Positions 1 through 64,000 of a stretch of DNA of 64,000 nucleotides are shown one piece after another (the stretch's first letter is position 1; the number at the start of each line of letters is the position of its first letter). The stretch is from Gimesia maris (lineage in GTDB: Bacteria > Planctomycetota > Planctomycetia > Planctomycetales > Planctomycetaceae): the NCBI RefSeq assembly GCF_008298035.1, contig NZ_CP042910.1:5037001-5101000 (forward strand). Reading direction: 5' to 3'. Below the pieces are notes generated by a model. It was not told the DNA's origin. It did not search any database and saw only the letters and a list, made by a program, of their open reading frames with translations. Made by a program: the position numbers and the translations under genes.

Positions 1-2
1 TG

Positions 3-1619
3 GCGGCAGAAAAGGAATCCAAACGGGAGTTTACCAGCGCAGTACTGGCTCACATGCTGCTGGAACGAAGCTTCACAAATGCCGAAGTGACCGTAGATAT
101 GGCACGAAACTATGTCGGCTTCGACCCCACGCCGACCATTGAATTTTACAAGTCGATCTGTCGCACACATCAATTCTACAATCTGATTCAATTACAACAG
201 ACGAATTCGAACCAGGTAATGGCTTTACTGAATCAGGTTAATCAGTCTCTTCCCAGTCCCCCGGCTCCCGCGTTTCGACATAAGCAGGTCCTGGCCCCCA
301 TGGTCAGAGTCGGGATGCAGATGGCACAACTCCCCATGATGGCCACCAATTCACGATTTGGGCAGATTGACTATACCTATTCCAGCCTGTTCTCCCTGCG
401 CCAGGTCTCTGATCAGTATTATGTGGAAAGGGATTTCGATGACATGCCCGCTATCAGTCCAAAATCGGAAGCTGCCCAGCTGGTCATCATCGATAATAAG
501 AAATCGACTCCAGAAGAATTGCAGGCACTGGAGAAAAAATACCCCGAGTCCGTGATGATTTTCGCTGCACTCGCTGACCGCTATCAGAAACCTTCAAAAG
601 ATAAAGATAAGGAAACGAGAGAACAGGATCTGCAACGGGTATTAGCACATCTCACAACGATTTCCCAGGATGACGACTACTATTCTCATCTGGCTTACCT
701 GTACCAGAAACAGAACAAAGAGGAAGAGTGGGTCAAGCTGACCCGAAAGATGCTGGAACTGCCAAGTCCGTCTTTAAAAACGGTTCACTGGGAACTACAA
801 CTCGCTTACTGGCATGCCAGAAGAGACGAGAAGGACAAAGCGTTCGAGCACGCGGAACATGCCTTTCGCTCAGGCTCTACCGACTCGTTTCAATGTCTGA
901 TTGCCCTGCATTCAAAATATGGGGATTTCGAGACAGCCAACAAGATCTTTTCAGACTCGGCAGACCGCTACAGCTCACAAACAGCTGAATGGTTGCGCTG
1001 GTGTCTGTGTCATAACAAGGGAGATGCCAAAGCAGCACAGAATAAGCTGGAAGCTTATTTCCAGAGTGTGAATGCGCATTCGACTCCCGGTTATCAGACG
1101 ATGCTGTTTCATTTTTATTCAATTATCAATGAGCCGCAGAAAGCATCGGTCGCGCTGATGACTACTCGTGATTTATCGCGAATCTCACCGGCCACATTAC
1201 TGCTGGGAAGCTGTATGGCCGATCAGACCGGTAACAAGGCAGAACGCGATCGCCTGCTGCAGGCAACCGTCGATTTAGAAAAGAATCCCGTGATGGCCAG
1301 AGATTATGCGGTCTGGATTGAATATGCGAAAAAACTACAGATTTTTCTCAAACGACCGGACAAACGCAAACTGAATATGAAAATAGTCACAGACCTGACA
1401 AAAGAATCGCACAGCGATATCCGCCAGAATCTGGAACTGGTCTCAGCCTACTTCCTGGCAACAAACCAACTGGTCAACGAAGCCACCCCTTTACTGCTGC
1501 ACTCTGCTGTCATGCTGAAAGACTTCCCTCTCACGGCGAACGTATTAAGCAGACAGGTACTCAGAAAACAGGGAATGACTATCGGCCCCGGGAATGAAGG
1601 GTTAACTAAAACAGACTGA
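3..1619 (+). CDS. TPR-like helical repeat protein, 5' end outside window
   Basis: The reading frame is already open at the first full codon of the window, so this is the C-terminal 538 residues of a longer protein. An internal ATG at 54 is not needed as a start. The visible part is rich in Leu, Ala, Tyr and charged residues in paired-helix units such as 'YYSHLAYLYQKQNKEEEW' and 'ELQLAYWHARRDEKDKAF', which look like degenerate tetratricopeptide repeats. No enzyme motif is visible. It converges on the minus-strand Tad genes. TPR proteins usually mediate protein-protein contacts; the partner cannot be told from this window. Confidence 0.75.
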   Translation, partial: AAEKESKREFTSAVLAHMLLERSFTNAEVTVDMARNYVGFDPTPTIEFYKSICRTHQFYNLIQLQQTNSNQVMALLNQVNQSLPSPPAPAFRHKQVLAPMVRVGMQMAQLPMMATNSRFGQIDYTYSSLFSLRQVSDQYYVERDFDDMPAISPKSEAAQLVIIDNKKSTPEELQALEKKYPESVMIFAALADRYQKPSKDKDKETREQDLQRVLAHLTTISQDDDYYSHLAYLYQKQNKEEEWVKLTRKMLELPSPSLKTVHWELQLAYWHARRDEKDKAFEHAEHAFRSGSTDSFQCLIALHSKYGDFETANKIFSDSADRYSSQTAEWLRWCLCHNKGDAKAAQNKLEAYFQSVNAHSTPGYQTMLFHFYSIINEPQKASVALMTTRDLSRISPATLLLGSCMADQTGNKAERDRLLQATVDLEKNPVMARDYAVWIEYAKKLQIFLKRPDKRKLNMKIVTDLTKESHSDIRQNLELVSAYFLATNQLVNEATPLLLHSAVMLKDFPLTANVLSRQVLRKQGMTIGPGNEGLTKTD

Positions 1620-1695
1620 GAGGTTTGTGTCATAATATAGTGTAGCGTTTCGAGGTCTCCTGCTGTAAATCGATTCCCGGCAAGGCAACAGCTAT

Positions 1696-1722
1696 GATCC
1701 TGAACCGCGCGGGTCAGGAATC
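1696..1722. terminator. Imperfect hairpin between convergent genes
   Basis: The arms GATCCTGAACC and GGGTCAGGAATC enclose a GCGC loop with one mismatch. The hairpin lies in the 140-base gap between the TPR-like gene and the minus-strand tadG-like gene, where a two-way terminator is expected. There is no clear T-run, so the terminator role is inferred from position and structure. Confidence 0.35.
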
Positions 1723-1759
1723 GAATCCTCGATAGCCTATCTGAATCACTTCTGCTCGT

Positions 1760-2866
1760 TTATTGTACAAGAGCCGCAGCGGCAAAAGCACCATCGACCA
1801 CACCATCGGTCACACGCAAATCCGTGTTCGGCCTTAAAAACCCATCATAGGTGTAAGATTTTTTAATCTTCACATAAGTGTTTTTATCTCCCCCCCAATG
1901 GGAATCGATAACCTCACACACGGCCCAGCCGATCACATGGAATTCCACACCACTCCCATTTCCCATGACGGAATCATAAACGGGAATCAACTTCGTCTTC
2001 CCTTCCGCAGCCATGACAGCCGACTTCATACCACTTGAGATTCCCGGATCACCATTCAGATACAATGGCCGGGCACTGTCGATATATTCGGTCGAATCAT
2101 TTCGTCCTTCTGCAGCAAGTGCATCCAGGTCTTCCTGGCGTAATCCGACTTCAATCTGATCCCGGATGTCGGAAGTACTGTTGTAGGACTTGCCGATGTC
2201 ACAGGTCCCCCAGTTGCCAGGTATTTCTGCTCCAATATTATCTTCCAGTCTGCCATCGCCATAAATTGTCCAGACTTCGCCCGGCTCTGTGGAATCCCAC
2301 TGTGCTTTGGGAATCGTGAATGGCATGACACCGACACCGGGCGCCAGCAGACTCCCTTTCTGCAGGATTGCCGTCGAAGTGGCATTCAGGTCTGATTCAT
2401 TAATTCCCAGCAACCGGGCGAAAAACAGTGATACAGGTGAGTTTGCCTGTGTGTCAAAGCGGAGCGTGACCCGCACGGTATCAAAGGTGCCCCAGTCGAG
2501 AATTGTAAAGTTATCATAGACTGATTCGGGATTGTAGCGTCCGATCTGAATATCAGAATCGAGCACCTGAAATCCCTCAATTTCTCCGATGTTCAAATCC
2601 GCATACTGACGCAGTGTCGCCCGCACTTTTGACAGGTCCTGAGTCCCATTTGCATCGGGAATCAAATCCCGTACTGCCGCCAGCACTGCAGCATCTGCGG
2701 CGCGTTGCAGGTCGGCCCGCTTCTTAAGTAGATAGCCATAGTCAACCGCGAACGCGACCATTCCCAGCAGAGGAACCAGCATGATCGCAGTAAATACAGC
2801 AATGGCTCCCCGGCGATGATTTTGTTGTTTCAGTCCCGTTTGATTCGCATACCTTCGATCCGGCAT
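1760..2866 (-). CDS. TadG-like protein with N-terminal pilin-like helix
   Basis: 368 residues. The N-terminus 'RRGAIAVFTAIMLVPLLG' followed by 'AFAVDYGYLLKKRADLQRA' is the hallmark of TadG / 'Flp pilus-assembly TadE/G-like' proteins: a positively charged start, a helix of about 20 residues (20-42), then a D-x-G-x-L-x-x-x-x-x-L-Q-x-A-A-D-A-A pattern. The remainder is probably an extracytoplasmic beta-rich domain. It is the last gene of a three-gene minus-strand run with two TadE-like genes, 51 bases after the previous one. TadG proteins are linked to Flp/Tad pili. No tadA, tadB, tadC, rcpA or flp gene lies in the window, so it may serve another envelope process. Confidence 0.8.
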   Translation of the reverse strand: MPDRRYANQTGLKQQNHRRGAIAVFTAIMLVPLLGMVAFAVDYGYLLKKRADLQRAADAAVLAAVRDLIPDANGTQDLSKVRATLRQYADLNIGEIEGFQVLDSDIQIGRYNPESVYDNFTILDWGTFDTVRVTLRFDTQANSPVSLFFARLLGINESDLNATSTAILQKGSLLAPGVGVMPFTIPKAQWDSTEPGEVWTIYGDGRLEDNIGAEIPGNWGTCDIGKSYNSTSDIRDQIEVGLRQEDLDALAAEGRNDSTEYIDSARPLYLNGDPGISSGMKSAVMAAEGKTKLIPVYDSVMGNGSGVEFHVIGWAVCEVIDSHWGGDKNTYVKIKKSYTYDGFLRPNTDLRVTDGVVDGAFAAAALVQ

Positions 2867-2917
2867 CGGTTTGTCCCCTGGATAGTCTGTGATGTGAGAG
2901 ATCTTGTTGAGAAATGT

Positions 2918-3391
2918 TTATTCGCGACGCATGACAGTTGTCGTTTCAATGGAAACGCCATTCAGTCCGGCAAAACCAGACAGCCAGCGTACTGAATTGA
3001 ACTGAAAGATAACCTGCACAGAAACCGCGGAACCGGAGGGAACCGTTTCCAGATTTCCATTTGGAATGTTTGCCTCTAAGTAATCACGCACGTTTACGGT
3101 TAATGCACTGCCGATTTCTCCCGAAGCCTGATTGGGAAACTGGCTGGTAAAATAATTCAGCACCGACTGCTCAACTTCGGACTGATTTTTCACGTTATTT
3201 TGAGAAGCACGACGTGCCCCTTCGTATGAAGCATCATTGACCAGTTGCGCCACATTCACATATTGACTGACATCCATCGTCCCCATGGCGATCATGACTA
3301 AAAGTGGTACTACTAAGGCTGATTCTACTGCCGCCACTCCACGGCGTTCGGAATACGATTTCTGTATTTTGCGTTTTTGATGTTCGTACAT
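2918..3391 (-). CDS. TadE-like pseudopilin, second copy
   Basis: 157 residues. The segment 'SERRGVAAVESALVVPLLV' is the conserved TadE motif (R-R-G-x-x-x-V-E-x-A-x-x-x-P) followed by one hydrophobic helix at about 18-42. The rest is a short extracytoplasmic domain containing 'NDASYEGARRAS', the usual TadE 'A-x-E-G-A-R' element. The upstream sequence has an AGGAAG ribosome-binding site before the ATG. It lies between the first TadE gene (35 bases upstream) and tadG (51 bases downstream), so the three are probably co-transcribed. In known Tad systems TadE is a prepilin-peptidase-processed minor pseudopilin. Confidence 0.82.
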   Translation of the reverse strand: MYEHQKRKIQKSYSERRGVAAVESALVVPLLVMIAMGTMDVSQYVNVAQLVNDASYEGARRASQNNVKNQSEVEQSVLNYFTSQFPNQASGEIGSALTVNVRDYLEANIPNGNLETVPSGSAVSVQVIFQFNSVRWLSGFAGLNGVSIETTTVMRRE

Positions 3392-3426
3392 GGTGCCGGA
3401 CTTCCTCTACTCGAAATGAAAATCAG

Positions 3427-3867
3427 TCATTCCCGCTTCATAATTGCCTGTCCCTGCAATACAGTATTTTGCAGGAAACCAGGAACTAACCATGAAATAT
3501 CCGAGTAGTTCACTTCTACTCGGGCTGTGATTTCGACTCCGGATGTCATTCCGGACAGATTTTCAGGAGTGATTGTGACGCGACATTTTTCGACATCCTG
3601 GGAATTGGATATTGCGGACTGTAGAAATCTGCGGATTGTCGCCTCGGCATCTTCGTGAGTCAGCGTACTGGTCAGTGCTGCGCGGCGGCATCCCGCCCGG
3701 GCGGCATCGGAGAGAGCCTGTTTGACCATTCCCATGCGAACAAATTCTACCAGCCCGAACACAAGGAGAATAAAGAGAGGAAAAACTACCGCCATCTCAA
3801 CCAGAGTCGTTCCGCGCGGTGAATTCGAGCAAAGCAGACGGCGTTTCGAAAGCTGAAGTCTTTGCAT
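3427..3867 (-). CDS. TadE-like pseudopilin, first copy
   Basis: 146 residues. The N-terminal segment 'SPRGTTLVEMAVVFPLFILL' carries the TadE signature (R-G-x-x-x-V-E-x-A-x-V-x-P) and a single membrane helix at about 20-44, followed by 'SDAARAGCRRAAL'. It is the first gene of the minus-strand tadE-tadE-tadG set. The 242 bases before the LRR gene on its upstream side must hold the promoter, but I cannot assign one. The two TadE copies differ clearly in sequence, so this is not a recent duplication. Confidence 0.82.
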   Translation of the reverse strand: MQRLQLSKRRLLCSNSPRGTTLVEMAVVFPLFILLVFGLVEFVRMGMVKQALSDAARAGCRRAALTSTLTHEDAEATIRRFLQSAISNSQDVEKCRVTITPENLSGMTSGVEITARVEVNYSDISWLVPGFLQNTVLQGQAIMKRE

Positions 3868-4109
3868 AGCCTGTATCTCACTTTCTGATGAATGGCTCTA
3901 CATAAACTTAACCCATTTCTCAAAGTTGGCTGAGAATTTATAACGATTTATCGGCCTGGGCAGATTTTTCGAGCAGGTTGAGGGGTTGCAACAATTATGC
4001 AGCCCACTGTTTGTCGAGCTCCGACCCTGATTGTGCAAAGCACTATACATCAGCAACTTATAAACAGAATCAACACTGTGAAACAGGTGTGAACTGACAT
4101 AATTGTTTT

Positions 4110-5192
4110 TTATGGAAGAGGATCCCTGGACTGCTGCAGGATCAATTTACGCTGTTCCAGTCCTTCTGAAGTCACCTGAGTATTTTTGAGATAAACGTTT
4201 TTCAGTCGGGGAAGCCCCTGCAGATAAACAAGGCCTGCATCGGTCACTTGTGTCCCACTCAAATTAAGAGCATCCAAGAGAGGCAGACCTGAAAGATGTA
4301 CCAGTCCGGCGTCCGATATCTGTGTATCCTGCAGTTCCAGTCTTATCAAGGTTTTGAATGATTTGAGATGGCTCATACTTGAATCATTTATCAGCGAGCC
4401 ATTCAATTTGAGGCAATACAGCTTCGGCAGGGATGACAGTTCAGATAATCCTGTGCCTGTCACCTGGGTTTGTTCCAGCTGCAATATTATTAGCTGCGGC
4501 AAGTCTCTTAAATGAACCAGGCCCGCGTCGCTGATACTGGTTTGATTTAAATTGAGTACGCGCAGAGCTGAAAAACAATTCACCTGTTTTAACCCGGCAT
4601 TCGTAACAGCCGTTCCCTGCAGATTTAACCAGGTCAGGTTCGTCAGCCCCTGTAAATGTGCCAGACCAGAGCCACTCACTGGTGTGTAGAACAGGTCCAG
4701 ATGATTAAGCTGTGACAGTTCTTTTAGATGAACCAGGCCATCATCACTGACGCTTGTATTCCAGAGCATCAATCTTTTGAGTCGGTGAAAACGCTTCAAG
4801 TGAACCAGACCTGTATTACTGAGACCTTTTCCACTCAAAGAAATTCTTTCCAGGTTCGGAAAATCATTCAGCCAGACCAGGTCACTGTCCTGCGTCACAT
4901 CCAAACTGATTGATTCCACCTCATCGAACGACTTCATCTGATTTTTGTCGCGATTCTGCCGTATGACATTTTCCCAGTTAGAAGGGAAAACGGTATATTC
5001 AAAAGTGGGTTGTTCATAATCAATTGTACCGTCCAAAGCTGCGATATGGAAAAGTGTTCGATATCTGAGTATCAACGGTGTCGCAATGAACGTCAGTACC
5101 AGCAGTGACAGGCCGCTAACACCCCAAAACCAGCGGGAACGCAGTGTACGTTTCAGAATGCCATGCAAAGTAGGATCGGCAGCATGATTCAT
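4110..5192 (-). CDS. Membrane-anchored leucine-rich-repeat protein
   Basis: 360 residues. An N-terminal hydrophobic helix at about 22-44 ('FWGVSGLSLLVLTFIATPLI') is followed by a short linker and roughly ten 24-residue leucine-rich repeats from about residue 105 to the C-terminus. The repeat consensus is L-x-x-L-x-L-x-x-T-x-V-S/T-D-A-G-L-V-H-L, as in 'LNLNQTSISDAGLVHL'. This T-x-(V/I)-(S/T)-D-A-G-L spacing is typical of LRR proteins in planctomycetes. The likely topology is a cytoplasmic tail, one membrane pass and an external repeat domain for protein binding. The ligand is unknown and no enzymatic domain is present. Confidence 0.85.
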   Translation of the reverse strand: MNHAADPTLHGILKRTLRSRWFWGVSGLSLLVLTFIATPLILRYRTLFHIAALDGTIDYEQPTFEYTVFPSNWENVIRQNRDKNQMKSFDEVESISLDVTQDSDLVWLNDFPNLERISLSGKGLSNTGLVHLKRFHRLKRLMLWNTSVSDDGLVHLKELSQLNHLDLFYTPVSGSGLAHLQGLTNLTWLNLQGTAVTNAGLKQVNCFSALRVLNLNQTSISDAGLVHLRDLPQLIILQLEQTQVTGTGLSELSSLPKLYCLKLNGSLINDSSMSHLKSFKTLIRLELQDTQISDAGLVHLSGLPLLDALNLSGTQVTDAGLVYLQGLPRLKNVYLKNTQVTSEGLEQRKLILQQSRDPLP

Positions 5193-5303
5193 CGATCGAA
5201 ATACCGTCTGAATAAATCCTCGTTTCAGCAGAATACGGAAGTCTCAAACGAGTAACGGTACACCAGGCGGAATGGATTAAAGAATTACCAGACAAATTAT
5301 GAT

Positions 5304-6188
5304 TTAACTCTGCTCCGGCCAGTTCTCAGCTACAACGAACAGACGCTTAATCTCCCGACAGTCAGTCTCGACGACTTTTAAAATACTGATCATCAGCGGT
5401 CGGTCCCCTTCCTGAAAATGAACATCCAGAGCTCGTTTTAGCTCAGAGAAAGTCAATAACTTCTCAATACATGAATCTCTGACAGCAGGGGACAACCAGT
5501 CCGGTTTTTCACGGATCTGATAAACAGTGTCGCTATACTGCGTTTTGAGCCAGTCCAGTTCAGAAAAATATAACCAGACGCCTTTTAGATGTGCAGGTGA
5601 CATCCGCTCCGGGAGTGGGGTGGATGCTGGCAGATGAGGATTGAAAAAAATGATGCCTTTGACAAACGCCACACGCCGCACGACCTCAGGAAAATGCGTT
5701 TCGCTCAAAGGCAGCTGATATTCGAGTAACCGCCTGCACTTCTTTTCAAAGTTGTCTTTGGCGTTAGGGCCGATAAAATGACTGCCGGTCGTATTTTCAG
5801 CGGGATAATGCAGATAATATTTCACAGCCGTCTCCCAGTGAGTCAACTCCCCTGTTTCGTCTTCAAACAGGAAATCGATTTCACCGACCGTCTGGTTCTC
5901 AACAAACAACTGTTGATTTTGCGCGACAATTTTCAACCTGCGAATCCGTTCCAGCCAGTATAATATCAGGCCTTCAAAGTACTGCCCCACACGGAAGCGG
6001 GAATAAGGCACGAGGAAGTCCATCAGTTCCTGTTCGTTAATCAGCGACAGGTCCGGGGGCTCCCACCTGCCGGGATCTTGGCTCGAGTCCGAAATCAGAG
6101 AGGCGCTGGTTATGGCCCAATGCAGGTCACGCAGTGACTGTGATTTATCGAGATCATGCTGGATTGAGTCGTACTTTTTTTGATTCAT
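5304..6188 (-). CDS. DUF1853 family protein
   Basis: 294 residues. The central part matches what I recall of DUF1853: 'RVGQYFEGLILYWL', then 'VGEIDFLFED' and 'HWETAVKYYLHY', then 'GPNAKDNFEKK'. The pattern E103-x-D105 followed by E119-x-x-x-K123 resembles a PD-(D/E)xK nuclease-like core, but that is my inference and activity is not established. No signal peptide or membrane helix is seen, so it should be cytoplasmic. It stands alone between the LRR gene and the divergent PAP2 gene. DUF1853 is best known from proteobacteria, so a planctomycete copy is of some interest. Confidence 0.7.
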   Translation of the reverse strand: MNQKKYDSIQHDLDKSQSLRDLHWAITSASLISDSSQDPGRWEPPDLSLINEQELMDFLVPYSRFRVGQYFEGLILYWLERIRRLKIVAQNQQLFVENQTVGEIDFLFEDETGELTHWETAVKYYLHYPAENTTGSHFIGPNAKDNFEKKCRRLLEYQLPLSETHFPEVVRRVAFVKGIIFFNPHLPASTPLPERMSPAHLKGVWLYFSELDWLKTQYSDTVYQIREKPDWLSPAVRDSCIEKLLTFSELKRALDVHFQEGDRPLMISILKVVETDCREIKRLFVVAENWPEQS

Positions 6189-6322
6189 TATTCCCAGTTT
6201 AAACAGTTTCGCATAAAATAACCAATCACAGTAAACGGAATATTGATCACGACAGACATGTTAAAACCGATGTGTTCAATGATCGTGAACTACTACTGCA
6301 GTGAAATGACAGAGTCGAAATC

Positions 6323-7069
6323 ATGCATCAGCGAATTCTGGAATTCTTTCGTCGAACTCTTATCTGGTTGAAAGGTCGAGAACCGCTGCTGCTGCTGGTC
6401 TGTCTGGGGTTTGCTGTTTCCACCTGGGCCTTTATCGAAATTGCCGATGAAGTACTTGAACAGGAAACGCAGGCGTTTGACAAGTGGGTCATTCGATCAT
6501 TACGCAAAGCGGATGATCCGGCGACTCCGATCGGGCCGGTCTGGGTACAGGAAATGGGCCGCGACCTGACCGCGTTTGGCGGGGTGGCTGCCCTGGTGTT
6601 GTTTACGGTGATCGTGGCGGGCTATTTGTGGATCGAAAAAAAGCCGCGCGTGATTGCACTGCTGCTGGCAGCCGCCCTGGGAGGGTTGCTGCTCAGTTCC
6701 CTGCTCAAGCATTTTATCAGCCGACCGCGGCCCGATGTGGTGCCGCATCTCTCACACGTCTACACCAGCAGCTTCCCCAGCGGCCACTCCATGCTGTCGG
6801 CAGTAATTTATCTCACTCTCGGTGCACTGCTGGCATCAGTCATCCCGCGGACCATTTTGAAAGTTTATGTGATCAGCGTCGCAATCCTGCTGACGATTCT
6901 TGTGGGTTTGAGTCGAATTTATCTGGGAGTACATTACCCGACCGACGTTATCGCTGGCTGGATCGCGGGCCTCAGTTGGGCCCTGTTCTGCTGGAGCATC
7001 GCCCGCTGGCTGCAAAGCCGGAATCAGATTGAAGACGATGAGGAAGAACCTGAAACTAATTCGAAGTGA
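6323..7069 (+). CDS. PAP2-family membrane phosphatase
   Basis: 248 residues. All three phosphatidic-acid-phosphatase type 2 motifs are present: K129-x-x-x-x-R134-P, P152-S-G-H155, and S197-R-x-x-x-G-x-H204-x-x-x-D208. About six hydrophobic helices (20-40, 84-104, 110-128, 155-173, 178-195, 208-228) place the site at the membrane face. Family members dephosphorylate lipid phosphates such as phosphatidate, undecaprenyl diphosphate or diacylglycerol pyrophosphate. The substrate here cannot be told from sequence. It is single, with an acidic C-terminal tail ('DDEEEPE'). The nearest downstream gene is a small hypothetical on the same strand. Confidence 0.9.
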   Translation: MHQRILEFFRRTLIWLKGREPLLLLVCLGFAVSTWAFIEIADEVLEQETQAFDKWVIRSLRKADDPATPIGPVWVQEMGRDLTAFGGVAALVLFTVIVAGYLWIEKKPRVIALLLAAALGGLLLSSLLKHFISRPRPDVVPHLSHVYTSSFPSGHSMLSAVIYLTLGALLASVIPRTILKVYVISVAILLTILVGLSRIYLGVHYPTDVIAGWIAGLSWALFCWSIARWLQSRNQIEDDEEEPETNSK

Positions 7070-7134
7070 CTTCAGATCTGCAAACCCTGCAAATGTCGTT
7101 CTAAAAATAATCACAAGTGAGTGAGACAACTGTT

Positions 7135-7542
7135 ATGGTTTTCTGGAACTGGTTCAAACGCAAACCGCTGGACTTTGAAGAGGTCTTTGGTCCGCTCAGC
7201 AGCAATGCAGCTCAGCAGTTTTACGCAATACATTTTCCGGACAAAAACTCTTATAACAGCTTCGGCATCAAACTTCCCGAACCGCTGCTACTGGATCTAG
7301 AGCCTTTATTTGATCCCGTCGAATCGTTTCAGTTCTTTGGCCGCCCCTTCAAAGTCGGCAAACGCTGGATACTGGCGTATCATATGGAATACGATACGCC
7401 CACGATTATCGTGAATCAGGACTTCCAGATCCTACTGGAAGGGTTGGGATTGGATGATTCGACAGAGGAATATTTCGTGGCGGATCACTTTCTATCATTT
7501 CTCGATCTGCTGACCATCGAAGCAGACGCCGAAGAAGTTTGA
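7135..7542 (+). CDS. Small hypothetical protein
   Basis: 135 residues from the ATG at 7135. A GTG at 7117 would add six residues, but its upstream bases are a poorer ribosome-binding site. The protein is acidic, with no signal peptide or membrane helix. The C-terminal part, 'TPTIIVNQDFQILLEGLG' followed by an acidic stretch and 'HFLSFLDLL', is loosely reminiscent of the end of SUKH/SMI1-KNR4-like domains. This is weak and I do not assign the family. It follows the PAP2 gene by 65 bases and ends 16 bases from the convergent interrupted gene. Confidence 0.6.
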   Translation: MVFWNWFKRKPLDFEEVFGPLSSNAAQQFYAIHFPDKNSYNSFGIKLPEPLLLDLEPLFDPVESFQFFGRPFKVGKRWILAYHMEYDTPTIIVNQDFQILLEGLGLDDSTEEYFVADHFLSFLDLLTIEADAEEV

Positions 7543-7558
7543 GCGTGTCCAGACCTAT

Positions 7559-9124
7559 TCATTCTGTGAATTCAATCGCATAGAGTTTCGTATTCCGCAT
7601 CCGAAACTGCAGACGGATCGACTTGCCAGCCAGTTCTTTCAATTCATGACCACCGTTCCATTTCACGGGAAAGTCAACAGAATCTGCGTGAATCGCTTCA
7701 CAGTCAGCTGCAGCAAAGCCGGGAATCGGGTTGCCTGCGTCATCCAGAATTGCAACTGTTGCAATTCCGGTCCCAGAGACGTCGATATTTAATTTCAATT
7801 GACAGCCTGTTATCTTCAGCGGATTCGTGGTGAGTGTACCCGGTAGATTGCCTGCATCCATGGAGGCAAAACCATCCAGACGCGATGTGGCGCAGTAGAT
7901 GCCACCCCGATCGCGTTTCAGCCATTCCTTACGATTTATCAGATCACGATTCCAGACGACCGGACGACCATGCGTATGCGGCCAGCCAACAAACTACTGA
8001 TGCAGCTCGCGACCTCGGCGGATCATCCCCGTGCCCATACTGACCAACTGCAGTTGAACGCCGTCTAAATAATCTGGTTGAATCCAGGCCTGCCGCTGTC
8101 TGTCCCAATGAATGCCATCGTGACTGACCGCCAGTTGCACGTCAAACGTCCCATCGTTGCCATTCAAAGCACGGTCTTTTAATTGAGCACCCCGATACAG
8201 AAAATAAGCCGCCGGGAAAGCTAAATACGCGTTCTCTGCCCACGGGTAACGGAACACATTACTGGTATAAAGTTGCACATTCTCGGGGTCACTGTCATCG
8301 GGCCGCATCACAATTGGCAGTTCACGGCTGATGGTTGCCACTTTTTTCTTGCCCCAGACATGTAGAGGAGAAACACTTTCATCATAAGGCCAGGGTACTT
8401 CGATGTCTTTGACAGCCACACGACCAATCGAACGTTTGGGATCCCAGGCCCGCAGATAGACCGCGTATTCCTGTGTTTTCGGATCCCAGCAGGCGGAAGG
8501 CTGACTGTCAGGAACGCGAGGCAGCAGACGTATGTCCGACAGTTGCCAGTGTATTCCATCGGCAGAGGAGGACAGATAGACGCCGGCCCGCGCGGGATCA
8601 GGCCAGTGCCGATTGTGCAACAGACGAAACCGCTTTTCCGCAGGCGCGTGTGAATCAAGAAACACACCGGCTTCGACCGCTTCAAACGGGAAAATGTTAT
8701 TGAGATTCGATCCCTGATAGTCGCTCAACTTTAATTCAGGTCGTTTCCAGGTTAGTCCATCCTTACTGGTTGCCAGACAGAAGTGCTTCTGCTTTTCACC
8801 ATCATAAGCGCGGTAATACAGCATCGCCGTCCCGTCATGGTCAACCACGCTGCAGTAAAAAATGAACCCCAACGCTTCCCACGACTTTTCGGGCCTGAGC
8901 ACACGGCGCAGCGCGTGAGGCGGATTAAACTGTCGTTTCACGTGCTCAGTCATTTCAGAATCGATCAGTTGGTCGTCCAGAAATAAATGGCGCCCTGAAC
9001 TCATCTGAATGACGTCTGCACACTCTCCAACTGCTTTGCAGTCAGACACATATTTCAAAATTAAGAGGACCACAAACGCTAAACAGAAGCAGGAAAGACG
9101 AGGCTGTTTCAGGTCATAATTCAT
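7559..9124 (-). pseudogene. Secreted beta-propeller hydrolase-like gene interrupted by an in-frame TAG
   Basis: The coding frame runs from the ATG at 9124 (a more distal ATG at 9157 is possible) with a signal-peptide-like hydrophobic start, through 'GRHLFLDDQLIDS', 'YYRAYDG' and 'ATSKDGLTWKRPEL'. That style is typical of planctomycete secreted proteins with a five-bladed propeller like GH32/43/130 enzymes. At 7994-7996 there is a TAG. The same frame then continues without a gap for 144 codons to 7559 ('FVGWPHTHGRP', then 'RLDGFASMDAG'), which looks like the normal C-terminal domain. No frameshift is needed; a single base change of a Tyr codon would explain it. It could be a real nonsense mutation, a sequencing error, or rarely read-through. 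Confidence 0.75.
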
Positions 9125-9300
9125 GGCGAAGTTGTATCCGCGGGGATCAAGGTGCATTGGTCTGGAATTATTATTTGTAATGATCTGGAGTGAATCTGCT
9201 TTTTCTAATTCACCAGCGACAGTTTATCCATTAGTATAGTAGACTGAAAAGTCACCTGCTATTCTCTGGTCGGATTTCAAATCAGTAAAGGAGCGGTTGC

Positions 9301-10446
9301 ATGCTGCTTAACAATACGCGGATCAATCAATATTCCTGTACATTACAGTTTACAATCCTGCTGCTGGCCAGCCTGTTCCTGAATAACCCAAAAATCAGTG
9401 CACAAGAACAGCCCGATCAATCAGTGGAACTGCAGCAATTAGTTTCCAAGGTAAAACAGAACGAAGCCTTGTATCAGAATCTGCAGTTCAAACTGAATGC
9501 CACTGAAATCGATCAGGCTGAGTTAATTGAATACGAGGGTTCCCAACCAATCAAACGCCAGTCTACCATTTCTTTCATCAGACAGGGGAAGAAGTTCCGA
9601 CAGCAGATCCACACGAAAGGCCGGTTTGTTTTAAACTTCACTCTCGGCTTGTACTGGCTGCAGGATGGCTATCGTGCGTCAGATCCCGCGGAGATTCACA
9701 CAAATGAAACATGGATTCGAGTCGAATCAGGAACCAGAGAAAACCTGTCTCTGTTTGATGGAACAACTTTTCGCAGTTTCTGGAAAGAAAGTATGTCTGA
9801 TGAAGAAAACGAGGAACCGCCGCGTAACCAGAAACGTGGTCTGATTTCAGATTCACCATCCGGAACTCGGAACCAGACCAGTCCCCATCGTTTTCTGTTT
9901 GATTCCGGACAGCTACCTGTTTCGCTCTCCAGCTTTCTGACTGGAAAAGAAGCCGAACAGGCGATTACCGGAAAGTCCGCTTTGACAGCACGGGTTACGA
10001 AACTGGGCACAGAAACGTTTCAGGGCCTGGTTTGCACCACACTCCAGCTGGAGACCTTCGACTCGACTGGTAAACCCCGGTCTCGAACGGACCTCTGGCT
10101 GTCTCAAGATCGAAACCTGATTCCCGTGCGCAGAGAGGACTTCAATTACCACGTTTCAAAGGAACTCCCGATTTCAGCGTCCCTTGTTGAAGCCTGGCAG
10201 GAAGTCAGTCCCGGCGTCTGGTTCCCCAGCCAGGCTCACACGAACTACTACCGAGCCAGAGAGGGAAAACGAAACTCAGAACAAAAACCTTCAAGGCGGA
10301 AAGAGTATACTCTCGAAAGCATTGAACTGAACCCGCAACTGCCGACCGATATCTTCACAAAACTGGACTTCGAAGCAGGTACACCGGTATCAGTTGTTAC
10401 GGATGGAATCAGGGTAAAACACTTCAGACAGGGCACAGAAAAATAA
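9301..10446 (+). CDS. Secreted hypothetical protein, possibly LolA-like fold
   Basis: 381 residues. The ATG has a good ribosome-binding site (AAGGAG seven bases upstream). An N-terminal hydrophobic stretch ending near 'NPKISAQEQ' is a probable signal peptide with cleavage after about residue 34. The mature part has alternating strand-like segments ('STISFIRQGKKFRQQIHTKG', 'RSRTDLWLSQDRNLIPVRRE', 'AWQEVSPGVWFPSQAHTNYY') reminiscent of LolA/LppM-type half-barrels found in many planctomycete secreted proteins. That fold is inference. It converges on the RND outer-membrane gene with only 10 bases between stops. Confidence 0.7.
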   Translation: MLLNNTRINQYSCTLQFTILLLASLFLNNPKISAQEQPDQSVELQQLVSKVKQNEALYQNLQFKLNATEIDQAELIEYEGSQPIKRQSTISFIRQGKKFRQQIHTKGRFVLNFTLGLYWLQDGYRASDPAEIHTNETWIRVESGTRENLSLFDGTTFRSFWKESMSDEENEEPPRNQKRGLISDSPSGTRNQTSPHRFLFDSGQLPVSLSSFLTGKEAEQAITGKSALTARVTKLGTETFQGLVCTTLQLETFDSTGKPRSRTDLWLSQDRNLIPVRREDFNYHVSKELPISASLVEAWQEVSPGVWFPSQAHTNYYRAREGKRNSEQKPSRRKEYTLESIELNPQLPTDIFTKLDFEAGTPVSVVTDGIRVKHFRQGTEK

Positions 10447-10456
10447 ACAGGGAGAT

Positions 10457-12043
10457 TTACTCTTCTTCTTTCAGCATGGGTGGCACAACTCCATCCACTG
10501 CCGGTGAGGCATCTTCCTCGAGCATGGGTGGCACATATTGTTCATCTGTGATTGTAACCCGGCCGTAATCATATGTCGGGATCACGCCGCCGCCCCCCAG
10601 TGCCTGGTAGGTATTCACGATGGCAGCCAGTTGCTGCTGCTTGGTTTCAATCAGAACCACTTTCGCATCCTGCAGGTCACGCTGTGCCAGCAGTACATCG
10701 ACATATTCGGCGCGGGCGTTCTGGAACAGTTTTGTGGCAACATCGACCGATTCTTCAAGTGCTCTCAACTGCTGCTTTTTGATCTCGACGCTCTTGCCGT
10801 AATTCTCTACTTTGTTGATACGGTTAACCACTTCAGTGAACGCATTCAAAACAGTACGCTGATATTTATAAACGGCCTGCATCTGTCGGGCATTTGCATT
10901 GAGATAATCCGCCTTGATGGCGCGTCTGTTGATCACGGGAGCTACAAGTTCACCGACGGCATTATAAACCAGCGATTCCGGCGTAATAAAAAGATAGCGG
11001 GGATTAAAGGCCGAATACCCCACGCCGGCGTTCAATACCAGAGAGGGATAGAAGCGGGCCCGGGCAACCTGGATTTCAAGACCCGCTGCCTGCAATTCTC
11101 GTTCTGCCTGGCGAATATCGGCACGGTTATTCAGCATTTGAGATGGCACACCAATGTTAATCGTGTGCATATTGAGCTCGAAGAAATCCACCTGTTTGCG
11201 CTCGACAGACTGTGGATAACGACCGGCGAGGAAGTTGATTCGGTTTTCTGTTTCAATCAGCCTCTGCTGGATAATCAGCTTTTCACTCTGATTCTTGCGA
11301 ACTTCTGCCTGGAACCTCTGAACGGCCAATTCTGTTCCGCGCGCTGCTTCCTTGTTTGCCTTGGCAACTTCAAGACTTCGTTCCTGGAGTCCGATGGTGA
11401 TGTCCAACGTCTCTAACCGTTTGTCGAGAGCCAGCAACTCATAATAATTTTCTGCAATCTCTGCGATCAGACGCGTCGTGATATAGTTTCGCCCCTCCTC
11501 GGTAGCCAGATAGCGCAAGGAAGCTGCATCCCGGGAGTTTCGCAGCTTTCTCCAGATATCGATTTCCCACGAGATATCGGCTGCGAGCAGGAAGTTGGGG
11601 AGTGGTTCAGGAAACCCCTTACCGGGAGCGATCTGCAGTTGATCTTCCACAGCACCGGAACGGGTATAGCGCCCGGGTTTATCGATCCCTGCTCCAGCCC
11701 GCAAATTGAGGAAAGGCAGATAGGACCCTGTCCAGGCATAAGCCTCGTTGTTGGCGATATCAATGTCCTGAGCCAGGATTTTCAACTCCTGGTTATCGAC
11801 CATTGCCTGGTCAATCAACCCCGACAGCATGGGGTCGTCAAAAAGTACCGCAAAATCAAGTTCTGCCGAATTGGTTTCGTCGTAACTTCCGTTGAAGGTG
11901 TCCGGCATCCCCGGTCCCTCATCCGCATCTTGAAGGCAGGGAATTTTACACGACGTGAGTAAAAACATCAGAGACGAAATAACCGTCGGCCAGAAAGCGA
12001 GTCTCTTTATCTTCGAGGTAGAATATCGAAATGATAAAATCAT
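10457..12043 (-). CDS. RND efflux outer-membrane lipoprotein (NodT/OprM-like)
   Basis: 528 residues from the ATG at 12043, chosen because it directly precedes the signal peptide; an upstream in-frame start at 12097 adds 18 residues. The signal peptide ends in the lipobox L-T-S-C (Cys about 32), marking a lipoprotein. Two TolC-type repeats follow, with long alanine/glutamine-rich helices ('ETRINFLAGRYP'-like linker, 'RADIRQAERELQAAGLEIQ', 'RARFYPSLVLNAG'). The segment N-R-A-D-I-R-x-A-E is diagnostic of the NodT family. It is the outer-membrane channel of the pump encoded by the two upstream genes, 344 bases after the pump's stop. The C-terminus repeats 'PPMLEED' and 'PPMLKEE'. Confidence 0.9.
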   Translation of the reverse strand: MILSFRYSTSKIKRLAFWPTVISSLMFLLTSCKIPCLQDADEGPGMPDTFNGSYDETNSAELDFAVLFDDPMLSGLIDQAMVDNQELKILAQDIDIANNEAYAWTGSYLPFLNLRAGAGIDKPGRYTRSGAVEDQLQIAPGKGFPEPLPNFLLAADISWEIDIWRKLRNSRDAASLRYLATEEGRNYITTRLIAEIAENYYELLALDKRLETLDITIGLQERSLEVAKANKEAARGTELAVQRFQAEVRKNQSEKLIIQQRLIETENRINFLAGRYPQSVERKQVDFFELNMHTINIGVPSQMLNNRADIRQAERELQAAGLEIQVARARFYPSLVLNAGVGYSAFNPRYLFITPESLVYNAVGELVAPVINRRAIKADYLNANARQMQAVYKYQRTVLNAFTEVVNRINKVENYGKSVEIKKQQLRALEESVDVATKLFQNARAEYVDVLLAQRDLQDAKVVLIETKQQQLAAIVNTYQALGGGGVIPTYDYGRVTITDEQYVPPMLEEDASPAVDGVVPPMLKEEE

Positions 12044-12387
12044 CTGCCTAATCCTTGACAACTTGGCCAGAGCTTTAAGCTGCTGGTTTACAACCACTTC
12101 CGTGTGGATTTATTGTGTGGATTGTCAGCTCATGTCCTTGTTTGGCGGCAGATTCAGATACATGTCAAAACAATCACAGTCAGTTCTTTCTTCGACTTGT
12201 GTTCTATCTCAACTTAATTTGATTTCATGGCAAGCCAGAATTATACACGAAATAGAGAAACCGAGGGGAATGGACTACCGAACAACACTGAGACACTGAG
12301 GGAAGAGAGGGGGATATCCATGCATTTCAAGCAGTTTTTGCTTCACATACGAAGTGGTTCACAACGCCTGAAACGACTCAAATCAAC
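12044..12387. other. Gap between pump and outer-membrane genes
   Basis: 344 bases within the RND operon with no supported gene. A direct repeat GTGTGGATT occurs at 12102-12110 and 12115-12123 (13-base period), 60-80 bases upstream of the outer-membrane gene. It may mark an internal promoter or regulator site, so the third gene could also be transcribed separately. Confidence 0.4.
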
Positions 12388-15300
12388 TCAGGCGCCATGA
12401 TCAACTTCTGCTAAAGAGTCGCGCTCAAATAATTCACTGAGCGGTTCATCGTGTTCGTCCCGGATCATTTTCTTCCCGTCAGCCATCTTGCCAAACAGGT
12501 AATAAAGACCGGGAATCACCAGGACTCCAATTAATGTCCCCATGAGCATTCCGCCAACTGCCGTAGATCCAATTGTGCGGTTACCAATCGCTCCCGGACC
12601 GGTAGCCCGGACCAGGGGAACCAGGCCGGCGATAAAGGCAAAAGAGGTCATTACAATCGGCCTGAATCGCAAATTACCGCCTTCGATGGCCGCGTCTTTA
12701 ATGCTCAAGCCTTCCTGTCTACGCTGAACAGCGAATTCAATGATCAAAATCGCATTCTTACCCAGCAGACCGACCAGCATGACGAGACCAATCTGGCAGT
12801 AGACATCATTGGCTAATCCCATTGCCTTCAGGAACAGGAAGGATCCAAACAGACCAACAGGTAACGAGGCGATCACCGCGAGTGGCAGGAGGAAACTCTC
12901 GTATTGCCCTACCAGAACCAGATACACAAAGATCACGACGATCGCAAAGATGTAAATCGCCGTGTTCCCTTTGTTTGCCTCGTCATAGGCAAGCCCCTGC
13001 CAGCCAATGCCATAACCATGCGGCAGAGTCTGTTCGGCAACCTCCTTGATCGCATCAATGGCCTGACCACTACTGAACCCTGTCGCCGGCGCTCCTTGAA
13101 TAATCGCGGTGGTATACAGGTTGTAGCGGTTGATCTCGTTCATCCCCTGGGTCTTCTTGATCTTCATAAATGAAGAGTAAGGCACCATTTCCCCATCATC
13201 GTTTTTGACGAACATATTTTCCAGGTCTTCCGGATACCGGCGGAACTCGGGAGCCGACTGCACATAAACCTTGTAGAACTGGCCAAAGCGTATGAAGCCC
13301 TGTTCCCAGGTGCTGCCCACCACGATGGAGAGGTTATCCATCGCATCGGCGATCGACACCCCTTTCTGCATGGCCACGTCATTGTCGATTATAATCTCAT
13401 ACTGCGGGTAATTATTGGCAAAAAACGTGAACAGGCCTTTCATTTCCTTGCGTTTTCCCAACGCGGTCATGAAGTTTTCGGTCACTTTTCCGAATTCCTC
13501 GTAGTTGCCGCTGTTTGTCTTATCGAGCAGACAAAGCGAAAATCCCCCGGCTGCACCAAACCCGGGAACGGCAGGCGGTTCAAAGAATTCAAGTTTCACA
13601 TTGGAAATCTCACGACCTTTTTCTTCAAGTTTCGCAATGATCTCTTTGGAAGTCAGTTCACGTTCGGCCCAGGGCTTTAAGTTAATCAGGCAGGTACCAG
13701 CATTGGAACCTCGACCTTCGGTCAGAATTTCATAACCAGCCAGCGAGGTCACAGAGGTTACTTCCTCAAATTCCTGGCAGATCTTCTGCAGTTCATGTGA
13801 TTTTGAGTTAGTATATTCGAGTGTTGAACCGGGAGGTGTCTGGATAATCCCGTAGATCACGCCCTGATCTTCAAGTGGAATAAAACCCGAAGGAAGTACT
13901 TCATTCACCAGCAGTATTCCATAACCGAAGCCACCAATCACAAGCATGGTCAGCAGCCGTCTTGATACGATCCGACTTACGATGGCAACAAAACCGCCCG
14001 TAACCTTTTCAACGCCCCGGTCGAACAGATGCAAAAAGATACCGAGTGGTCCGCGTTTCTTCTTTTCACCCGGTTCACTTCCCGAAAACATGGACCGGAA
14101 TGTGAATATGAATAACACGGCCATCACACCACTGATGACAAGTGTTCTCGTTTCAGTAAGGTGAAATTGTTCGGAGACCAGTTCATGGACAAACTCGATA
14201 TGCAGCAATTCATAGATCCCGTACCCTGCCCCCAGGCCGAGCGCGAGAGACAGCAAACCACGCAAGACATTGGCGTAACGGCCTGTGCTCTTTCTGATGA
14301 CTCGGTTCACAAAACCGATCAGACCGCGTTGCTGTTCGTGATTTGAATGAGGTTTCAAAATCATCGCGCAGAGCACCGGAGTGAGTGTCAAAGCCACTAC
14401 ACCGGAGAGCACAATGGACATCGCCATGGTGAGAGCGAACTGGCGGTAGAATACACCCACCGCCCCGGGCATGAATGTCACTGGAATGAATACCGAAGTC
14501 ATCACCAGGGTAATGGCGATAATTGCACCACTGATCTCGTGCACAACTTCCCTGGTCGCAGCGTAAGGCGAGAGATGTTTCTCGTGCATTTTGGCATGTA
14601 CTGCCTCAACCACCACAATCGCATCGTCCACCACAACTCCGATCGCCAGTACCAGAGCAAACAGCGTGATCAGATTGATCGACATCCCGAACATACTCAT
14701 GAAAAAGAAGGTACCAATCAGAGATACCGGGACCGCCAGGGTTGGAATAAGTGTACTGCGAAAGTCTCCCAGGAACAGGTAGACCACCAGCGAAACCAGA
14801 ATGAACGCTTCAAACAGGGTATGCAGCACCTTCTCGATCGAGGCATCCAGGAAGCTGGAAACGTCGTAGCTCACTGCATAGTCGATACCTGGAGGAAACG
14901 ATTCCCCCTTGACTTCCTCAAGCTTCTTCTTCACTTCCTCAATGACTTCTGCGGCATTGGAACCAGGGGTTTGCTTGAGCACAATGGAAGCCGAAGGCAA
15001 ACCGTCTATGTCAGAATACAGGTCATAAAATGAAGAACCCAGTGAGACTTTGGCGACGTCACTGAGCCTCAGTATCTCGCCATTGGGGTTAGACCTCAAT
15101 ATGATCTGTTCGTATTGCTCAGGCTTATTGTAGCGTCCCACCCAGGTCAAAACATACTCAATCGTTTGCGACGTCGTTCCCGTCGCCTGACCCAGCCGTC
15201 CGGGCGAACCTATGATGCTCTGTTCTTTGATCGCCTCCATTATATCGGCTGAGGAGATATTATAGGCGCGCATGCGTTCGAGATTCAGTTCGACTCGCAT

Positions 15301-15852
15301 TGCATAAGCCCGGTTGCCAAGGATCGTGGCCCGACCGACGCCCCGGATCCGCTGGATTTCTGGCAGGAGGTTGACGCTGACGTAGTTATAAAGAAAGTTC
15401 TGATCGTGGTTGGGGTCTTTACTGTAAACGTTCACATACATGAGCATACTCGTCATGTTCTGCATGACGATAATCCCCTCGCGTTCTACGATGGGAGGGA
15501 GCCGGTTTTTCACCATTTGAATTCGGTTATTCACGTTTAAAACCGCCACATTCGGATCGGTACCCGGCTCGAAAACGATCATGATCGATGCCTCACCGGC
15601 ACTGGTGGCCGCGGAACTCATGTAGCGCATATTCGGCACACCGTTAATGGCTCGTTCCAGAATCACCAGAGTCGAATCGACCAGAATTTTGGCGCTCGAG
15701 CCGGGAAATGAAACCGCGACCACGACACTCGGTGGTGCCACAGAAGGAAACTGCGAAATGGGCAGACCAAAGATCGCCAGCCCTCCCATGAACAGGATGA
15801 GCAGAGAGATCACGATGGCCAATGCGGGGCGGTGAAGAAATTTAGCAAACAT
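12388..15852 (-). CDS. RND multidrug efflux pump (HAE-1/AcrB type) with enlarged central linker
   Basis: 1154 residues, about 100 longer than AcrB-type pumps. It has the RND layout: TM1 at about 10-30, a porter domain, TM2-6 from about 343, a second porter domain and C-terminal helices. The proton-relay aspartates are D409-D410 in 'AIGVVVDDAIVVVEAVHA', and the partner lysine is in 'LVGLLGKNAILIIEFA'. This is the HAE-1 pattern of drug and hydrophobe exporters rather than heavy-metal CusA. The extra length lies between TM6 and TM7 (about residues 508-600). There, two copies of an AcrB-like linker motif ('GLIGFVNRVIRKSTGRY' and 'GPLGIFLHLFDRGVEKVTGG') flank two added hydrophobic helices. It starts 8 bases after the adaptor gene. 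Transported substrates are unknown. Confidence 0.93.
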   Translation of the reverse strand: MFAKFLHRPALAIVISLLILFMGGLAIFGLPISQFPSVAPPSVVVAVSFPGSSAKILVDSTLVILERAINGVPNMRYMSSAATSAGEASIMIVFEPGTDPNVAVLNVNNRIQMVKNRLPPIVEREGIIVMQNMTSMLMYVNVYSKDPNHDQNFLYNYVSVNLLPEIQRIRGVGRATILGNRAYAMRVELNLERMRAYNISSADIMEAIKEQSIIGSPGRLGQATGTTSQTIEYVLTWVGRYNKPEQYEQIILRSNPNGEILRLSDVAKVSLGSSFYDLYSDIDGLPSASIVLKQTPGSNAAEVIEEVKKKLEEVKGESFPPGIDYAVSYDVSSFLDASIEKVLHTLFEAFILVSLVVYLFLGDFRSTLIPTLAVPVSLIGTFFFMSMFGMSINLITLFALVLAIGVVVDDAIVVVEAVHAKMHEKHLSPYAATREVVHEISGAIIAITLVMTSVFIPVTFMPGAVGVFYRQFALTMAMSIVLSGVVALTLTPVLCAMILKPHSNHEQQRGLIGFVNRVIRKSTGRYANVLRGLLSLALGLGAGYGIYELLHIEFVHELVSEQFHLTETRTLVISGVMAVLFIFTFRSMFSGSEPGEKKKRGPLGIFLHLFDRGVEKVTGGFVAIVSRIVSRRLLTMLVIGGFGYGILLVNEVLPSGFIPLEDQGVIYGIIQTPPGSTLEYTNSKSHELQKICQEFEEVTSVTSLAGYEILTEGRGSNAGTCLINLKPWAERELTSKEIIAKLEEKGREISNVKLEFFEPPAVPGFGAAGGFSLCLLDKTNSGNYEEFGKVTENFMTALGKRKEMKGLFTFFANNYPQYEIIIDNDVAMQKGVSIADAMDNLSIVVGSTWEQGFIRFGQFYKVYVQSAPEFRRYPEDLENMFVKNDDGEMVPYSSFMKIKKTQGMNEINRYNLYTTAIIQGAPATGFSSGQAIDAIKEVAEQTLPHGYGIGWQGLAYDEANKGNTAIYIFAIVVIFVYLVLVGQYESFLLPLAVIASLPVGLFGSFLFLKAMGLANDVYCQIGLVMLVGLLGKNAILIIEFAVQRRQEGLSIKDAAIEGGNLRFRPIVMTSFAFIAGLVPLVRATGPGAIGNRTIGSTAVGGMLMGTLIGVLVIPGLYYLFGKMADGKKMIRDEHDEPLSELFERDSLAEVDHGA

Positions 15853-15860
15853 GGCGGTTC

Positions 15861-17111
15861 CTATTCTGCATGATACTTCAGATTCTCCAGCGCATCTTCA
15901 GGAGCCAGGTACTCGTATTCCACCGGTTCTCCGTCGCGAACCTGACGGACCCCCTCTAAAATGATCTTGTCGTTCACATCGAGCCCCTTTTTGATCAGAA
16001 AGATATCATCTAATTCTTTTAAGATTACAATTTCGCGCTGATGCACGATGCCATGATCTGCAGCATGTTCGCTTTCATGATTCCCGATATGTTCCTCTGC
16101 ATGCTTTCCGTTATGATGATCTCTGTGTTTTTCGCCATGCTTTTCATGTCCCTGTGCATCATGTCCTGCTGCCTGCTCCATGTGATCCTTCAGATTTTCC
16201 TTATCAACAACATAGGCATACTTCTTGGCAAGGATTTCGTACGTTGCCCGTTGAGGGATAACAATTGCATCCTTGATAACACGGCTGAGTAAAATCGTTC
16301 CGGTCTGCCCATGTCGCAACAGACCATTCGGGTTGGGAAAATCTGCACGGAAGGAAATGTTTCCGGTATGGTTATTAAAATCTGCCTCAATCGCACCAAT
16401 CTTGCCGATATACGGAAACTTTGAACCATCCGCCAGCTGGAGTTCTACTTTAATATTATCCCTGTCTGGGTCTGCTTTATATTCGAGATAACGTGCCTCA
16501 GGGACATTGAAGTAAACCCACATGACACTGTTGTCTGACAAAGTCGTGAGAATGTCTCCCTCAGAAATCAGGCTCCCCTGCTGATGCAGTTGCTTGTCGA
16601 TGATGCCTTCAAAGGGTGCCTTGATCGTCGCGAAGTCCAGTTCAGCCTGCGTCAGTTGCATCCTGGCTTTCACCTTTGCCAGCTTCGCTTCAGCAAGTGC
16701 GACTTCCGGTTGGGCTACCACTTTCTGGTTGTATAATCGCTCTGTATTGTTGTATTCAATTTGAGCGAGCTGGACTTCAGCCTTCTCGGCGTTCAACTTT
16801 GCCTCGTAAAGTGTGGGTAAAATCCTGAACATCGTCGAGCCGGCCTTCACCGACTGCCCTTCTCTGACCGGGATTTCTTCGAGGTACCCGCTCTCCAGAG
16901 CCCGGACCTCAATGTGTCGATATGAGTGGATCTGGCAAACATACTGCTGTGTGCTGACCACATCCTTCTTCATCGGACTGGTGACAACAATTTTGTGTTG
17001 CGGATGCTCTTCATGGTGCTCAACGTCACTATGCCCCTCGAGTTTGGAGCAGGCATGCATAGAAAGAGTAATGAGCATCAAACTGAGGATTGAGAGCGGT
17101 GAGAGTTTCAT
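15861..17111 (-). CDS. RND periplasmic adaptor with histidine-rich loop
   Basis: 416 residues from the ATG at 17111, chosen because the upstream in-frame extension to 17198 adds a non-signal-like 29 residues. The N-terminal signal 'LSILSLMLITLSMHAC' may be a lipoprotein signal with an atypical box (Cys 21). The AcrA/HlyD layout follows: 'ALESGYLEEIPVREGQSVKAG' type lipoyl half-motifs, a helical hairpin (about 105-165), 'TIKAPFEGIID' second half-motif, a beta-barrel and a membrane-proximal domain ('AIVIPQRATYEILAKKYAYV'). Between the last two strands a loop at about 310-357 carries 13 histidines in 48 residues, and the mature N-terminus has five more. First gene of the efflux operon. Family function: linking pump to outer-membrane channel. 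Confidence 0.9.
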   Translation of the reverse strand: MKLSPLSILSLMLITLSMHACSKLEGHSDVEHHEEHPQHKIVVTSPMKKDVVSTQQYVCQIHSYRHIEVRALESGYLEEIPVREGQSVKAGSTMFRILPTLYEAKLNAEKAEVQLAQIEYNNTERLYNQKVVAQPEVALAEAKLAKVKARMQLTQAELDFATIKAPFEGIIDKQLHQQGSLISEGDILTTLSDNSVMWVYFNVPEARYLEYKADPDRDNIKVELQLADGSKFPYIGKIGAIEADFNNHTGNISFRADFPNPNGLLRHGQTGTILLSRVIKDAIVIPQRATYEILAKKYAYVVDKENLKDHMEQAAGHDAQGHEKHGEKHRDHHNGKHAEEHIGNHESEHAADHGIVHQREIVILKELDDIFLIKKGLDVNDKIILEGVRQVRDGEPVEYEYLAPEDALENLKYHAE

Positions 17112-18213
17112 TATGTTTTTCTCGCAGTTGTTTCTCATGTCCTGTACGGGAGCATAAATCGGGGACAGTAAAAAAATGTACGAGAAGCTCTTATGCAATC
17201 GACATACCGTCGAATTGAAATTTCCAGTAAATGCTAAGCCCGAAGCTTTTTATGCCTGATTTACAGTGAGAATGTGGCACCTGTTTTATTGTCACCCCCA
17301 TTTCTATGAATCATATTCTTAAAGCAATGCGTCCCCACCCCCGACGAAAGTGCAAATTATTGCATGTGAAAACGCAACATTTTGCACCTGGCTACGCAAA
17401 TAAATGCAGGCTTTGAGCGAAGCCGACAGAGATTATTTTTCAAAAACCGCCTGGACAGGAAATAAAACGGCCCCTGCTTTTCAGCTACAGCCAGAGTGAG
17501 AAGATTCAAAACGATGAGTTAAATTTTCAACTGCAGGTTCAGCAGAGTTCTGTGTTAATATATGAGACCTGGAGTATGAGAAGATCACTCGACAGACCTG
17601 AACCTGATTCTGCTTAAATTGCATTCTGCGGTTTGCGCCAGCCCGTTCAGTCTGGATCGTTTTGAATACCCGCTGACAGCTACCTGAAACTTAAGTTTGC
17701 TGCACTACTTTAAACAGTTTTATTTAGGGAAAGGTCCAATGAGAATTGAAATCATGTCTGACGCAGGTTTCTTCCAGTTAAGGTAAAAAGAAGGTCGAAT
17801 GATTTCCAAAACAGGCGTAAACCTGTCGTTCAAGTGTTCGAAACAGGTCCGATAACGGGTGCTCATTCGGAACGTCCGGTTAAAAAGAAAAGCGAAATCA
17901 CTTACCTGCAAGTAATATTAATAGTGCTGATTTTACTACGAGTGGACTTTGATCAGATTGAAAAAAATAACACAACGCGCGCGACGCATAACTGCGTAGT
18001 TTCTTCGACGGCACCTCGGGATCAAGTCGAATCTGTGAGGTGAAAGTCGAGCAGTGGTAAAGAAGTCGAAACACTACTGAAATATAGCTGATGTGTATAT
18101 CTCCCCTGTTCGAACATAGCGATTCTTCGGGTGGGTATGTTCAGCCATGTCAGTTTGGTATAGAATATCAGATTATGTCTCGCATCCCGTTTCTTTAGTA
18201 CCGGTGACTGACT
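17112..18213. other. 1.1-kb intergenic region
   Basis: No supportable gene on either strand. Short open frames at 17720-17911 (minus) and 17834-18043 (plus) lack ribosome-binding sites and protein-like composition. An inverted pair GTGCAAA (17349-17355) and TTTGCAC (17380-17386), with further TGCAT and GCAAC half-sites between, lies about 240-275 bases upstream of the efflux operon and could be an operator. A hairpin ACAGG-CGTAA-ACCTGT lies near 17810, and a GAACATA/TATGTTC pair at 18112-18142 lies before fxsA. This much gene-free sequence is unusual for the window, so a small RNA or a decayed gene is possible. Confidence 0.5.
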
Positions 18214-18723
18214 GTGTTGTTACGACTGTTCCTCCTGTTTACGATCATTCCTCTCGCCGAGCTGTGGCTGCTGCTCTGGTTCAGTTCTCTGACCAGTCCT
18301 GTCGTAACGTTTGGGCTGGTGCTGGTAACAGGGATTCTGGGCGCCTGGCTGGCGCGGAAACAGGGATCACAGGCCTGGCGGAAGATTCAGCAGCACATGG
18401 TACAAGGTCAACCTCCCACCGGGGTGCTACTGGACGGACTGATGATTCTGATTGCCGGCGCGTTTCTCATTACTCCAGGCATCATGACCGACATGGTCGG
18501 TTTTGCCCTGCTGATTCCCCCCGTTCGAGAACTACTCAAAGACCGGGTCGGGGAATGGCTCAAACAGCGTGCCTTGATGCAGGTACGCTCACAGAACACC
18601 TTCTATACCAGTGCCACCCATTTTCAGGATTTTCAGCAATCGGCAGACCCCAGTGATACTCCCCCGGAAGAGGACATCATCGACGTGGAGTTCACTCGTA
18701 AAGATTCTTCAGAAACAGAATAA
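18214..18723 (+). CDS. fxsA: FxsA family inner-membrane protein
   Basis: 169 residues, GTG start. The N-terminus 'LFTIIPLAELWLLLWFSS' and the segments 'GLVLVTGILGAWLARKQG' and 'LIAGAFLITPGIMTDMVGF' match the FxsA core: an I-P-(L/I)-x-E motif, a G-x-x-x-A-R helix end and a P-G-x-x-T-D motif. Four hydrophobic helices are followed by a charged, probably disordered C-terminal tail of about 50 residues. Escherichia coli FxsA is a small membrane protein whose overproduction relieves F-plasmid exclusion of phage T7; its normal role is not defined. It stands alone and precedes the PQQ-like protein gene by 148 bases. Confidence 0.85.
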   Translation: MLLRLFLLFTIIPLAELWLLLWFSSLTSPVVTFGLVLVTGILGAWLARKQGSQAWRKIQQHMVQGQPPTGVLLDGLMILIAGAFLITPGIMTDMVGFALLIPPVRELLKDRVGEWLKQRALMQVRSQNTFYTSATHFQDFQQSADPSDTPPEEDIIDVEFTRKDSSETE

Positions 18724-18871
18724 ATGGCTTTACAATTGCATCGGGGGTGATGGCTCTTATAATCGAAAACAGGCAAATCATCATGCGTGCGTGTTAACTT
18801 CCTTTAATTATTAACCACCGATCAACCCTGCTTTCCTACCCGCTGTTTATCATTCAATTCAGGAATCTGCT

Positions 18872-20155
18872 ATGCCACTGCTCCACTTTCGATGCCTGCT
18901 CTCTGCTGTCTCCCTGCTGGCTATGATGATGTCTGCATCACTGGTAACGGCAGAAGAACCCGACTGGAACCAGTTCCGAGGTCCACACGCGGATGGCACA
19001 TCGCAGGCAACCGGATTGCCAACCACCTGGAGTGAGAAAGAAAACATCGTCTGGAAAACCCCGGTGCACGGGCGAGCCTGGTCCTCTCCTGTGGTCTGGA
19101 AAGATCAGGTGTGGGTGACGACTTCAACCAAAGATGGTAAAGAGCTGGGTGTCGTCTGCGTCGATTTCAATACAGGAAAAATCCTGCACGATAAAAAGAT
19201 TTTTGATGTCGAAAAGCCCCAGTATATTGACCCCAGTAATTCTCACGCCTCCAGCACCCCCATTATTGAAGAGGGTCGGATCTATGTGCATTATGGCGCG
19301 TATGGTACCGCCTGTCTGGATACAAAGACTGCGAAAGTATTATGGGAGCGACGCGACTATCCCTGTAACCACTGGCGCGGCGCCGGATCGTCACCCATCA
19401 TTTATCAGAACCTGCTGATCCTGCAATACGATGGTTACGATTACCAATACATCGTCGCGCTGGATAAAGAGACCGGGAAAGAAGTCTGGAAGAAAGATCG
19501 GGACATCGATTATGGCACAAAGAACGGCGACTTCAAAAAAGCGTTTGCTACGCCTCGCGTGATCGAATACGAGGGCCGCGTGCAACTGATCAGTCCCGCT
19601 GCGAAAGCGACCATCTCGTACAACCCGCTGACAGGAGATGAATACTGGAAGTTCTATTATCCACAGCACTCTGCCGCCAATCGTCCGTTGTTTGACGGCG
19701 AAAAGATTTACGTCGGCACCGGATTTGGAAAAGCCCATCTGTACGCAGTCAACCCGGGTGGTAATGGGAATGTCACGGACACGCATGTCAAATGGATCGA
19801 ACAGAAAGGGATCCCTTCCAAGCCGTCCCAGTTACTGATTGACGGTCTCTTGTATATGATCGATGACAAGGGAATCGCGACCTGCCTGGATGCAGAGACG
19901 GGAGATGAGGCCTGGAAAGAACGCATGGACCGCAGTTCGTTTTCCGCGTCTCCCATTTATGCAGACGGTAAGATCTACGCACCGGATCGCGAAGGCGTGA
20001 CGCGGGTATTTCTACCCGGCAAGAAATACAAGGAACTGGCCTCGAACAAGCTGGACGAAGGCTGTGTCGCTTCACTGGCGGTCGCAGGCAAGTCACTGAT
20101 TCTGCGGACCGAGCATTTTCTGTATCGGATTGAAGATCAGTCGACTGGGAAATAA
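18872..20155 (+). CDS. Secreted PQQ-like beta-propeller protein
   Basis: 427 residues with an AGGAA ribosome-binding site before the ATG. The signal peptide (1-27) ends near 'LVTAEEPDWNQFRGP'. The motif W-x-Q-F-R-G-P-x-x-x-G and repeated blades with A-x-D-x-x-T-G-x-x-x-W ('ALDKETGKEVWKKD', 'CLDAETGDEAWKER') mark the outer-membrane-assembly/PQQ-like propeller family abundant in planctomycetes. No CxxCH heme site or obvious catalytic Asp-Glu pair of PQQ dehydrogenases was seen, so binding of PQQ is not claimed. It ends 13 bases from the convergent FabZ-like gene. Confidence 0.85.
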   Translation: MPLLHFRCLLSAVSLLAMMMSASLVTAEEPDWNQFRGPHADGTSQATGLPTTWSEKENIVWKTPVHGRAWSSPVVWKDQVWVTTSTKDGKELGVVCVDFNTGKILHDKKIFDVEKPQYIDPSNSHASSTPIIEEGRIYVHYGAYGTACLDTKTAKVLWERRDYPCNHWRGAGSSPIIYQNLLILQYDGYDYQYIVALDKETGKEVWKKDRDIDYGTKNGDFKKAFATPRVIEYEGRVQLISPAAKATISYNPLTGDEYWKFYYPQHSAANRPLFDGEKIYVGTGFGKAHLYAVNPGGNGNVTDTHVKWIEQKGIPSKPSQLLIDGLLYMIDDKGIATCLDAETGDEAWKERMDRSSFSASPIYADGKIYAPDREGVTRVFLPGKKYKELASNKLDEGCVASLAVAGKSLILRTEHFLYRIEDQSTGK

Positions 20156-20168
20156 GCCATGCGTTGAA

Positions 20169-20594
20169 TTACGCGTCGGCAGCGGTTACTGCAAATTCGA
20201 GACGGACCGCAGTCTCTTTTCCGACCGATATTTTTCCGCTGAAGAAATAAGCACCGCCCAGCTTTTCAGTCAGCGTCACCTGAATGTCGATCGTTTCTCC
20301 CGGCTTGACCATGCGGCGGAACTTGGTGTTATTCAAGCGGGTGGCGACAGGAACTTTGCCTGCATCAGGAGCATCCGTTTTCGCAATGAAGACGGCAGCG
20401 GCCTGCATCGCGGCTTCACATAGAATCACACCGGGCAGGACTGGATGATCTGGATAATGCCCCTGAAAGATGTCGATTTCAGGCGAAACGAACTTGCGGG
20501 CATGGATGCTGTTTTCTTCGAGCGTAACAACTTCATCGAGCCACAAAAAAGGCGCGCGATGAGGAATACAGGCTTTGATATCATCCAGATTCAC
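20169..20594 (-). CDS. FabZ/FabA-like 3-hydroxyacyl-ACP dehydratase
   Basis: 141 residues with a hotdog fold pattern. The catalytic His is H12 in 'IPHRAPFLWLDEV' and the catalytic Glu is E60 in 'GHYPDHPVLPGVILCEAAMQ', matching the P-H-R-x-P-F and H-F-P-x-x-P-x-x-P-G-V-x-x-x-E motifs of FabZ. Family reaction: removal of water from 3-hydroxyacyl-ACP to give trans-2-enoyl-ACP. It is the last gene of the minus-strand lipid cluster, 46 bases after the second flavoprotein. The clustering with a dedicated ketosynthase and carrier protein suggests a pathway-specific rather than housekeeping role. I therefore leave the symbol blank. Confidence 0.88.
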   Translation of the reverse strand: MNLDDIKACIPHRAPFLWLDEVVTLEENSIHARKFVSPEIDIFQGHYPDHPVLPGVILCEAAMQAAAVFIAKTDAPDAGKVPVATRLNNTKFRRMVKPGETIDIQVTLTEKLGGAYFFSGKISVGKETAVRLEFAVTAADA

Positions 20595-20640
20595 GAGAAC
20601 ATTCCGTTTCGTATTTGTTTAAAGTCAGATTCGGCAAGAA

Positions 20641-22068
20641 CTAAATGCGGGCGGCAGCGGGGGTCAGATATTTATCCACATCATTGCTGACAATCACCCC
20701 GTAATTCACGGCTCCCAGCCAGCCCGACATGATGATGCCCACCGAACCGGCATGATACAGACCTTCAATCTGTTCGGGCAGTTCCTTACTGACTTTGAGA
20801 CCTTCGAACTTGGTGCCGAATGATGCGCCCTGCAGATGCTGCGTATATCTTTGGAACGTGCGCGGCGTCGAAGCTTCGAGGTGATCCACACGTTCGCGAA
20901 TGTTGGGAACATACTGCTCAAGGCAATCGAGAGTGGTTTCGATCAGATGATTTTTGTCGGCTTCATACTGTTCTTCGGGGAGGTCGGCCCAGTCACTGAA
21001 GTTCGCATTCGTGGATGAGACGATCAGTGAACGATCACTGCCGGGACGCGTTTCCGGATAATAGAACGAGAAGGTACGACTGCTGACTTCTTTACTGAGC
21101 ATGGCTTTGATGTCGAACCCGTTATGCTCGGAATGGAACAGCAGATCGCCGCAGAAGTTGAGTTCATCACCGGGTTTGAGAGCGATATAAACCTGCGTAC
21201 TGCTGTTATTCAGCCGCACTGCTTTGGTTTCTTCGATGAATTCCGGATCGAAGTGCTCTTCACCGACGAGATTGAGAATCGTGCCTTTGATGTTCGAATT
21301 CGACATGATGGCTTTGCAGCCAATGCGTTTTCCGTTGACCACAACACCAGTCACACGACGATCAGAACTGACTTCGACTTTCTCGACCTGTGTGCGAATA
21401 CGCACATCGACGCCGTTCTTTTCCATTTCGGCTTTAATGAGCTTCACCAGGCGGTCTGTGCCACCACGGAAGGTGTAGACGCCTTTCTGCATGAAGTTGG
21501 AGAAGACAATTCCATAAGTGATCGCGGGATCTTCCAACGTAGATCCGTTGGCATAGGAGATCGGCTCCATCAGCAGGCGGACGACATCATCGCGACCGGG
21601 GAAGAATTCTTCAAAGAGTTCACGGGTCGTTTTCCCCTGATCGTCGAAGAAGTTCATTTTGCGGGCGGTATCGAAAAAGTTTTTGACAGTCTCGGGTGCA
21701 ATGCGGAATTTCTCAATCAGCAGCCGTGTGAAATCTTCACGCGTGAATGTTGTTTCCAGAGAGAACTGTGGATTTTCGAAGCGAACGCCGCGCAGAGGCA
21801 CGATGGAATCGGCGATTTCCTGGGTCCAGTATTTACGACAGCTCTTGAGCATTCCGTAAGGGAAGCCGTGCAGGGAAATATCGAAGATATGACCATTCTG
21901 GCGTTTGAACCAGGTGGCCATTCCGCCCAACTGGTAATGATGTTCGAGGAGCAGTACCGAATATCCCTGGCGGGCGAGGATGTTGGCAGAGGTCATGCCT
22001 GCCAGACCACTGCCGATCACAATGACATCATATTCGTCTTGAGTGTCTTTCAGAAAATCTTTGGCCAT
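20641..22068 (-). CDS. CrtI/retinol-saturase-like FAD oxidoreductase, second copy
   Basis: 475 residues. The N-terminal dinucleotide-binding motif is G-S-G-L-A-G in '[20 protein letters not shown]', followed by '[18 protein letters not shown]', where the acidic residue ends beta-2 and the GG-doublet follows. The C-terminal FAD motif is '[18 protein letters not shown]'. This is the phytoene desaturase / carotene isomerase / all-trans-retinol saturase superfamily, whose members add or remove double bonds in long hydrophobic chains. No carotenoid genes (crtB, crtY) lie nearby. The neighbours are acyl-carrier-protein chemistry, so an acyl or polyene substrate is inferred. It is separated from the first copy by 247 bases containing a terminator-like hairpin. 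Confidence 0.88.
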
Positions 22069-22214
22069 AATAATTCAGCGTCGTATTGAGTGTAGCAGAT
22101 GAAACAGAAAGGACAGCGACAGTTCACTGGTCCAGCATGAATGGCAAGTTTTTGCATCTCCTGTTTATCGAAAAACAGGGACTTTGTCTACTAAACCGCA
22201 ATAAATCAGGATGC

Positions 22215-22233
22215 TGTGACAAAAGTGTGACAA
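22215..22233. promoter_or_regulatory. Tandem TGTGACAA direct repeat
   Basis: TGTGACAA occurs at 22215-22222 and again at 22226-22233, exactly 11 bases apart (one helical turn). It is about 150 bases upstream of the second flavoprotein gene and downstream of the terminator-like hairpin. The spacing suits two protomers of a regulator binding the same DNA face. The regulator is unknown; the element could also be chance. Confidence 0.4.
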
Positions 22234-22251
22234 TTCCCCTCAGAGGAATAG

Positions 22252-22278
22252 AAAAAATCATGTCTTTTTGCCAGACAT
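22252..22278 (-). terminator. Terminator-like hairpin between the two flavoprotein genes
   Basis: On the minus strand the stem ATGTCT-GGCAAAA-AGACAT (22278-22260) is followed by GATTTTTT, a run of six T at 22252-22257. The stem has only six pairs and is AT-rich, so it may act as a partial attenuator. It lies 38 bases after the first flavoprotein's stop and implies that the last two genes of the cluster also have their own promoter. Confidence 0.55.
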
Positions 22279-22315
22279 AGAAGCAGGAGTACAGCATCTT
22301 TGCAGTCTGTTTTGT

Positions 22316-23701
22316 TTACTTCGCGTTCAGTAAATGCAGATTGGCTATGCTGATGCCGGAGAGCATTGAACCAATAATCCCCAGAAACCCCTGATCCGTA
22401 CCGCAGAGGAAAAGATTATCGAAGGGAGTCGTACCATCCAGGATTTTCTGCGGGGCACCGTAAACACACCCATTGATATGACCCGTGAATTTTTTGATGG
22501 TGCGCGGCGTAAAGGTATCGACGTCGATCACATGCGAACGGAAGTCTGGTATAAATCGCATTGAGGATTCGAGGATCTGATCGTACCAGTACTTCTTGGC
22601 TTCCAGATATTTTTCTTCCGGAAGATTCATCCAGTACCCCGGATTCGCCAGGGCAGTGATCCGGATCGAACCTTCTTCCAGCGGTTGATCGTACTCAAAA
22701 TTATTGGGTGAGCAGATAATCCCACTGCGAACATCGACCGGGTTTTTCGACTGTTCGTAGTAAAAGTCTTCGGAATCGTTATAGAACACAATGGTTTCGT
22801 TGTGATCAAATTCAGCAGGTTGCTGATCAAGTACGGAAATGGTTTCGACAAAAGATATTTCCCCGGGAGTAAAACGATCATCCTCGGTAACATTCTCGCC
22901 ACACAACTGCAGTGTCTCTGCCGACCCTGCTGATGACAGCACATTTTTCGCTTCGAGTATCTGGCCATCATCGAGAACCACGCCTGAAACGTGTTTGCCA
23001 TCTGTAACCAGCTGCTGTACTCCCGCCCGTAATTTAAGTTCGCCTCCCAGCGATTTGAATTTTTTCACCAGGTTCTTCAGAATCAACCGCACACCTTTGT
23101 AGGGACGGGCAAATCCTTCCTGATAGATGCTGCGGAACATGATCACGAACTGATTGAAATCCATGTCATGCTCTGACGGGCTGCCATAAAACATCAGCGG
23201 GCAGAGCAGCATGTTGATTAACAGGGGATCGGAAATATGCTCGGCCATGCGAGCGCGGGCGGAAATCCAGGTCTGTCCCAGGTCGCCGATATTATGAGTG
23301 TCTATTTCCGCGACCAGACGGCGAAAGCCATCAATCTGGCTGGGAAACTGCGTTGCAATCTCAGCTTCGAAGTATGAGAATTCGTTATTGAACCGCAGTG
23401 TGTGCCCCGGAAAGACGACAGAAGAACCGAACTGCGGACTGAGATCAAAGTCTTCCCAGCTGAAGCGGAGCTGTCTGAGAATTTTATTCAGTGGCCCCCG
23501 TTTTCCGCCGGGAGGTGAATAATTGGTAATTGCGTGCAGGCCCACATCATGATTTCGCCCGCGCAGGCGATAAAAGGAATTCAGGCCACCAATCGTGGTG
23601 TGCCTCTCCAGAATGCAAACCTGTTTCCCATAATAAGCCAGCCGGATTCCAGCGGCCAGCCCAGACAGGCCGGCACCGATAATGATTGAATCGTAGGTCA
23701 T
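22316..23701 (-). CDS. CrtI/retinol-saturase-like FAD oxidoreductase, first copy
   Basis: 461 residues. FAD-binding N-terminus 'YDSIIIGAGLSGLAAGIRLA' (G-x-G-x-x-G), then 'VCILERHTTIGGLNSFYRLR'. The C-terminal cofactor motif is 'DNLFLCGTDQGFLGIIGSML'. Same superfamily as the second copy but only distantly similar, so the two probably act on different intermediates. It begins 21 bases after the acyl carrier protein gene, which strongly suggests co-transcription and use of a carrier-bound acyl chain. Whether it desaturates, saturates or isomerises cannot be read from sequence. Confidence 0.88.
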   Translation of the reverse strand: MTYDSIIIGAGLSGLAAGIRLAYYGKQVCILERHTTIGGLNSFYRLRGRNHDVGLHAITNYSPPGGKRGPLNKILRQLRFSWEDFDLSPQFGSSVVFPGHTLRFNNEFSYFEAEIATQFPSQIDGFRRLVAEIDTHNIGDLGQTWISARARMAEHISDPLLINMLLCPLMFYGSPSEHDMDFNQFVIMFRSIYQEGFARPYKGVRLILKNLVKKFKSLGGELKLRAGVQQLVTDGKHVSGVVLDDGQILEAKNVLSSAGSAETLQLCGENVTEDDRFTPGEISFVETISVLDQQPAEFDHNETIVFYNDSEDFYYEQSKNPVDVRSGIICSPNNFEYDQPLEEGSIRITALANPGYWMNLPEEKYLEAKKYWYDQILESSMRFIPDFRSHVIDVDTFTPRTIKKFTGHINGCVYGAPQKILDGTTPFDNLFLCGTDQGFLGIIGSMLSGISIANLHLLNAK

Positions 23702-23722
23702 GGCGGAGGGATATTACGGGAT

Positions 23723-23986
23723 TCAGACGGTGCTTTCCGCATCCTTCAGGAGTGGTGTCAGGTAGGTTACAGTGCTGTCCATAGTTACCAGTTCACCGTA
23801 GTCTTCTTCGGGAATCTGTACACGATAGAGTTTGCGTAACTCCATGACAATATCCAGAAAATCCATGCTGTCCAGTTCCATCTGCTCCCGGAAAGGAACA
23901 CTGTCGTCCAGATCCGAAAGATCTTCATCGGGAGCAATACGAGACAAGATATCCAAGATTACCGATCTGATTTGTTCCGGCGCCAT
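23723..23986 (-). CDS. Acyl carrier protein
   Basis: 87 residues, strongly acidic, with the phosphopantetheine attachment motif L-D-S-M-D (Ser40, 'EQMELDSMDFLDIVMELR') placed where it belongs, before helix II. The spacing to helix III ('RVQIPEEDYGELVTM') is normal for ACPs. It lies between the ketosynthase and the first flavoprotein gene and is probably the dedicated carrier of this cluster. A housekeeping acpP would normally sit beside fabD, fabG and fabF, which are absent here. Confidence 0.9.
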   Translation of the reverse strand: MAPEQIRSVILDILSRIAPDEDLSDLDDSVPFREQMELDSMDFLDIVMELRKLYRVQIPEEDYGELVTMDSTVTYLTPLLKDAESTV

Positions 23987-24313
23987 GCAGAAACTCCAAA
24001 CTTTCTAAAAATCCAATAACGTCGATTTCGTGCAGCGAAGCTCACAAATATCACGGGAAAACCCGGTCAGGGGAAGACCCTTATAACAAACGAAGAATCT
24101 CCCCGCTAGAAGCCGGGTCCGAAAAACCCGCCCCTCATGAGGAATACTATAACCCGATCTAATAATGGATTTAAACCGACTCAGGCCCGGATAAAGCAGA
24201 GTTTTTCAGAAAATCCATATGGAATCGGCATTTACGATGGGTGAACACTGTTTCTTAAACGAAAGATCCAACGCTCGTTTATAGAAGGACTGATGGCCGT
24301 TGAACAGTGTCCA
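23987..24313. other. Gap between ketosynthase and acyl carrier protein genes
   Basis: 327 bases without a gene. It starts (reading the minus strand) with a 7-bp hairpin CTGATGG/CCATCAG at 24290-24317 overlapping the ketosynthase stop codon, without a T-run. Several short GC hairpins of the CGGG/CCCG kind follow before the carrier-protein gene. It probably contains a promoter for the downstream genes; I could not assign its hexamers. Confidence 0.4.
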
Positions 24314-25564
24314 TCAGGCAGAATATTTTTTGACAATCAGAACGGAATTGATTCCCAGCATTCCAAACGAGTTATTCAGAATACATTCTACTCGTTCCAT
24401 CTGACGAGGTGTATTCTGAACCAGTTGAGGCAATTTGCATTCTGGATCGAGTTCATCGAGATTCAGTGTGGCGTGAGCGATACCGTCTTCGAATGCGGGC
24501 AGATTCCCCAGCATTTCCAGCGCGCCGGCGGCTCCCATCGCATGTCCAATAAAACTCTTGGTATTGTTGATCGCCAGGTTGGGGCAATCGCCAAACACGC
24601 TGGCAAGCGCTTTCGCTTCTTCTATATCCCCCTGGTGCGTTGCCGTGGCGTGGCTGCTGACAATATCAATATCTTCAGGCTTTAAACCAGCCCGTTTGAG
24701 TGCCAGATGAATGCACTCCGCCTGCCGGGTTGAATTGGGAAGCACGAAATCACTGGCATCGGAATTCATCGCATAACCGATAATTTCACCGTAAATCGTC
24801 GCGCCGCGGGCCAATGCATCAGGCAGACGCTCTAAAGTACAGACAGCGCCCCCCTCGGCAACCACGATCCCGTTCCGCTGCACATCGAAGGGTCGACAGG
24901 CTTTCGTGGGATCTTCATTCACTGCTAAAGCTCCCTGGCTCTGGAAGCTGGCGAAAATCCCAAACGTGTGAATACTCTCGGAAACGCCACCGCATAAGGC
25001 CATATCGACTTCATTCAGCCGCAGCATCTGCACGCCTTGAATGAATCCGGCATTTCCAGCAGCACAGGCAGCCCCCAGCGTCAGATGAGGACCGGTAATC
25101 CCCAGATTGAGAGTCACTTCGCCGGCTGGATTATTTGCGACAGTCCGCGGGTTATGATGATGCGACCAGACTTTGGTATCATAATCAAACTGCGAAATCT
25201 CGTAGACTTCGTTTTCCGTCTCGACATTCCCATGCTCGGTAATCCCCAGATAAACGCCGACACGATCACGGGCCACGTTTTCCCAGTCCAGACCAGATTG
25301 ATTGACTGCTTCATTCGCACAGTAGACAGCAATAGAGCCGGCACGTGTTCCGCGACGGACTTCTTTTCGTTTCTGGTAGCGTAATTCGTCAAAATTACAG
25401 ACGCCGGCAAGGACATCTCCCATATAGCGGATGTTGTAGTCCACAACTCCCGAACGGCCAGCCAGTAGACTTTGCCGAAATTCATCCAGATTGTTGCCAT
25501 TCGGAGCGGTTAATCCGATCCCTGTAATGACGATTCTGCTTTGATCATCCATTGATGCCTGCAT
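24314..25564 (-). CDS. Beta-ketoacyl-ACP synthase (KAS II-like)
   Basis: 416 residues from the ATG at 25564 (an ATG at 25552 is almost as good; an upstream start at 25705 adds a non-homologous-looking leader). Thiolase fold with the full triad: C167 in 'LTLGAACAAGNAG', H305 in 'SSHATATHQGD' and H341 in 'SFIGHAMGAAGAL'. Family reaction: decarboxylative condensation of malonyl-ACP with an acyl chain. The usual H-G-T-G-T around the first His reads H-A-T-A-T, an unusual double Gly-to-Ala change. It heads the minus-strand lipid cluster and diverges from the sigma-factor gene. Confidence 0.9.
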   Translation of the reverse strand: MQASMDDQSRIVITGIGLTAPNGNNLDEFRQSLLAGRSGVVDYNIRYMGDVLAGVCNFDELRYQKRKEVRRGTRAGSIAVYCANEAVNQSGLDWENVARDRVGVYLGITEHGNVETENEVYEISQFDYDTKVWSHHHNPRTVANNPAGEVTLNLGITGPHLTLGAACAAGNAGFIQGVQMLRLNEVDMALCGGVSESIHTFGIFASFQSQGALAVNEDPTKACRPFDVQRNGIVVAEGGAVCTLERLPDALARGATIYGEIIGYAMNSDASDFVLPNSTRQAECIHLALKRAGLKPEDIDIVSSHATATHQGDIEEAKALASVFGDCPNLAINNTKSFIGHAMGAAGALEMLGNLPAFEDGIAHATLNLDELDPECKLPQLVQNTPRQMERVECILNNSFGMLGINSVLIVKKYSA

Positions 25565-25946
25565 GGATTTATACCACTCTGATCGATTTGATAATACAAT
25601 GATGGTCCACATGCCACACGACCGCAGTGGTCGGGCAGGGGAAAAGTTAAATATTATCCCAAGGAGATTACCCGTTCTACTGTAAACTCGCAAGTGGCGC
25701 AGCAATTCAGATTTGCGATTCGCAATAGAATCAACTTCGGTTCTGCTATAATTTCTGTATCGCGAAACATGCGGAGAAACACCTTCACAAAAATGTGACT
25801 CAACCAGAATAATTTTCTTAACATCTAAAGCCCTAAGTCCTCAGTACAGGAAGGCTTACAGAAGATTTCTCAAATCCAACAGATCCGGGTTCAAAAAAGA
25901 ACGGATTCTCTCCGTCCGGTTTTGCCTTGAGCGTACGAATATCAGT
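25565..25946. other. Divergent promoter region, ketosynthase / sigma factor
   Basis: 382 bases between two divergent genes. The only element I can support is an extended -10 at 25744-25752 facing the sigma factor. No gene, repeat or RNA is evident. Confidence 0.4.
25744..25752 (+). promoter_or_regulatory. Extended -10 promoter TGCTATAAT
   Basis: TGCTATAAT is a perfect extended -10 (TGn-TATAAT). No good -35 hexamer lies 16-18 bases upstream, as is usual for extended -10 promoters. It would give the sigma-factor transcript a leader of about 190 bases. Confidence 0.4.
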
Positions 25947-26516
25947 ATGGACCTGTCCCTGGAAACACAATTTGCTGCAGACTCCCCAATGAATCAGATC
26001 CCCCATGAACAATTTGTTTCTCTGCTGGCGCGACATCACAATCTGATTCGCGGATTTATTGGAACATTACTCCCCCACCAGACAGACGCTGACGACGTGT
26101 TTCAGCAGACCTGCCTGGTGCTGTGGAGAAAATGGGATACATTCGACGAGACTCAGAGTTTTTCCTCCTGGGCCTGCGGGATCGCCTTTTATGAAGTGAA
26201 GAACTTCCAACGGGTCCAGAGCCGGGATCGGCACTATTTTTCTGATGAAATCCTCTCACTCATCGCTGCACAACAATCGTCATCACTGACTGAAAGCGAA
26301 CACAGGCAGCGGATTTTGCAGAACTGTATTCAAAAGCTGGATGCCGAAAGCCGTAAACTCATCCAGGACTGCTATCACGCTGACATCAGTATTAAAGAAT
26401 TGGCCGAGCAGACAGGACGTTCCTGTGATGCACTCTATAAGAAACTATCACGTCTGCGACTGAAACTGATGGACTGCATGCAACAGACACTCCACTCTGC
26501 GGAGATGGGATCATGA
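25947..26516 (+). CDS. ECF-type RNA polymerase sigma factor
   Basis: 189 residues. Region 2 is 'HQTDADDVFQQTCLVLWRKW' and region 4 is the helix-turn-helix 'ELAEQTGRSCDALYKKLSRL', with no region 3. The D-A-D-D-V-F-Q-Q-T form belongs to the planctomycete/Verrucomicrobia ECF group, whose genes typically lie beside FecR-LamG and PSCyt genes. The stop overlaps the start of the FecR-LamG gene by four bases (ATGA), a strong sign of translational coupling. The likely partner is that membrane protein acting as anti-sigma factor. An ATG at 25989 is an alternative start. Confidence 0.9.
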   Translation: MDLSLETQFAADSPMNQIPHEQFVSLLARHHNLIRGFIGTLLPHQTDADDVFQQTCLVLWRKWDTFDETQSFSSWACGIAFYEVKNFQRVQSRDRHYFSDEILSLIAAQQSSSLTESEHRQRILQNCIQKLDAESRKLIQDCYHADISIKELAEQTGRSCDALYKKLSRLRLKLMDCMQQTLHSAEMGS

Positions 26517-28162
26517 ACCAGAACCCCACACCCGACAACCAGACGATTCTTCTGATTGACGCCTTCCTGCAGGGCACCATCAGCGACCAGCAACAGGCAG
26601 AACTGGAACGGCTGCTCGCATCTGATTCTGAGCAGCGCCAACTTTATATCGACTATATGCAGGTCCATAACGGACTCACTACCTGGACTAACGAAACAAC
26701 AGAACCTGCGGACTGGGTTCCTCAACCAGTTTCACAAGCTCATCCCTCCCGACTGAGATCTCCCCGTTTTCTGCTAATGCTGGTCTCTTCACTGGTCGCA
26801 GCGACACTCCTGCTTTCACTGGCTTACTATGCCGGCTGGAATACCCGGGCAGACTCATCGTCTGCCATCGCTGAATCATCGATTGATCAACCAGCCGATG
26901 AAACCTCTCAACCACAGACGGATCATATTGCCCTGTTAACACAGGCAGTCGGCGTCGAATGGGACACCAACCGAAATCTGCAGGCTGGTGCCGGCCTCTC
27001 TGCCGGCTGGCTCAAACTGAAACAGGGAACGATTCAGGTCGAACTGATCAGCGGCGCTTCGATTCTCATCGAAGGTCCTGCAGCAGTAAAACTGATCTCA
27101 CCGCTCAAAGCATTCTGCCAATTTGGAAAAGTTCGCGCGTCTGTCCCCGAACAGGCGCACGGCTTCACGATGGAAACATCCCGGTTGAACGTGGTTGACC
27201 TGGGAACAGAATTTACGCTCTCACTCGATCAGTCCGGCAGCGGACAGGTACAGGTCATCGACGGCAAGGTAGAACTGCATTCCACTGACAGTCAGTCAAC
27301 ACCTGCGAATGTTCAAAGTTTAACCACCGGCGAAGGCGTGCAGTTCAATCAGCGGGGCACGATAGATCGACTCCAGGAAGCCATCCTGCCTTTAATCAAT
27401 CCGGAAGAACTGTCTCAACTGGTAGAACAGCAGCAGACACAGCAGTTTGAACGCTGGCAGAAACAGAATGCCTTACTGAAGGCTGATCCTTCTATCGTCG
27501 CTTATTATGATTTCGAAGAGTCCTCCAACTGGCTCCGCACCCTGAATAACAAAAGTCAGCAGAAACCAGCATCGTCGTCCCATGGGGCCATTGTCGGTTG
27601 CCAGTGGACGTCGGGTCGCTGGCCACAGAAACGCAGCCTGGAATTTAAACGGACCAGTGACCGGGTGCGTACTCATATTCCCGGAGAATATCAGTCGCTG
27701 ACCTTCATGGCCTGGGTCCGCATTGAAGGCTTTGACCGCTGGCTCAGTTCGCTGATGCTGACCGACGGCTACAACGACGGCAATCCGCACTGGCAGCTCA
27801 GTGACAAAGGGGAAATGATTCTGGGCGTGAAAACAGGCCCCGGCAAAAACTATTTTTCTCCCGTCGTTTTGCAGCCCACTGACCTGGGACGCTGGATCTT
27901 TCTGGTCACCGTTTACGATCATCAGAAACAGGAAGTCGTGCACTACCTGGACGGCGTTGCGGTCAGCCATCATGAAATTGAAAATCCGATTCCCCTGGTG
28001 ATCGGCCCCGCTGAGATCGGTAACTGGCGACCGCAGGAACACTCGGGCGCCCACTCTATCCGCAGCTTAAACGGACGTCTGGATGAATTCGCGTTATTCG
28101 GCCGTGCGTTATCTGCTGACGAAATATTGCAGTTGTATCAGTCGGGAAAACCGAATTCCTGA
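26513..28162 (+). CDS. FecR-domain anti-sigma-like protein with LamG domain
   Basis: 549 residues. The cytoplasmic N-terminus (1-80) has an anti-sigma-like 'LIDAFLQGTISDQQQAELER' segment. One membrane helix at about 85-108 ('LMLVSSLVAATLLLSLAYYA') follows, then a periplasmic FecR domain (about 160-260; 'LKLKQGTIQVELISGASILI', 'RLNVVDLGTEFTLSLDQSG'), then a LamG/concanavalin-like domain (about 335-545; 'SIVAYYDFEESSNWL' to 'GRLDEFALFGRALSADEI'). FecR proteins pass a surface signal to an ECF sigma factor. The LamG domain suggests a carbohydrate or protein ligand. Coupled to the sigma gene and followed by PSCyt and DUF1501 genes. Confidence 0.9.
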   Translation: MNQNPTPDNQTILLIDAFLQGTISDQQQAELERLLASDSEQRQLYIDYMQVHNGLTTWTNETTEPADWVPQPVSQAHPSRLRSPRFLLMLVSSLVAATLLLSLAYYAGWNTRADSSSAIAESSIDQPADETSQPQTDHIALLTQAVGVEWDTNRNLQAGAGLSAGWLKLKQGTIQVELISGASILIEGPAAVKLISPLKAFCQFGKVRASVPEQAHGFTMETSRLNVVDLGTEFTLSLDQSGSGQVQVIDGKVELHSTDSQSTPANVQSLTTGEGVQFNQRGTIDRLQEAILPLINPEELSQLVEQQQTQQFERWQKQNALLKADPSIVAYYDFEESSNWLRTLNNKSQQKPASSSHGAIVGCQWTSGRWPQKRSLEFKRTSDRVRTHIPGEYQSLTFMAWVRIEGFDRWLSSLMLTDGYNDGNPHWQLSDKGEMILGVKTGPGKNYFSPVVLQPTDLGRWIFLVTVYDHQKQEVVHYLDGVAVSHHEIENPIPLVIGPAEIGNWRPQEHSGAHSIRSLNGRLDEFALFGRALSADEILQLYQSGKPNS

Positions 28163-28255
28163 TTGATTTCTCTCACCAATTGTTGTGTCATAATAATAAT
28201 CGACGATCACTCCCTGAATTCTCACCAGCAGAAACTTCATTACAACGAGGCATTG

Positions 28256-31200
28256 ATGCGAAACCTTCTAATCGCGCTCACGATGATATCGGGATTTGTT
28301 TGCACAGGCTCACTCCTGGCGGAGGAAAAGAAAACCGTTCTGCCAGCCGACCATGCCAGGCGCATGCAGCAGGGACTTGATCTCTTCAAAAAAGAAGTCC
28401 GCCCCCTGCTCGTTGCCAAGTGCCTGAAATGTCATGGCGGAAAATCGATCAAAGCGGACTTCGATCTCTCCAGTCGTAAAAAACTGCTGGAGAGCGGAAT
28501 GATTGACAAGACAGCAAAAGACAGTTACCTGATGGCGCTGGTCGAACACCGTGAAGAACCTTATATGCCCCTCAAGGAACCGAAACTCTCTGAAAAAGAG
28601 ATAGACAGCCTGGCGAAGTGGATCGATCTGGGCGCTCCATTTGACAAACCACTGGCGACATCGGAAACAGCAGATGACGGAGCCATGCAGGTCACCAGCG
28701 ATGACCGCAAATTCTGGTCGTTTCAACCACTGCATCAGCCTGCTGTCCCAAAGGTGAAACAAAATGAGTGGGCCCACAACAACATCGACCAGTTCATACT
28801 TGCGCAACAACAGAAAAAGGGGCTGACTCCGAATGAAGAAGTCAGCAAACGCGTCTATATCCGCCGTGCTTATTTTGATCTGATCGGCCTGCCCCCCACA
28901 CCTGCTGAAATCGAAGAATTCCTGGCAGACCAGTCTCCCGCTGCCTATGAAAACCTGATCGATCGGCTGCTGGACAGCCCGCATTACGGCGAGCGCTGGG
29001 CCCGCCACTGGCTGGACATCGCCCGCTTCGCAGAGAGTCACGGCTTCGAACACGATTACGACCGAAACTACGCTTACCACTATCGCGACTTTGTGATCAA
29101 AGCTTTAAACCAGGACATGCCCTACGATCAGTTCGTCAAATGGCAGTTGGCCGGTGATGAACTTGAACCGGACAATCCGCTGGCGCTCATGGCAACCGGA
29201 TTTCTGGGCGCGGGCGTTTTCCCGACTCAGATTACGGCTAATGAAGTCGAACGCACTCGCTACGACGCACTGGACGATATGCTCAATACAACCAGCCTGG
29301 CGATGCTGGGGCTGAGTGTCGGCTGTGCCCGCTGTCACGATCATAAATTCGACCCCATCCCCAGTCATGATTACTATCGGATGCTATCCACATTTACGAC
29401 CACGGTGCGCACGGAAATCGAACTCGACCTGGACCCTGAAAAATATAAGAAAGACAAAGCAGCATTTGACCAGGCTCACGCACCACTGGTGCAAGCATTA
29501 CAAGAATATGAAACGGCATCCGTAGAACCGGCATTCCAGAAGTGGCTTCATTCAGGCAAAACAGCGAGCGTGCCACTCGATGAATGGATTGTCCCCGAAG
29601 TCATCGGCCACACCTCGAAAGGTAAAGCCCGTTTTGAAAAACTGGATGACGGCTCGGTCCTCGTCAGCGGTCCGAATATCAACCAGGACAATTACACTTT
29701 CACGCTGCGTACCAGTGTTCATCCCATTCATTCGATTCGCCTGGAAGCACTCTCGCATCGCTCTCTGCCTAAACAGGGTCCTGGCCGTGCGGTGAACGGG
29801 AACTTCTCTTTGACCGCCTTTAAAGTCAAAGCCAAATCCGCTGAGGATAAAAAGGCGACAGCCAAAGATCTCAAACTGACAAACGCCCGTGCGACGCATG
29901 AACAGAATCAGACCACGCTTTCAGCCGCCAGCGCCATTGACGGTCAATATGGATCAGGCTGGGCCGTCGACCTGGGAGGCATCGGCAAAGGCCAGGCGGT
30001 CATCTTCGATCTGGAAACGCCCCTGGATCAGGCAGGAGAAACTGAGCTGACCATCACCATGTCGTTTACAAACAATGTGAATCACAGCATCGGACGTCCC
30101 CGATTTTCTGTCAGCAGTACCACAGCCTCTACAGTCAAAACCGGGAATGGCAGTCCCGAAGCACTTTCACAGGCTCTGCAACTCGTCCAGCAAGGAAAGT
30201 CGGAGAAACTGTCCACTGTTCAGAAAGAGATTCTGAAACGTCAGTTCGAACAGCAGGATCCAAAGTGGGTCGCTCTGAAAGAGAAAGTCGAACTGCATCT
30301 CAAAATCGAGCCACAACCGGCTTTGACCAAGGTCATGATCTGCAGCGAGGGCCCAGATGTCAAACCGGTTCGACATCATACGCAAGGGAAAGACTTCTTC
30401 GAGGAAACCTACCACCTCACAAGAGGAGACACGGATCAGAAAGGCAAAGTTGCCAACCAGGGATTCCTGCAGGTCCTGATGCGTACCCCCAAAAAAGAAG
30501 AGTCCTGGCTCAAATCGCCTCCCAAATCGGCATCCACATCTTACCGCCGCGCCTCGCTGGCAGACTGGATGACCGATACCCGACAGGGCGCAGGCGCCCT
30601 GCTGGCACGCGTGATGACCAATCGACTCTGGCAACACCATATCGGCACGGGAATCGTGGCTACTCCCAACGACTTCGGTCTGCAGGGAGATCGCCCTACT
30701 CATCCCGATTTACTGGAATACCTGGCAAATCAACTCATCAAGCATAACTGGCAGTTAAAGCCACTGCATAAAGACATCATGTTGAGCGCCACTTATCGGC
30801 AGTCCACCGATTTCGATCTAGCCAAAGCAAAAATTGATCCGGAGAACAAACTTTACTGGCGACGCTCTCCTCAACGCCTGGAAGGGGAAGTCATCCGCGA
30901 TGCGATACTTTATGTCGGCGATCAATTGGATCCGACTATGTATGGCCCCGGCTCACTGCAGCAGGAAAACCAGCGACGCAGCATCTATTTCAAAATCAAA
31001 CGCAGCCAGTTGATTCCGATGATGCAGCTGTTCGATGCGCCCGAAGCACTGGTCAGTATCGGACAGCGTTCCAGCACGACAATCGCACCGCAGGCTTTGC
31101 TGTTTATGAATGCCGACTTCATCAGAAAAAGCGCCGGCTCATTCGCAGCACGTCTCCTCAAAGATCATCCGGAATCAATCGAAACAAACATTCAGAAGGC

Positions 31201-31378
31201 ATACCAGATCGCCCTGGGTCGAAATCCAACGGACAGTGAAACCGCGATTTCTCTCGCTTTCATTCAACAGCACCAGGCATCCTATCAGGCGGAGAAGAAA
31301 CAGGATGCCACCCTGCTGGCATTGACGGATTTCACACACGCATTACTCAGCACAAACGAATTCATTTACCCGAATTAA
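28256..31378 (+). CDS. PSCyt1-DUF1549-DUF1553 secreted cytochrome-like protein
   Basis: 1040 residues from the ATG at 28256, preceded by ACGAGG and starting a clear signal peptide (1-23). Heme-type motif C56-L-K-C59-H60 lies in the PSCyt1 domain. DUF1549 follows ('RVYIRRAYFDLIGLPPTPAE', then a second C-A-R-C-H motif in 'GCARCHDHKFDPI'), then a variable middle with a discoidin-like beta domain, then DUF1553 ('RASLADWMTDTRQGAGAL' to 'LSATYRQ'). These families are nearly confined to planctomycetes and relatives and their function is not established; two CxxCH motifs suggest c-type heme. It follows the FecR-LamG gene and pairs with the DUF1501 gene downstream. Confidence 0.92.
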   Translation: MRNLLIALTMISGFVCTGSLLAEEKKTVLPADHARRMQQGLDLFKKEVRPLLVAKCLKCHGGKSIKADFDLSSRKKLLESGMIDKTAKDSYLMALVEHREEPYMPLKEPKLSEKEIDSLAKWIDLGAPFDKPLATSETADDGAMQVTSDDRKFWSFQPLHQPAVPKVKQNEWAHNNIDQFILAQQQKKGLTPNEEVSKRVYIRRAYFDLIGLPPTPAEIEEFLADQSPAAYENLIDRLLDSPHYGERWARHWLDIARFAESHGFEHDYDRNYAYHYRDFVIKALNQDMPYDQFVKWQLAGDELEPDNPLALMATGFLGAGVFPTQITANEVERTRYDALDDMLNTTSLAMLGLSVGCARCHDHKFDPIPSHDYYRMLSTFTTTVRTEIELDLDPEKYKKDKAAFDQAHAPLVQALQEYETASVEPAFQKWLHSGKTASVPLDEWIVPEVIGHTSKGKARFEKLDDGSVLVSGPNINQDNYTFTLRTSVHPIHSIRLEALSHRSLPKQGPGRAVNGNFSLTAFKVKAKSAEDKKATAKDLKLTNARATHEQNQTTLSAASAIDGQYGSGWAVDLGGIGKGQAVIFDLETPLDQAGETELTITMSFTNNVNHSIGRPRFSVSSTTASTVKTGNGSPEALSQALQLVQQGKSEKLSTVQKEILKRQFEQQDPKWVALKEKVELHLKIEPQPALTKVMICSEGPDVKPVRHHTQGKDFFEETYHLTRGDTDQKGKVANQGFLQVLMRTPKKEESWLKSPPKSASTSYRRASLADWMTDTRQGAGALLARVMTNRLWQHHIGTGIVATPNDFGLQGDRPTHPDLLEYLANQLIKHNWQLKPLHKDIMLSATYRQSTDFDLAKAKIDPENKLYWRRSPQRLEGEVIRDAILYVGDQLDPTMYGPGSLQQENQRRSIYFKIKRSQLIPMMQLFDAPEALVSIGQRSSTTIAPQALLFMNADFIRKSAGSFAARLLKDHPESIETNIQKAYQIALGRNPTDSETAISLAFIQQHQASYQAEKKQDATLLALTDFTHALLSTNEFIYPN

Positions 31379-31446
31379 AAAGACTGAGAGACACCACTGT
31401 CCGGGAAACCGTTTTTAAAACGAATTTCATATTGAGAGGCTTTGAG

Positions 31447-32934
31447 ATGAGACCATCATCCAGCGAATTACCGACAATCTCACTGAACCAGTTACTGGCA
31501 CGACGGCAGTTACTCAAACGCGCTGGCAGCGGTCTGGGAACACTCGGATTGCTCAGTCTCCTTCAGCAGGAGGGTGTACTGGAACAGACAACGGCGGCTC
31601 CTTCGATACAGGCCACGAATCCATTGGCACCCAAACCGACACACTTCCCGGCGAAAGCCAAAGCAGTGATCTGGCTGTTTATTAACGGTGGTCCCAGTCA
31701 GGTCGATACCTGGGATTATAAACCCGAACTGGAAAAACGGGACGGCGTGGCACTGGAAGGCTTCGACAACAAAACCGGCTTTTTCCAGAATTCGGTTGGC
31801 CCGCTCATGAAAAGCCCGTTCAAATTCAAACAGTATGGTGAATCCGGAAAATGGGTGTCCGAGATATTCCCGAACATGGCACAACACGTCGACAAAATGG
31901 CGTTCATCCACTCCGGACATACGGAATCAAACAATCACAGTCCGGCCTTATTTATGATGAATAGCGGCCTGCCCAAAATGGGTTACCCCTGTGTCGGTTC
32001 CTGGGTGACCTACGGACTCGGTTCTGAAAGCAACAGTCTGCCCGCATTTGTTGTGATGTCCGACCCATTGGGACGAGGGTTGCCTAAAGGACAGAGTCTG
32101 AACTGGGGCGCCGGTTTTCTACCCAGCGTCTATCAGGGAACATATTTGCGTCCGACAGGTGAGCCGATTGATAACCTGCAGCCCCCTGCGGTTCTCACCG
32201 AAAAAGGACGACAACGTTCGCAACTGGATCTGCTGAAATCGCTCAACCGCCAGCATCTGCAGCAGAATGATAGTGACCAGGAACTGGCAGCACGCATCGA
32301 AAGCTTCGAACTGGCCTATCGGATGCAGAGTGCCGCCCCGGAAGCCCTCGATATCGGCCAGGAACCGAAACACCTTCAGGAACAGTATGGCATCGGCAAT
32401 AAGAAGTGCGAGCATTTTGCCAAACAGTGCCTGATTGCCCGCCGGATGGTTGAACGAGGAACCCGCTTTGTACAGATCTATTCAGGTGGCATGGAAAACC
32501 AGCGAAGCTGGGATGGCCATTCCGATATTAAAGGCAACCACAGTGGCTTCGCGGAAGAAACCGATCAGCCGATTGCAGCATTACTGGCTGATCTGGAAGC
32601 GCGGGGCCTGCTCAATGAAACCCTGGTGATCTGGGGAGGAGAATTCGGACGGCTGCCGATCGCCCAGAAAGGTGCCACGCCGGGTCGCGATCACAATCCG
32701 CACGCTTTCACCACCTGGCTGGCAGGTGGCGGCGTTAAAGCGGGGACCAGCTATGGCGCGACTGATGAAATCGGGTTCAAAGCAGCAGAGAATAAAGTAC
32801 ACGTGAATGATCTCCACGCGACCATCCTCAGTCTGCTGGGTATGGATCATGAAAAACTGACGTACCTCTACAGTGGACGACGATTCCGCCTGACAGATGT
32901 GGGCGGCCATGTGATTAATGACATCATCGCATAA
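31447..32934 (+). CDS. DUF1501 family exported protein
   Basis: 495 residues from the ATG at 31447, with GAGAGGC upstream; an upstream TTG adds five residues. The N-terminal 'ARRQLLKRAGSGLGTLGLLS' is a Tat-like signal. The DUF1501 body shows 'AVIWLFINGGPSQVDTWD', 'LPAFVVMSDPLGRGLPKGQ' and 'LVIWGGEFGRLPIAQKG', then 'DHNPHAFTTWLAGGGVKAG'. The fold resembles alkaline-phosphatase/sulfatase enzymes, but a catalytic function has not been shown. Genome neighbours of DUF1501 are nearly always DUF1549/1553 proteins, as here. Confidence 0.92.
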   Translation: MRPSSSELPTISLNQLLARRQLLKRAGSGLGTLGLLSLLQQEGVLEQTTAAPSIQATNPLAPKPTHFPAKAKAVIWLFINGGPSQVDTWDYKPELEKRDGVALEGFDNKTGFFQNSVGPLMKSPFKFKQYGESGKWVSEIFPNMAQHVDKMAFIHSGHTESNNHSPALFMMNSGLPKMGYPCVGSWVTYGLGSESNSLPAFVVMSDPLGRGLPKGQSLNWGAGFLPSVYQGTYLRPTGEPIDNLQPPAVLTEKGRQRSQLDLLKSLNRQHLQQNDSDQELAARIESFELAYRMQSAAPEALDIGQEPKHLQEQYGIGNKKCEHFAKQCLIARRMVERGTRFVQIYSGGMENQRSWDGHSDIKGNHSGFAEETDQPIAALLADLEARGLLNETLVIWGGEFGRLPIAQKGATPGRDHNPHAFTTWLAGGGVKAGTSYGATDEIGFKAAENKVHVNDLHATILSLLGMDHEKLTYLYSGRRFRLTDVGGHVINDIIA

Positions 32935-32956
32935 ATCAGGTCAATCACGACAGATT

Positions 32957-33718
32957 CTAAGACATTGATTCGTGCGACTTGAACTTTTTTCGATACTCGG
33001 AAGGAGAAATGCCCATCAGATTCACAAACTGTTTTGTGAAATAACTCTGGTCATAAAAGCCCGACTCCAGCGCGATTTCAGACACCCTTTTTTCGGTTCT
33101 CGTCAGGGATTGACAGGCGGCGTTGATTCTCACACGCAGAATATATTTCTGAGGCGTGATCTGATACAGCTTTTTGAACTTGCGATCAAACTGGCTCACT
33201 GACAAATACATCAAGTCGGCCAGATCGGAAATCTGAATCCGTTCCTGATAATGCTCGAGAACATATGCGATGACTTTATCCAGTTCCTGATACGACTGAA
33301 ACTCGGTGCCGGCCACTTTAATATCACGCAGGACCCCCGCGACACCAATGACTTGGCCACCATCGCCGAAGAGAGGAATTTTACTGCACAGATACCATTT
33401 GAGATTTCCGTGACGGTCCGGGATCAACCAGACCTGATTGGGCAGCGGACTGGCGGACTCCATCACGCGTTGATCTTCAGCCACATACTGTTCTGCGAGA
33501 TCTTTGGGATGAATGTCGAAGTCAGTTTTACCGATGATGTCCTCTTCACGGGGAATCGCGCGGATGTCCATCCAGGTGTGACTGATGTTAATAAAACGTC
33601 CCTGGGCATCCTTCGCGAAAAAGTAGGCATCCGGAATGTAATTAAACAGCTCTTCCAGATGGAGCTTGTTATCCAGCCGTTTCAAAAAGTCATCACGGAA
33701 TTTCTGAGAATCGAACAT
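32957..33718 (-). CDS. PAS-AraC family transcriptional regulator
   Basis: 253 residues from the ATG at 33718; a start at 33733 adds five. A PAS domain spans about 20-135 ('LFNYIPDAYFFAKDAQGRFI', 'DIIGKTDFDIHP', 'GVAGVLRDI'). An AraC-type double helix-turn-helix spans about 145-245 ('ISDLADLMYLSVSQFDRKFK', 'VSEIALESGFYDQSYFTKQF'). The PAS domain may sense a small ligand or redox state. It diverges from the second DUF1501 gene across a region with two TTCGAA palindromes, the natural candidates for its operator. It converges with the first DUF1501 gene. Confidence 0.9.
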   Translation of the reverse strand: MFDSQKFRDDFLKRLDNKLHLEELFNYIPDAYFFAKDAQGRFINISHTWMDIRAIPREEDIIGKTDFDIHPKDLAEQYVAEDQRVMESASPLPNQVWLIPDRHGNLKWYLCSKIPLFGDGGQVIGVAGVLRDIKVAGTEFQSYQELDKVIAYVLEHYQERIQISDLADLMYLSVSQFDRKFKKLYQITPQKYILRVRINAACQSLTRTEKRVSEIALESGFYDQSYFTKQFVNLMGISPSEYRKKFKSHESMS

Positions 33719-33836
33719 GCGTAAATAATACAAATTTATGCGTGTTTTCTACAAGACGACATTGATCTGAGCGTCTACGATATGCGAAAATAAACGAATC
33801 AGCGTTTTTTTAAGTGAATCCAGCTATTCGTCTATT

Positions 33837-33891
33837 TTCAATTTCGAAATTGAACCACATTTCAGAGTTGATTTTCGAAGATTCGACTCTG
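33837..33891. promoter_or_regulatory. Pair of TTCGAA-centred palindromes
   Basis: 33837-33854 is a perfect 18-base palindrome TTCAATTTCGAAATTGAA. 33863-33891 is a second, with arms CAGAGTTGA and TCGACTCTG (8 of 9 paired) around a TTCGAA core. Their centres are 31 bases apart, about three helical turns. They lie between the divergent PAS-AraC gene and the DUF1501 gene, 30-85 bases before the latter's start. Confidence 0.55.
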
Positions 33892-33920
33892 TGTTGAAAT
33901 CCATTTGATTGGGGTGCATT

Positions 33921-35297
33921 ATGCTGAAGTTTACCGGTCGAGGCACGGCACATACCTGTAGCGGCGTGACACGCAGAGACTTTCTGCAGGTCGGAACGCT
34001 GGGCGCCATGGGACTCTCGCTGCCCCAATATCTCGAAGCGAAAGAAAAAGGCCTGGTGGATAAAAAGAACGACAATCGTTCCGCCATCATGATCTTCAAC
34101 CTGGGAGCCCCCAGTCAATTAGACACCTTCGATATGAAACCGGATGCCCCGGCGGAAATTCGTGGCCCCTTTAAACCAATCAACACCGCATCCCCTGAGA
34201 TCGACATCTCCGAGATTCTGCCGTTACATGCGAAAGTCGCAGATAAGTTTTCGCTGGTGCGATCCTGTTATCACACGGCAGCTGCCGTCCACGATGCCGG
34301 CTGGCAGATGATGCAGACCGGCCGCCTGTTTACCGGCGGAATTAATACACCCCACATCGGTTCGGTCGTTGATTACCTCCGCGGACGAAAAACCGACCTG
34401 CCTGCAAACGTTGTCCTTCCCGAAACGATGGGACGCGGCGGTGGAAATCTCCCTAACGGACAGGCGGGCGGCTTCCTGGGGAAAGCGCACGATCCTTTCG
34501 CTCTCATGGCAGATCCTTCAAAACCAAATTTTAAAGTTCCTGACATGCTGCCTCCCAAAGAGATTGGAACAGCCCGACTGGAACGACGCAAAAAAATCCG
34601 TGAAGTCGTAGATGAAACGATCAATTACTTCGAATCCACTGAAGACGCGAAACTTCTGAACGGGAATTTCCATTCCGCCTACCGGCTGATGACCAGTAAG
34701 GAAGCCCGGGAAGCCTTTGATCTTTCAAAAGAACCCAAAAAGGTCCGCGAACGATATGGTATGAACCGCTTCGGTCAATGCTGCCTGCTCGCTCGGCGAC
34801 TGGTCGAATCCGGCGTGCGGTTTGTCACCATCAATACCTTCCTGACCGTCTTCAATGAAGTGACCTGGGATATCCACGGCTCCAAGCCGTTCACCTCGAT
34901 TGAAGGTATGAAAAATATTGTAGCACCCATGTATGACCAGGCTTACAGTGCCCTGATCGAAGATTTGTATGATCGAGGCATGCTGGATGAAACGCTGGTC
35001 TGCAACGTGGCTGAGTTCGGCAGAACACCCAAAGTCAATCCCGCCGGAGGCCGGGACCACTGGCCTCAATGTTTTACCTGTTACTTCGCCGGCGGTGGGG
35101 TTCAGGGCGGACGCGTGGTCGGCAGCAGTGACCCCATTGGCGGTGTTCCCGCTGATCAGCCTGTTTCCCCCGGAGATCTCGCAGCGACCGTATATCATAG
35201 CCTGGGTTTTGATTTGCATACGGTTTTACCCGGTCCTTCCGGACGCCCCTTCCCGATTGTGGATGTGGGTAACCATGAAATCCGCGAGCTGTTTTAA
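33921..35297 (+). CDS. DUF1501 family exported protein, second copy
   Basis: 458 residues from the ATG at 33921; a start at 33909 adds four. A Tat signal is visible: 'VTRRDFLQVGTLGAMGLSLP'. DUF1501 motifs: 'SAIMIFNLGAPSQLDTFDM', 'LPANVVLPETMGRGG' and 'LVCNVAEFGRTPKVNPAGG', followed by 'RDHWPQCFTCYFAGGGVQGG'. Compared with the copy at 31447 the sequence is quite different, so they are not a recent duplication. First gene of a plus-strand run with the DUF1549/1553 and WD40-cytochrome genes, and divergent from the PAS-AraC regulator. Confidence 0.92.
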   Translation: MLKFTGRGTAHTCSGVTRRDFLQVGTLGAMGLSLPQYLEAKEKGLVDKKNDNRSAIMIFNLGAPSQLDTFDMKPDAPAEIRGPFKPINTASPEIDISEILPLHAKVADKFSLVRSCYHTAAAVHDAGWQMMQTGRLFTGGINTPHIGSVVDYLRGRKTDLPANVVLPETMGRGGGNLPNGQAGGFLGKAHDPFALMADPSKPNFKVPDMLPPKEIGTARLERRKKIREVVDETINYFESTEDAKLLNGNFHSAYRLMTSKEAREAFDLSKEPKKVRERYGMNRFGQCCLLARRLVESGVRFVTINTFLTVFNEVTWDIHGSKPFTSIEGMKNIVAPMYDQAYSALIEDLYDRGMLDETLVCNVAEFGRTPKVNPAGGRDHWPQCFTCYFAGGGVQGGRVVGSSDPIGGVPADQPVSPGDLAATVYHSLGFDLHTVLPGPSGRPFPIVDVGNHEIRELF

Positions 35298-35461
35298 GCA
35301 ATCCTGAGTCAGCGGATCATTCACGCTGATGGTACATAGATTACGCGATTTTACGAATCGTGCAGCGAAGATGGTGGCACCGTCGTCTGATTTGATGACT
35401 TGCATTACATCCTTCGATTCCTCACGCGACTTGCAATTATTTTTCCCAAGAGAAGTGCTCG

Positions 35462-37975
35462 ATGTCTTACTCGAAACAAATCAACCGATTCAGTATTCTG
35501 ATCTGCCTGTGGACCTCGTTCAGCTTCAGTCCGGTTCTGAAATCCGTTTCTGCAGCAGAAACCAGTGATCGAATTGTACTCCTGCCCGAACAGGTTCAGC
35601 TTAACAACAAAGTAGCACGGCATGATCTACTGGTCCAGCAGATGACCAATGGTGAAATATCCGGTCCTGTTACAGACAAGGTGACTCTGACTTCGAGTAA
35701 TCCGGCAGTCGTAAAAATCAGCGGAACGACACTGATCCCGGTCGGTAACGGCACCGCTGCCATCACAGCACGTTCTGGTGACCAGGAAGCTAAAAGCACC
35801 GTTTCTGTCTCCGGGATCGAGATTCCCCATGCATGGAGCTTTCGGAATGACGTGCAACCCATCTTAACCAAGGCAGGTTGCAATTCAGGGCCCTGCCACG
35901 GTGCACTTGCCGGCAAAGGGGGATTTCGTCTCTCACTTAAAGCCTATGATGTCCTCGGCGATTATTACACGATTGCCAAACAGTCGCGGGGTAGACGGAT
36001 TGAACTTTCCGATCCCGCACGCAGTCTGTTTCTGATTAAGCCGACGGGTGCCGTCCCCCATAAGGGAGGAGTGCGTTTCGAAACAGATTCCCCCGAATAC
36101 CGCATTCTGTCAGAATGGATCGCTCAGGGAGCCGCAGCGCCAGAGAAAGCTGATCCTGTCATTGAACGGCTGGAAGTCTTACCAACTCGCTCTGTTCTAA
36201 CAAATGGACAGACACAACATATTCTGGTACAGGCCCATTACTCAGATCATTCGGTCCGCGATGTGACGCGCTGGACCAGTTTTTCATCAGTCAATGAGAG
36301 TGTAGCTTCGGTTGATGCAGCAGGTTTAATCAAAGTCACCGGATACGGCGAAGGAGCGATCGTCTGTAATTACTCCAGCAAAATCGCAATTTCAAAAATC
36401 ACCTCTCCCTATCCGCAGGAGATTGCTCCTGAAGTTTATGTCAAATCACCCCAAAATAATTTCATCGATGAACTGGTCATCAAACAGTTAAAACGCCTGA
36501 ACCTGCCCCCTTCACCACAGTCGAATGATACTGACTTCATCCGCCGCGTGTATGTCGATACGATCGGCACTCTGCCCACCCCCGACGAAGTTCAGGCATT
36601 TGTCAAAGACCAGAATCCGGACAAACGCAATCAGCTGATCGACCGCCTGCTGGACCGACCGGAATTTATCGACTACTGGACGTACAAATGGTCAGACCTG
36701 TTGCTGGTCAACGGTGCCCTCATCCGACCAGAACCTGTGAAAGCTTATCATGCCTGGATTCGCGAACATGTGAAACAGAATACTCCCTGGGATAAAATGG
36801 TGCGTGAACTGATCACCTCCCAGGGCAGCAGTATCGAAAACGGGGCCACCAATTTTTATGCCATCCATCAGGATCCGGAATCGATGACAGAAAACGTCAG
36901 CCAGGCATTTCTGGGTCTGTCGATTGGATGCGCCAAATGCCATAATCATCCCCTCGAAAAATGGACCAACAACCAGTATTACGCGATGGCAAACTTTTTC
37001 TCCCGTGTTCGTGCCAAAGGCTGGGGTGGTTCGCAAAGTGCCGGCGATGGCATTCGCACCCTGTTTGTTGCCACGGAAGGGGATCTGGTGCAGCCACTCA
37101 CGGGAAAACCACAACCTCCAACCCCCCTGGATGGCACGCCGATCGACATTAACTCACCTGAAGACCGCCGCGTCTACCTGGCTGAGTGGTTGACTTCTAA
37201 GAACAACGACTTTTTCAGCCGCGCGATTACCAATCGTGTCTGGGCAAATTATTTCGGCGTAGGACTGGTTGAAGCAGTTGATGACATGCGGGAATCCAAT
37301 CCGGCCAGTAATGAAGAACTTTTATCCGCTGCCTCCGGTTACCTGGTGGATCATGACTTTGACCTGAAAGCATTGATGAAAGTCATTCTGCGGTCAGCCG
37401 CTTATCAGCGCAGCAGTCAGCCCCTGCCCGAGAACAAGGATGAAAAACGCTTTTATTCCCGCTACTACCCCCGTCGCATGATGGCGGAAGTCCTGCTGGA
37501 TGCGATTTCGCAGGTAACCGATGTCCCTTCAGAATTCACGATGTACTATGAGCCGAACCCCCAGAAAACGGATTTTTATCCCAAGGGAACCCGGGCAATT
37601 CAGTTGTACGACTCTTCGGTCATTTCATACTTCCTGAAAACATTTGGTCGCAACGAACGGATGATTACCTGTGAATGTGAACGAACGGAAGAACCGACAA
37701 TGGTCCAGGTTCTGCATATTTCAAACGGGGATACGATCAACAACAAACTCAAAGACAAAGCCAGCCGCGTCACGAAAATGCTGGAGGCGAAAAAAACAGA
37801 CAAAGAACTGATCGCAGATATTTATCTGCTCTGTCTTTCCCGCCAACCGACAGCGGCAGAAGAAAGCAAACTGTTGAAACTCCTCCAGGAAACACCGCCT
37901 GCGGAAAAACGTCAGGCAGTGGAAGATCTGTTCTGGGGCGTTCTGAGCAGCCGCGAGTTTCTATTTAATCATTAA
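35462..37975 (+). CDS. DUF1549-DUF1553 protein with Ig-like domain
   Basis: 837 residues. Signal peptide 1-32. A bacterial Ig-like (Big_2) domain at about 35-118 ('LTSSNPAVVKISGTTLIPVG') is followed by a C140-N-S-G-P-C145-H146 motif, a C-x4-C-H spacing instead of CxxCH. A second Ig-like segment lies at about 235-310 ('TRWTSFSSVNESVASVDAAG'). DUF1549 follows ('DFIRRVYVDTIGTLPTPDEV', with canonical 'GCAKCHNHPLEKW') and then DUF1553 ('YLAEWLTSKNNDFFSRAITN' and 'LRSAAYQRSS'). It follows the DUF1501 gene by 164 bases and has an AGAGAAG ribosome-binding site. Confidence 0.92.
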   Translation: MSYSKQINRFSILICLWTSFSFSPVLKSVSAAETSDRIVLLPEQVQLNNKVARHDLLVQQMTNGEISGPVTDKVTLTSSNPAVVKISGTTLIPVGNGTAAITARSGDQEAKSTVSVSGIEIPHAWSFRNDVQPILTKAGCNSGPCHGALAGKGGFRLSLKAYDVLGDYYTIAKQSRGRRIELSDPARSLFLIKPTGAVPHKGGVRFETDSPEYRILSEWIAQGAAAPEKADPVIERLEVLPTRSVLTNGQTQHILVQAHYSDHSVRDVTRWTSFSSVNESVASVDAAGLIKVTGYGEGAIVCNYSSKIAISKITSPYPQEIAPEVYVKSPQNNFIDELVIKQLKRLNLPPSPQSNDTDFIRRVYVDTIGTLPTPDEVQAFVKDQNPDKRNQLIDRLLDRPEFIDYWTYKWSDLLLVNGALIRPEPVKAYHAWIREHVKQNTPWDKMVRELITSQGSSIENGATNFYAIHQDPESMTENVSQAFLGLSIGCAKCHNHPLEKWTNNQYYAMANFFSRVRAKGWGGSQSAGDGIRTLFVATEGDLVQPLTGKPQPPTPLDGTPIDINSPEDRRVYLAEWLTSKNNDFFSRAITNRVWANYFGVGLVEAVDDMRESNPASNEELLSAASGYLVDHDFDLKALMKVILRSAAYQRSSQPLPENKDEKRFYSRYYPRRMMAEVLLDAISQVTDVPSEFTMYYEPNPQKTDFYPKGTRAIQLYDSSVISYFLKTFGRNERMITCECERTEEPTMVQVLHISNGDTINNKLKDKASRVTKMLEAKKTDKELIADIYLLCLSRQPTAAEESKLLKLLQETPPAEKRQAVEDLFWGVLSSREFLFNH

Positions 37976-38042
37976 AATGTTCGCTGCCATTATTCTGATA
38001 CTTTGAGAGATCTATTTTAATAGCGCTGATCTGAGGTCCCTG

Positions 38043-40937
38043 ATGACAAATGTTCCTGTAAAACTGATGCTGTTCTGTTCGCTTTGCGTGCTGGCCAGTT
38101 TTTCTGACTCGCTGTCTGCAGCAGAGAAACAGGTCGATTACCCGAAACAGATCGCACCCCTGTTCCGTAAATACTGTGAAGGCTGCCACAGCGTAGATGA
38201 TCCAGAAGGCAAATTCGCCATCGACTCCTACCAGGGATTGCTCAAAGGGGGCAAGCATGGACCGGCCGTCTTACCAGGCGACAGTGGAAGCAGCCGACTG
38301 ATCCGCATGATCAAAGGCGAAGCCAAACCGGTCATGCCGCCGGAAGACAGTGGCGAAAAGCTGACCGATGCAGAAATTGCCCTGCTGGTCGAGTGGGTCA
38401 ACCAGGGAGCCAAAGGCCCCGCAGGTAAAGAACCTGCCCGTATGGAACTGACAGTACCAGACATTAAACCTTCCAAATCCGTACAGAAGCCGGTGACATC
38501 ACTGGCCTGGTCTCCGCAAACAGATCAGATCGCTGTCGCCCGGTTTGAAGAAGTCAAGCTCCTCTCACCTGATCTGAAAAAAGTCATTCAGTCATGGAAA
38601 GGGTTGCCTGGCAAAGTGAACTCTGTCCGTTACAGTCCGGATGGCGAGTGGTTGATTACCTCTTCGGGCACCACAGGTCTATTTGGCCAGGCTGCCATCT
38701 GGGATGTGGAATCGGGAAAGAAACTGCATGAGTTCGTGGGACATAAGGATGTGCTGTACGCGGCAGCGATTAGTCCCGACAGGAAATGGCTGGCGACGGG
38801 CAGCTATGATCAGAACATCATCCTCTGGGATATCGCGACGGGAAAACAGGTCCGGTCTCTCACCGGACATAACGGCGCCATCTTCGATCTGGCATTCAGT
38901 CCCGACAGTACGACGCTGATCAGCGCCTCGGCTGATGCTACCGTGAAAGTCTGGCAGGTCTCCACAGGCAAGCGTCTGGACACACTCAGTCAGCCCCTCA
39001 AGGAACAGTACTCTGTGACGTTCAGCCCGGATGGCAATTTTATTCTTGCCGCGGGAGCCGATAACCGGATTCGCAAATGGCGTTTTATCTCACGCACCTC
39101 TGCAAAAATCAACCCGCTGATCTATGCCCGCTTCGCTCATGAAAATCCGGTGACACAGATTGCTTTTTCCCCTGATGGCAAACTGCTGGCTTCGATTTCC
39201 GATGACCAGTCGTTGAAAATCTGGGATGCCAGCCAGTTGATTTTATTGTACGTACAGGAAAATCTGCCGGCACTCCCGACCTCGGTGGTCTTCTCTACTG
39301 ATTCCAGAGAGACCCTGGTCGGTTATAATAACGGACTGCTTGAGAAAATTGAATTACCCAGGCAGCTTTCTCCTTCTGATGAAACACAGACCCCGACCGC
39401 TGCAAACAATCAGGCAACTGCACCAGCAACCCAGGTGGCGAAAACCGTAACTCTCAAAGAGCAGGAACCCAATAATCAACCGGTCGACGCTACAAAGCTG
39501 GATTCATCTGCGGTCGTGGTGAGCGGAGTGATCTCTTCAGACAAACCCGACCAGCCGGACCTGGACCTGTATCGTTTTGAATCCAAAGCTGGCCAGGAAT
39601 GGCTCATCGAAACAAACGCTGCCCGCCAAAAATCCAAACTCGATTCCAAAATCGAAGTGCTTGATGCGGAAGGCAAACAGATCCCGCGCATTCTGCTGCG
39701 AGCCGTCCGCGATTCTTATTTTACTTTCCGCGGTAAAGATTCGAACATCGTCAATGATTTCCGTATTCAGAACTGGCAGGAAATGGAGTTGAATGAATAC
39801 CTGTATTGCAACGGTGAAGTCGTCAAACTCTGGCTCTACCCGCGTGGTCCCGATTCCGGTTTCAATGTCTACCCCGGCAGTGGCGGGAAACGCTACACCT
39901 ATTTTGGAACCAGTCCCATCACTCACGCCCTGCATGAGCCCTGCTACATTGTGGAACCTCATCCGGTTGGCACAGAACTGCCTCCGAATGGCCTCCCCGT
40001 CTTCACCATTTATTATGAAAACAATGATGACGGCAGGCGGGAACTGGGTGACGATTCCCGGTTGATTTTCAAAGCTCCCCAAGATGGCGTCTATTATGTG
40101 CGTGTCTCTGATGTCCGCGGCTTTCAGGGGAAAGACTTTCATTATGAACTGACCGTTCGTCCGCGACAGCCGGACTTCAAGGTAACGTTAAAAGGAGCCA
40201 ATCCCAAGGTCAACGCCGGCAGTGGAAAAGAAATCGAAGTCGTCGCTGACCGCATTGATGGCTTTAATGGACCGATTCGAGTTGATATTGCTGATGTGCC
40301 TGCAGGCTTTCATGTCACCAGCCCGATTATCATCCAGGCCGGTCACGACCGGGCTTATGGCGTATTATCAGCAGACCCGGTGCCGGAAACTTCTGGAGCA
40401 CTTGTTGCACCGCTGCCCAACGACGGTCGCTATCAAACCGTTTCCGTCACCGCGACCGCAAAGATCGGTGACAAAGAAGTTACACATCCGGTAAATCCAC
40501 TGGGACAGATCAAACTGCTCAACAAACCAAAACTGATTATCCGCATGGTGAAGATGGAAACCGACAAACTGGACGTAGCCGGTGATAATATTGCCGAGAT
40601 ACCTGACAAACCCATTGAATTGACCATCCATCCCGGCGAGACAATTTCAGCCCGGGTTCTGCTGTTGCGAAATGGTTACCAGGGAGTCGTCAGTTTCGGT
40701 CGTGAGTATGCAGGCCGCAATCTGCCCCACGGCGTCTATGTAGATAATATAGGCCTGAATGGTCTGCTGCTTTTGGATAATATGAACGAACGGACCTTTT
40801 ATCTGACCGCAGCCAAGTGGGTCCCGGAAACAACCCGTTTGTTCCATCTTCGAGCCGCCCAGGAAGGCAACCAGACTTCGATTCCAGTGCTCCTGCATGT
40901 AAAACACAAAGATAAACTGGCTGCCAGTTCGAACTAA
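38043..40937 (+). CDS. Cytochrome-WD40 exported protein
   Basis: 964 residues. Signal peptide 1-27 and a GAGG site before the ATG. The PSCyt1 domain carries C45-E-G-C48-H49 ('YCEGCHSVDDPEGKF'). WD40 repeats at about 150-430 form a propeller ('LATGSYDQNIILWDIATGKQ', 'LISASADATVKVWQVSTGKR', 'LASISDDQSLKIWD'). A pre-peptidase C-terminal (PPC-like) beta domain at about 470-680 begins 'QEPNNQPVDATKLDS'. The C-terminal part is beta-rich and unassigned. This cytochrome-WD40-PPC fusion recurs in planctomycetes with DUF1549/DUF1501 genes, as here. Last gene of the run. Confidence 0.9.
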   Translation: MTNVPVKLMLFCSLCVLASFSDSLSAAEKQVDYPKQIAPLFRKYCEGCHSVDDPEGKFAIDSYQGLLKGGKHGPAVLPGDSGSSRLIRMIKGEAKPVMPPEDSGEKLTDAEIALLVEWVNQGAKGPAGKEPARMELTVPDIKPSKSVQKPVTSLAWSPQTDQIAVARFEEVKLLSPDLKKVIQSWKGLPGKVNSVRYSPDGEWLITSSGTTGLFGQAAIWDVESGKKLHEFVGHKDVLYAAAISPDRKWLATGSYDQNIILWDIATGKQVRSLTGHNGAIFDLAFSPDSTTLISASADATVKVWQVSTGKRLDTLSQPLKEQYSVTFSPDGNFILAAGADNRIRKWRFISRTSAKINPLIYARFAHENPVTQIAFSPDGKLLASISDDQSLKIWDASQLILLYVQENLPALPTSVVFSTDSRETLVGYNNGLLEKIELPRQLSPSDETQTPTAANNQATAPATQVAKTVTLKEQEPNNQPVDATKLDSSAVVVSGVISSDKPDQPDLDLYRFESKAGQEWLIETNAARQKSKLDSKIEVLDAEGKQIPRILLRAVRDSYFTFRGKDSNIVNDFRIQNWQEMELNEYLYCNGEVVKLWLYPRGPDSGFNVYPGSGGKRYTYFGTSPITHALHEPCYIVEPHPVGTELPPNGLPVFTIYYENNDDGRRELGDDSRLIFKAPQDGVYYVRVSDVRGFQGKDFHYELTVRPRQPDFKVTLKGANPKVNAGSGKEIEVVADRIDGFNGPIRVDIADVPAGFHVTSPIIIQAGHDRAYGVLSADPVPETSGALVAPLPNDGRYQTVSVTATAKIGDKEVTHPVNPLGQIKLLNKPKLIIRMVKMETDKLDVAGDNIAEIPDKPIELTIHPGETISARVLLLRNGYQGVVSFGREYAGRNLPHGVYVDNIGLNGLLLLDNMNERTFYLTAAKWVPETTRLFHLRAAQEGNQTSIPVLLHVKHKDKLAASSN

Positions 40938-40956
40938 GACACTCGCAGGGAGTGTC
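40938..40956. terminator. Perfect 7-bp hairpin between convergent genes
   Basis: GACACTC-GCAGG-GAGTGTC begins at the first base after the WD40-cytochrome stop codon and sits in the 43-base gap to the convergent Tat-exported gene. No T-run follows on either strand, so strength is uncertain. Confidence 0.5.
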
Positions 40957-40980
40957 AAGTGAAACCATGCCTGGCAGGCT

Positions 40981-42249
40981 TTATCTGGCTAACTGCTGCG
41001 AGGGGTTTCTACTCAAATCCGGGTGAGGAGCGTGGGGATAGGCGACGGGTTGATAACGAATCGCCAGTTCGGGAGTTTTCAGCTTTTTGCAGCCCTGAAA
41101 ACGTGAGGTCAGAGCCCGATCGAGAATACCAGTGGTTAACAACGTCCGTTCGACAGGGTAGCTGGGGCGCCCCGTGTGAATCATGCATTCGATACCTTTT
41201 AACAGATATGCAAAGTGAGGATGTGCAGGTTCGGTTCGTTCTTCGAACTGAGTGGAGACAGGTTTCGCTTGTCCCTTGAGCTTGAGCGCCACCGAAGTAC
41301 GGTTTACTGACTGCAGCATGAACAATGCTCCCACAAACCCATCGTTGTACTGGAAGAGAAACAGTCCGGCGTCCGGGTCATCACGAACATCCCCCTCCCT
41401 TACTTTGGGAACTGCTGCCAGTGCGGCATCAAAGACATCTCGGGAAACGAGACCTTCATCAAGGACGTTCCACATGGCGTCCCCTTCTAAATATTGCACC
41501 CACTTCACACCACTTTCTGCCCCCTGTCGTCGCTCGACCAGGCATTGAAAACACTCGAGTGCATGAAAGCCATACCTGTCGAGTTCAGAATAACCGATTC
41601 CCACTGCGGCCTCGATTTCAGATCCCAGCGGTAAATTAAGTTCGGGTTTCCGATATGTCAGGGGAAGAGACGAACCGGCCATAAAAGGAACCTTCATTTC
41701 CCGGGCACGATCATACATCCATTTTGCATCAGCCCAGACGGGCCCTGGATGTTTGTCATTAAAGACAGGGACAACGCGGTCATATTTCTGAAAGGTATCA
41801 GTTATCTCTTTGAAAAAACGACGACGAGGATAGAGTTGCTGCCCTTTGGCATTAATAGGGTATTCGCCATGTTCGCCGATACTGATCACGCCATCAACGG
41901 GTATCCGGTCGGTTCCTACAGTGACCGCTTTTTCAATGGAATCAAAGATCGGCACGTTATATTTCGCGGCCATTTTTCGAGACAGATCCAGATCGGTAAA
42001 CTGATCTACATACAGCGAGGATAACTTTAAAGCCGGCCCTGCTCCGCCATCCTGCTTCCAGCCCTCCAGGATTTTCCCAATCAACACATCAGCATGTGTT
42101 TTAGGTTCATAGATTGATACGACCGCGGCAATCGATTTTGTTTCAACTGACTTTACAGGAGCCGCGTTCACACGCTGTGAAACAACCCCATACGCAGCAG
42201 CGACACTGGCGATCCAGTCTCTGCGAGACATCATCCTGAGATTCTTCAT
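40981..42249 (-). CDS. Tat-exported protein of unknown function
   Basis: 422 residues. Tat-type signal: 'MMSRRDWIASVAAAYGVVSQ'. The body has Rossmann-like alternation at the start of the mature part ('SIAAVVSIYEPKTHADVLIG', then 'DSIEKAVTVGTDRIPVDGVI') and a conserved-looking 'GSSLPLTYRKPELNLPLGSE'. This order loosely suggests a Gfo/Idh/MocA-like oxidoreductase fold without a clear G-x-G-x-x-G motif. I do not assign a function. It is downstream of the PVC heme dehydrogenase on the same strand (106-base gap) and may be co-transcribed. Confidence 0.7.
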   Translation of the reverse strand: MKNLRMMSRRDWIASVAAAYGVVSQRVNAAPVKSVETKSIAAVVSIYEPKTHADVLIGKILEGWKQDGGAGPALKLSSLYVDQFTDLDLSRKMAAKYNVPIFDSIEKAVTVGTDRIPVDGVISIGEHGEYPINAKGQQLYPRRRFFKEITDTFQKYDRVVPVFNDKHPGPVWADAKWMYDRAREMKVPFMAGSSLPLTYRKPELNLPLGSEIEAAVGIGYSELDRYGFHALECFQCLVERRQGAESGVKWVQYLEGDAMWNVLDEGLVSRDVFDAALAAVPKVREGDVRDDPDAGLFLFQYNDGFVGALFMLQSVNRTSVALKLKGQAKPVSTQFEERTEPAHPHFAYLLKGIECMIHTGRPSYPVERTLLTTGILDRALTSRFQGCKKLKTPELAIRYQPVAYPHAPHPDLSRNPSQQLAR

Positions 42250-42355
42250 CGTATCAGTTAATCCCTTTAGAGATTCAGGTGATGGATTCCAAGAGCAGTT
42301 TTGCTCTCAATCCAGATATAAAACAGAGCCGTTATACAAAGAACTTTGTTTCAAA

Positions 42356-45280
42356 TTAGTCTTTCTTCTGAAAGAGTGGATGCCCTGGATCTCCACCAGA
42401 TCGCAGGAAAGCCAATAAATCAAGTGCTTCCTCCTTCGTGAGTGTATCGATGAGTCCCGTCGGCATCATCGACGACTTGGAAGGCAGCATTTCTTCAATT
42501 GTATCCCGGTCAATCGAAGTCAGTTTACTGGGATTAGCCATATCCGTGAGTACCATCAGATTTTTGCCACTGAGATTGATCACGCGACCATTCACAACGC
42601 GCCCATCATCCAGAATAAACATGGTCGAGGCATATTGATCTGAAATCACCTTTGAAGGTTCAATGATTGATTCCAGCAGGTTTTGTGCATTGAAGCGGCC
42701 GCCTGCACCGGTCAGATCGGGACCAATAGTTCCTCCTTCTCCGGCAAAGCGATGACATTTAAAACAGGCGACAGCGGCGAACATCTTACGTCCCTGTTCG
42801 AAGTTTCGCTGAGTATGATCACTGTTTTCGGCTTTCAGTAATTCTTCCACCGTCCATTTCTTAACAAAAGGTCGTGGCGGCCCTTCTGCGATGGGTTCTG
42901 CTTTTTCGAGATTGACTTCAAGAACCGGTTTCAGCATTTTCTTTTCTGCTTCTGACAGATTCTTGATCGCTTCCGCTCTAATATTGACCAGGAATTTATT
43001 GAACGACATGCCCCCTTTATGGGCCGTCGACTTGAGATACCATTCGAAGTACTTCTTTCGCAGCTTGTCATTCCAGCCTGTCGTGAGATTCATGAGGACT
43101 TTCGCATAATGAATCTGCTCTTCCTGGGTGAGTGCTTTGTCCTGCAGTTCCAGAGTACGTTCAATTACTTTGGGAGCATTCAGGTAAACCAGTACCCGGC
43201 TTAATTCGCGATTCATAAACGAATTGGCAGCAGGATAGGCTTTGTTGATCTGTGCGAGTACGTCCAATCGTTCTTTTTCGGTCGGTCCTCCCATCCGGAC
43301 AAAGACCAGTTGATACAAACGCAGCAGATCCATTTTTTGCGTGTCTGTGAGTTTGTTCCAGTCCAGTTTTTTTAACACATTTACTAACGGCGTTTTGAAT
43401 GCAGGACTGCCATTACGTGCCAGCGCGATACCGCCAGTGATTAACGTCGTGGGATCTTTTTCCAGCAGCACGCAGTTCTGCCATTGTTCGACAGGCTGGT
43501 GTTCGAGGGCAATCCGGGCTGCAAAACGGATGTGACGATCTTCGTGCCCGAGATAAGGCCACACGGAATAAACGATCGTTTCATTCTTCTGCCCATGTAG
43601 TTCTTCCAGGTCGCGGCGGAGTTCCCGCAGACCGGCGAGCGCATCCGGATTCGGTTCTGCAGGAGCCGTCGATTCGTCGCCTGTATAAGTAATACGATAT
43701 AAACCGGACTGTGTGCGGCGACCACCGATCGTAAAGTACAATGCTCCATCCACAGGACTGACAACCAGATCGGTCACAGGCAGAGGCGTAGCAGAAGCAA
43801 ATTTTTCGTACGTCGCGACATAAGAGGCCCCCTGAGGCTTGAGATGGACCGCATAAATAATCCCGTAACTCCAGTCTGAAATAAATAACGCATCCTGGTA
43901 TTTGGCAGGAAACTTCGCACCGGTGCCAAAGATAATCCCGGTCGGTGAACCTTGACCGATATTCACCACAGCTGGCAGACTGTCAGGATAATAGTCGGGC
44001 CATTTTCCCGTCCCCGAACGCCAGCCGAATTCACTCCCGCTGGTGACATGGTTCACTCGCGTCGGACGATACCAGGGAGACCCCACGTCCCATTCCATGT
44101 CGGCATCATAGGTAAACAGCTCCCCTTCCGGATTAAAGGCGATGTCATATTCGTTTCGGAAACCCGTACTGACAATTTCAAATTCTTTGCCTTCAGGATC
44201 AGTCCGACAGATCCAGCCACCTGGTGCCAGTTTACCGGCGGCGTGACCGCGGGCATCCCACAGGCGGTGCAGCAGCAGGTCTTCACTCCAGTTGCGGGGA
44301 ACCAGAGACTTCTCAGGTTCGGGTAGACTGGTATGATTTCCTGCAGCGATATAGAGCGATTTTTTATCAGGCGAAAGAATAATGGCATGCGGCCCATGCT
44401 CGCCGCCCCCCTTAATTTCACGCAGGAATTTGACTTCGTCAAACTGACCGTCTCCAGTGGTATCTTTGAGACGGTACAGGCCCGAAGGTCGTTCCTTACC
44501 ACCATTCACGACGGCATACAGACTGTCGAAGGCATACAGCAGCCCATGTGCCATGCCCATATCGACCTTCAGTTTTTCCACCTGGGTATCATTTGTTTTT
44601 GAACCAATTTTTGCCGGGGTGATGCGATACAGGTCGCCGTACTGATCGGAAGTAATGAGCCGTCCTTTGGGATCAATGGCCATACTCACCCACGACCCCT
44701 GTACTTCGGTTGGAACCGAATACAGTAACTCTACTTTGAAATCTTTGAGCAGTTTGATCTGGTCTGCGGGGGTAGCTGTTGCAGATCGCGGTGCCTCCGT
44801 ATTACCCAGTGAGATTGATTCAATTTCAATCAAACCTGTTTGACTGGCCGGATCAATTCTGAGGCCCGTCATTTCAGAATCGGCGTAAAAGACGAACGAC
44901 AGTTCCTGCCAGTCGGGATTTTTCTTCTTCAAATCAAATCGTTCCGAACGGGAATCCGCATAGCTGTTATTTTTTTCCGTTTTCCAATAAATCTCGCCCT
45001 TCAGAGGAAAGTCAGCGCGCAGTTTTAATTTAACCTGCTTCCAGCCGGCTGCCGATTTCAGTTCGCGACCGAAGTGCGGATCTTTTCCAGTACTGTCCAC
45101 CTGTAAAAGATGATCTTTGACCGATAGTTTGCAATCGGTATATGCGGTCCAGCCATGTTCCTGATTCTGGAACGTCCATGTCAGAGTGGATGGCGACTCT
45201 GCCGGATCGGCGGCCAGCAGTGTTTGAGAAACAAGGATTGCGCTCAAGGCGACACACAAAGATGGAAAAGCCTGAATCAT
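42356..45280 (-). CDS. PVC-type heme-binding CxxCH dehydrogenase-like protein
   Basis: 974 residues. Signal peptide 1-24. A jelly-roll-like domain at about 30-165 is followed by a soluble-quinoprotein-like six-bladed propeller at about 175-535 ('VSMAIDPKGRLITSDQYGDL', 'SEFGWRSGTGKWPDYYPDSL'), a helical HEAT-like region, and a C-terminal cytochrome c domain ('AVACFKCHRFAGEGGTIGPD', C-F-K-C-H). This domain order defines the 'PVC-type heme-binding CxxCH' / membrane-bound-dehydrogenase-like family, presumed to oxidise sugars or alcohols outside the cytoplasm; the substrate is unproven. It diverges from a sugar ABC importer, with shared promoter elements between them. Confidence 0.92.
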   Translation of the reverse strand: MIQAFPSLCVALSAILVSQTLLAADPAESPSTLTWTFQNQEHGWTAYTDCKLSVKDHLLQVDSTGKDPHFGRELKSAAGWKQVKLKLRADFPLKGEIYWKTEKNNSYADSRSERFDLKKKNPDWQELSFVFYADSEMTGLRIDPASQTGLIEIESISLGNTEAPRSATATPADQIKLLKDFKVELLYSVPTEVQGSWVSMAIDPKGRLITSDQYGDLYRITPAKIGSKTNDTQVEKLKVDMGMAHGLLYAFDSLYAVVNGGKERPSGLYRLKDTTGDGQFDEVKFLREIKGGGEHGPHAIILSPDKKSLYIAAGNHTSLPEPEKSLVPRNWSEDLLLHRLWDARGHAAGKLAPGGWICRTDPEGKEFEIVSTGFRNEYDIAFNPEGELFTYDADMEWDVGSPWYRPTRVNHVTSGSEFGWRSGTGKWPDYYPDSLPAVVNIGQGSPTGIIFGTGAKFPAKYQDALFISDWSYGIIYAVHLKPQGASYVATYEKFASATPLPVTDLVVSPVDGALYFTIGGRRTQSGLYRITYTGDESTAPAEPNPDALAGLRELRRDLEELHGQKNETIVYSVWPYLGHEDRHIRFAARIALEHQPVEQWQNCVLLEKDPTTLITGGIALARNGSPAFKTPLVNVLKKLDWNKLTDTQKMDLLRLYQLVFVRMGGPTEKERLDVLAQINKAYPAANSFMNRELSRVLVYLNAPKVIERTLELQDKALTQEEQIHYAKVLMNLTTGWNDKLRKKYFEWYLKSTAHKGGMSFNKFLVNIRAEAIKNLSEAEKKMLKPVLEVNLEKAEPIAEGPPRPFVKKWTVEELLKAENSDHTQRNFEQGRKMFAAVACFKCHRFAGEGGTIGPDLTGAGGRFNAQNLLESIIEPSKVISDQYASTMFILDDGRVVNGRVINLSGKNLMVLTDMANPSKLTSIDRDTIEEMLPSKSSMMPTGLIDTLTKEEALDLLAFLRSGGDPGHPLFQKKD

Positions 45281-45619
45281 GTAGCTGCCCCTGATTCGTG
45301 ATCAATTGGAAATAGAATTGCAGTTGGACGGAATTGTGGTATTGTCAACTGGATCGAATAAAGCCTGTCGGCATCTCTGTAGAACAGATCGACAACACGG
45401 GAAGGTTTCAGATATCGGTTGTTAAAATGTAATGACTCCTTCATCATAACAGCTGGATTATGCATTGAAAACTCGTCTGGATTCATTTTTATTTATTGAT
45501 TTCCCGCAGATGAACTCGATATTTCTACGAATTCATTGCATCATATAATGGAGTCATTCATCATATTCTTCTCAATTCTTTGAGCTGATCGTACGCACAA
45601 TAAAAACAAGGAGCCTCAC
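45281..45619. other. Divergent promoter region, heme dehydrogenase / sugar importer
   Basis: 339 bases, AT-rich, no gene. It holds the paired -10-GGAGTCATT elements listed separately, and the AAGGAG ribosome-binding site at 45608-45613 that fixes the TTG start of the importer's binding protein. Confidence 0.55.
45431..45558. promoter_or_regulatory. Divergent promoters sharing a GGAGTCATT element
   Basis: On the plus strand TATAAT (45544-45549) is followed directly by GGAGTCATT (45550-45558), facing the importer. On the minus strand TATGAT (45448-45443) is followed three bases later by the same GGAGTCATT (45439-45431), facing the heme dehydrogenase. CATCAT or ATGATG flanks both. A shared element at about +1 of two divergent promoters suggests one repressor controlling both operons. 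No regulator gene is adjacent. Confidence 0.55.
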
Positions 45620-46747
45620 TTGAAAACCTGTCGCGAATTGATTCGGAACTGCAGCCTTTTGGCAATAATCTTTAGTATTTCACTCATACCTGCTGGGTGC
45701 AACAAACAGGGAGCCAGCCAGAAAAATGATGTCGCCTACGTGACCAATGGAATTGCCTCTTTCTGGGTCATTGCAGAAAAAGGGGCAGAACAAGCAGGAG
45801 AGGACCTGGGAGTCAACGTCGAAGTCCGCATGCCTCCCCAGGGAGTGACCGACCAGAAAAGGATGGTTCAGGAACTTTTAGCACAAGGCATCGACGGCAT
45901 TGCCATCAGTCCAATTGACCCCGCCAATCAGAATGATCTGTTAAAAGAAATCGCAGACAATTCGATACTGATTACTCAGGATTCCGATGCGCCTGACAGT
46001 CCCCGCGAATGTTATATCGGCATGGATAACTACGAAGCAGGTCGCATGTGTGGAGAGTTGGTCAAGGAAGCGTTGCCGGAGGGTGGAGAAATCATGCTGT
46101 TTGTGGGGCGGCTGGGTCAGGCAAATGCTCGCTTGCGTCGGCAAGGAGTCATTGACGAAGTCATGGACCGCTCAAATGACAACACACGATACGATGAACC
46201 CGGAAAAGTGATCAAAAACGAGAAATACACGATTCTCGACACACGGACCGATGATTTTGATTTCCCCCAGGGCAAAGCAAATGCACAGGATGCAATCGCC
46301 AAATACCCGAACCTGAAATGTATGGTGGGTCTGTTCGCTTATAATCCTCCGCTCTGCCTGGAAGCGGTACGTGATGCAGGCAAACTCGATGAAATTAAGA
46401 TCGTGTCTTTTGATGAAGAAGCTGCCAGTCTGCAGGGCATCATTGATGGCACCGTGGTGGGTACTGTCGTACAGAACCCTTATCAGTACGGATACGAATC
46501 GGTACGGGTGCTCAATGCCCTGGCGAATGGTGACAAATCTGTAATCCCCGAAAATAAAATCATTCACATTCCAGCACGAAAAATCACAAAAGAGAATATA
46601 AAGGAATTCTGGGACGAACTGAAGAAACTGACGGGTGATACCGAACAGGCAGCTGCCTCTGAAACAAAAACCGGGAAGACGGAGCTTCCTTCTGGGAATG
46701 AAAGTGACTCTCCCGATAAACCGAAAGTATCCAAGTCGAATGAGTAG
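45620..46747 (+). CDS. Sugar ABC transporter substrate-binding lipoprotein
   Basis: 375 residues with a TTG start, fixed by a strong AAGGAG six bases upstream. The signal peptide ends in the lipobox I-P-A-G-C (Cys27), so it is lipid-anchored. The periplasmic-binding-protein type I fold is evident: '[20 protein letters not shown]', '[20 protein letters not shown]', '[20 protein letters not shown]' and '[17 protein letters not shown]'. This is the RbsB/XylF-type cluster for pentoses, hexoses or autoinducer-like sugars; the ligand is unknown. A low-complexity charged tail (about 340-375) follows the domain. First gene of a three-gene importer operon. Confidence 0.92.
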
Positions 46748-48272
46748 CACTAAACAGGCTCACTCAACACCGCTACTGGAAGTCAAACACATTTCAAAAC
46801 AGTTTCCCGGTGTTAAAGCATTGCATCGGGTCAGCCTGACGCTGAATCAGGGAGAGCTGTTGGCTGTCATCGGCGAGAACGGTGCGGGCAAGAGTACCCT
46901 GATGAAAATCCTCGCAGGAGTTCAGGAACCCGATACCGGTAAGTTGTCATTAGAGGGAAAACCGATTTCCCTGTCTAAAGTGGATGACGCGCTGGATCTG
47001 GGTATCGCGCTGATTCACCAGGAACTGAATCTGTGTGAAAACCTCGATATCGCCGCCAATATCTTTCTGGGCCGCGAACCCGGTAGTTGGGGCATAATCG
47101 ATCACAGGCAAACCTGGATCGAAGCAGAAAAGCTTCTTAAACGTGTCGGCTTGAATCTCTCCGCGCGTACGCTGGTGGGAGACCTCACGGTCGGGCAACA
47201 GCAGATGGTCGAAATTGCCAAAGCCTTATCGATCAATGCCCGCATTCTGATTATGGATGAGCCGACCTCTTCTCTCTCCCTCCATGAATCAGAATCCCTG
47301 TTCTCAGTCATCCATGATCTGAAAGCGCAGGGTGTAAGTATTATTTATATCTCACATCGGCTGGGAGAGGTCAACGACCTGGCAGATCGTGTCGTAGTGC
47401 TCCGCGATGGAGAAAACGCGGGAGAGTTGGATCGCGCTTCCATTTCCCACGATCGCATGGTGCAGATGATGGTGGGCCGCAGTGTGTCGCAGTTTTTTCC
47501 GCACACTCCGCATGAACCCGGCGAAGTGATTCTCGAAGTCAAACAACTGCGCACGCCAGCAAACCCATCGCATCCGATCAGCTTTACTCTCAGGCGAAGT
47601 GAAATCGTAGGCATCTCAGGACTGGTGGGAGCCGGAAGAACGGAACTGCTCCAGGTCCTGTTTGGCATCGATTCGCCAGTAAACGGATCAATCTGCGTCT
47701 ACGGTAAAGTGGTTCAAATCCAATCTCCACAAGACGCGATCAAGGCCGGTCTGGCACTCGTTCCAGAAGATCGCAAAGCACAGGGACTGGTTCTGCAGAT
47801 GGCGGTCCGCGAGAACATGAGCCTGGCCAGTCTGTCCCGTGACCAGGGACGACTGGGGCATATTGACTTTGCCCGGGAACAGTCAATTTCCAGCGAAATG
47901 ATCGAAGCCATGAAGATCAAAACCCCCAGTGATCGACAGATCGTCCAGTTTTTATCAGGCGGTAATCAACAAAAAGTAGTTCTGGGAAAATGGATGGCCA
48001 TGAACCCGAGCGTCCTGTTGCTGGATGAACCGACACGGGGCGTTGACATAGGCGCCAAGGAAGAAATCTATCTTCTCATGAACAAACTGGCTGCCAGTGG
48101 AATGGCTGTGTTGTTTGTCAGTAGTGACCTGGAAGAGATTCGCGGAATTTCGGACCGGGTTCTGGTGATGCATGAAGGCCAGCTGACAGGAGAACTGAAA
48201 CGCGAGCAGCTCAGTGAAGAAGCGATCATGCAACTGGCGACAGGCCAAACCAGTGAAACAGTGACAAATTGA
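46740..48272 (+). CDS. Sugar ABC transporter ATP-binding protein (RbsA/MglA type)
   Basis: 510 residues from the ATG at 46740, which overlaps the binding-protein gene by eight bases; a far upstream start at 46635 would overlap it by over 100 bases and is unlikely. Two ABC cassettes in tandem: the first with Walker A 'GENGAGKST', signature '[15 protein letters not shown]' and Walker B 'ILIMDEPTS'. The second has the degenerate P-loop 'GLVGAGRTE' and '[14 protein letters not shown]' with '[11 protein letters not shown]'. This tandem arrangement, with a weak second P-loop, is typical of CUT2 sugar importers. Confidence 0.94.
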
Positions 48273-48318
48273 ATTGAATCAATATACCAAGATACCACCG
48301 CGCTAAAGAAATCGAATC

Positions 48319-49302
48319 ATGAAGAAAATTCTGGGCATATTAATCTTATTGATTTTCGTGTGCATCGTGACGGCTGCCTCGAATGAGCATTTTTTCTCCG
48401 CCTACAACATGCAGAATGTCATTCGGCTTACTTCCCTGTTTGGAATTATCAGTATCGGTGTAGCGTTTGTCATTATTTCCGGTGGAATCGACCTGTCGAT
48501 CGGCTCTGTGATCTGCCTGGTTGGCAGCCTGCTCCCTTATCTGATCATGGAAATGAGTGTACCTGTCCCACTGGCTTTATTATTTTCGGCGGTACTCTCT
48601 ATTGTAATCGGATTGTCCCATGGCTTACTGATTACGAAATTGAAACTGCAACCTTTTATTGTCACCTTATGTGGCCTTCTGATCTACCGTGGGATCGCCC
48701 GGGGAATTACGGAAGACCAGACCCAGGGCTTCGGGGCAACGCATGACAGCCTGCGCTACCTGGCGACGGGTAAAATCAACATTCCGTTTCTGGAAGGATT
48801 CAGACTGCCCGTTCCGTTTCTGATCATGATCGGCGTAGCTTTGATCGCCGCCTTTCTTCTGAATAAAACCATCTTTGGGCGGTATCTTAAAGCCATTGGA
48901 AATAACGAAGCAGCAGCCCGCTATTCAGGAATCAATACCGACCTGACGGTCATCATGGCTTATGTGATCTGCTCGTTTCTGGCCGGTTTAGGCGGAGTTT
49001 TGTTTGCATTAGACATCAATTCCGTTCAGCCCGAAGGGATTGGAAATTTTTATGAATTATATGCAATCGCGGCTGCCGTACTGGGAGGCTGCAGTATCCG
49101 AGGGGGAGAAGGCAGTATTCTGGGTGTAGTAATCGGGGCGGCGCTGATGCGGGTTCTTCGAAATTCAATTACCATGCTGGGGATTCCTTCCCAACTCGAA
49201 TTTGCTATCATTGGCGCAGTGATTTTAGTCGGCGTGATTACCGATGAGCTGGTAAAACGATATGCACAATTTCGCAGGTCCAGCGAGCAGTCCGGTTTGT
49301 AA
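48319..49302 (+). CDS. Sugar ABC transporter permease (RbsC type)
   Basis: 327 residues, strongly hydrophobic with about nine to ten helices. The CUT2 permease motifs are visible: 'GVAFVIISGGIDLSIGSVIC', 'KTIFGRYLKAIGNNEAAARY', the coupling-helix region 'SGINTDLTVIMAYVICSFLA', and 'GSILGVVIGAALMRVLRNS'. It is the last gene of the importer operon, 46 bases after the ATPase. A single permease gene implies a homodimer. Confidence 0.93.
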   Translation: MKKILGILILLIFVCIVTAASNEHFFSAYNMQNVIRLTSLFGIISIGVAFVIISGGIDLSIGSVICLVGSLLPYLIMEMSVPVPLALLFSAVLSIVIGLSHGLLITKLKLQPFIVTLCGLLIYRGIARGITEDQTQGFGATHDSLRYLATGKINIPFLEGFRLPVPFLIMIGVALIAAFLLNKTIFGRYLKAIGNNEAAARYSGINTDLTVIMAYVICSFLAGLGGVLFALDINSVQPEGIGNFYELYAIAAAVLGGCSIRGGEGSILGVVIGAALMRVLRNSITMLGIPSQLEFAIIGAVILVGVITDELVKRYAQFRRSSEQSGL

Positions 49303-49341
49303 ATTGGATAAATCAATCAGATCATTTATGGATTCCTGACC

Positions 49342-49596
49342 ATGATAACTTATGAATATTTCTGTGAAGTAAACGGTAAAACGGTAGAAGTCAGCCATCG
49401 GATGTCAGAATCGCTTCAGACCTGGGGGGACGTTTGTCAAAAAGCAAACCTCCCTTTAAACGGGACTTGTGAGTCGGCTCCTGTGGAACGCCTGATTTCA
49501 GGCGGACTGTTATTCAAAGGGGAAAGTTCTAATAAGAAATCCCAACTCCCCATGGCTGATCCCGGCTGTGGTCGCTCCAACTGCTGCCGCCACTGA
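49342..49596 (+). CDS. FmdB-like protein with degenerate zinc ribbon
   Basis: 84 residues. The start 'YEYFCEVNGKTVEVSHRMSE' and 'VERLISGGLLFKG' follow the FmdB small zinc-ribbon family (Y-E-Y-x-C ... R-L-I-S-G-G). However, the two CxxC knuckles are broken: single cysteines remain at 'YFC', 'DVC' and 'GTC', so zinc binding is doubtful. The C-terminus carries 'DPGCGRSNCCRH'. It lies between the sugar importer and fhcA on the same strand with small gaps (39 and 58 bases). FmdB proteins are often called regulators, but the role is unproven. Confidence 0.7.
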   Translation: MITYEYFCEVNGKTVEVSHRMSESLQTWGDVCQKANLPLNGTCESAPVERLISGGLLFKGESSNKKSQLPMADPGCGRSNCCRH

Positions 49597-49654
49597 TTTA
49601 CCAACCGGTGAACGCGCTCCTTGATTGAATCCTCTGCTACATTGAAAGTCTTCT

Positions 49655-51325
49655 GTGTCTCTGTCTCGGATTAAAAATGGAACGATTTACGATCCAGCGA
49701 ATGGAGTCAACGGCGAAGTCCGTGACCTGTGGATTCAGGACGGCAAGATCATTGACCGTCCCCCCAACGCAGATTCGTTCACAGGAAAAACTCTGGATGC
49801 TACCGGATACGTCGTGATGCCGGGCGGGATCGATATGCACTGTCATATTGCCGGTCCCAAAGTCAACGCGGGTCGTAAAATGACTCCGGATCTGAAACGC
49901 ACGGCTCCCCCCATTTATCGCGGTGAACACACCCGTTCGGGAACAGGCGGCGTGGTTCCCAGTACCTTCGCCACCGGCTATCTGTTCGCCAGTATTGGTT
50001 ACACGACTGCGATGGACGCCGCCATTCCAGGGCTGCATGCCCGCCATGCTCACGAAGAACTGCAGGACACGCCAATCCTGGACAAAGGCTTCTACCTGCT
50101 GTTCGGCAACAATCACTTCGTGATGAAGCATCTGCGGAACCAGGATCAGAATGCCCTTGATGCATATTGCGCCTGGCTATTGGAATCGGCTAAAGGTTAT
50201 ACCATCAAGATTGTCAATCCAGGTGGTGTCGAAGACTGGAAGCAGATCAGCCGCAAGACAATCAAGGAACTGGATTCCCCCGTGCAGAATTTCGGTGTCA
50301 CGCCTCGTCAGATCGTACGCGGACTGGCAGGAACTGCAGACCGACTGCAGCTGCCACACTCGGTGCACATCCACTGCAATAACCTGGGAATTCCCGGAAA
50401 CTGGGAAACGACGCTCAATACAATGGAGTCTCTGGAAGGCCATCGCGGGCATCTGGCACACGTCCAGTTTCATTCCTATGACGGCGATCCCAACGATCCT
50501 GCCAGCTTTTCTTCCGCGACACAAAAACTGGTGGATTATGTCAATACGCATGAAAACATCACGGTTGACGTGGGACACATCAATCCCGGCACTACGCTCT
50601 CCATGACCGGTGATACGCCTTTCAGCCAGTTCCTGCATAACATTAATCGGAATAAATGGTACACGGCAGACTGTGAACTGGAGAGTAGCTGTGGTGTGAT
50701 TCCCATCGAATACCGCCCGCAGAAAAGTCTCATCAATGCGGTGCAATGGGCGATTGCACTGGAATGGTACCTGCTGATGGAAGATCCCTGGCGGGTCATC
50801 ATGACCAGCGATCATCCGAATGGCGGGGCCTTTTATCATTATCCGGAGATCATCTACCTGTTGATGGATCGCAGCTTCCGCCTGGAATTTCTCTCCCGCA
50901 TGCCCGAAGCAATTCGTGAACGCAGCGTGCTGGCTGATCTGGAACGGGAATATTCACTCTACGAAATTGCCATCATTACCCGGGCTGCTCCAGCGCGGGT
51001 GCTGGGTATGAAAGATAAAGGTCACCTGGGTGTCGGTGCCCATGCAGACATCACCATCTATGCACCACAGCAGAATCGACAGGAAATGTTCGAACGCCCT
51101 CGCTGGGTTTATAAAGATGGTCAGCAGGTTGTCGCTGATGGAGAAATCCAGGCGCATGCGTTTGGAAAAACCTATTACACATCGCCCGACTTTGATCAGG
51201 AATTTCTGCCACACATCGAAAGCTGGTTTAACGACAACTATTCGATTCGCTTCCGGAACTACCAGATCGACAGTCAGGAAGTTCCCCAGGCAGAAGAAAT
51301 CACCTGCCAATTGGACTTACGCTAA
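49655..51325 (+). CDS. fhcA: Formylmethanofuran dehydrogenase / formyltransferase complex subunit A
   Basis: 556 residues, GTG start. An amidohydrolase-fold subunit with a complete set of metal ligands: H62-C-H64 in 'GGIDMHCHIAGPKV', the carboxylysine K185 in 'GYTIKIVNPGG', H238/H240 in 'HSVHIHCNNLG', H269/H273 in 'LAHVQFHSY' and D386 in 'MTSDHPNGG'. In methylotrophs and planctomycetes FhcA belongs to the formyltransferase/hydrolase complex of the H4MPT-linked C1 pathway, releasing formate from a formyl carrier. No fhcB, fhcC, fhcD, mtd or mch gene is adjacent in the window, so the pathway genes are dispersed. It is followed by a convergent carbonic anhydrase. Confidence 0.9.
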   Translation: MSLSRIKNGTIYDPANGVNGEVRDLWIQDGKIIDRPPNADSFTGKTLDATGYVVMPGGIDMHCHIAGPKVNAGRKMTPDLKRTAPPIYRGEHTRSGTGGVVPSTFATGYLFASIGYTTAMDAAIPGLHARHAHEELQDTPILDKGFYLLFGNNHFVMKHLRNQDQNALDAYCAWLLESAKGYTIKIVNPGGVEDWKQISRKTIKELDSPVQNFGVTPRQIVRGLAGTADRLQLPHSVHIHCNNLGIPGNWETTLNTMESLEGHRGHLAHVQFHSYDGDPNDPASFSSATQKLVDYVNTHENITVDVGHINPGTTLSMTGDTPFSQFLHNINRNKWYTADCELESSCGVIPIEYRPQKSLINAVQWAIALEWYLLMEDPWRVIMTSDHPNGGAFYHYPEIIYLLMDRSFRLEFLSRMPEAIRERSVLADLEREYSLYEIAIITRAAPARVLGMKDKGHLGVGAHADITIYAPQQNRQEMFERPRWVYKDGQQVVADGEIQAHAFGKTYYTSPDFDQEFLPHIESWFNDNYSIRFRNYQIDSQEVPQAEEITCQLDLR

Positions 51326-51391
51326 ACCACAGATAGTGCAGACTTCTATCAGTCATGAGAGTGACGTAGTGGGGTGAATATTTAAAAGCAT

Positions 51392-51428
51392 GGTCAGTTA
51401 AGTAAGTTAAAAACTCAATTAACTGACC
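51392..51428. terminator. Ten-bp perfect hairpin between convergent genes
   Basis: GGTCAGTTAA (51392-51401) and TTAACTGACC (51419-51428) pair perfectly around a 17-base loop that itself can form AGTT/AACT. It sits between the stops of fhcA and the carbonic anhydrase. A T-rich stretch follows on the minus strand (CTTTTAAAT), so it probably terminates at least the anhydrase transcript. Confidence 0.6.
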
Positions 51429-51469
51429 TGCTAAAAAATATTCTAAATGAGTGTGCTGACTTATAAGCT

Positions 51470-52141
51470 TTAAATTGGAGGTAATGTTCGATTTACTTCT
51501 GGTTGTGACAAAACGACTTCTTCATCCTGGATGGGAAGAAACTGTCCTTCGTCCGGGTTATAATTATAAACCTCACCAGTTTCAAATTTGTAAACCCAGC
51601 CATGTAACTTTAACTCTCCACGACTCACCGCCGCCGCAACCGACGGATGTGTTTTCAAATTTTCGATTTGAACGAGCACATTTTCCTGCACAGTCAGAAC
51701 GAGACGCTTTTGAGGATCTGTCAGGTGTGAGTAATTCTCATCGACAATTCTACGTGTTGATTCAGCGTGTTGTAAATAAGATTTAACAGCGGGCATCTTT
51801 TCGAGCAACGCCGGATCAAGCAGCCCCCCCATTGCACCGCAATGAGAATGGCCGCAAACAATGATATCTTTGACCTTCAACGCACTCACGGCATATTCAA
51901 TTGTTGCGGCTTCTCCGCCAAACACAGCGCCGTAAGGAGGAACAATGTTTCCCGCAGTCCGCTGGATAAATAGCTCACCCGGTTTAGTCTGAGTTAAATG
52001 GTTCGGATTGATTCTTGAATCCGAACAGGTGATGAACAGCGCAAGCGGATTTTGGCCATCAACCAGAGTTTCGAACAACTTCTGTTCCTGGCTAAAGTAG
52101 TTCCGTTGAAACTCGTGAATTCCGTCAACGAGCTTTTGCAT
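51470..52141 (-). CDS. Beta-class carbonic anhydrase
   Basis: 223 residues. Zinc and catalytic residues are intact: C39-S-D41-S-R43 in '[13 protein letters not shown]' and H97-x-x-C100 in '[12 protein letters not shown]'. The family reaction is interconversion of carbon dioxide and bicarbonate. No signal peptide, so cytoplasmic. It diverges from the DabA-DabB-type inorganic carbon operon across about 930 bases, suggesting shared purpose: supply or equilibration of bicarbonate for carboxylases. Confidence 0.93.
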
Positions 52142-52504
52142 ATTGATTCTCCTGCTTACTTCATAGGATCATTGCACTTAATGTACAGTAAACATCTGGT
52201 TAGGATAATTCTACACTTCCATTGAGTGATTTAACATTTTACCACGCTTCATTCTAGTCAGTTCAGCTCTCAAAATAAGTTAAATTTGCAGCTCTCTTGA
52301 AATATTTAAAGCCTGGCTGTGGAGAGGAAAATACCCGGAAGCGCGCCGAGACAATCGTTCGTTACAACAATCGGTGGCGATCCTGCATGCGAACTTGCCG
52401 TTGCTCCTTAAAATCATTATGCTATCGTTTAGATCGTTGATAATTCTTATTCACCAGCATTAACCGCAACGAACCAACGTGTACATTTAGCCAGCTACCT
52501 AATA

Positions 52505-52558
52505 CTGCTGAAACAATCAATGCTGCTGAGACAATCAATGTTGCTGGAACAGTTGATG
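52505..52558 (+). repeat. Three tandem 18-base repeats
   Basis: Units CTGCTGAAACAATCAATG, CTGCTGAGACAATCAATG and TTGCTGGAACAGTTGATG follow one another without gap; the first two differ at one base, the third at five. Each is six codons and ends in ATG. Read in frame they give L-L-(K/R/E)-Q-(S/L)-M three times, directly before the signal-like start of the small reading frame at 52556. Confidence 0.8.
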
Positions 52559-52858
52559 AAATTCTTTGTTTTATTCGTTCTCTTCTGGGGGGTCTTTTTT
52601 GGCACTGCGCTGTCCCTGGCTTCAGAAGAAGATGGACAAGAAATCTCCGTCAACCAGTCTTTTGGCAAATTTGAAAAGAATAAACCTAAAGAAGAGCTAA
52701 AAAAACGGGAGCCAACACTCTCTCTATTCGCCACTGTTACGGTCGATTTCCTGCTAGATAAATCGAGTGTCTGCTCACTACAAGAGGCATGCCTCTTCCT
52801 CCCGCTGGTCAATGATAGTCCGAATTGCTCTCGCGCGCCTCCACGTTCTCTCTGCTGA
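52556..52858 (+). CDS. Possible small secreted protein
   Basis: 100 residues from the ATG at 52556; ATGs at 52538 and 52520, made by the tandem repeats, would add 6 or 12. The N-terminus 'MKFFVLFVLFWGVFFGTALS' looks like a signal peptide with cleavage near 'LASEED'. The mature part is first lysine/glutamate-rich and then cysteine-containing, with no family resemblance. No convincing ribosome-binding site is visible. An overlapping minus-strand frame of similar length exists, so coding status is uncertain. Confidence 0.3.
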   Translation: MKFFVLFVLFWGVFFGTALSLASEEDGQEISVNQSFGKFEKNKPKEELKKREPTLSLFATVTVDFLLDKSSVCSLQEACLFLPLVNDSPNCSRAPPRSLC

Positions 52859-53069
52859 CCCCAAGGCCGCTTTCTATCACGATTATGCTATGTCTGGATG
52901 CATCAATCTTATCGCTTGCATCTGCTACTGTTGAAGCTTCTCAGGTCATTTCATGCAGTGAAATGATACCAGGAATTTGCTTCTTCCCTGCTCCATGTTG
53001 TACGCAAATCAACTGGATTCCATACGCGGATATATTCGGACATCTGGATCTATTATTCTGTGAAGAACA

Positions 53070-56000
53070 ATGAACAAATTTGCAAATATTCACACCGACG
53101 ATCAAAATTCAAAATCGAATCACTCTGAACAGTTCGCCGAACTTCGTCATGCAATCGAACATGCTGCTCATCTCTTGCCAGCTCAAGGTCCCATCACCGT
53201 TTTCGTGCATCATAATACTCTGCATGCATTCGAGGATCTGTCCTTTGAAGAAGGGGTCGTCGAAGCAGGACGAACATTTGGATGCCATCCGTTTTTATCG
53301 GAAGATCATTACCGAAAAAAGTTTGAGAACGATCAGATTCGTGTCAGTGATATCGAAGCAGTATTATTGTCTGATCTTGGCGAAAACGCTGAAATCCTGA
53401 TTGGAAATTTCGGAACACGATACGCTCTCCGATTAGCAATGCTGCAGTTCCCCCTGCATTCTGGACCAGTTTCTGAATTACGCTGGTTTATTGCAGAAAC
53501 TGATGCTTTGCGGCATTTTCGTCAAGAAGTCGAACCGGCAATTCGCGAAAAAACAACCACAATGACGCGTCACTGGATCATGCGTGACTATCTGAATGGA
53601 GACAACAGAGGTGAGCAGTCGGTAAAACACATCCTGGAAACTCTCTTCTCTCAGTTTGGGAAAGAATCGATAGAAAAATGGAATGATCACAAGTGGGAAT
53701 CATTTGTGTTACATTTCCTGTGGCGCGTCTGCTACAACAGAGTACAAAGCACAAAATTAAAGTCAAATTTTTCGCAGAAGCGCCCCAGACATCGTGATCT
53801 ATTACTGACATCGACTGGTAAGGATACCGATCTTATTGTTCACGATGTGCTGATCCGTTTTTGTGCAGCCTTTCTTGACCAGGGTTTCGGCACCTGGCCT
53901 TTACCCGGACGCGAGTTGGGATTCTATCATTCATTTCTGCAACTGTATTCAGAATCCGCGATCGGCCCCGCTAGTGAACTTTCCGGTTTGAGACGTGAAC
54001 TTCAAAGATTGCAGTCTTCAGGTATTGGCCCGTTGGAATCGATTTCAGAGTCGCTTACTTTACTGGGAGTCGCCGATGACGAGTGTGACGAATTTATTTC
54101 CCAGACGCTCCTTGCCCTGCGTGGCTGGGCTGGCATGGTGTGGCAAATGGAAACCAATGCCGAATGGATGCCCCACACAGCCCCGCCAGATAGCCTGATT
54201 GAATTTCTGGCGGTGCGTCTGATTCTTGATCGACTGGCAGCCAAATTTGTGATGCAGAATACGTTTGGCTTTGAGGGACAATTAGATTCCATTCGAAATG
54301 AGCTGCTTCAGCAAACGGACAAACATCCGCAGAACAAAACCAGTCAGCGGGCATTTACGATCTTCCAGCTCGCCCAGGTACGCGGCTGGAGTCCTGAGGA
54401 TCTTCTCCATCTTTCCAGTGAACAATGGGAGACCCTCGTCCAGGAGTTTGAATTATTTTCCAGCCTCGAACGCCGACGGATTTATCATCTGGCATTCGAG
54501 CGAAAATATCGCAATGAAACTCTCGATGCAGTCGCGATTCATTCCGCCCGGCAACGCACACAACGGGATCAGTCTAAGTCCGAAACTTCACAACATCCAG
54601 CATATCAGGTTGCCTGCTGCCTTGACGATCGCGAAGAATCCTTCCGGCGGCATCTGGAAGAAATTGCTCCTGAATGTCAAACCTTCGGTATCGCAGGTTT
54701 CTTCGGCGTCGCCATGTATTACCGTGGTGCGGCCGACGCACACTTCAGCCCGCTCTGTCCCGTGAATATCAAACCCGCCCACTATGTCCAGGAAGAGACG
54801 CTTTATTCCCTTACGCAAGCCAGCCGACGACGAGCTGAAACGCGACGACGGCTTGGACGGGCAACACATCAAGCGCACATCGGAACCCGGACCTTCATCG
54901 GAGGCTTATTGACAGGGCTGCTCGGTTCACTGGCAGCCTTTCCGCTTGTTGCCAGAATTCTTTTCCCACGTACAACAGCACAAATCCGTCGTATGTTTAA
55001 TCGTATTGTTCAACCTCCGATCACGCAATTGCGACTGGAACGCATGGACGACCAGCCCGGGCCCAGTAATGGTCAACTGGGTTATTCTGTTGACGAAATG
55101 GCTAATATTGTTGAAGGTGGCCTGAGAGCGTTGGGGCTCGCGAAACCAGAGTTGTTTTCACCGTTGGTGATTATTTGCGGGCACGGCTCCGCCAGCCTCA
55201 ACAACCCGCATAAAGCCGCTTATGATTGTGGAGCCTGCGGTGGAGGTCGTGGTGGCCCGAATGCGCGAGCTTTTGCTCAAATGGCGAATGACCATCGCGT
55301 TCGACGCATTCTTTCGGAACGTAACCTGTTTATCCCAGATAAAACCGTCTTTGCAGGATGTTATCATAATACCTGCGATGACAGCATCACCTGGTACGAT
55401 CTGGATCGGCTCCCTATTTCACAACGTGAATTGTTTGAAAAAGCGGAGAAGGATCTCAACGAAGCCCGCGCTCGCAGTGCTCATGAACGCTGCCGACGAT
55501 TTGAATCAGCGGAACTGTTACTCTCTGTGAACGATGCCTTGCGGCATGTCGAAGGTCGCGCAGAAGATCTCTCACAGTCGCGACCAGAGTGTGGTCATGC
55601 CACGAATTCTCTGTGCTTTGTCGGCCGCAGAGAGTGGAGTCGCGGGATGTTTCTCGATCGGCGAGCATTTTTGACATCCTATGACCCGACACAGGATGAC
55701 GCAGACAGCTCGATTCTAGAACGATTGCTGCAGGCTGTCATCCCGGTCTGTGCCGGAATTAACCTTGAATACTACTTCTCCTACGTAGATTCGGCAGGCT
55801 ACGGTTGCGGGACAAAACTGGCTCACAACATCACATCACTATTGGGTGTGATGGATGGCGCCGCCAGTGATCTGCGTCCCGGGCTGCCTTGGCAAATGGT
55901 TGAAATCCATGAACCAGTTCGCTTGCTTTTTGTAATTGAAACAACACCAGAGACCATGAGGCGAATTATCGCAAACAACATTTCGATTGCCAGACTTGTG

Positions 56001-56195
56001 AATGGTAACTGGATACAACTTGCCGTGCTGAATGCTGAAACTTCCCAGATTCATATTTTCCGTAACGGTGATTTTGAAATGTACGAACCGGAAACGAATG
56101 AACTCCCTGTTACCGGTTCATCAATTGACTGGTACCGAGGGTGGCGCGATCATCTCGGATTCGCATCCATTCGAGATCATGATCTTTCTTCATAA
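53070..56195 (+). CDS. dabA: Inorganic carbon transporter subunit DabA (DUF2309)
   Basis: 1041 residues. The DUF2309 start 'LPAQGPITVFVHHNTLHAFE' is diagnostic. The beta-carbonic-anhydrase-like zinc site is complete: C517 and D519 with R521 in 'ACCLDDREESF', H705 in 'IICGHGSASLNNPHKAAYD' and C720 in 'DCGACGGGRGGPNAR'. In Halothiobacillus and other bacteria DabA works with a membrane DabB to convert carbon dioxide to bicarbonate in an energy-driven, one-way manner. First gene of a three-gene operon; the carbonic anhydrase is divergent upstream. Confidence 0.93.
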   Translation: MNKFANIHTDDQNSKSNHSEQFAELRHAIEHAAHLLPAQGPITVFVHHNTLHAFEDLSFEEGVVEAGRTFGCHPFLSEDHYRKKFENDQIRVSDIEAVLLSDLGENAEILIGNFGTRYALRLAMLQFPLHSGPVSELRWFIAETDALRHFRQEVEPAIREKTTTMTRHWIMRDYLNGDNRGEQSVKHILETLFSQFGKESIEKWNDHKWESFVLHFLWRVCYNRVQSTKLKSNFSQKRPRHRDLLLTSTGKDTDLIVHDVLIRFCAAFLDQGFGTWPLPGRELGFYHSFLQLYSESAIGPASELSGLRRELQRLQSSGIGPLESISESLTLLGVADDECDEFISQTLLALRGWAGMVWQMETNAEWMPHTAPPDSLIEFLAVRLILDRLAAKFVMQNTFGFEGQLDSIRNELLQQTDKHPQNKTSQRAFTIFQLAQVRGWSPEDLLHLSSEQWETLVQEFELFSSLERRRIYHLAFERKYRNETLDAVAIHSARQRTQRDQSKSETSQHPAYQVACCLDDREESFRRHLEEIAPECQTFGIAGFFGVAMYYRGAADAHFSPLCPVNIKPAHYVQEETLYSLTQASRRRAETRRRLGRATHQAHIGTRTFIGGLLTGLLGSLAAFPLVARILFPRTTAQIRRMFNRIVQPPITQLRLERMDDQPGPSNGQLGYSVDEMANIVEGGLRALGLAKPELFSPLVIICGHGSASLNNPHKAAYDCGACGGGRGGPNARAFAQMANDHRVRRILSERNLFIPDKTVFAGCYHNTCDDSITWYDLDRLPISQRELFEKAEKDLNEARARSAHERCRRFESAELLLSVNDALRHVEGRAEDLSQSRPECGHATNSLCFVGRREWSRGMFLDRRAFLTSYDPTQDDADSSILERLLQAVIPVCAGINLEYYFSYVDSAGYGCGTKLAHNITSLLGVMDGAASDLRPGLPWQMVEIHEPVRLLFVIETTPETMRRIIANNISIARLVNGNWIQLAVLNAETSQIHIFRNGDFEMYEPETNELPVTGSSIDWYRGWRDHLGFASIRDHDLSS

Positions 56196-56243
56196 TCTGA
56201 GATAGTTGCTTCTTCTTATTCTGAATAAAATGACTGAATTACA

Positions 56244-57635
56244 ATGAACACTGATACTGTATTTCATTTTCTTGGTGTGTGCGTGGTGGTGAGCCCTGCT
56301 TTGCTCCTGGCTTTGTTCGGTGTGACCTCATTGATAAATCGGCCGATCGGGGAACGCCTGATGGCACAGGCAACGCAAACCATGGTTATGGTCGGACTGT
56401 TTGCATCAGTTGCAATTCTCGGGCTAATGCTTTCGCTCGATATCCGGTATGTCCCCATAGAACTTGGCAACTGGGTTGTAATCCCCGAACAGCACTTTCA
56501 CTTTCATCTGAAATTTATTTTCGATCGATTGTCGATTCCATTTTGTATCCTGTCATTTGTTCTGTGTGGAACAATTGGTGCATTCGCCAGCCGCTACCTG
56601 CATCGAGAACCCGGTTATAACCGTTTTTTCGTCTCTTATGCCATCTTCCTGCTCGGCATGATTGTTTCTTCACTGGCGGGAACCATAGAAACACTCTTTT
56701 TCGGTTGGGAACTTGTTGGTTTATCCTCGGCATTACTGGTTGCCTTTTTTCACGAAAGGCTCAATCCTGTTCGCAATGGAATGCGTGTCTGGTCAATTTA
56801 CCGAATTGCCGATGCTGCGTTTTTAATTGCAGCCTTGATGTTACATCATTTAACCGGAGCAGGAGACTTTGACGGCTTGATGGGAACGGGATCGTGGCCG
56901 GATGGACAAGCCACCATTTCCGAACAACACGCTTTGTTTGTCGGGCTACTATTACTCATTGCCGCAGCCGGGAAATCAGCCCTGGTCCCATTTTCCGGTT
57001 GGCTTCCTCGCGCTATGGAAGGACCAACACCTTCCAGCGCCATCTTTTATGGATCGCTTTCTGTCCATCTTGGCGCCTACCTGCTGTTACGTGTCAGTCC
57101 CATCCTCGAGCTTTCGCTGACATTACGACTGGCGGTGATTTTTCTCGGTCTGATCTCGGCCCTCTACGGCTCACTTGTTGCCCGCGTCCAGACTGATATC
57201 AAAAGTGCGCTTGCATTTGCTTCTCTCACCCAGGTTGGCATTATCGTTGTCGAGATTGGATGCGGATTACGATATATCGCACTGATTCATATCATCGGCC
57301 ATGCCTGTCTGCGAACCTTGCAACTTCTGCGAGCGCCTTCGTTATTACAAGATTATCACACATTGGAAAATGCCATTGGCTCTCATCTTTCCCAAAAGAA
57401 ACCCTTGTGGGTTCGATTTATACCGAAACGCTACCGGATCATGCTTTACCGATTTGAACTCGAACGCGGCTACCTGGATATACTTATCAATCTCTTAATT
57501 GTGCGTCCTTTCATGGCCCTGTTCCGCCTGTGTGATCGTCTGGAACGTCGGTGGACCAACTTTCTCTCGGGGGGAGAATCCAGAGAGTCAGATCTGATTA
57601 AGCCGCATGCGGAATCTCTGGAGGAATACTTATGA
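56244..57635 (+). CDS. dabB: DabB-type proton-conducting membrane subunit (NuoL-like)
   Basis: 463 residues, about 12 hydrophobic helices, shorter than complex I NuoL (about 600). Conserved charges of the antiporter-like fold are present: E156 in '[14 protein letters not shown]', K244 in '[20 protein letters not shown]', H275, K320 in '[17 protein letters not shown]' and H353 in '[10 protein letters not shown]'. Adjacent to dabA (48-base gap), so it is the expected partner that couples proton flow to DabA. The C-terminus after about 385 is soluble-like and ends in a charged tail. It overlaps the next gene by four bases (ATGA). Confidence 0.88.
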
Positions 57636-59086
57636 TACCCGAACTCCATCTTCCCTGGATGGAACTATCGATCCTGATCACACTGCTTGGCGCACTTTGG
57701 GTCAGAATGATACATGATCGAGACAAGGCCTACAGGAGTTGCCTCCTGATCTGCGGTCTGGTTTTTCTCACATCTGTCTGTGAATGGATTGACTTCGAAA
57801 GCCTGCATGCTTTTGAAGCACGAGACCATTTGAATATCTTTAAACTGCTCTTTAATAAAAACTTCTTTATCGTGGACGAACTCAGTGCGCCTTTGCTTCC
57901 CCTGGCAGCTCTGCTGTATCTGCTTACCGTTCTTTCAACGTTAAAAACCAAGGGGCACCGTTTTTCATTCAGCAGTACACTGCTGTCAGAATCTATTCTG
58001 TTAGCTACGTTGAGCAGCCGGGAATTATGGGGGATTATCCTGCTACTCTCTGTAGCTACGATACTACCTTACCTGGAAATCAAAGCCCATAAACGATCGA
58101 CCCGCGTGTATGTTCTGCATATGGGTCTCTTTATCGCTTTATTAGTTGTCGGAGGAGTCCTTTCCAGCTTCAGTGAGGCCGGTGATTCGATCTCGCTGAT
58201 TGCAGGGGCTTTTCTGACGACTGCCGCTCTGCTACGCAGTGGCATCATTCCATTACACTGCTGGATGACGGATCTCTTTGAGAAAACAACCTTCGGTACT
58301 GCATTACTGTTTGTCGCTCCGATGACTGGAGCCTATGCGGTAGTGAGACTGGTTTTTCCGATTGCCCCAGATTGGGCATTACAGGGCATCGCCCTGGTTT
58401 CATTGACAACCGCCGTTTATGCCGCCTGTATGACTCTGGTGCAACGGGAAGCGCGACGATTCTTCTGTTATCTGTTTTTAAGTCACTCGTCACTTGTGCT
58501 GGTCGGGTTAGAAATGGCGACCCCCCTGGGGTTAACGGGAGGACTCTGTGTCTGGATTTCCGTCGGAATCTCGCTGGCAGGATTTGCTTTGACATTCCGT
58601 TCCATCGAAGCCAGAATCGGGCGAATTTCTCTCGTAGAATACCACGGACTTTATGACCACACTCCCACATTGGCAGCTTTGTTTCTGGTAACCGGCCTGG
58701 CATCAATTGGCTTTCCCGGAACGGTGGGATTCATCGGAACCGAACTACTTATTGAGGGAGCTATTGAAGTTTACCCCCTCGTTGGAACGGCTGTTGTGAT
58801 TGCTGCCGCGTTAAACAGTATTGCTATTTTGCAGGCCTATTTTCGCGTCTTTACCGGAGGACGGCACACCTCTTCCATTTCGCTCCGTGCACGACCTTCA
58901 GAACATGTGGCGATTTTAATTCTGGTAGCCCTGATCCTGGGTGGAGGACTGTATCCACAACCGGGAGTCACTTCCAGAAATCATGCCGCCATAGAACTGA
59001 TTCATCTGCGAGAAACCATTTTCCGTAAATCAGAGATTGATTCAAAGATCAGCGAAATCGATTTACCGGAATCAGAACAACCCTGA
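57632..59086 (+). CDS. Second proton-antiporter-like membrane protein of the dab operon
   Basis: 484 residues, about 13 hydrophobic helices, NuoL/NuoM/NuoN-like. It keeps a glutamate at the matching place (E131 in '[17 protein letters not shown]'). The K-S-A-x-x-P-F-H-x-W-L-P motif is changed to '[20 protein letters not shown]', with Arg202 replacing the channel lysine. The later motif reads '[20 protein letters not shown]' instead of D-I-K-x-x-x-A-x-S-S. It is translationally coupled to dabB. Classical Dab systems have one such subunit, so a second, divergent one is notable. Possibilities are a structural partner or a second, modified proton path. Confidence 0.85.
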
Positions 59087-59270
59087 ACTGGTTTACGCCA
59101 AGATTTAAGATGATGAAATTCTAATCCAAACTCCCCTTAAGCTGAACCAGTGTTTTACAGGTACGGCAGTACGTGTTACCTTACTGTATTTGCTCGCTTG
59201 CGATTCTGACTAACGGGTTATAAAGTGTTGTGCTGGAAGACTCTTTTTATTGATAGCAGAAAGACTTACA

Positions 59271-59813
59271 GTGCCACATTCAAATATTGCCCGCATTGGA
59301 ATTGTAACCGTTTCCGACCGCGCCAGTCGTGGCGAATATGAAGACCGCGGCGGCCCTGCGATCCAGGACTATCTTACGGAAGTTCTGACAAGTGACTGGC
59401 TGCCTCTCGCACGCGTCATTCCCGATGAACTGCAGACGATTACAAAGACTCTGAAAGAACTCTGCGATCAGGAACAGTGCTGCCTGGTAGTCACCACGGG
59501 TGGGACCGGCCCGGCAAAGCGGGATATCACTCCCGAAGCAACACTGGCTGTTTCTGAAAAAGAGATGCCAGGCTTTGGAGAGTTGATGCGAAAAGTCTCC
59601 CTGGAAAAAGTACCGACCGCGATCCTGTCCCGACAGACGGCCGTCATCCGGGGAGGAACTCTGATCATCAACTTACCAGGTCAACCCAAGGCGATTCAGG
59701 AATGTCTGGACGCTGTATTCCCCGCTGTGCCCTACTGTATTGATCTGTTAGAAGGTCCCTTTCTGGAAACAGATGAAGCACGCCTGAAAGCGTTTCGCCC
59801 TAAAAAGAAATAG
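59271..59813 (+). CDS. mogA: Molybdopterin adenylyltransferase (MogA/MoaB family)
   Basis: 180 residues from the GTG at 59271, which has AGAAAG eight bases upstream; a TTG at 59250 adds seven residues. Motifs: 'IARIGIVTVSDRASRGEYED' at the N-terminus, 'LVVTTGGTGPAKRDITPEAT' (G-G-T-G ... R-D-x-T-P-E) and 'INLPGQPKAIQECLDAV'. The family adenylylates molybdopterin before molybdenum insertion in molybdenum cofactor synthesis. It stands alone and is followed by a strong terminator. Formylmethanofuran dehydrogenases can use molybdenum or tungsten, but FhcA-type complexes do not require it, so no link is claimed. Confidence 0.9.
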   Translation: MPHSNIARIGIVTVSDRASRGEYEDRGGPAIQDYLTEVLTSDWLPLARVIPDELQTITKTLKELCDQEQCCLVVTTGGTGPAKRDITPEATLAVSEKEMPGFGELMRKVSLEKVPTAILSRQTAVIRGGTLIINLPGQPKAIQECLDAVFPAVPYCIDLLEGPFLETDEARLKAFRPKKK

Positions 59814-59825
59814 GCGCAATAAAAA

Positions 59826-59863
59826 AGCAGGAGCAATCGAACGAATCGCTGCTCCTGCTTTTT
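59826..59863. terminator. Intrinsic terminator, probably bidirectional
   Basis: AGCAGGAGCA (59826-59835) pairs perfectly with TGCTCCTGCT (59850-59859), followed by TTTTT; six A precede the stem, giving a T-run on the minus strand too. It sits between mogA and the convergent TatD-like gene. Confidence 0.92.
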
Positions 59864-59887
59864 CAATTTCAGATATGACTATCAGTG

Positions 59888-60739
59888 TCAGTTCTGAACT
59901 AAATTTTCACTGTTCTCTTCAATCGTTTCCAGTCGAACGGGCTTGATATCAAACTTGGGATTCTGACCCAGGAATCGAGCCGGGTTGTTGTGGAAGACTT
60001 CGATGGCATCCTGAACGGAATACCCGCGAGCTCGATACTGCACGACACACTCCTGGAGTGTGAAAGGATCGCTGGGTCCCCAGTCGGCTGAGGAATTCAC
60101 CAGGATCCGCTCGTGCCCATACATTTCCAGCATGTCAACGGCTCGTTTGGGAGTACACTTGGTAATGGGATACAATGTAAATCCTACCCAGTAGCCAGCT
60201 TCCAGAGGCTCACGGATCGTATGCTCTTCGACATGGTCAATCCAGACCCGTTCCGGATTCACATTCATGTGGGACAGCACTTCCAGTGTCCGCTTAGTGC
60301 CACGCACTTTATCCTGCAGGTGAGGTGTATGAATCAGAATCAACTGATCATATTTGATGGCCTGTTCGACCTGTGCTTCGAAAATCTCTTCTTCGTTCTT
60401 AGTGGTTTTGTGAAAACCGATTTCGCCTACACCCAGTACAGTCGGTTTCTTATAAAACTCGGGCATGTGCTTGAGCACTTCGCGGCTGAGTTCCGGGTTC
60501 TCTGCTTCTTTGGGGTTCACGGCAACCCAGCAGTAATGCTTGATGCCATACTCGGCGGCACGCGTTGGTTCGAATTCACTGATCTGGTGAAAATAATCAA
60601 TAAACGTTTCCGGATACAGACGGTCAAAGCCGGCCCAGAATGCAGGTTCCGCAACGGCAACTACGCCGGACATGGCCATGCGTTCGTAGTCCTGGGCTGT
60701 ACGGGCGATCGCGTGATAATGAGGTTGAATGATTTGCAT
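59888..60739 (-). CDS. TatD-like metal-dependent hydrolase
   Basis: 283 residues. TIM-barrel amidohydrolase pattern with TatD-style ligands: H7-Y-H9 at the N-terminus ('IIQPHYHAIART'), E106 in 'VLGVGEIGFHK', H137 in 'LILIHTPHLQ', H169 in 'VWIDHVEEH' and D219 in 'NSSADWGPSDP'. The N-terminal 'AMSGVVAVAEPAFWAGFDR' resembles the EboB-type branch of the family. Other ebo genes are not present, so that branch is a suggestion only. Substrate unknown; TatD proper is a nuclease. Convergent with mogA across the terminator. Confidence 0.85.
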   Translation of the reverse strand: MQIIQPHYHAIARTAQDYERMAMSGVVAVAEPAFWAGFDRLYPETFIDYFHQISEFEPTRAAEYGIKHYCWVAVNPKEAENPELSREVLKHMPEFYKKPTVLGVGEIGFHKTTKNEEEIFEAQVEQAIKYDQLILIHTPHLQDKVRGTKRTLEVLSHMNVNPERVWIDHVEEHTIREPLEAGYWVGFTLYPITKCTPKRAVDMLEMYGHERILVNSSADWGPSDPFTLQECVVQYRARGYSVQDAIEVFHNNPARFLGQNPKFDIKPVRLETIEENSENLVQN

Positions 60740-60900
60740 AATCGTCTCACTGATAAAATCTGATTAAAGCGGGGAGGGAGGAATTCGGTTCGACTTGGGG
60801 TCCATCAATCCTGTTTTAACAGGTGGCCCATTTCAGGCGAGCACGCCATCCAGCGTGCGGACCATTTCGGCCAACGTGCCCTTCCAGGCCTGATAAAATA

Positions 60901-61140
60901 CTAATCGAGATCTGAGAAGAGCAACAGCATCCGCTCTGATCGATTGGGCAGATGACTCTCCTCTTGCAAAAGAGCGATTGCCTCACTCAGGAGTTCCAGT
61001 CGGGAATCCTGCAAGCGTCCCGCCCCTTCTTCATGATCGTGAGCCCGGTCAATGCGATCCAGAGTCGCAGCAAGTTCTACCAGGGCACAACGGGCTTCGA
61101 GATATTCTCGATCCAAAACCTGTAAAGCTGTTTGCATCAT
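60901..61140 (-). CDS. Small conserved-looking hypothetical protein
   Basis: 79 residues from the first of two adjacent ATGs, with AAAGG eight bases upstream. Acidic and helical ('DREYLEARCALVELAATLDR', then 'LLSEAIALLQEES' and 'NRSERMLLLFSDLD'). The layout recalls short planctomycete hypotheticals with an R-x-E-x-x-x-L-F-S ending, but I cannot name a family. It lies upstream of the TatD-like gene on the same strand (161-base gap) and could be co-transcribed with it. Confidence 0.65.
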   Translation of the reverse strand: MMQTALQVLDREYLEARCALVELAATLDRIDRAHDHEEGAGRLQDSRLELLSEAIALLQEESHLPNRSERMLLLFSDLD

Positions 61141-61401
61141 TTAAACCTTTCGGATTTTTACGTCTGGTGAAGCTCCTTGATGATACACGAGCGTTTTCAA
61201 CGAATCTTCAGCTTCAACCTGTATACAAATACAACAGGAGAAGCGGACTCGAAAACGCGTCAAAGAACCCGCTCCCGGATTCAATGAATCACTCCTTATT
61301 ATATACCTTACATCGGTACTTCCTACTCTCTCAACTGAGTTCAACTCAGTTTCCCCGAAAGTGGAAACATAATTTCAGTATAAATGCATCAGTCGTAGTA
61401 A

Positions 61402-61923
61402 TTAAGGCAAGTAAAAAACCGGATGATACAGGGCTCTTCCCGGTTTCTTCTGAAAACAATCATTTCCCGGAAAATGGATCATGAAAGCATCCCGGTTTTC
61501 ACCCGTAAAGTCACATGTAAGTCCGTACTGCCATGCGGGTTCAAAACCAAAATGGAGGTAATATTCCGGATGCCCCAGTACGATCACAAACGGCTGATTC
61601 CGATTCTCAAGCTCCTGCAGTCCTGCCTGCACTAATTGAGACCCGACTCTCTGCTTTTGAAATTCAGGCAAAACGGCCAGTGGGGCCAGCCCCCAACCTT
61701 TGATATGGGAACCGTCCGTATAGTCGATCACAGCCGGCGTAAACAGAATGTGACCAATCAGTTGCTGATCCTCTCGGATCGCAACCAGGGAAAGTTGTTC
61801 CGGACAGCCCGCTCTCAAGCGGTCCACCAGGTCTGCTTCCGCAGGTTGACCAAAGGCTGCTTCATTGATTGTTCTGATTTCAGTTTGGTCCGATGAATTT
61901 TCAAAGCGAATCTGCATCATCAT
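61402..61923 (-). CDS. GNAT family N-acetyltransferase (YhbS-like)
   Basis: 173 residues; any of three consecutive ATGs could be used. GNAT motifs: 'LSLVAIREDQQLIGHILFTP', motif A 'LGLAVLPEFQKQRVGSQLVQ'-like (here 'LAPLAVLPEFQKQRVGSQL') and 'VIVLGHPEYYLHFGFEPA', the latter diagnostic of the YhbS/YjhQ-type branch. The acetyl acceptor is unknown. Its start overlaps the end of the ZnuA-like gene by 23 bases, so the two are probably translated from one message. Confidence 0.9.
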   Translation of the reverse strand: MMMQIRFENSSDQTEIRTINEAAFGQPAEADLVDRLRAGCPEQLSLVAIREDQQLIGHILFTPAVIDYTDGSHIKGWGLAPLAVLPEFQKQRVGSQLVQAGLQELENRNQPFVIVLGHPEYYLHFGFEPAWQYGLTCDFTGENRDAFMIHFPGNDCFQKKPGRALYHPVFYLP

Positions 61924-62884
61924 TGGTTTTCTGGAGTGGATTTTTTTGCTGCTGTTTCAGAAACATTTGCAGATGGGTTAACTGCTGCTGCATGTTACTG
62001 ACATAATCCCCCTGTGCAGGTGCGACTGTCAGAGGATCCAGTGTGAATACGGTAATCCCCTGCTCTGCTAATTCACGGACCAGTTCCTCTGTTGGCTCCG
62101 ATTCACACAGCATCAGAGATATTTTCTGTTGCTTTTGTAAAGTCTTGAGCTGCTTCCAGTCCTCCTGGTTCGGTTTTTCATTTGATTTCCAGTGCAGATG
62201 ATGCATTGTCCAGTCACATCGTTTGGCGAGATACTGATAAACGGGCCGACGGGAATACCAGTTCAGTCCCGGATAATCTTCCCGCAGCTGATCCAACTGG
62301 TGGTTTAACGGTTTTAATGAATCATTCAGTTTTTCCAAATTGACTCTGATCGTTTTTTCCGATCCGGGATCCAGTTTGATCAAGCGTTCTGCAATCGCTT
62401 CCGCCTGCCTTGCCATCAACCGGGGATCGAGCCAGAAAAAAGCGACCGTCCCCGCATGCGAGTGCGCCCCACCTGCTCCATGGCTGTGAACTTCAAAATC
62501 GGGAACGGTAATCAAAGCATCTTTAATCACCAGGGAAGTTCGTAAGACCTTTGAGCGAGGCAGAGAGAGTTTTTTAACCCAGTCCGCAAAGTCGGCACCA
62601 TTGGTAACAATCAGGTCCGCCTGCTGAATGGTCTGGGTCGTCGTATTGCCGGGCAGCCAGGTTTCCGGATTCTCATTCGGGGGCACCGGATTCATAATTT
62701 GAAACTCCGGCCCGACCAGTGACTCGACAATAAACTGCAGCGGATAATTGACCACGACGACAAGCCGGGGACTCTCCTCTGCTGCCTGCTGCTGGACCTC
62801 ATCCGTTTTTGACTGACACGCAGAAATCATCAGCAATAAGTACAAACTGAATACTTTGAATACAGGCTGCATCATCGACACCAT
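61901..62884 (-). CDS. ZnuA-like substrate-binding lipoprotein lacking most metal ligands
   Basis: 327 residues from the ATG at 62884, which overlaps the permease stop by one base (TAATG); ATGs at 62875 and 62872 are close alternatives. Lipobox I-S-A-C (Cys 23). The fold of cluster A-I metal-binding proteins is recognisable ('QQADLIVTNGADFADWVKK', 'DPRLMARQAEAIAERLIKLD'). The expected ligand histidines are replaced, however: 'NPETWLP' instead of D-P-H-x-Y, 'VAFFWLDP' instead of x-P-H-x-W-L-D-P, and 'RRPVYQYLAKR' instead of x-H-x-A-F-x-Y. A short His-rich loop ('HSHGAGGAHSHAG') remains. Coupled to an FtsX-type permease, not a ZnuB-type one. Confidence 0.85.
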   Translation of the reverse strand: MVSMMQPVFKVFSLYLLLMISACQSKTDEVQQQAAEESPRLVVVVNYPLQFIVESLVGPEFQIMNPVPPNENPETWLPGNTTTQTIQQADLIVTNGADFADWVKKLSLPRSKVLRTSLVIKDALITVPDFEVHSHGAGGAHSHAGTVAFFWLDPRLMARQAEAIAERLIKLDPGSEKTIRVNLEKLNDSLKPLNHQLDQLREDYPGLNWYSRRPVYQYLAKRCDWTMHHLHWKSNEKPNQEDWKQLKTLQKQQKISLMLCESEPTEELVRELAEQGITVFTLDPLTVAPAQGDYVSNMQQQLTHLQMFLKQQQKNPLQKTNDDADSL

Positions 62885-63999
62885 TAAATAAACCACATTC
62901 GCATTAATTGATGAATATACACTCGCAGCACAGCGGTCAGGATCGAAACGATCATCAGGCTGGCTGCCAGGATGAAACACAGTTCTGTCAGTTGCAGTTT
63001 CCAGATCGTCAATCGACTGCAGCCCAGTTGAAACATCGTCCGTCGTTCGCGCTGGCGTAATCTCAAAGACAGAATAAACACCAGTGCCAACAGTAAGCCT
63101 ACCGAAATCGACACCAGTAGTGTATTCGCATCGAACAGCTGTTTGACGCGAAATACCAGTTGCAGTAATTCATTTACGATCTCGACGGGGCGAATCAACT
63201 GAATGGCAGACTCTTTTGTATCATACATCCCCAGCAGCAGCACTTCCGATTTCGGATCAGTCGGAATCAGGATCATCGAAGTTACAGGAAACGACTCGAT
63301 CTCACCATGAAAGTGAAATGACGCCAGATTGTCTTCGGTTACTTCATTGAACTGGGGTACTGCGGCGTTTGCGATTATGCTTTGCCCCTGCTTATTTAAT
63401 ACCAGATCTTGATCTGTTTCTGCATTGATACTCTGATGACCATGTCCGATACCGGAGATAATCCATTCCGTCTTCAGATCGACAAAAACAGCATCGTCAT
63501 CGGGAGAGTATGCCTGGTCCAACACTCCCACGACCTGCATCTTGAGAGGGTAGTTTCCTGATAGATCGAATACATTCAAGGGATCGGACATTAATCGATC
63601 ACCCGACTTCAGCTGCAGTCGCTTCGCAACATTGGATCCAATGACACAGTCACCCAGACGTTGAAGACTGGTACCGTCTGCGATCCTGAGTTTGCGGAAT
63701 TCAAAATAATCCATGGTGGTTCCCACAATCGGCGCGCCTTGAGCAGTGAAACGTACCGCTAGAGGAATGGGTAGCGCGTAGCCAGTTTCCTGTATGGTTT
63801 CGACTTCCTGCATAGTAGTTAATTCCAGCTCCGCCTGACTGAAATACATACTCTGTAATGCCAGGTCAAAGCGACTCCCCTTCATTCCGGCTACCAGTGG
63901 AGTGGCGTTGGCACGGGCCATCAGATCCCGCTCGAACTGTGTTACTCCAAACTGCAGCAGCACAGGCAATAAAATGGCCAGCGAGACGCATAGAACCAG
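62884..63999 (-). CDS. FtsX/MacB-type ABC transporter permease, 5' end outside window
   Basis: The frame is open to the window edge, so the start codon is missing (372 codons shown, including the stop). A first hydrophobic helix is seen at the very start ('LVLCVSLAILLPVLLQFG'). A long extracytoplasmic MacB-PCD-like domain follows ('GDCVIGSNVAKRLQLKSGDR', 'LKMQVVGVLDQAYSPDDDAV'), then three C-terminal helices ('TLLVSISVGLLLALVFILSL', 'RRTMFQLGCSRLTIWKLQLT', 'LCFILAASLMIVSILTAVLR'). MacB/LolCE-type permeases act with an ATPase, expected just beyond the window. Directly coupled to the ZnuA-like lipoprotein. Confidence 0.87.
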   Translation of the reverse strand: MVLCVSLAILLPVLLQFGVTQFERDLMARANATPLVAGMKGSRFDLALQSMYFSQAELELTTMQEVETIQETGYALPIPLAVRFTAQGAPIVGTTMDYFEFRKLRIADGTSLQRLGDCVIGSNVAKRLQLKSGDRLMSDPLNVFDLSGNYPLKMQVVGVLDQAYSPDDDAVFVDLKTEWIISGIGHGHQSINAETDQDLVLNKQGQSIIANAAVPQFNEVTEDNLASFHFHGEIESFPVTSMILIPTDPKSEVLLLGMYDTKESAIQLIRPVEIVNELLQLVFRVKQLFDANTLLVSISVGLLLALVFILSLRLRQRERRTMFQLGCSRLTIWKLQLTELCFILAASLMIVSILTAVLRVYIHQLMRMWFI

Positions 64000-64000
64000 C

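Follow-up and report, generated by a model that had tools for sequence, protein, structure and literature searches.

The block of five genes described here is likely to work as a type II system of discrete enzymes that provides OleABCD with a polyunsaturated acyl chain, taking the place of the Pfa synthase and leading probably to C31-type polyenes. The block is conserved in Planctomycetota, is linked to and co-occurs with OleABCD, excludes Pfa almost completely among the OleA genomes tested, and is matched by an OleA type that follows the supplier.

Gene content of the block

Within the window (the whole 64,000-nucleotide stretch of the Gimesia maris genome that was analysed), ORF prediction and domain models placed five predicted genes on the minus strand between positions 20169 and 25564, with the content, coordinates and strand of the original prediction (Table 1). 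The start of the ketosynthase (KS) gene is uncertain, being either the ATG at 25564 or that of a longer TTG ORF reaching 25705. The KS matched the NCBIfam fabF model TIGR03150 (5e-94) with a score of 315 against an equivalog cut-off of 493.75, and is thus a divergent member of the KAS II (FabF) family. Among the block KS sequences compared (n=27), the Cys pattern was present in all 27, the His pattern in 26 and the Lys–His pattern in 25, and the three misses look intact when read by eye. The acyl carrier protein (ACP) matched PF00550 (6.9e-7).

Table 1. Predicted genes of the block, with positions in the window
Gene	Predicted product	Position	Strand	Features
KS	KAS-II/FabF-like ketosynthase	24314..25564	-	416 aa; intact Cys-His-Lys-His
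ACP	Dedicated acyl carrier protein	23723..23986	-	87 aa; phosphopantetheine serine in LDSMD
FLV1	CrtI/CrtD-fold flavoprotein	22316..23701	-	461 aa; own clade; proposed acyl-ACP desaturase or isomerase
FLV2	Second CrtI/CrtD-fold flavoprotein	20641..22068	-	475 aa; own clade; proposed acyl-ACP desaturase or isomerase
FabZ-like	3-hydroxyacyl-ACP dehydratase	20169..20594	-	141 aa; GTG start; FabZ-type His/Glu pair

The dehydratase matched the FabZ model at 2.8e-31, scoring 108 bits where the cut-off is 113, and was far under the FabA cut-off (21 bits of 238). The active-site residue was Glu, not Asp, in all 35 dehydratase rows printed, the window's included, these being only the rows with a GHYP or GHFP motif. 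By score and by its lack of an isomerase-type site, the enzyme is predicted to fall outside FabA, so that any isomerisation step would rest wholly on the flavoproteins.

Intergenic gaps of about 330 bases between KS and ACP and of 247 bases between FLV1 and FLV2 mean that the block may be carried on more than one transcript in this genome. Promoter-like patterns around the block were at chance level (7 versus 7.1). Terminator-like patterns numbered 14, compared with a mean of 5.8 in shuffled sequence, but 10 of the 14 lay inside genes and they were therefore given no weight.

Conservation of the block in Planctomycetota

FLV2 was present in 66 of 294 Planctomycetota genomes, and 65 of these also carried FLV1. 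Apart from one genome (G282, below), FLV1 was found in none of the 13 other genomes tested. KS, ACP, FLV1 and FLV2 lay on one strand in 26 of 50 stretches from relatives, with identical gene order in all 26, and because of this shared strand and order the block is a conserved unit rather than a chance arrangement, as the original prediction required of related genomes. At least one of the four genes was not found on that strand in the remaining 24 stretches, some of which are cut by contig ends, and in several genera of f1, the family to which the window's genome belongs, the block genes are scattered. A FabI-like gene was present in 27 of the 50 stretches, and 13 had a FabG on the same strand as the block. 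FLV2 is strongly conserved, with a mean column identity of 64% across 27 sequences.

Comparison of the flavoproteins with carotenoid and anammox enzymes

Both flavoproteins contain NAD_binding_8/Amino_oxidase domains and share their fold and FAD-binding architecture with CrtI, CrtD and carotenoid isomerase, which were also their closest NCBIfam models, all far under the cut-offs. FLV2 scored 113 of 549.7 bits with TIGR02733, 94 of 586.9 with TIGR02730 and 84 of 238.1 with TIGR02734, and FLV1 scored 76 of 586.9 with TIGR02730. A PDB sequence search gave weak matches only. By fold, the best solved match for both was a gamma-carotenoid desaturase. CrtI/CrtD and other flavoprotein references were drawn from a plasmid collection, in which FLV2 matched six records (20–26% identity) and FLV1 one. 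In the resulting tree, which left out carotenoid isomerase (CRTISO) and retinol saturase sequences, the five CrtI and two CrtD references were separated from FLV1 and FLV2 by a 100/100 branch. Domain and NCBIfam models identified none of the five block genes as a carotenoid enzyme, and at E<=1e-5 a whole-genome search with FLV2 as query returned nothing beyond FLV2 itself and FLV1. On curated scores and tree position a carotenoid reading of FLV1 and FLV2 was rejected, and the grouping with true carotenoid enzymes that had been raised as a check was not seen for CrtI and CrtD, the references in the tree. In contrast to CrtI and CrtD, the genomic partners of FLV1 and FLV2 are acyl-chain enzymes. 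The original prediction of a dedicated acyl chain carried on the block's own ACP in a non-anammox host is supported, and alteration of that chain by the two flavoproteins, which stand apart from the CrtI and CrtD references, is probable.

The anammox cluster of the kuste3603-3608 type likewise brings together FabF, ACP, FabZ and a CrtI-like flavoprotein (in passages of PMC4790861). Families f44 and f75 were taken as anammox, as inferred from PF18582 (HZS_alpha) matches in ORFs of about 810–845 aa. Taken by itself, PF18582 was rejected as a marker of anammox genomes, since many genomes beyond the two families match it, often in many copies. The FLV2 profile matched 14 of 17 anammox genomes with a best E of 9.6e-33 (114 bits), whereas G277, a genome with a true FLV2 that served as positive control, gave 6.0e-246 (818 bits). 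For whole anammox ORFs the top scores were 178 bits for the FLV2 profile and 133 bits for the FLV1 profile. A single anammox CrtI-like type (3607-like) was examined; it formed a separate clade (100/100) and was about 24% identical to FLV2. The anammox cluster is also built differently, with a single flavoprotein, a second KS without the active-site Cys (locus L215) and a radical-SAM-like gene (L215_18, labelled from a reading of its sequence and the published kuste layout, not a domain search), whereas the window block has neither a radical-SAM gene nor a cysteine-less second KS. Close kinship was rejected for this one anammox flavoprotein type, in view of its separate clade, low identity and different cluster layout, and the proposed closeness to the ladderane cluster of anammox bacteria was not borne out.

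Association with OleABCD

OleA was found in 65 of the 66 FLV2 genomes versus 40 of the 228 other Planctomycetota genomes (lists compared by hand; Fisher p ~6e-36, uncorrected for relatedness). The single FLV2 genome without an OleA match (G273) is 80% complete and its FLV2 is a fragment. At least one Ole gene lay near the block in 24 of the 50 stretches from relatives, and none was found in the other 26. Six loci (L048, L050, L054, L056, L057 and L084) carry a single cluster, oleA-oleB-oleC-oleD-KS-ACP-FLV1-FLV2-FabZ-ENR, in which ENR is a FabI-like gene, and in L040, L041, L058, L062 and L081 the Ole genes lie downstream of the block or flank it on both sides. Counts across the 80 named loci, many of them short and read on the plus strand only, were lower (OleD 15, OleC 4, OleA 2, OleB 1).

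All four Ole genes are present in the window's genome, dispersed and megabases from the block: OleA at G000:C1:16734-17777 (NF006720, 403 bits, cut-off 285), OleB at C1:3113586-3114431 (E 3.6e-85 to the OleB of a relative), and OleC at C1:2690387-2691982 with OleD adjoining it. Curated models for OleB, OleC and OleD were run on the proteins of a relative, not on those of the window's genome. This relative's OleC passed NF006754 and was below the olefin beta-lactone synthetase cut-offs, its OleD was below both of its cut-offs, and its OleB matched haloalkane dehalogenase models below cut-off.

Mutual exclusion with Pfa

PfaD (TIGR02814 above cut-off) was found in none of 40 OleA genomes with FLV2, a sample of the 66 FLV2 genomes, versus 37 of the 40 OleA genomes lacking FLV2, the test covering OleA-positive genomes only. 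One of the three FLV2-negative OleA genomes without PfaD (G282, 54% complete) carries FLV1, and neither the block nor PfaD was found in G003 and G141. The 105 OleA genomes thus divide into 66 with FLV1 and/or FLV2, 37 with PfaD and two with neither found. The window's genome gave no match to PfaD and five to PfaA models, none above cut-off (best 131 of 1010 bits). The block and Pfa are near-perfectly mutually exclusive among the OleA genomes tested, and Pfa occupies in related planctomycetes the same genomic place as the block. This exclusion speaks for functional equivalence of the two, not for identity of their products.

The OleA tree took in eight of the 37 Pfa-type rows, and these, with one row for which no supplier was found, lay together behind a 100/100 branch. 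This group holds both Pfa genera of family f1, and the two f1 block genera included in the tree group apart. OleA type switches with the supplier even inside the window's own family. The block-type OleA rows do not form one clade, three rows from family f21 (L049, L082 and L112) being sister to the Pfa-type rows (96/87).

Proposed pathway and alternative explanations

The flow of substrate to OleA, the product with its chain length and degree of unsaturation, and the chemistry of the individual flavoproteins are what we infer from these observations. The KS would condense the growing chain with malonyl-ACP, a FabG encoded near the block or elsewhere would carry out the reduction, the FabZ-like enzyme would dehydrate, and a FabI-like reductase would saturate where needed. 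FLV1 and FLV2, as acyl-ACP desaturases or redox-neutral isomerases, would set or shift the double bonds that are retained, the task of the FabA-like domains within the Pfa megasynthase. A head-to-head condensation of two of these chains by OleA would follow, with OleD, OleC and OleB completing a long-chain polyene, probably of the C31:9 kind. The original prediction had envisaged an undescribed lipid product; the link to OleABCD and the exclusion of Pfa suggest instead a known product class, the long-chain polyene hydrocarbons.

The nearest parallel is Pfa (PfaA-D) with OleABCD in Shewanella and Geobacter, where the acyl supplier is likewise a dedicated one and is found beside oleABCD or in the same genomes, and passages of PMC6463001 name Pfa as the source of the chain for Shewanella C31:9. 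Pfa, however, belongs to the type I megasynthases and has FabA-like domains plus PfaD, whereas the block consists of discrete KS, ACP, FabZ and two flavoproteins. That FASII enzymes and CrtI-like flavoproteins can make polyunsaturated chains without Pfa was already the idea of Rattray et al. 2009. In passages of PMC2649909 they proposed that FASII clusters containing phytoene-dehydrogenase-like genes account for PUFA/C31:9 in Desulfotalea psychrophila, which has three CrtI-like genes, two of them consecutively numbered (DP2405, DP2406), and for ladderanes in Kuenenia. Those clusters (K. stuttgartiensis and D. psychrophila) have radical-SAM genes, and those passages describe no ole link, Pfa exclusion or planctomycete block. 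C31:8/C31:9 hydrocarbons are reported there for D. psychrophila and Planctomycetes, and the planctomycetes cited (Schlesneria and Singulisphaera) may be of the Pfa type. No description of the block or of planctomycete ole supply was found in open-access titles and abstracts, which is weak evidence.

It is unlikely, though worth weighing, that the special chain fed to OleABCD by the block lacks polyunsaturation, being for instance monounsaturated, branched or conjugated, and that another olefin results. A set of two flavoproteins and a single FabZ need not imply many double bonds, the product cannot be read from the curated families, and Xanthomonas OleA products derive from saturated, monounsaturated or branched FAS chains (passages of PMC6463001); however, ordinary FAS would give plain chains without a dedicated KS, ACP and two flavoproteins, and what the block replaces is a synthase of polyunsaturated chains. 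We consider it improbable that the block itself makes a polyunsaturated or unusual fatty acid for membrane lipids, with the OleABCD link secondary. The distance between block and Ole genes in the window's genome would fit, as would the membrane PUFA that Pfa synthases yield elsewhere (PMC6463001), but in the genomes sampled FLV2 almost never occurs without OleA, and OleA type shifts with the supplier.

Ladderane-type chemistry as in anammox bacteria, giving a ladderane or ladderane precursor, would account for a parts list equal to that of the anammox loci but is disfavoured; against the separate flavoprotein clade, the low profile scores and the absence from the window block of the two additional anammox genes, it appears very improbable. 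A carotenoid or apocarotenoid pathway using borrowed FAS genes agrees with the closest curated families and the best solved fold, and is scarcely credible in view of the scores, the split from the CrtI and CrtD references and block partners that are FAS and Ole genes.

Implications for polyene synthesis in Planctomycetota

The known route to C31 polyenes runs through the Pfa megasynthase, and C31 polyenes have been reported in planctomycetes. At least 40 sampled planctomycete genomes have OleA and lack PfaD, and the supply of chains to OleABCD by the block, the reading preferred here, makes it a candidate supplier for this gap and the supplier question testable gene by gene. The wider case is evenly balanced in our judgement: the block could represent a third bacterial route to polyunsaturated chains, a type II synthase of discrete enzymes whose two CrtI-fold flavoproteins, rather than oxygen-dependent membrane desaturases or FabA-like Pfa domains, place the double bonds while the chain is bound to ACP. 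Such a synthase would be widespread in Planctomycetota, where it and Pfa could replace one another as the source of chains for OleABCD. If true, this would add new enzymes for polyunsaturated chains, namely acyl-ACP flavoprotein desaturases or isomerases, and would be relevant to the suggestion made in 2009 that flavoproteins of this sort are responsible for the polyenes of Desulfotalea and for ladderane precursors.

Gene content and conservation of the block

The genome holding the window is a planctomycete assembled as a single contig of 7.8 Mb. The block comprises genes for a ketosynthase (KS), an acyl carrier protein (ACP), two CrtI-like flavoproteins (FLV1 and FLV2) and a FabZ-like dehydratase, and family searches agreed with the original prediction on the naming of all five. 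All four catalytic residues were intact in the KS, and a FabZ-type His/Glu pair was present in the dehydratase. Among the matches listed, which may omit entries for the window's own genome, the nearest named relative of FLV2 was from an uncultured Gimesia (93% identical).

Coordinates of the block genes and of features at related loci (G, sampled genome; L, fetched locus)
Feature	Source	Position	Strand
KS	Window	24314-25564	minus
ACP	Window	23723-23986	minus
FLV1	Window	22316-23701	minus
FLV2	Window	20641-22068	minus
FabZ-like dehydratase	Window	20169-20594	minus
FLV1 match	G156:C37	7613-8947	minus
FLV1 match	G156:C37	10077-11411	plus
FabZ ORF with MPNHVH insert	L048	11967-13121	
FabZ ORF with MPNHVH insert	L050	7563-8702	
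FabZ ORF with MPNHVH insert	L053	8261-9364	
FabZ ORF with MPNHVH insert	L054	8047-9231	
FabZ ORF with MPNHVH insert	L057	10346-11545	
FabZ ORF with MPNHVH insert	L060	4261-5655	
Plasmid acyl-chain cluster	L223	993-5446	

Of 294 genomes drawn from throughout Planctomycetota, 66 carried FLV2 (E<=1e-60) and 65 of those also carried FLV1, the exception (G273) having just an FLV2 fragment. FLV1 was also found in one of 14 additional genomes examined (G282). Across 50 stretches fetched from 50 of the 66 FLV2 genomes, KS, ACP, FLV1 and FLV2 were co-stranded in 26, and FabZ shared the block strand in 33. Gene order was identical in 26/26, which together with the pairing of the flavoproteins indicates conservation as a unit across planctomycete genomes, in keeping with the original prediction. 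Block genes were dispersed in several genera of f1, the window's own family. A scan of named genomes returned at least 569 FLV2 relatives. The best 80 all carried planctomycete labels except L176 ('bacterium'), L196 ('Deltaproteobacteria') and L199 ('Dehalococcoidia'), and the same four genes were co-stranded in 24 of the 80 loci, including those of Blastopirellula sp. NORP48, Botrimarina colliarenosi and Bythopirellula polymerisocia.

The two FLV1 matches in G156 scored equally and lay ~1.1 kb apart on opposite strands; they could be a true inverted duplication or arise from misassembly. Within family f25, six genomes had an in-frame, stop-free domain that split the block dehydratase into two halves; its MPNHVH motif suggests a resemblance to REP-associated tyrosine transposases.

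Association with olefin-synthesis genes and exclusion of Pfa

Neighbour-ORF clustering followed by similarity searches revealed, next to the block, the head-to-head olefin synthesis genes oleA, oleB, oleC and oleD, together with genes for FabG and a FabI-like reductase (ENR). Six stretches (L048, L050, L054, L056, L057 and L084) had the order oleA-oleB-oleC-oleD-KS-ACP-FLV1-FLV2-FabZ-ENR, and in L040, L041, L058, L062 and L081 the Ole genes lay downstream of the block or flanked both sides. At least one Ole gene was near the block in 24 of the 50 stretches, with none detected in the other 26. Plus-strand Ole genes were fewer in the 80 best named loci (OleD 15, OleC 4, OleA 2, OleB 1). OleA was identified by NF006720 above cut-off and by matches to the solved chains 3row, 3s21 and 5vxf of Xanthomonas OleA. 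These neighbouring genes point to the function of the block. The OleC of L057 contained a short Gly/Pro/Ala-rich insert resembling a translated repeat element.

In the same 294-genome sample, OleA (E<=1e-50) was found in 105 genomes, comprising 65/66 of those with FLV2 versus 40/228 of the others, the genome lists being matched by hand. In the window's genome oleA, oleB, oleC and oleD were all present but scattered. As a marker for the polyunsaturated-fatty-acid megasynthase Pfa, PfaD was sought in 80 OleA genomes, made up of 40 of the 66 with FLV2 and the 40 without. It was detected in 0/40 with FLV2 and 37/40 without. Of the three remaining genomes, G282 (54% complete) carried FLV1, the OleA of G141 clustered with Pfa-type OleA, and G003 had OleA with neither FLV2 nor PfaD detected. 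The 105 OleA genomes were therefore composed of 66 with FLV1 and/or FLV2, 37 with PfaD and two with neither detected; Fisher values for co-occurrence ignore relatedness.

Both potential suppliers of chains to OleA occurred within f1 (Pfa in genera g5 and g8) and within f48 (block in G277, Pfa in G056 and G110), so their mutual exclusion is unlikely to reflect one ancient split. An OleA tree was built from 20 block-type, 8 Pfa-type (of 37) and two unassigned rows plus an outgroup. The eight Pfa-type rows and the unassigned G141 were set off by a 100/100 branch, and the two Pfa genera of f1 fell within this group, apart from the two included f1 block genera. Block-type rows did not form one clade, three f21 rows being sister to the Pfa-type group (96/87), and many deep forks were unresolved. 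The simple explanation of this pattern is that the condensing enzyme is functionally matched to its supplier. It could equally arise from the transfer of entire pfa-ole clusters, which is also compatible with the block acting as a supplier.

Carotenoid and ladderane alternatives

Predicted structures of FLV1 and FLV2 were of high confidence (pLDDT 92 and 90), and the best solved match of both was the gamma-carotenoid desaturase 4rep. For FLV1, CrtI (4dgk) ranked second and plant phytoene desaturase next; for FLV2, plant phytoene desaturase was fifth and CrtI only 21st, amid nicotine and amine oxidases. Identity was 14–19% for all of these carotenoid-enzyme matches. In a tree of 44 flavoproteins, with five CrtI and two CrtD proteins as the carotenoid-enzyme references, FLV1 and FLV2 were each split from the remaining sequences at 100/100, and a further 100/100 branch separated the CrtI and CrtD references. 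This counts against identity with CrtI or CrtD and accords, for these two reference types, with the original expectation that the flavoproteins would not group with true carotenoid enzymes.

The original prediction also drew a likeness to ladderane clusters. Judged from ORF sizes, six anammox loci had one arrangement in common (ACP, FabZ, two KS, flavoprotein, then a ~485-aa ORF), and BLAST confirmed FabZ, both KS and the flavoprotein in L215, L216 and L219. In L215, the sole locus read for these traits, the second KS lacked the cysteine and the last ORF had a radical-SAM look. The layout agrees with the Kuenenia ladderane-candidate cluster kuste3603-3608 as given in PMC4790861, which also reports that the two Kuenenia CrtI-like proteins made no lycopene. 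The six anammox CrtI-like proteins, all of the 3607-like type (one of two in Kuenenia), formed their own 100/100 group separate from FLV1 and FLV2, which counts against a ladderane role. Deeper joins of FLV1, FLV2, the anammox and two other proteins were weaker (92–93/76–80), with a long-branch warning from the tree program. No FLV2 match at E<=1e-60 was found in 17 presumed-anammox genomes (families f44 and f75, defined by hydrazine synthase), and the titles of L136 and L137 as Candidatus Kuenenia stuttgartiensis, with FLV2 79% identical to that of the window, look wrong.

The hydrazine-synthase-alpha family PF18582 also matched large ORFs in many planctomycetes that do not belong to f44 or f75 (e.g. 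G036, G145, G158, G160, G277 and G290), with the number of matching sites in a single genome reaching at least 16; these matches are a paralogous family. A Pseudalkalibacillus hwajinpoensis plasmid (L223) encoded an ACP, a '2-oxo acid dehydrogenase subunit E2', a CrtI-like flavoprotein, an enoyl-CoA hydratase/isomerase and a FabZ family protein. Its flavoprotein fell close to the anammox proteins in the tree, at a weakly supported node (92/76), and the cluster is possibly another acyl-chain pathway with a CrtI-fold enzyme.

Proposed function and product

Based on the observed genes, catalytic residues, linkage, co-occurrence and exclusion, the block is most likely an Ole-feeding polyunsaturated acyl supplier made of discrete enzymes. 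We infer that KS, ACP and FabZ, partnered by FabG and the FabI-like reductase, would carry out chain elongation dedicated to this product, that FLV1 and FLV2 would set the double bonds, and that OleA would take up the finished chain. The block FabZ is not FabA-like, so if double bonds persist through elongation another enzyme must isomerise or desaturate, and FLV1 and FLV2 are the only candidates within the block. CrtI-fold enzymes include both desaturases and isomerases, and sequence therefore does not decide between these reactions.

A 2009 study (PMC2649909) had already suggested, with Kuenenia and Desulfotalea in view, that PUFA might be made by FASII together with CrtI-like enzymes. In the open-access literature, mostly titles and abstracts, no printed description was found of the planctomycete block, its ole linkage, the Pfa exclusion or the OleA type switching.

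PMC2649909 reports C31:8/C31:9 from planctomycetes and Desulfotalea psychrophila; for the latter it describes no polyketide-type PUFA pathway being found and proposes a role for CrtI-like genes. According to PMC7158056, the olefin producers in the Sukovich 2010 tests included planctomycetes, given there as a phylum. Two points make C31:9 the likely product class of the block: in Shewanella the precursor of C31:9 is a Pfa product (PMC6463001), and C31:8/C31:9 are reported for planctomycetes and D. psychrophila.
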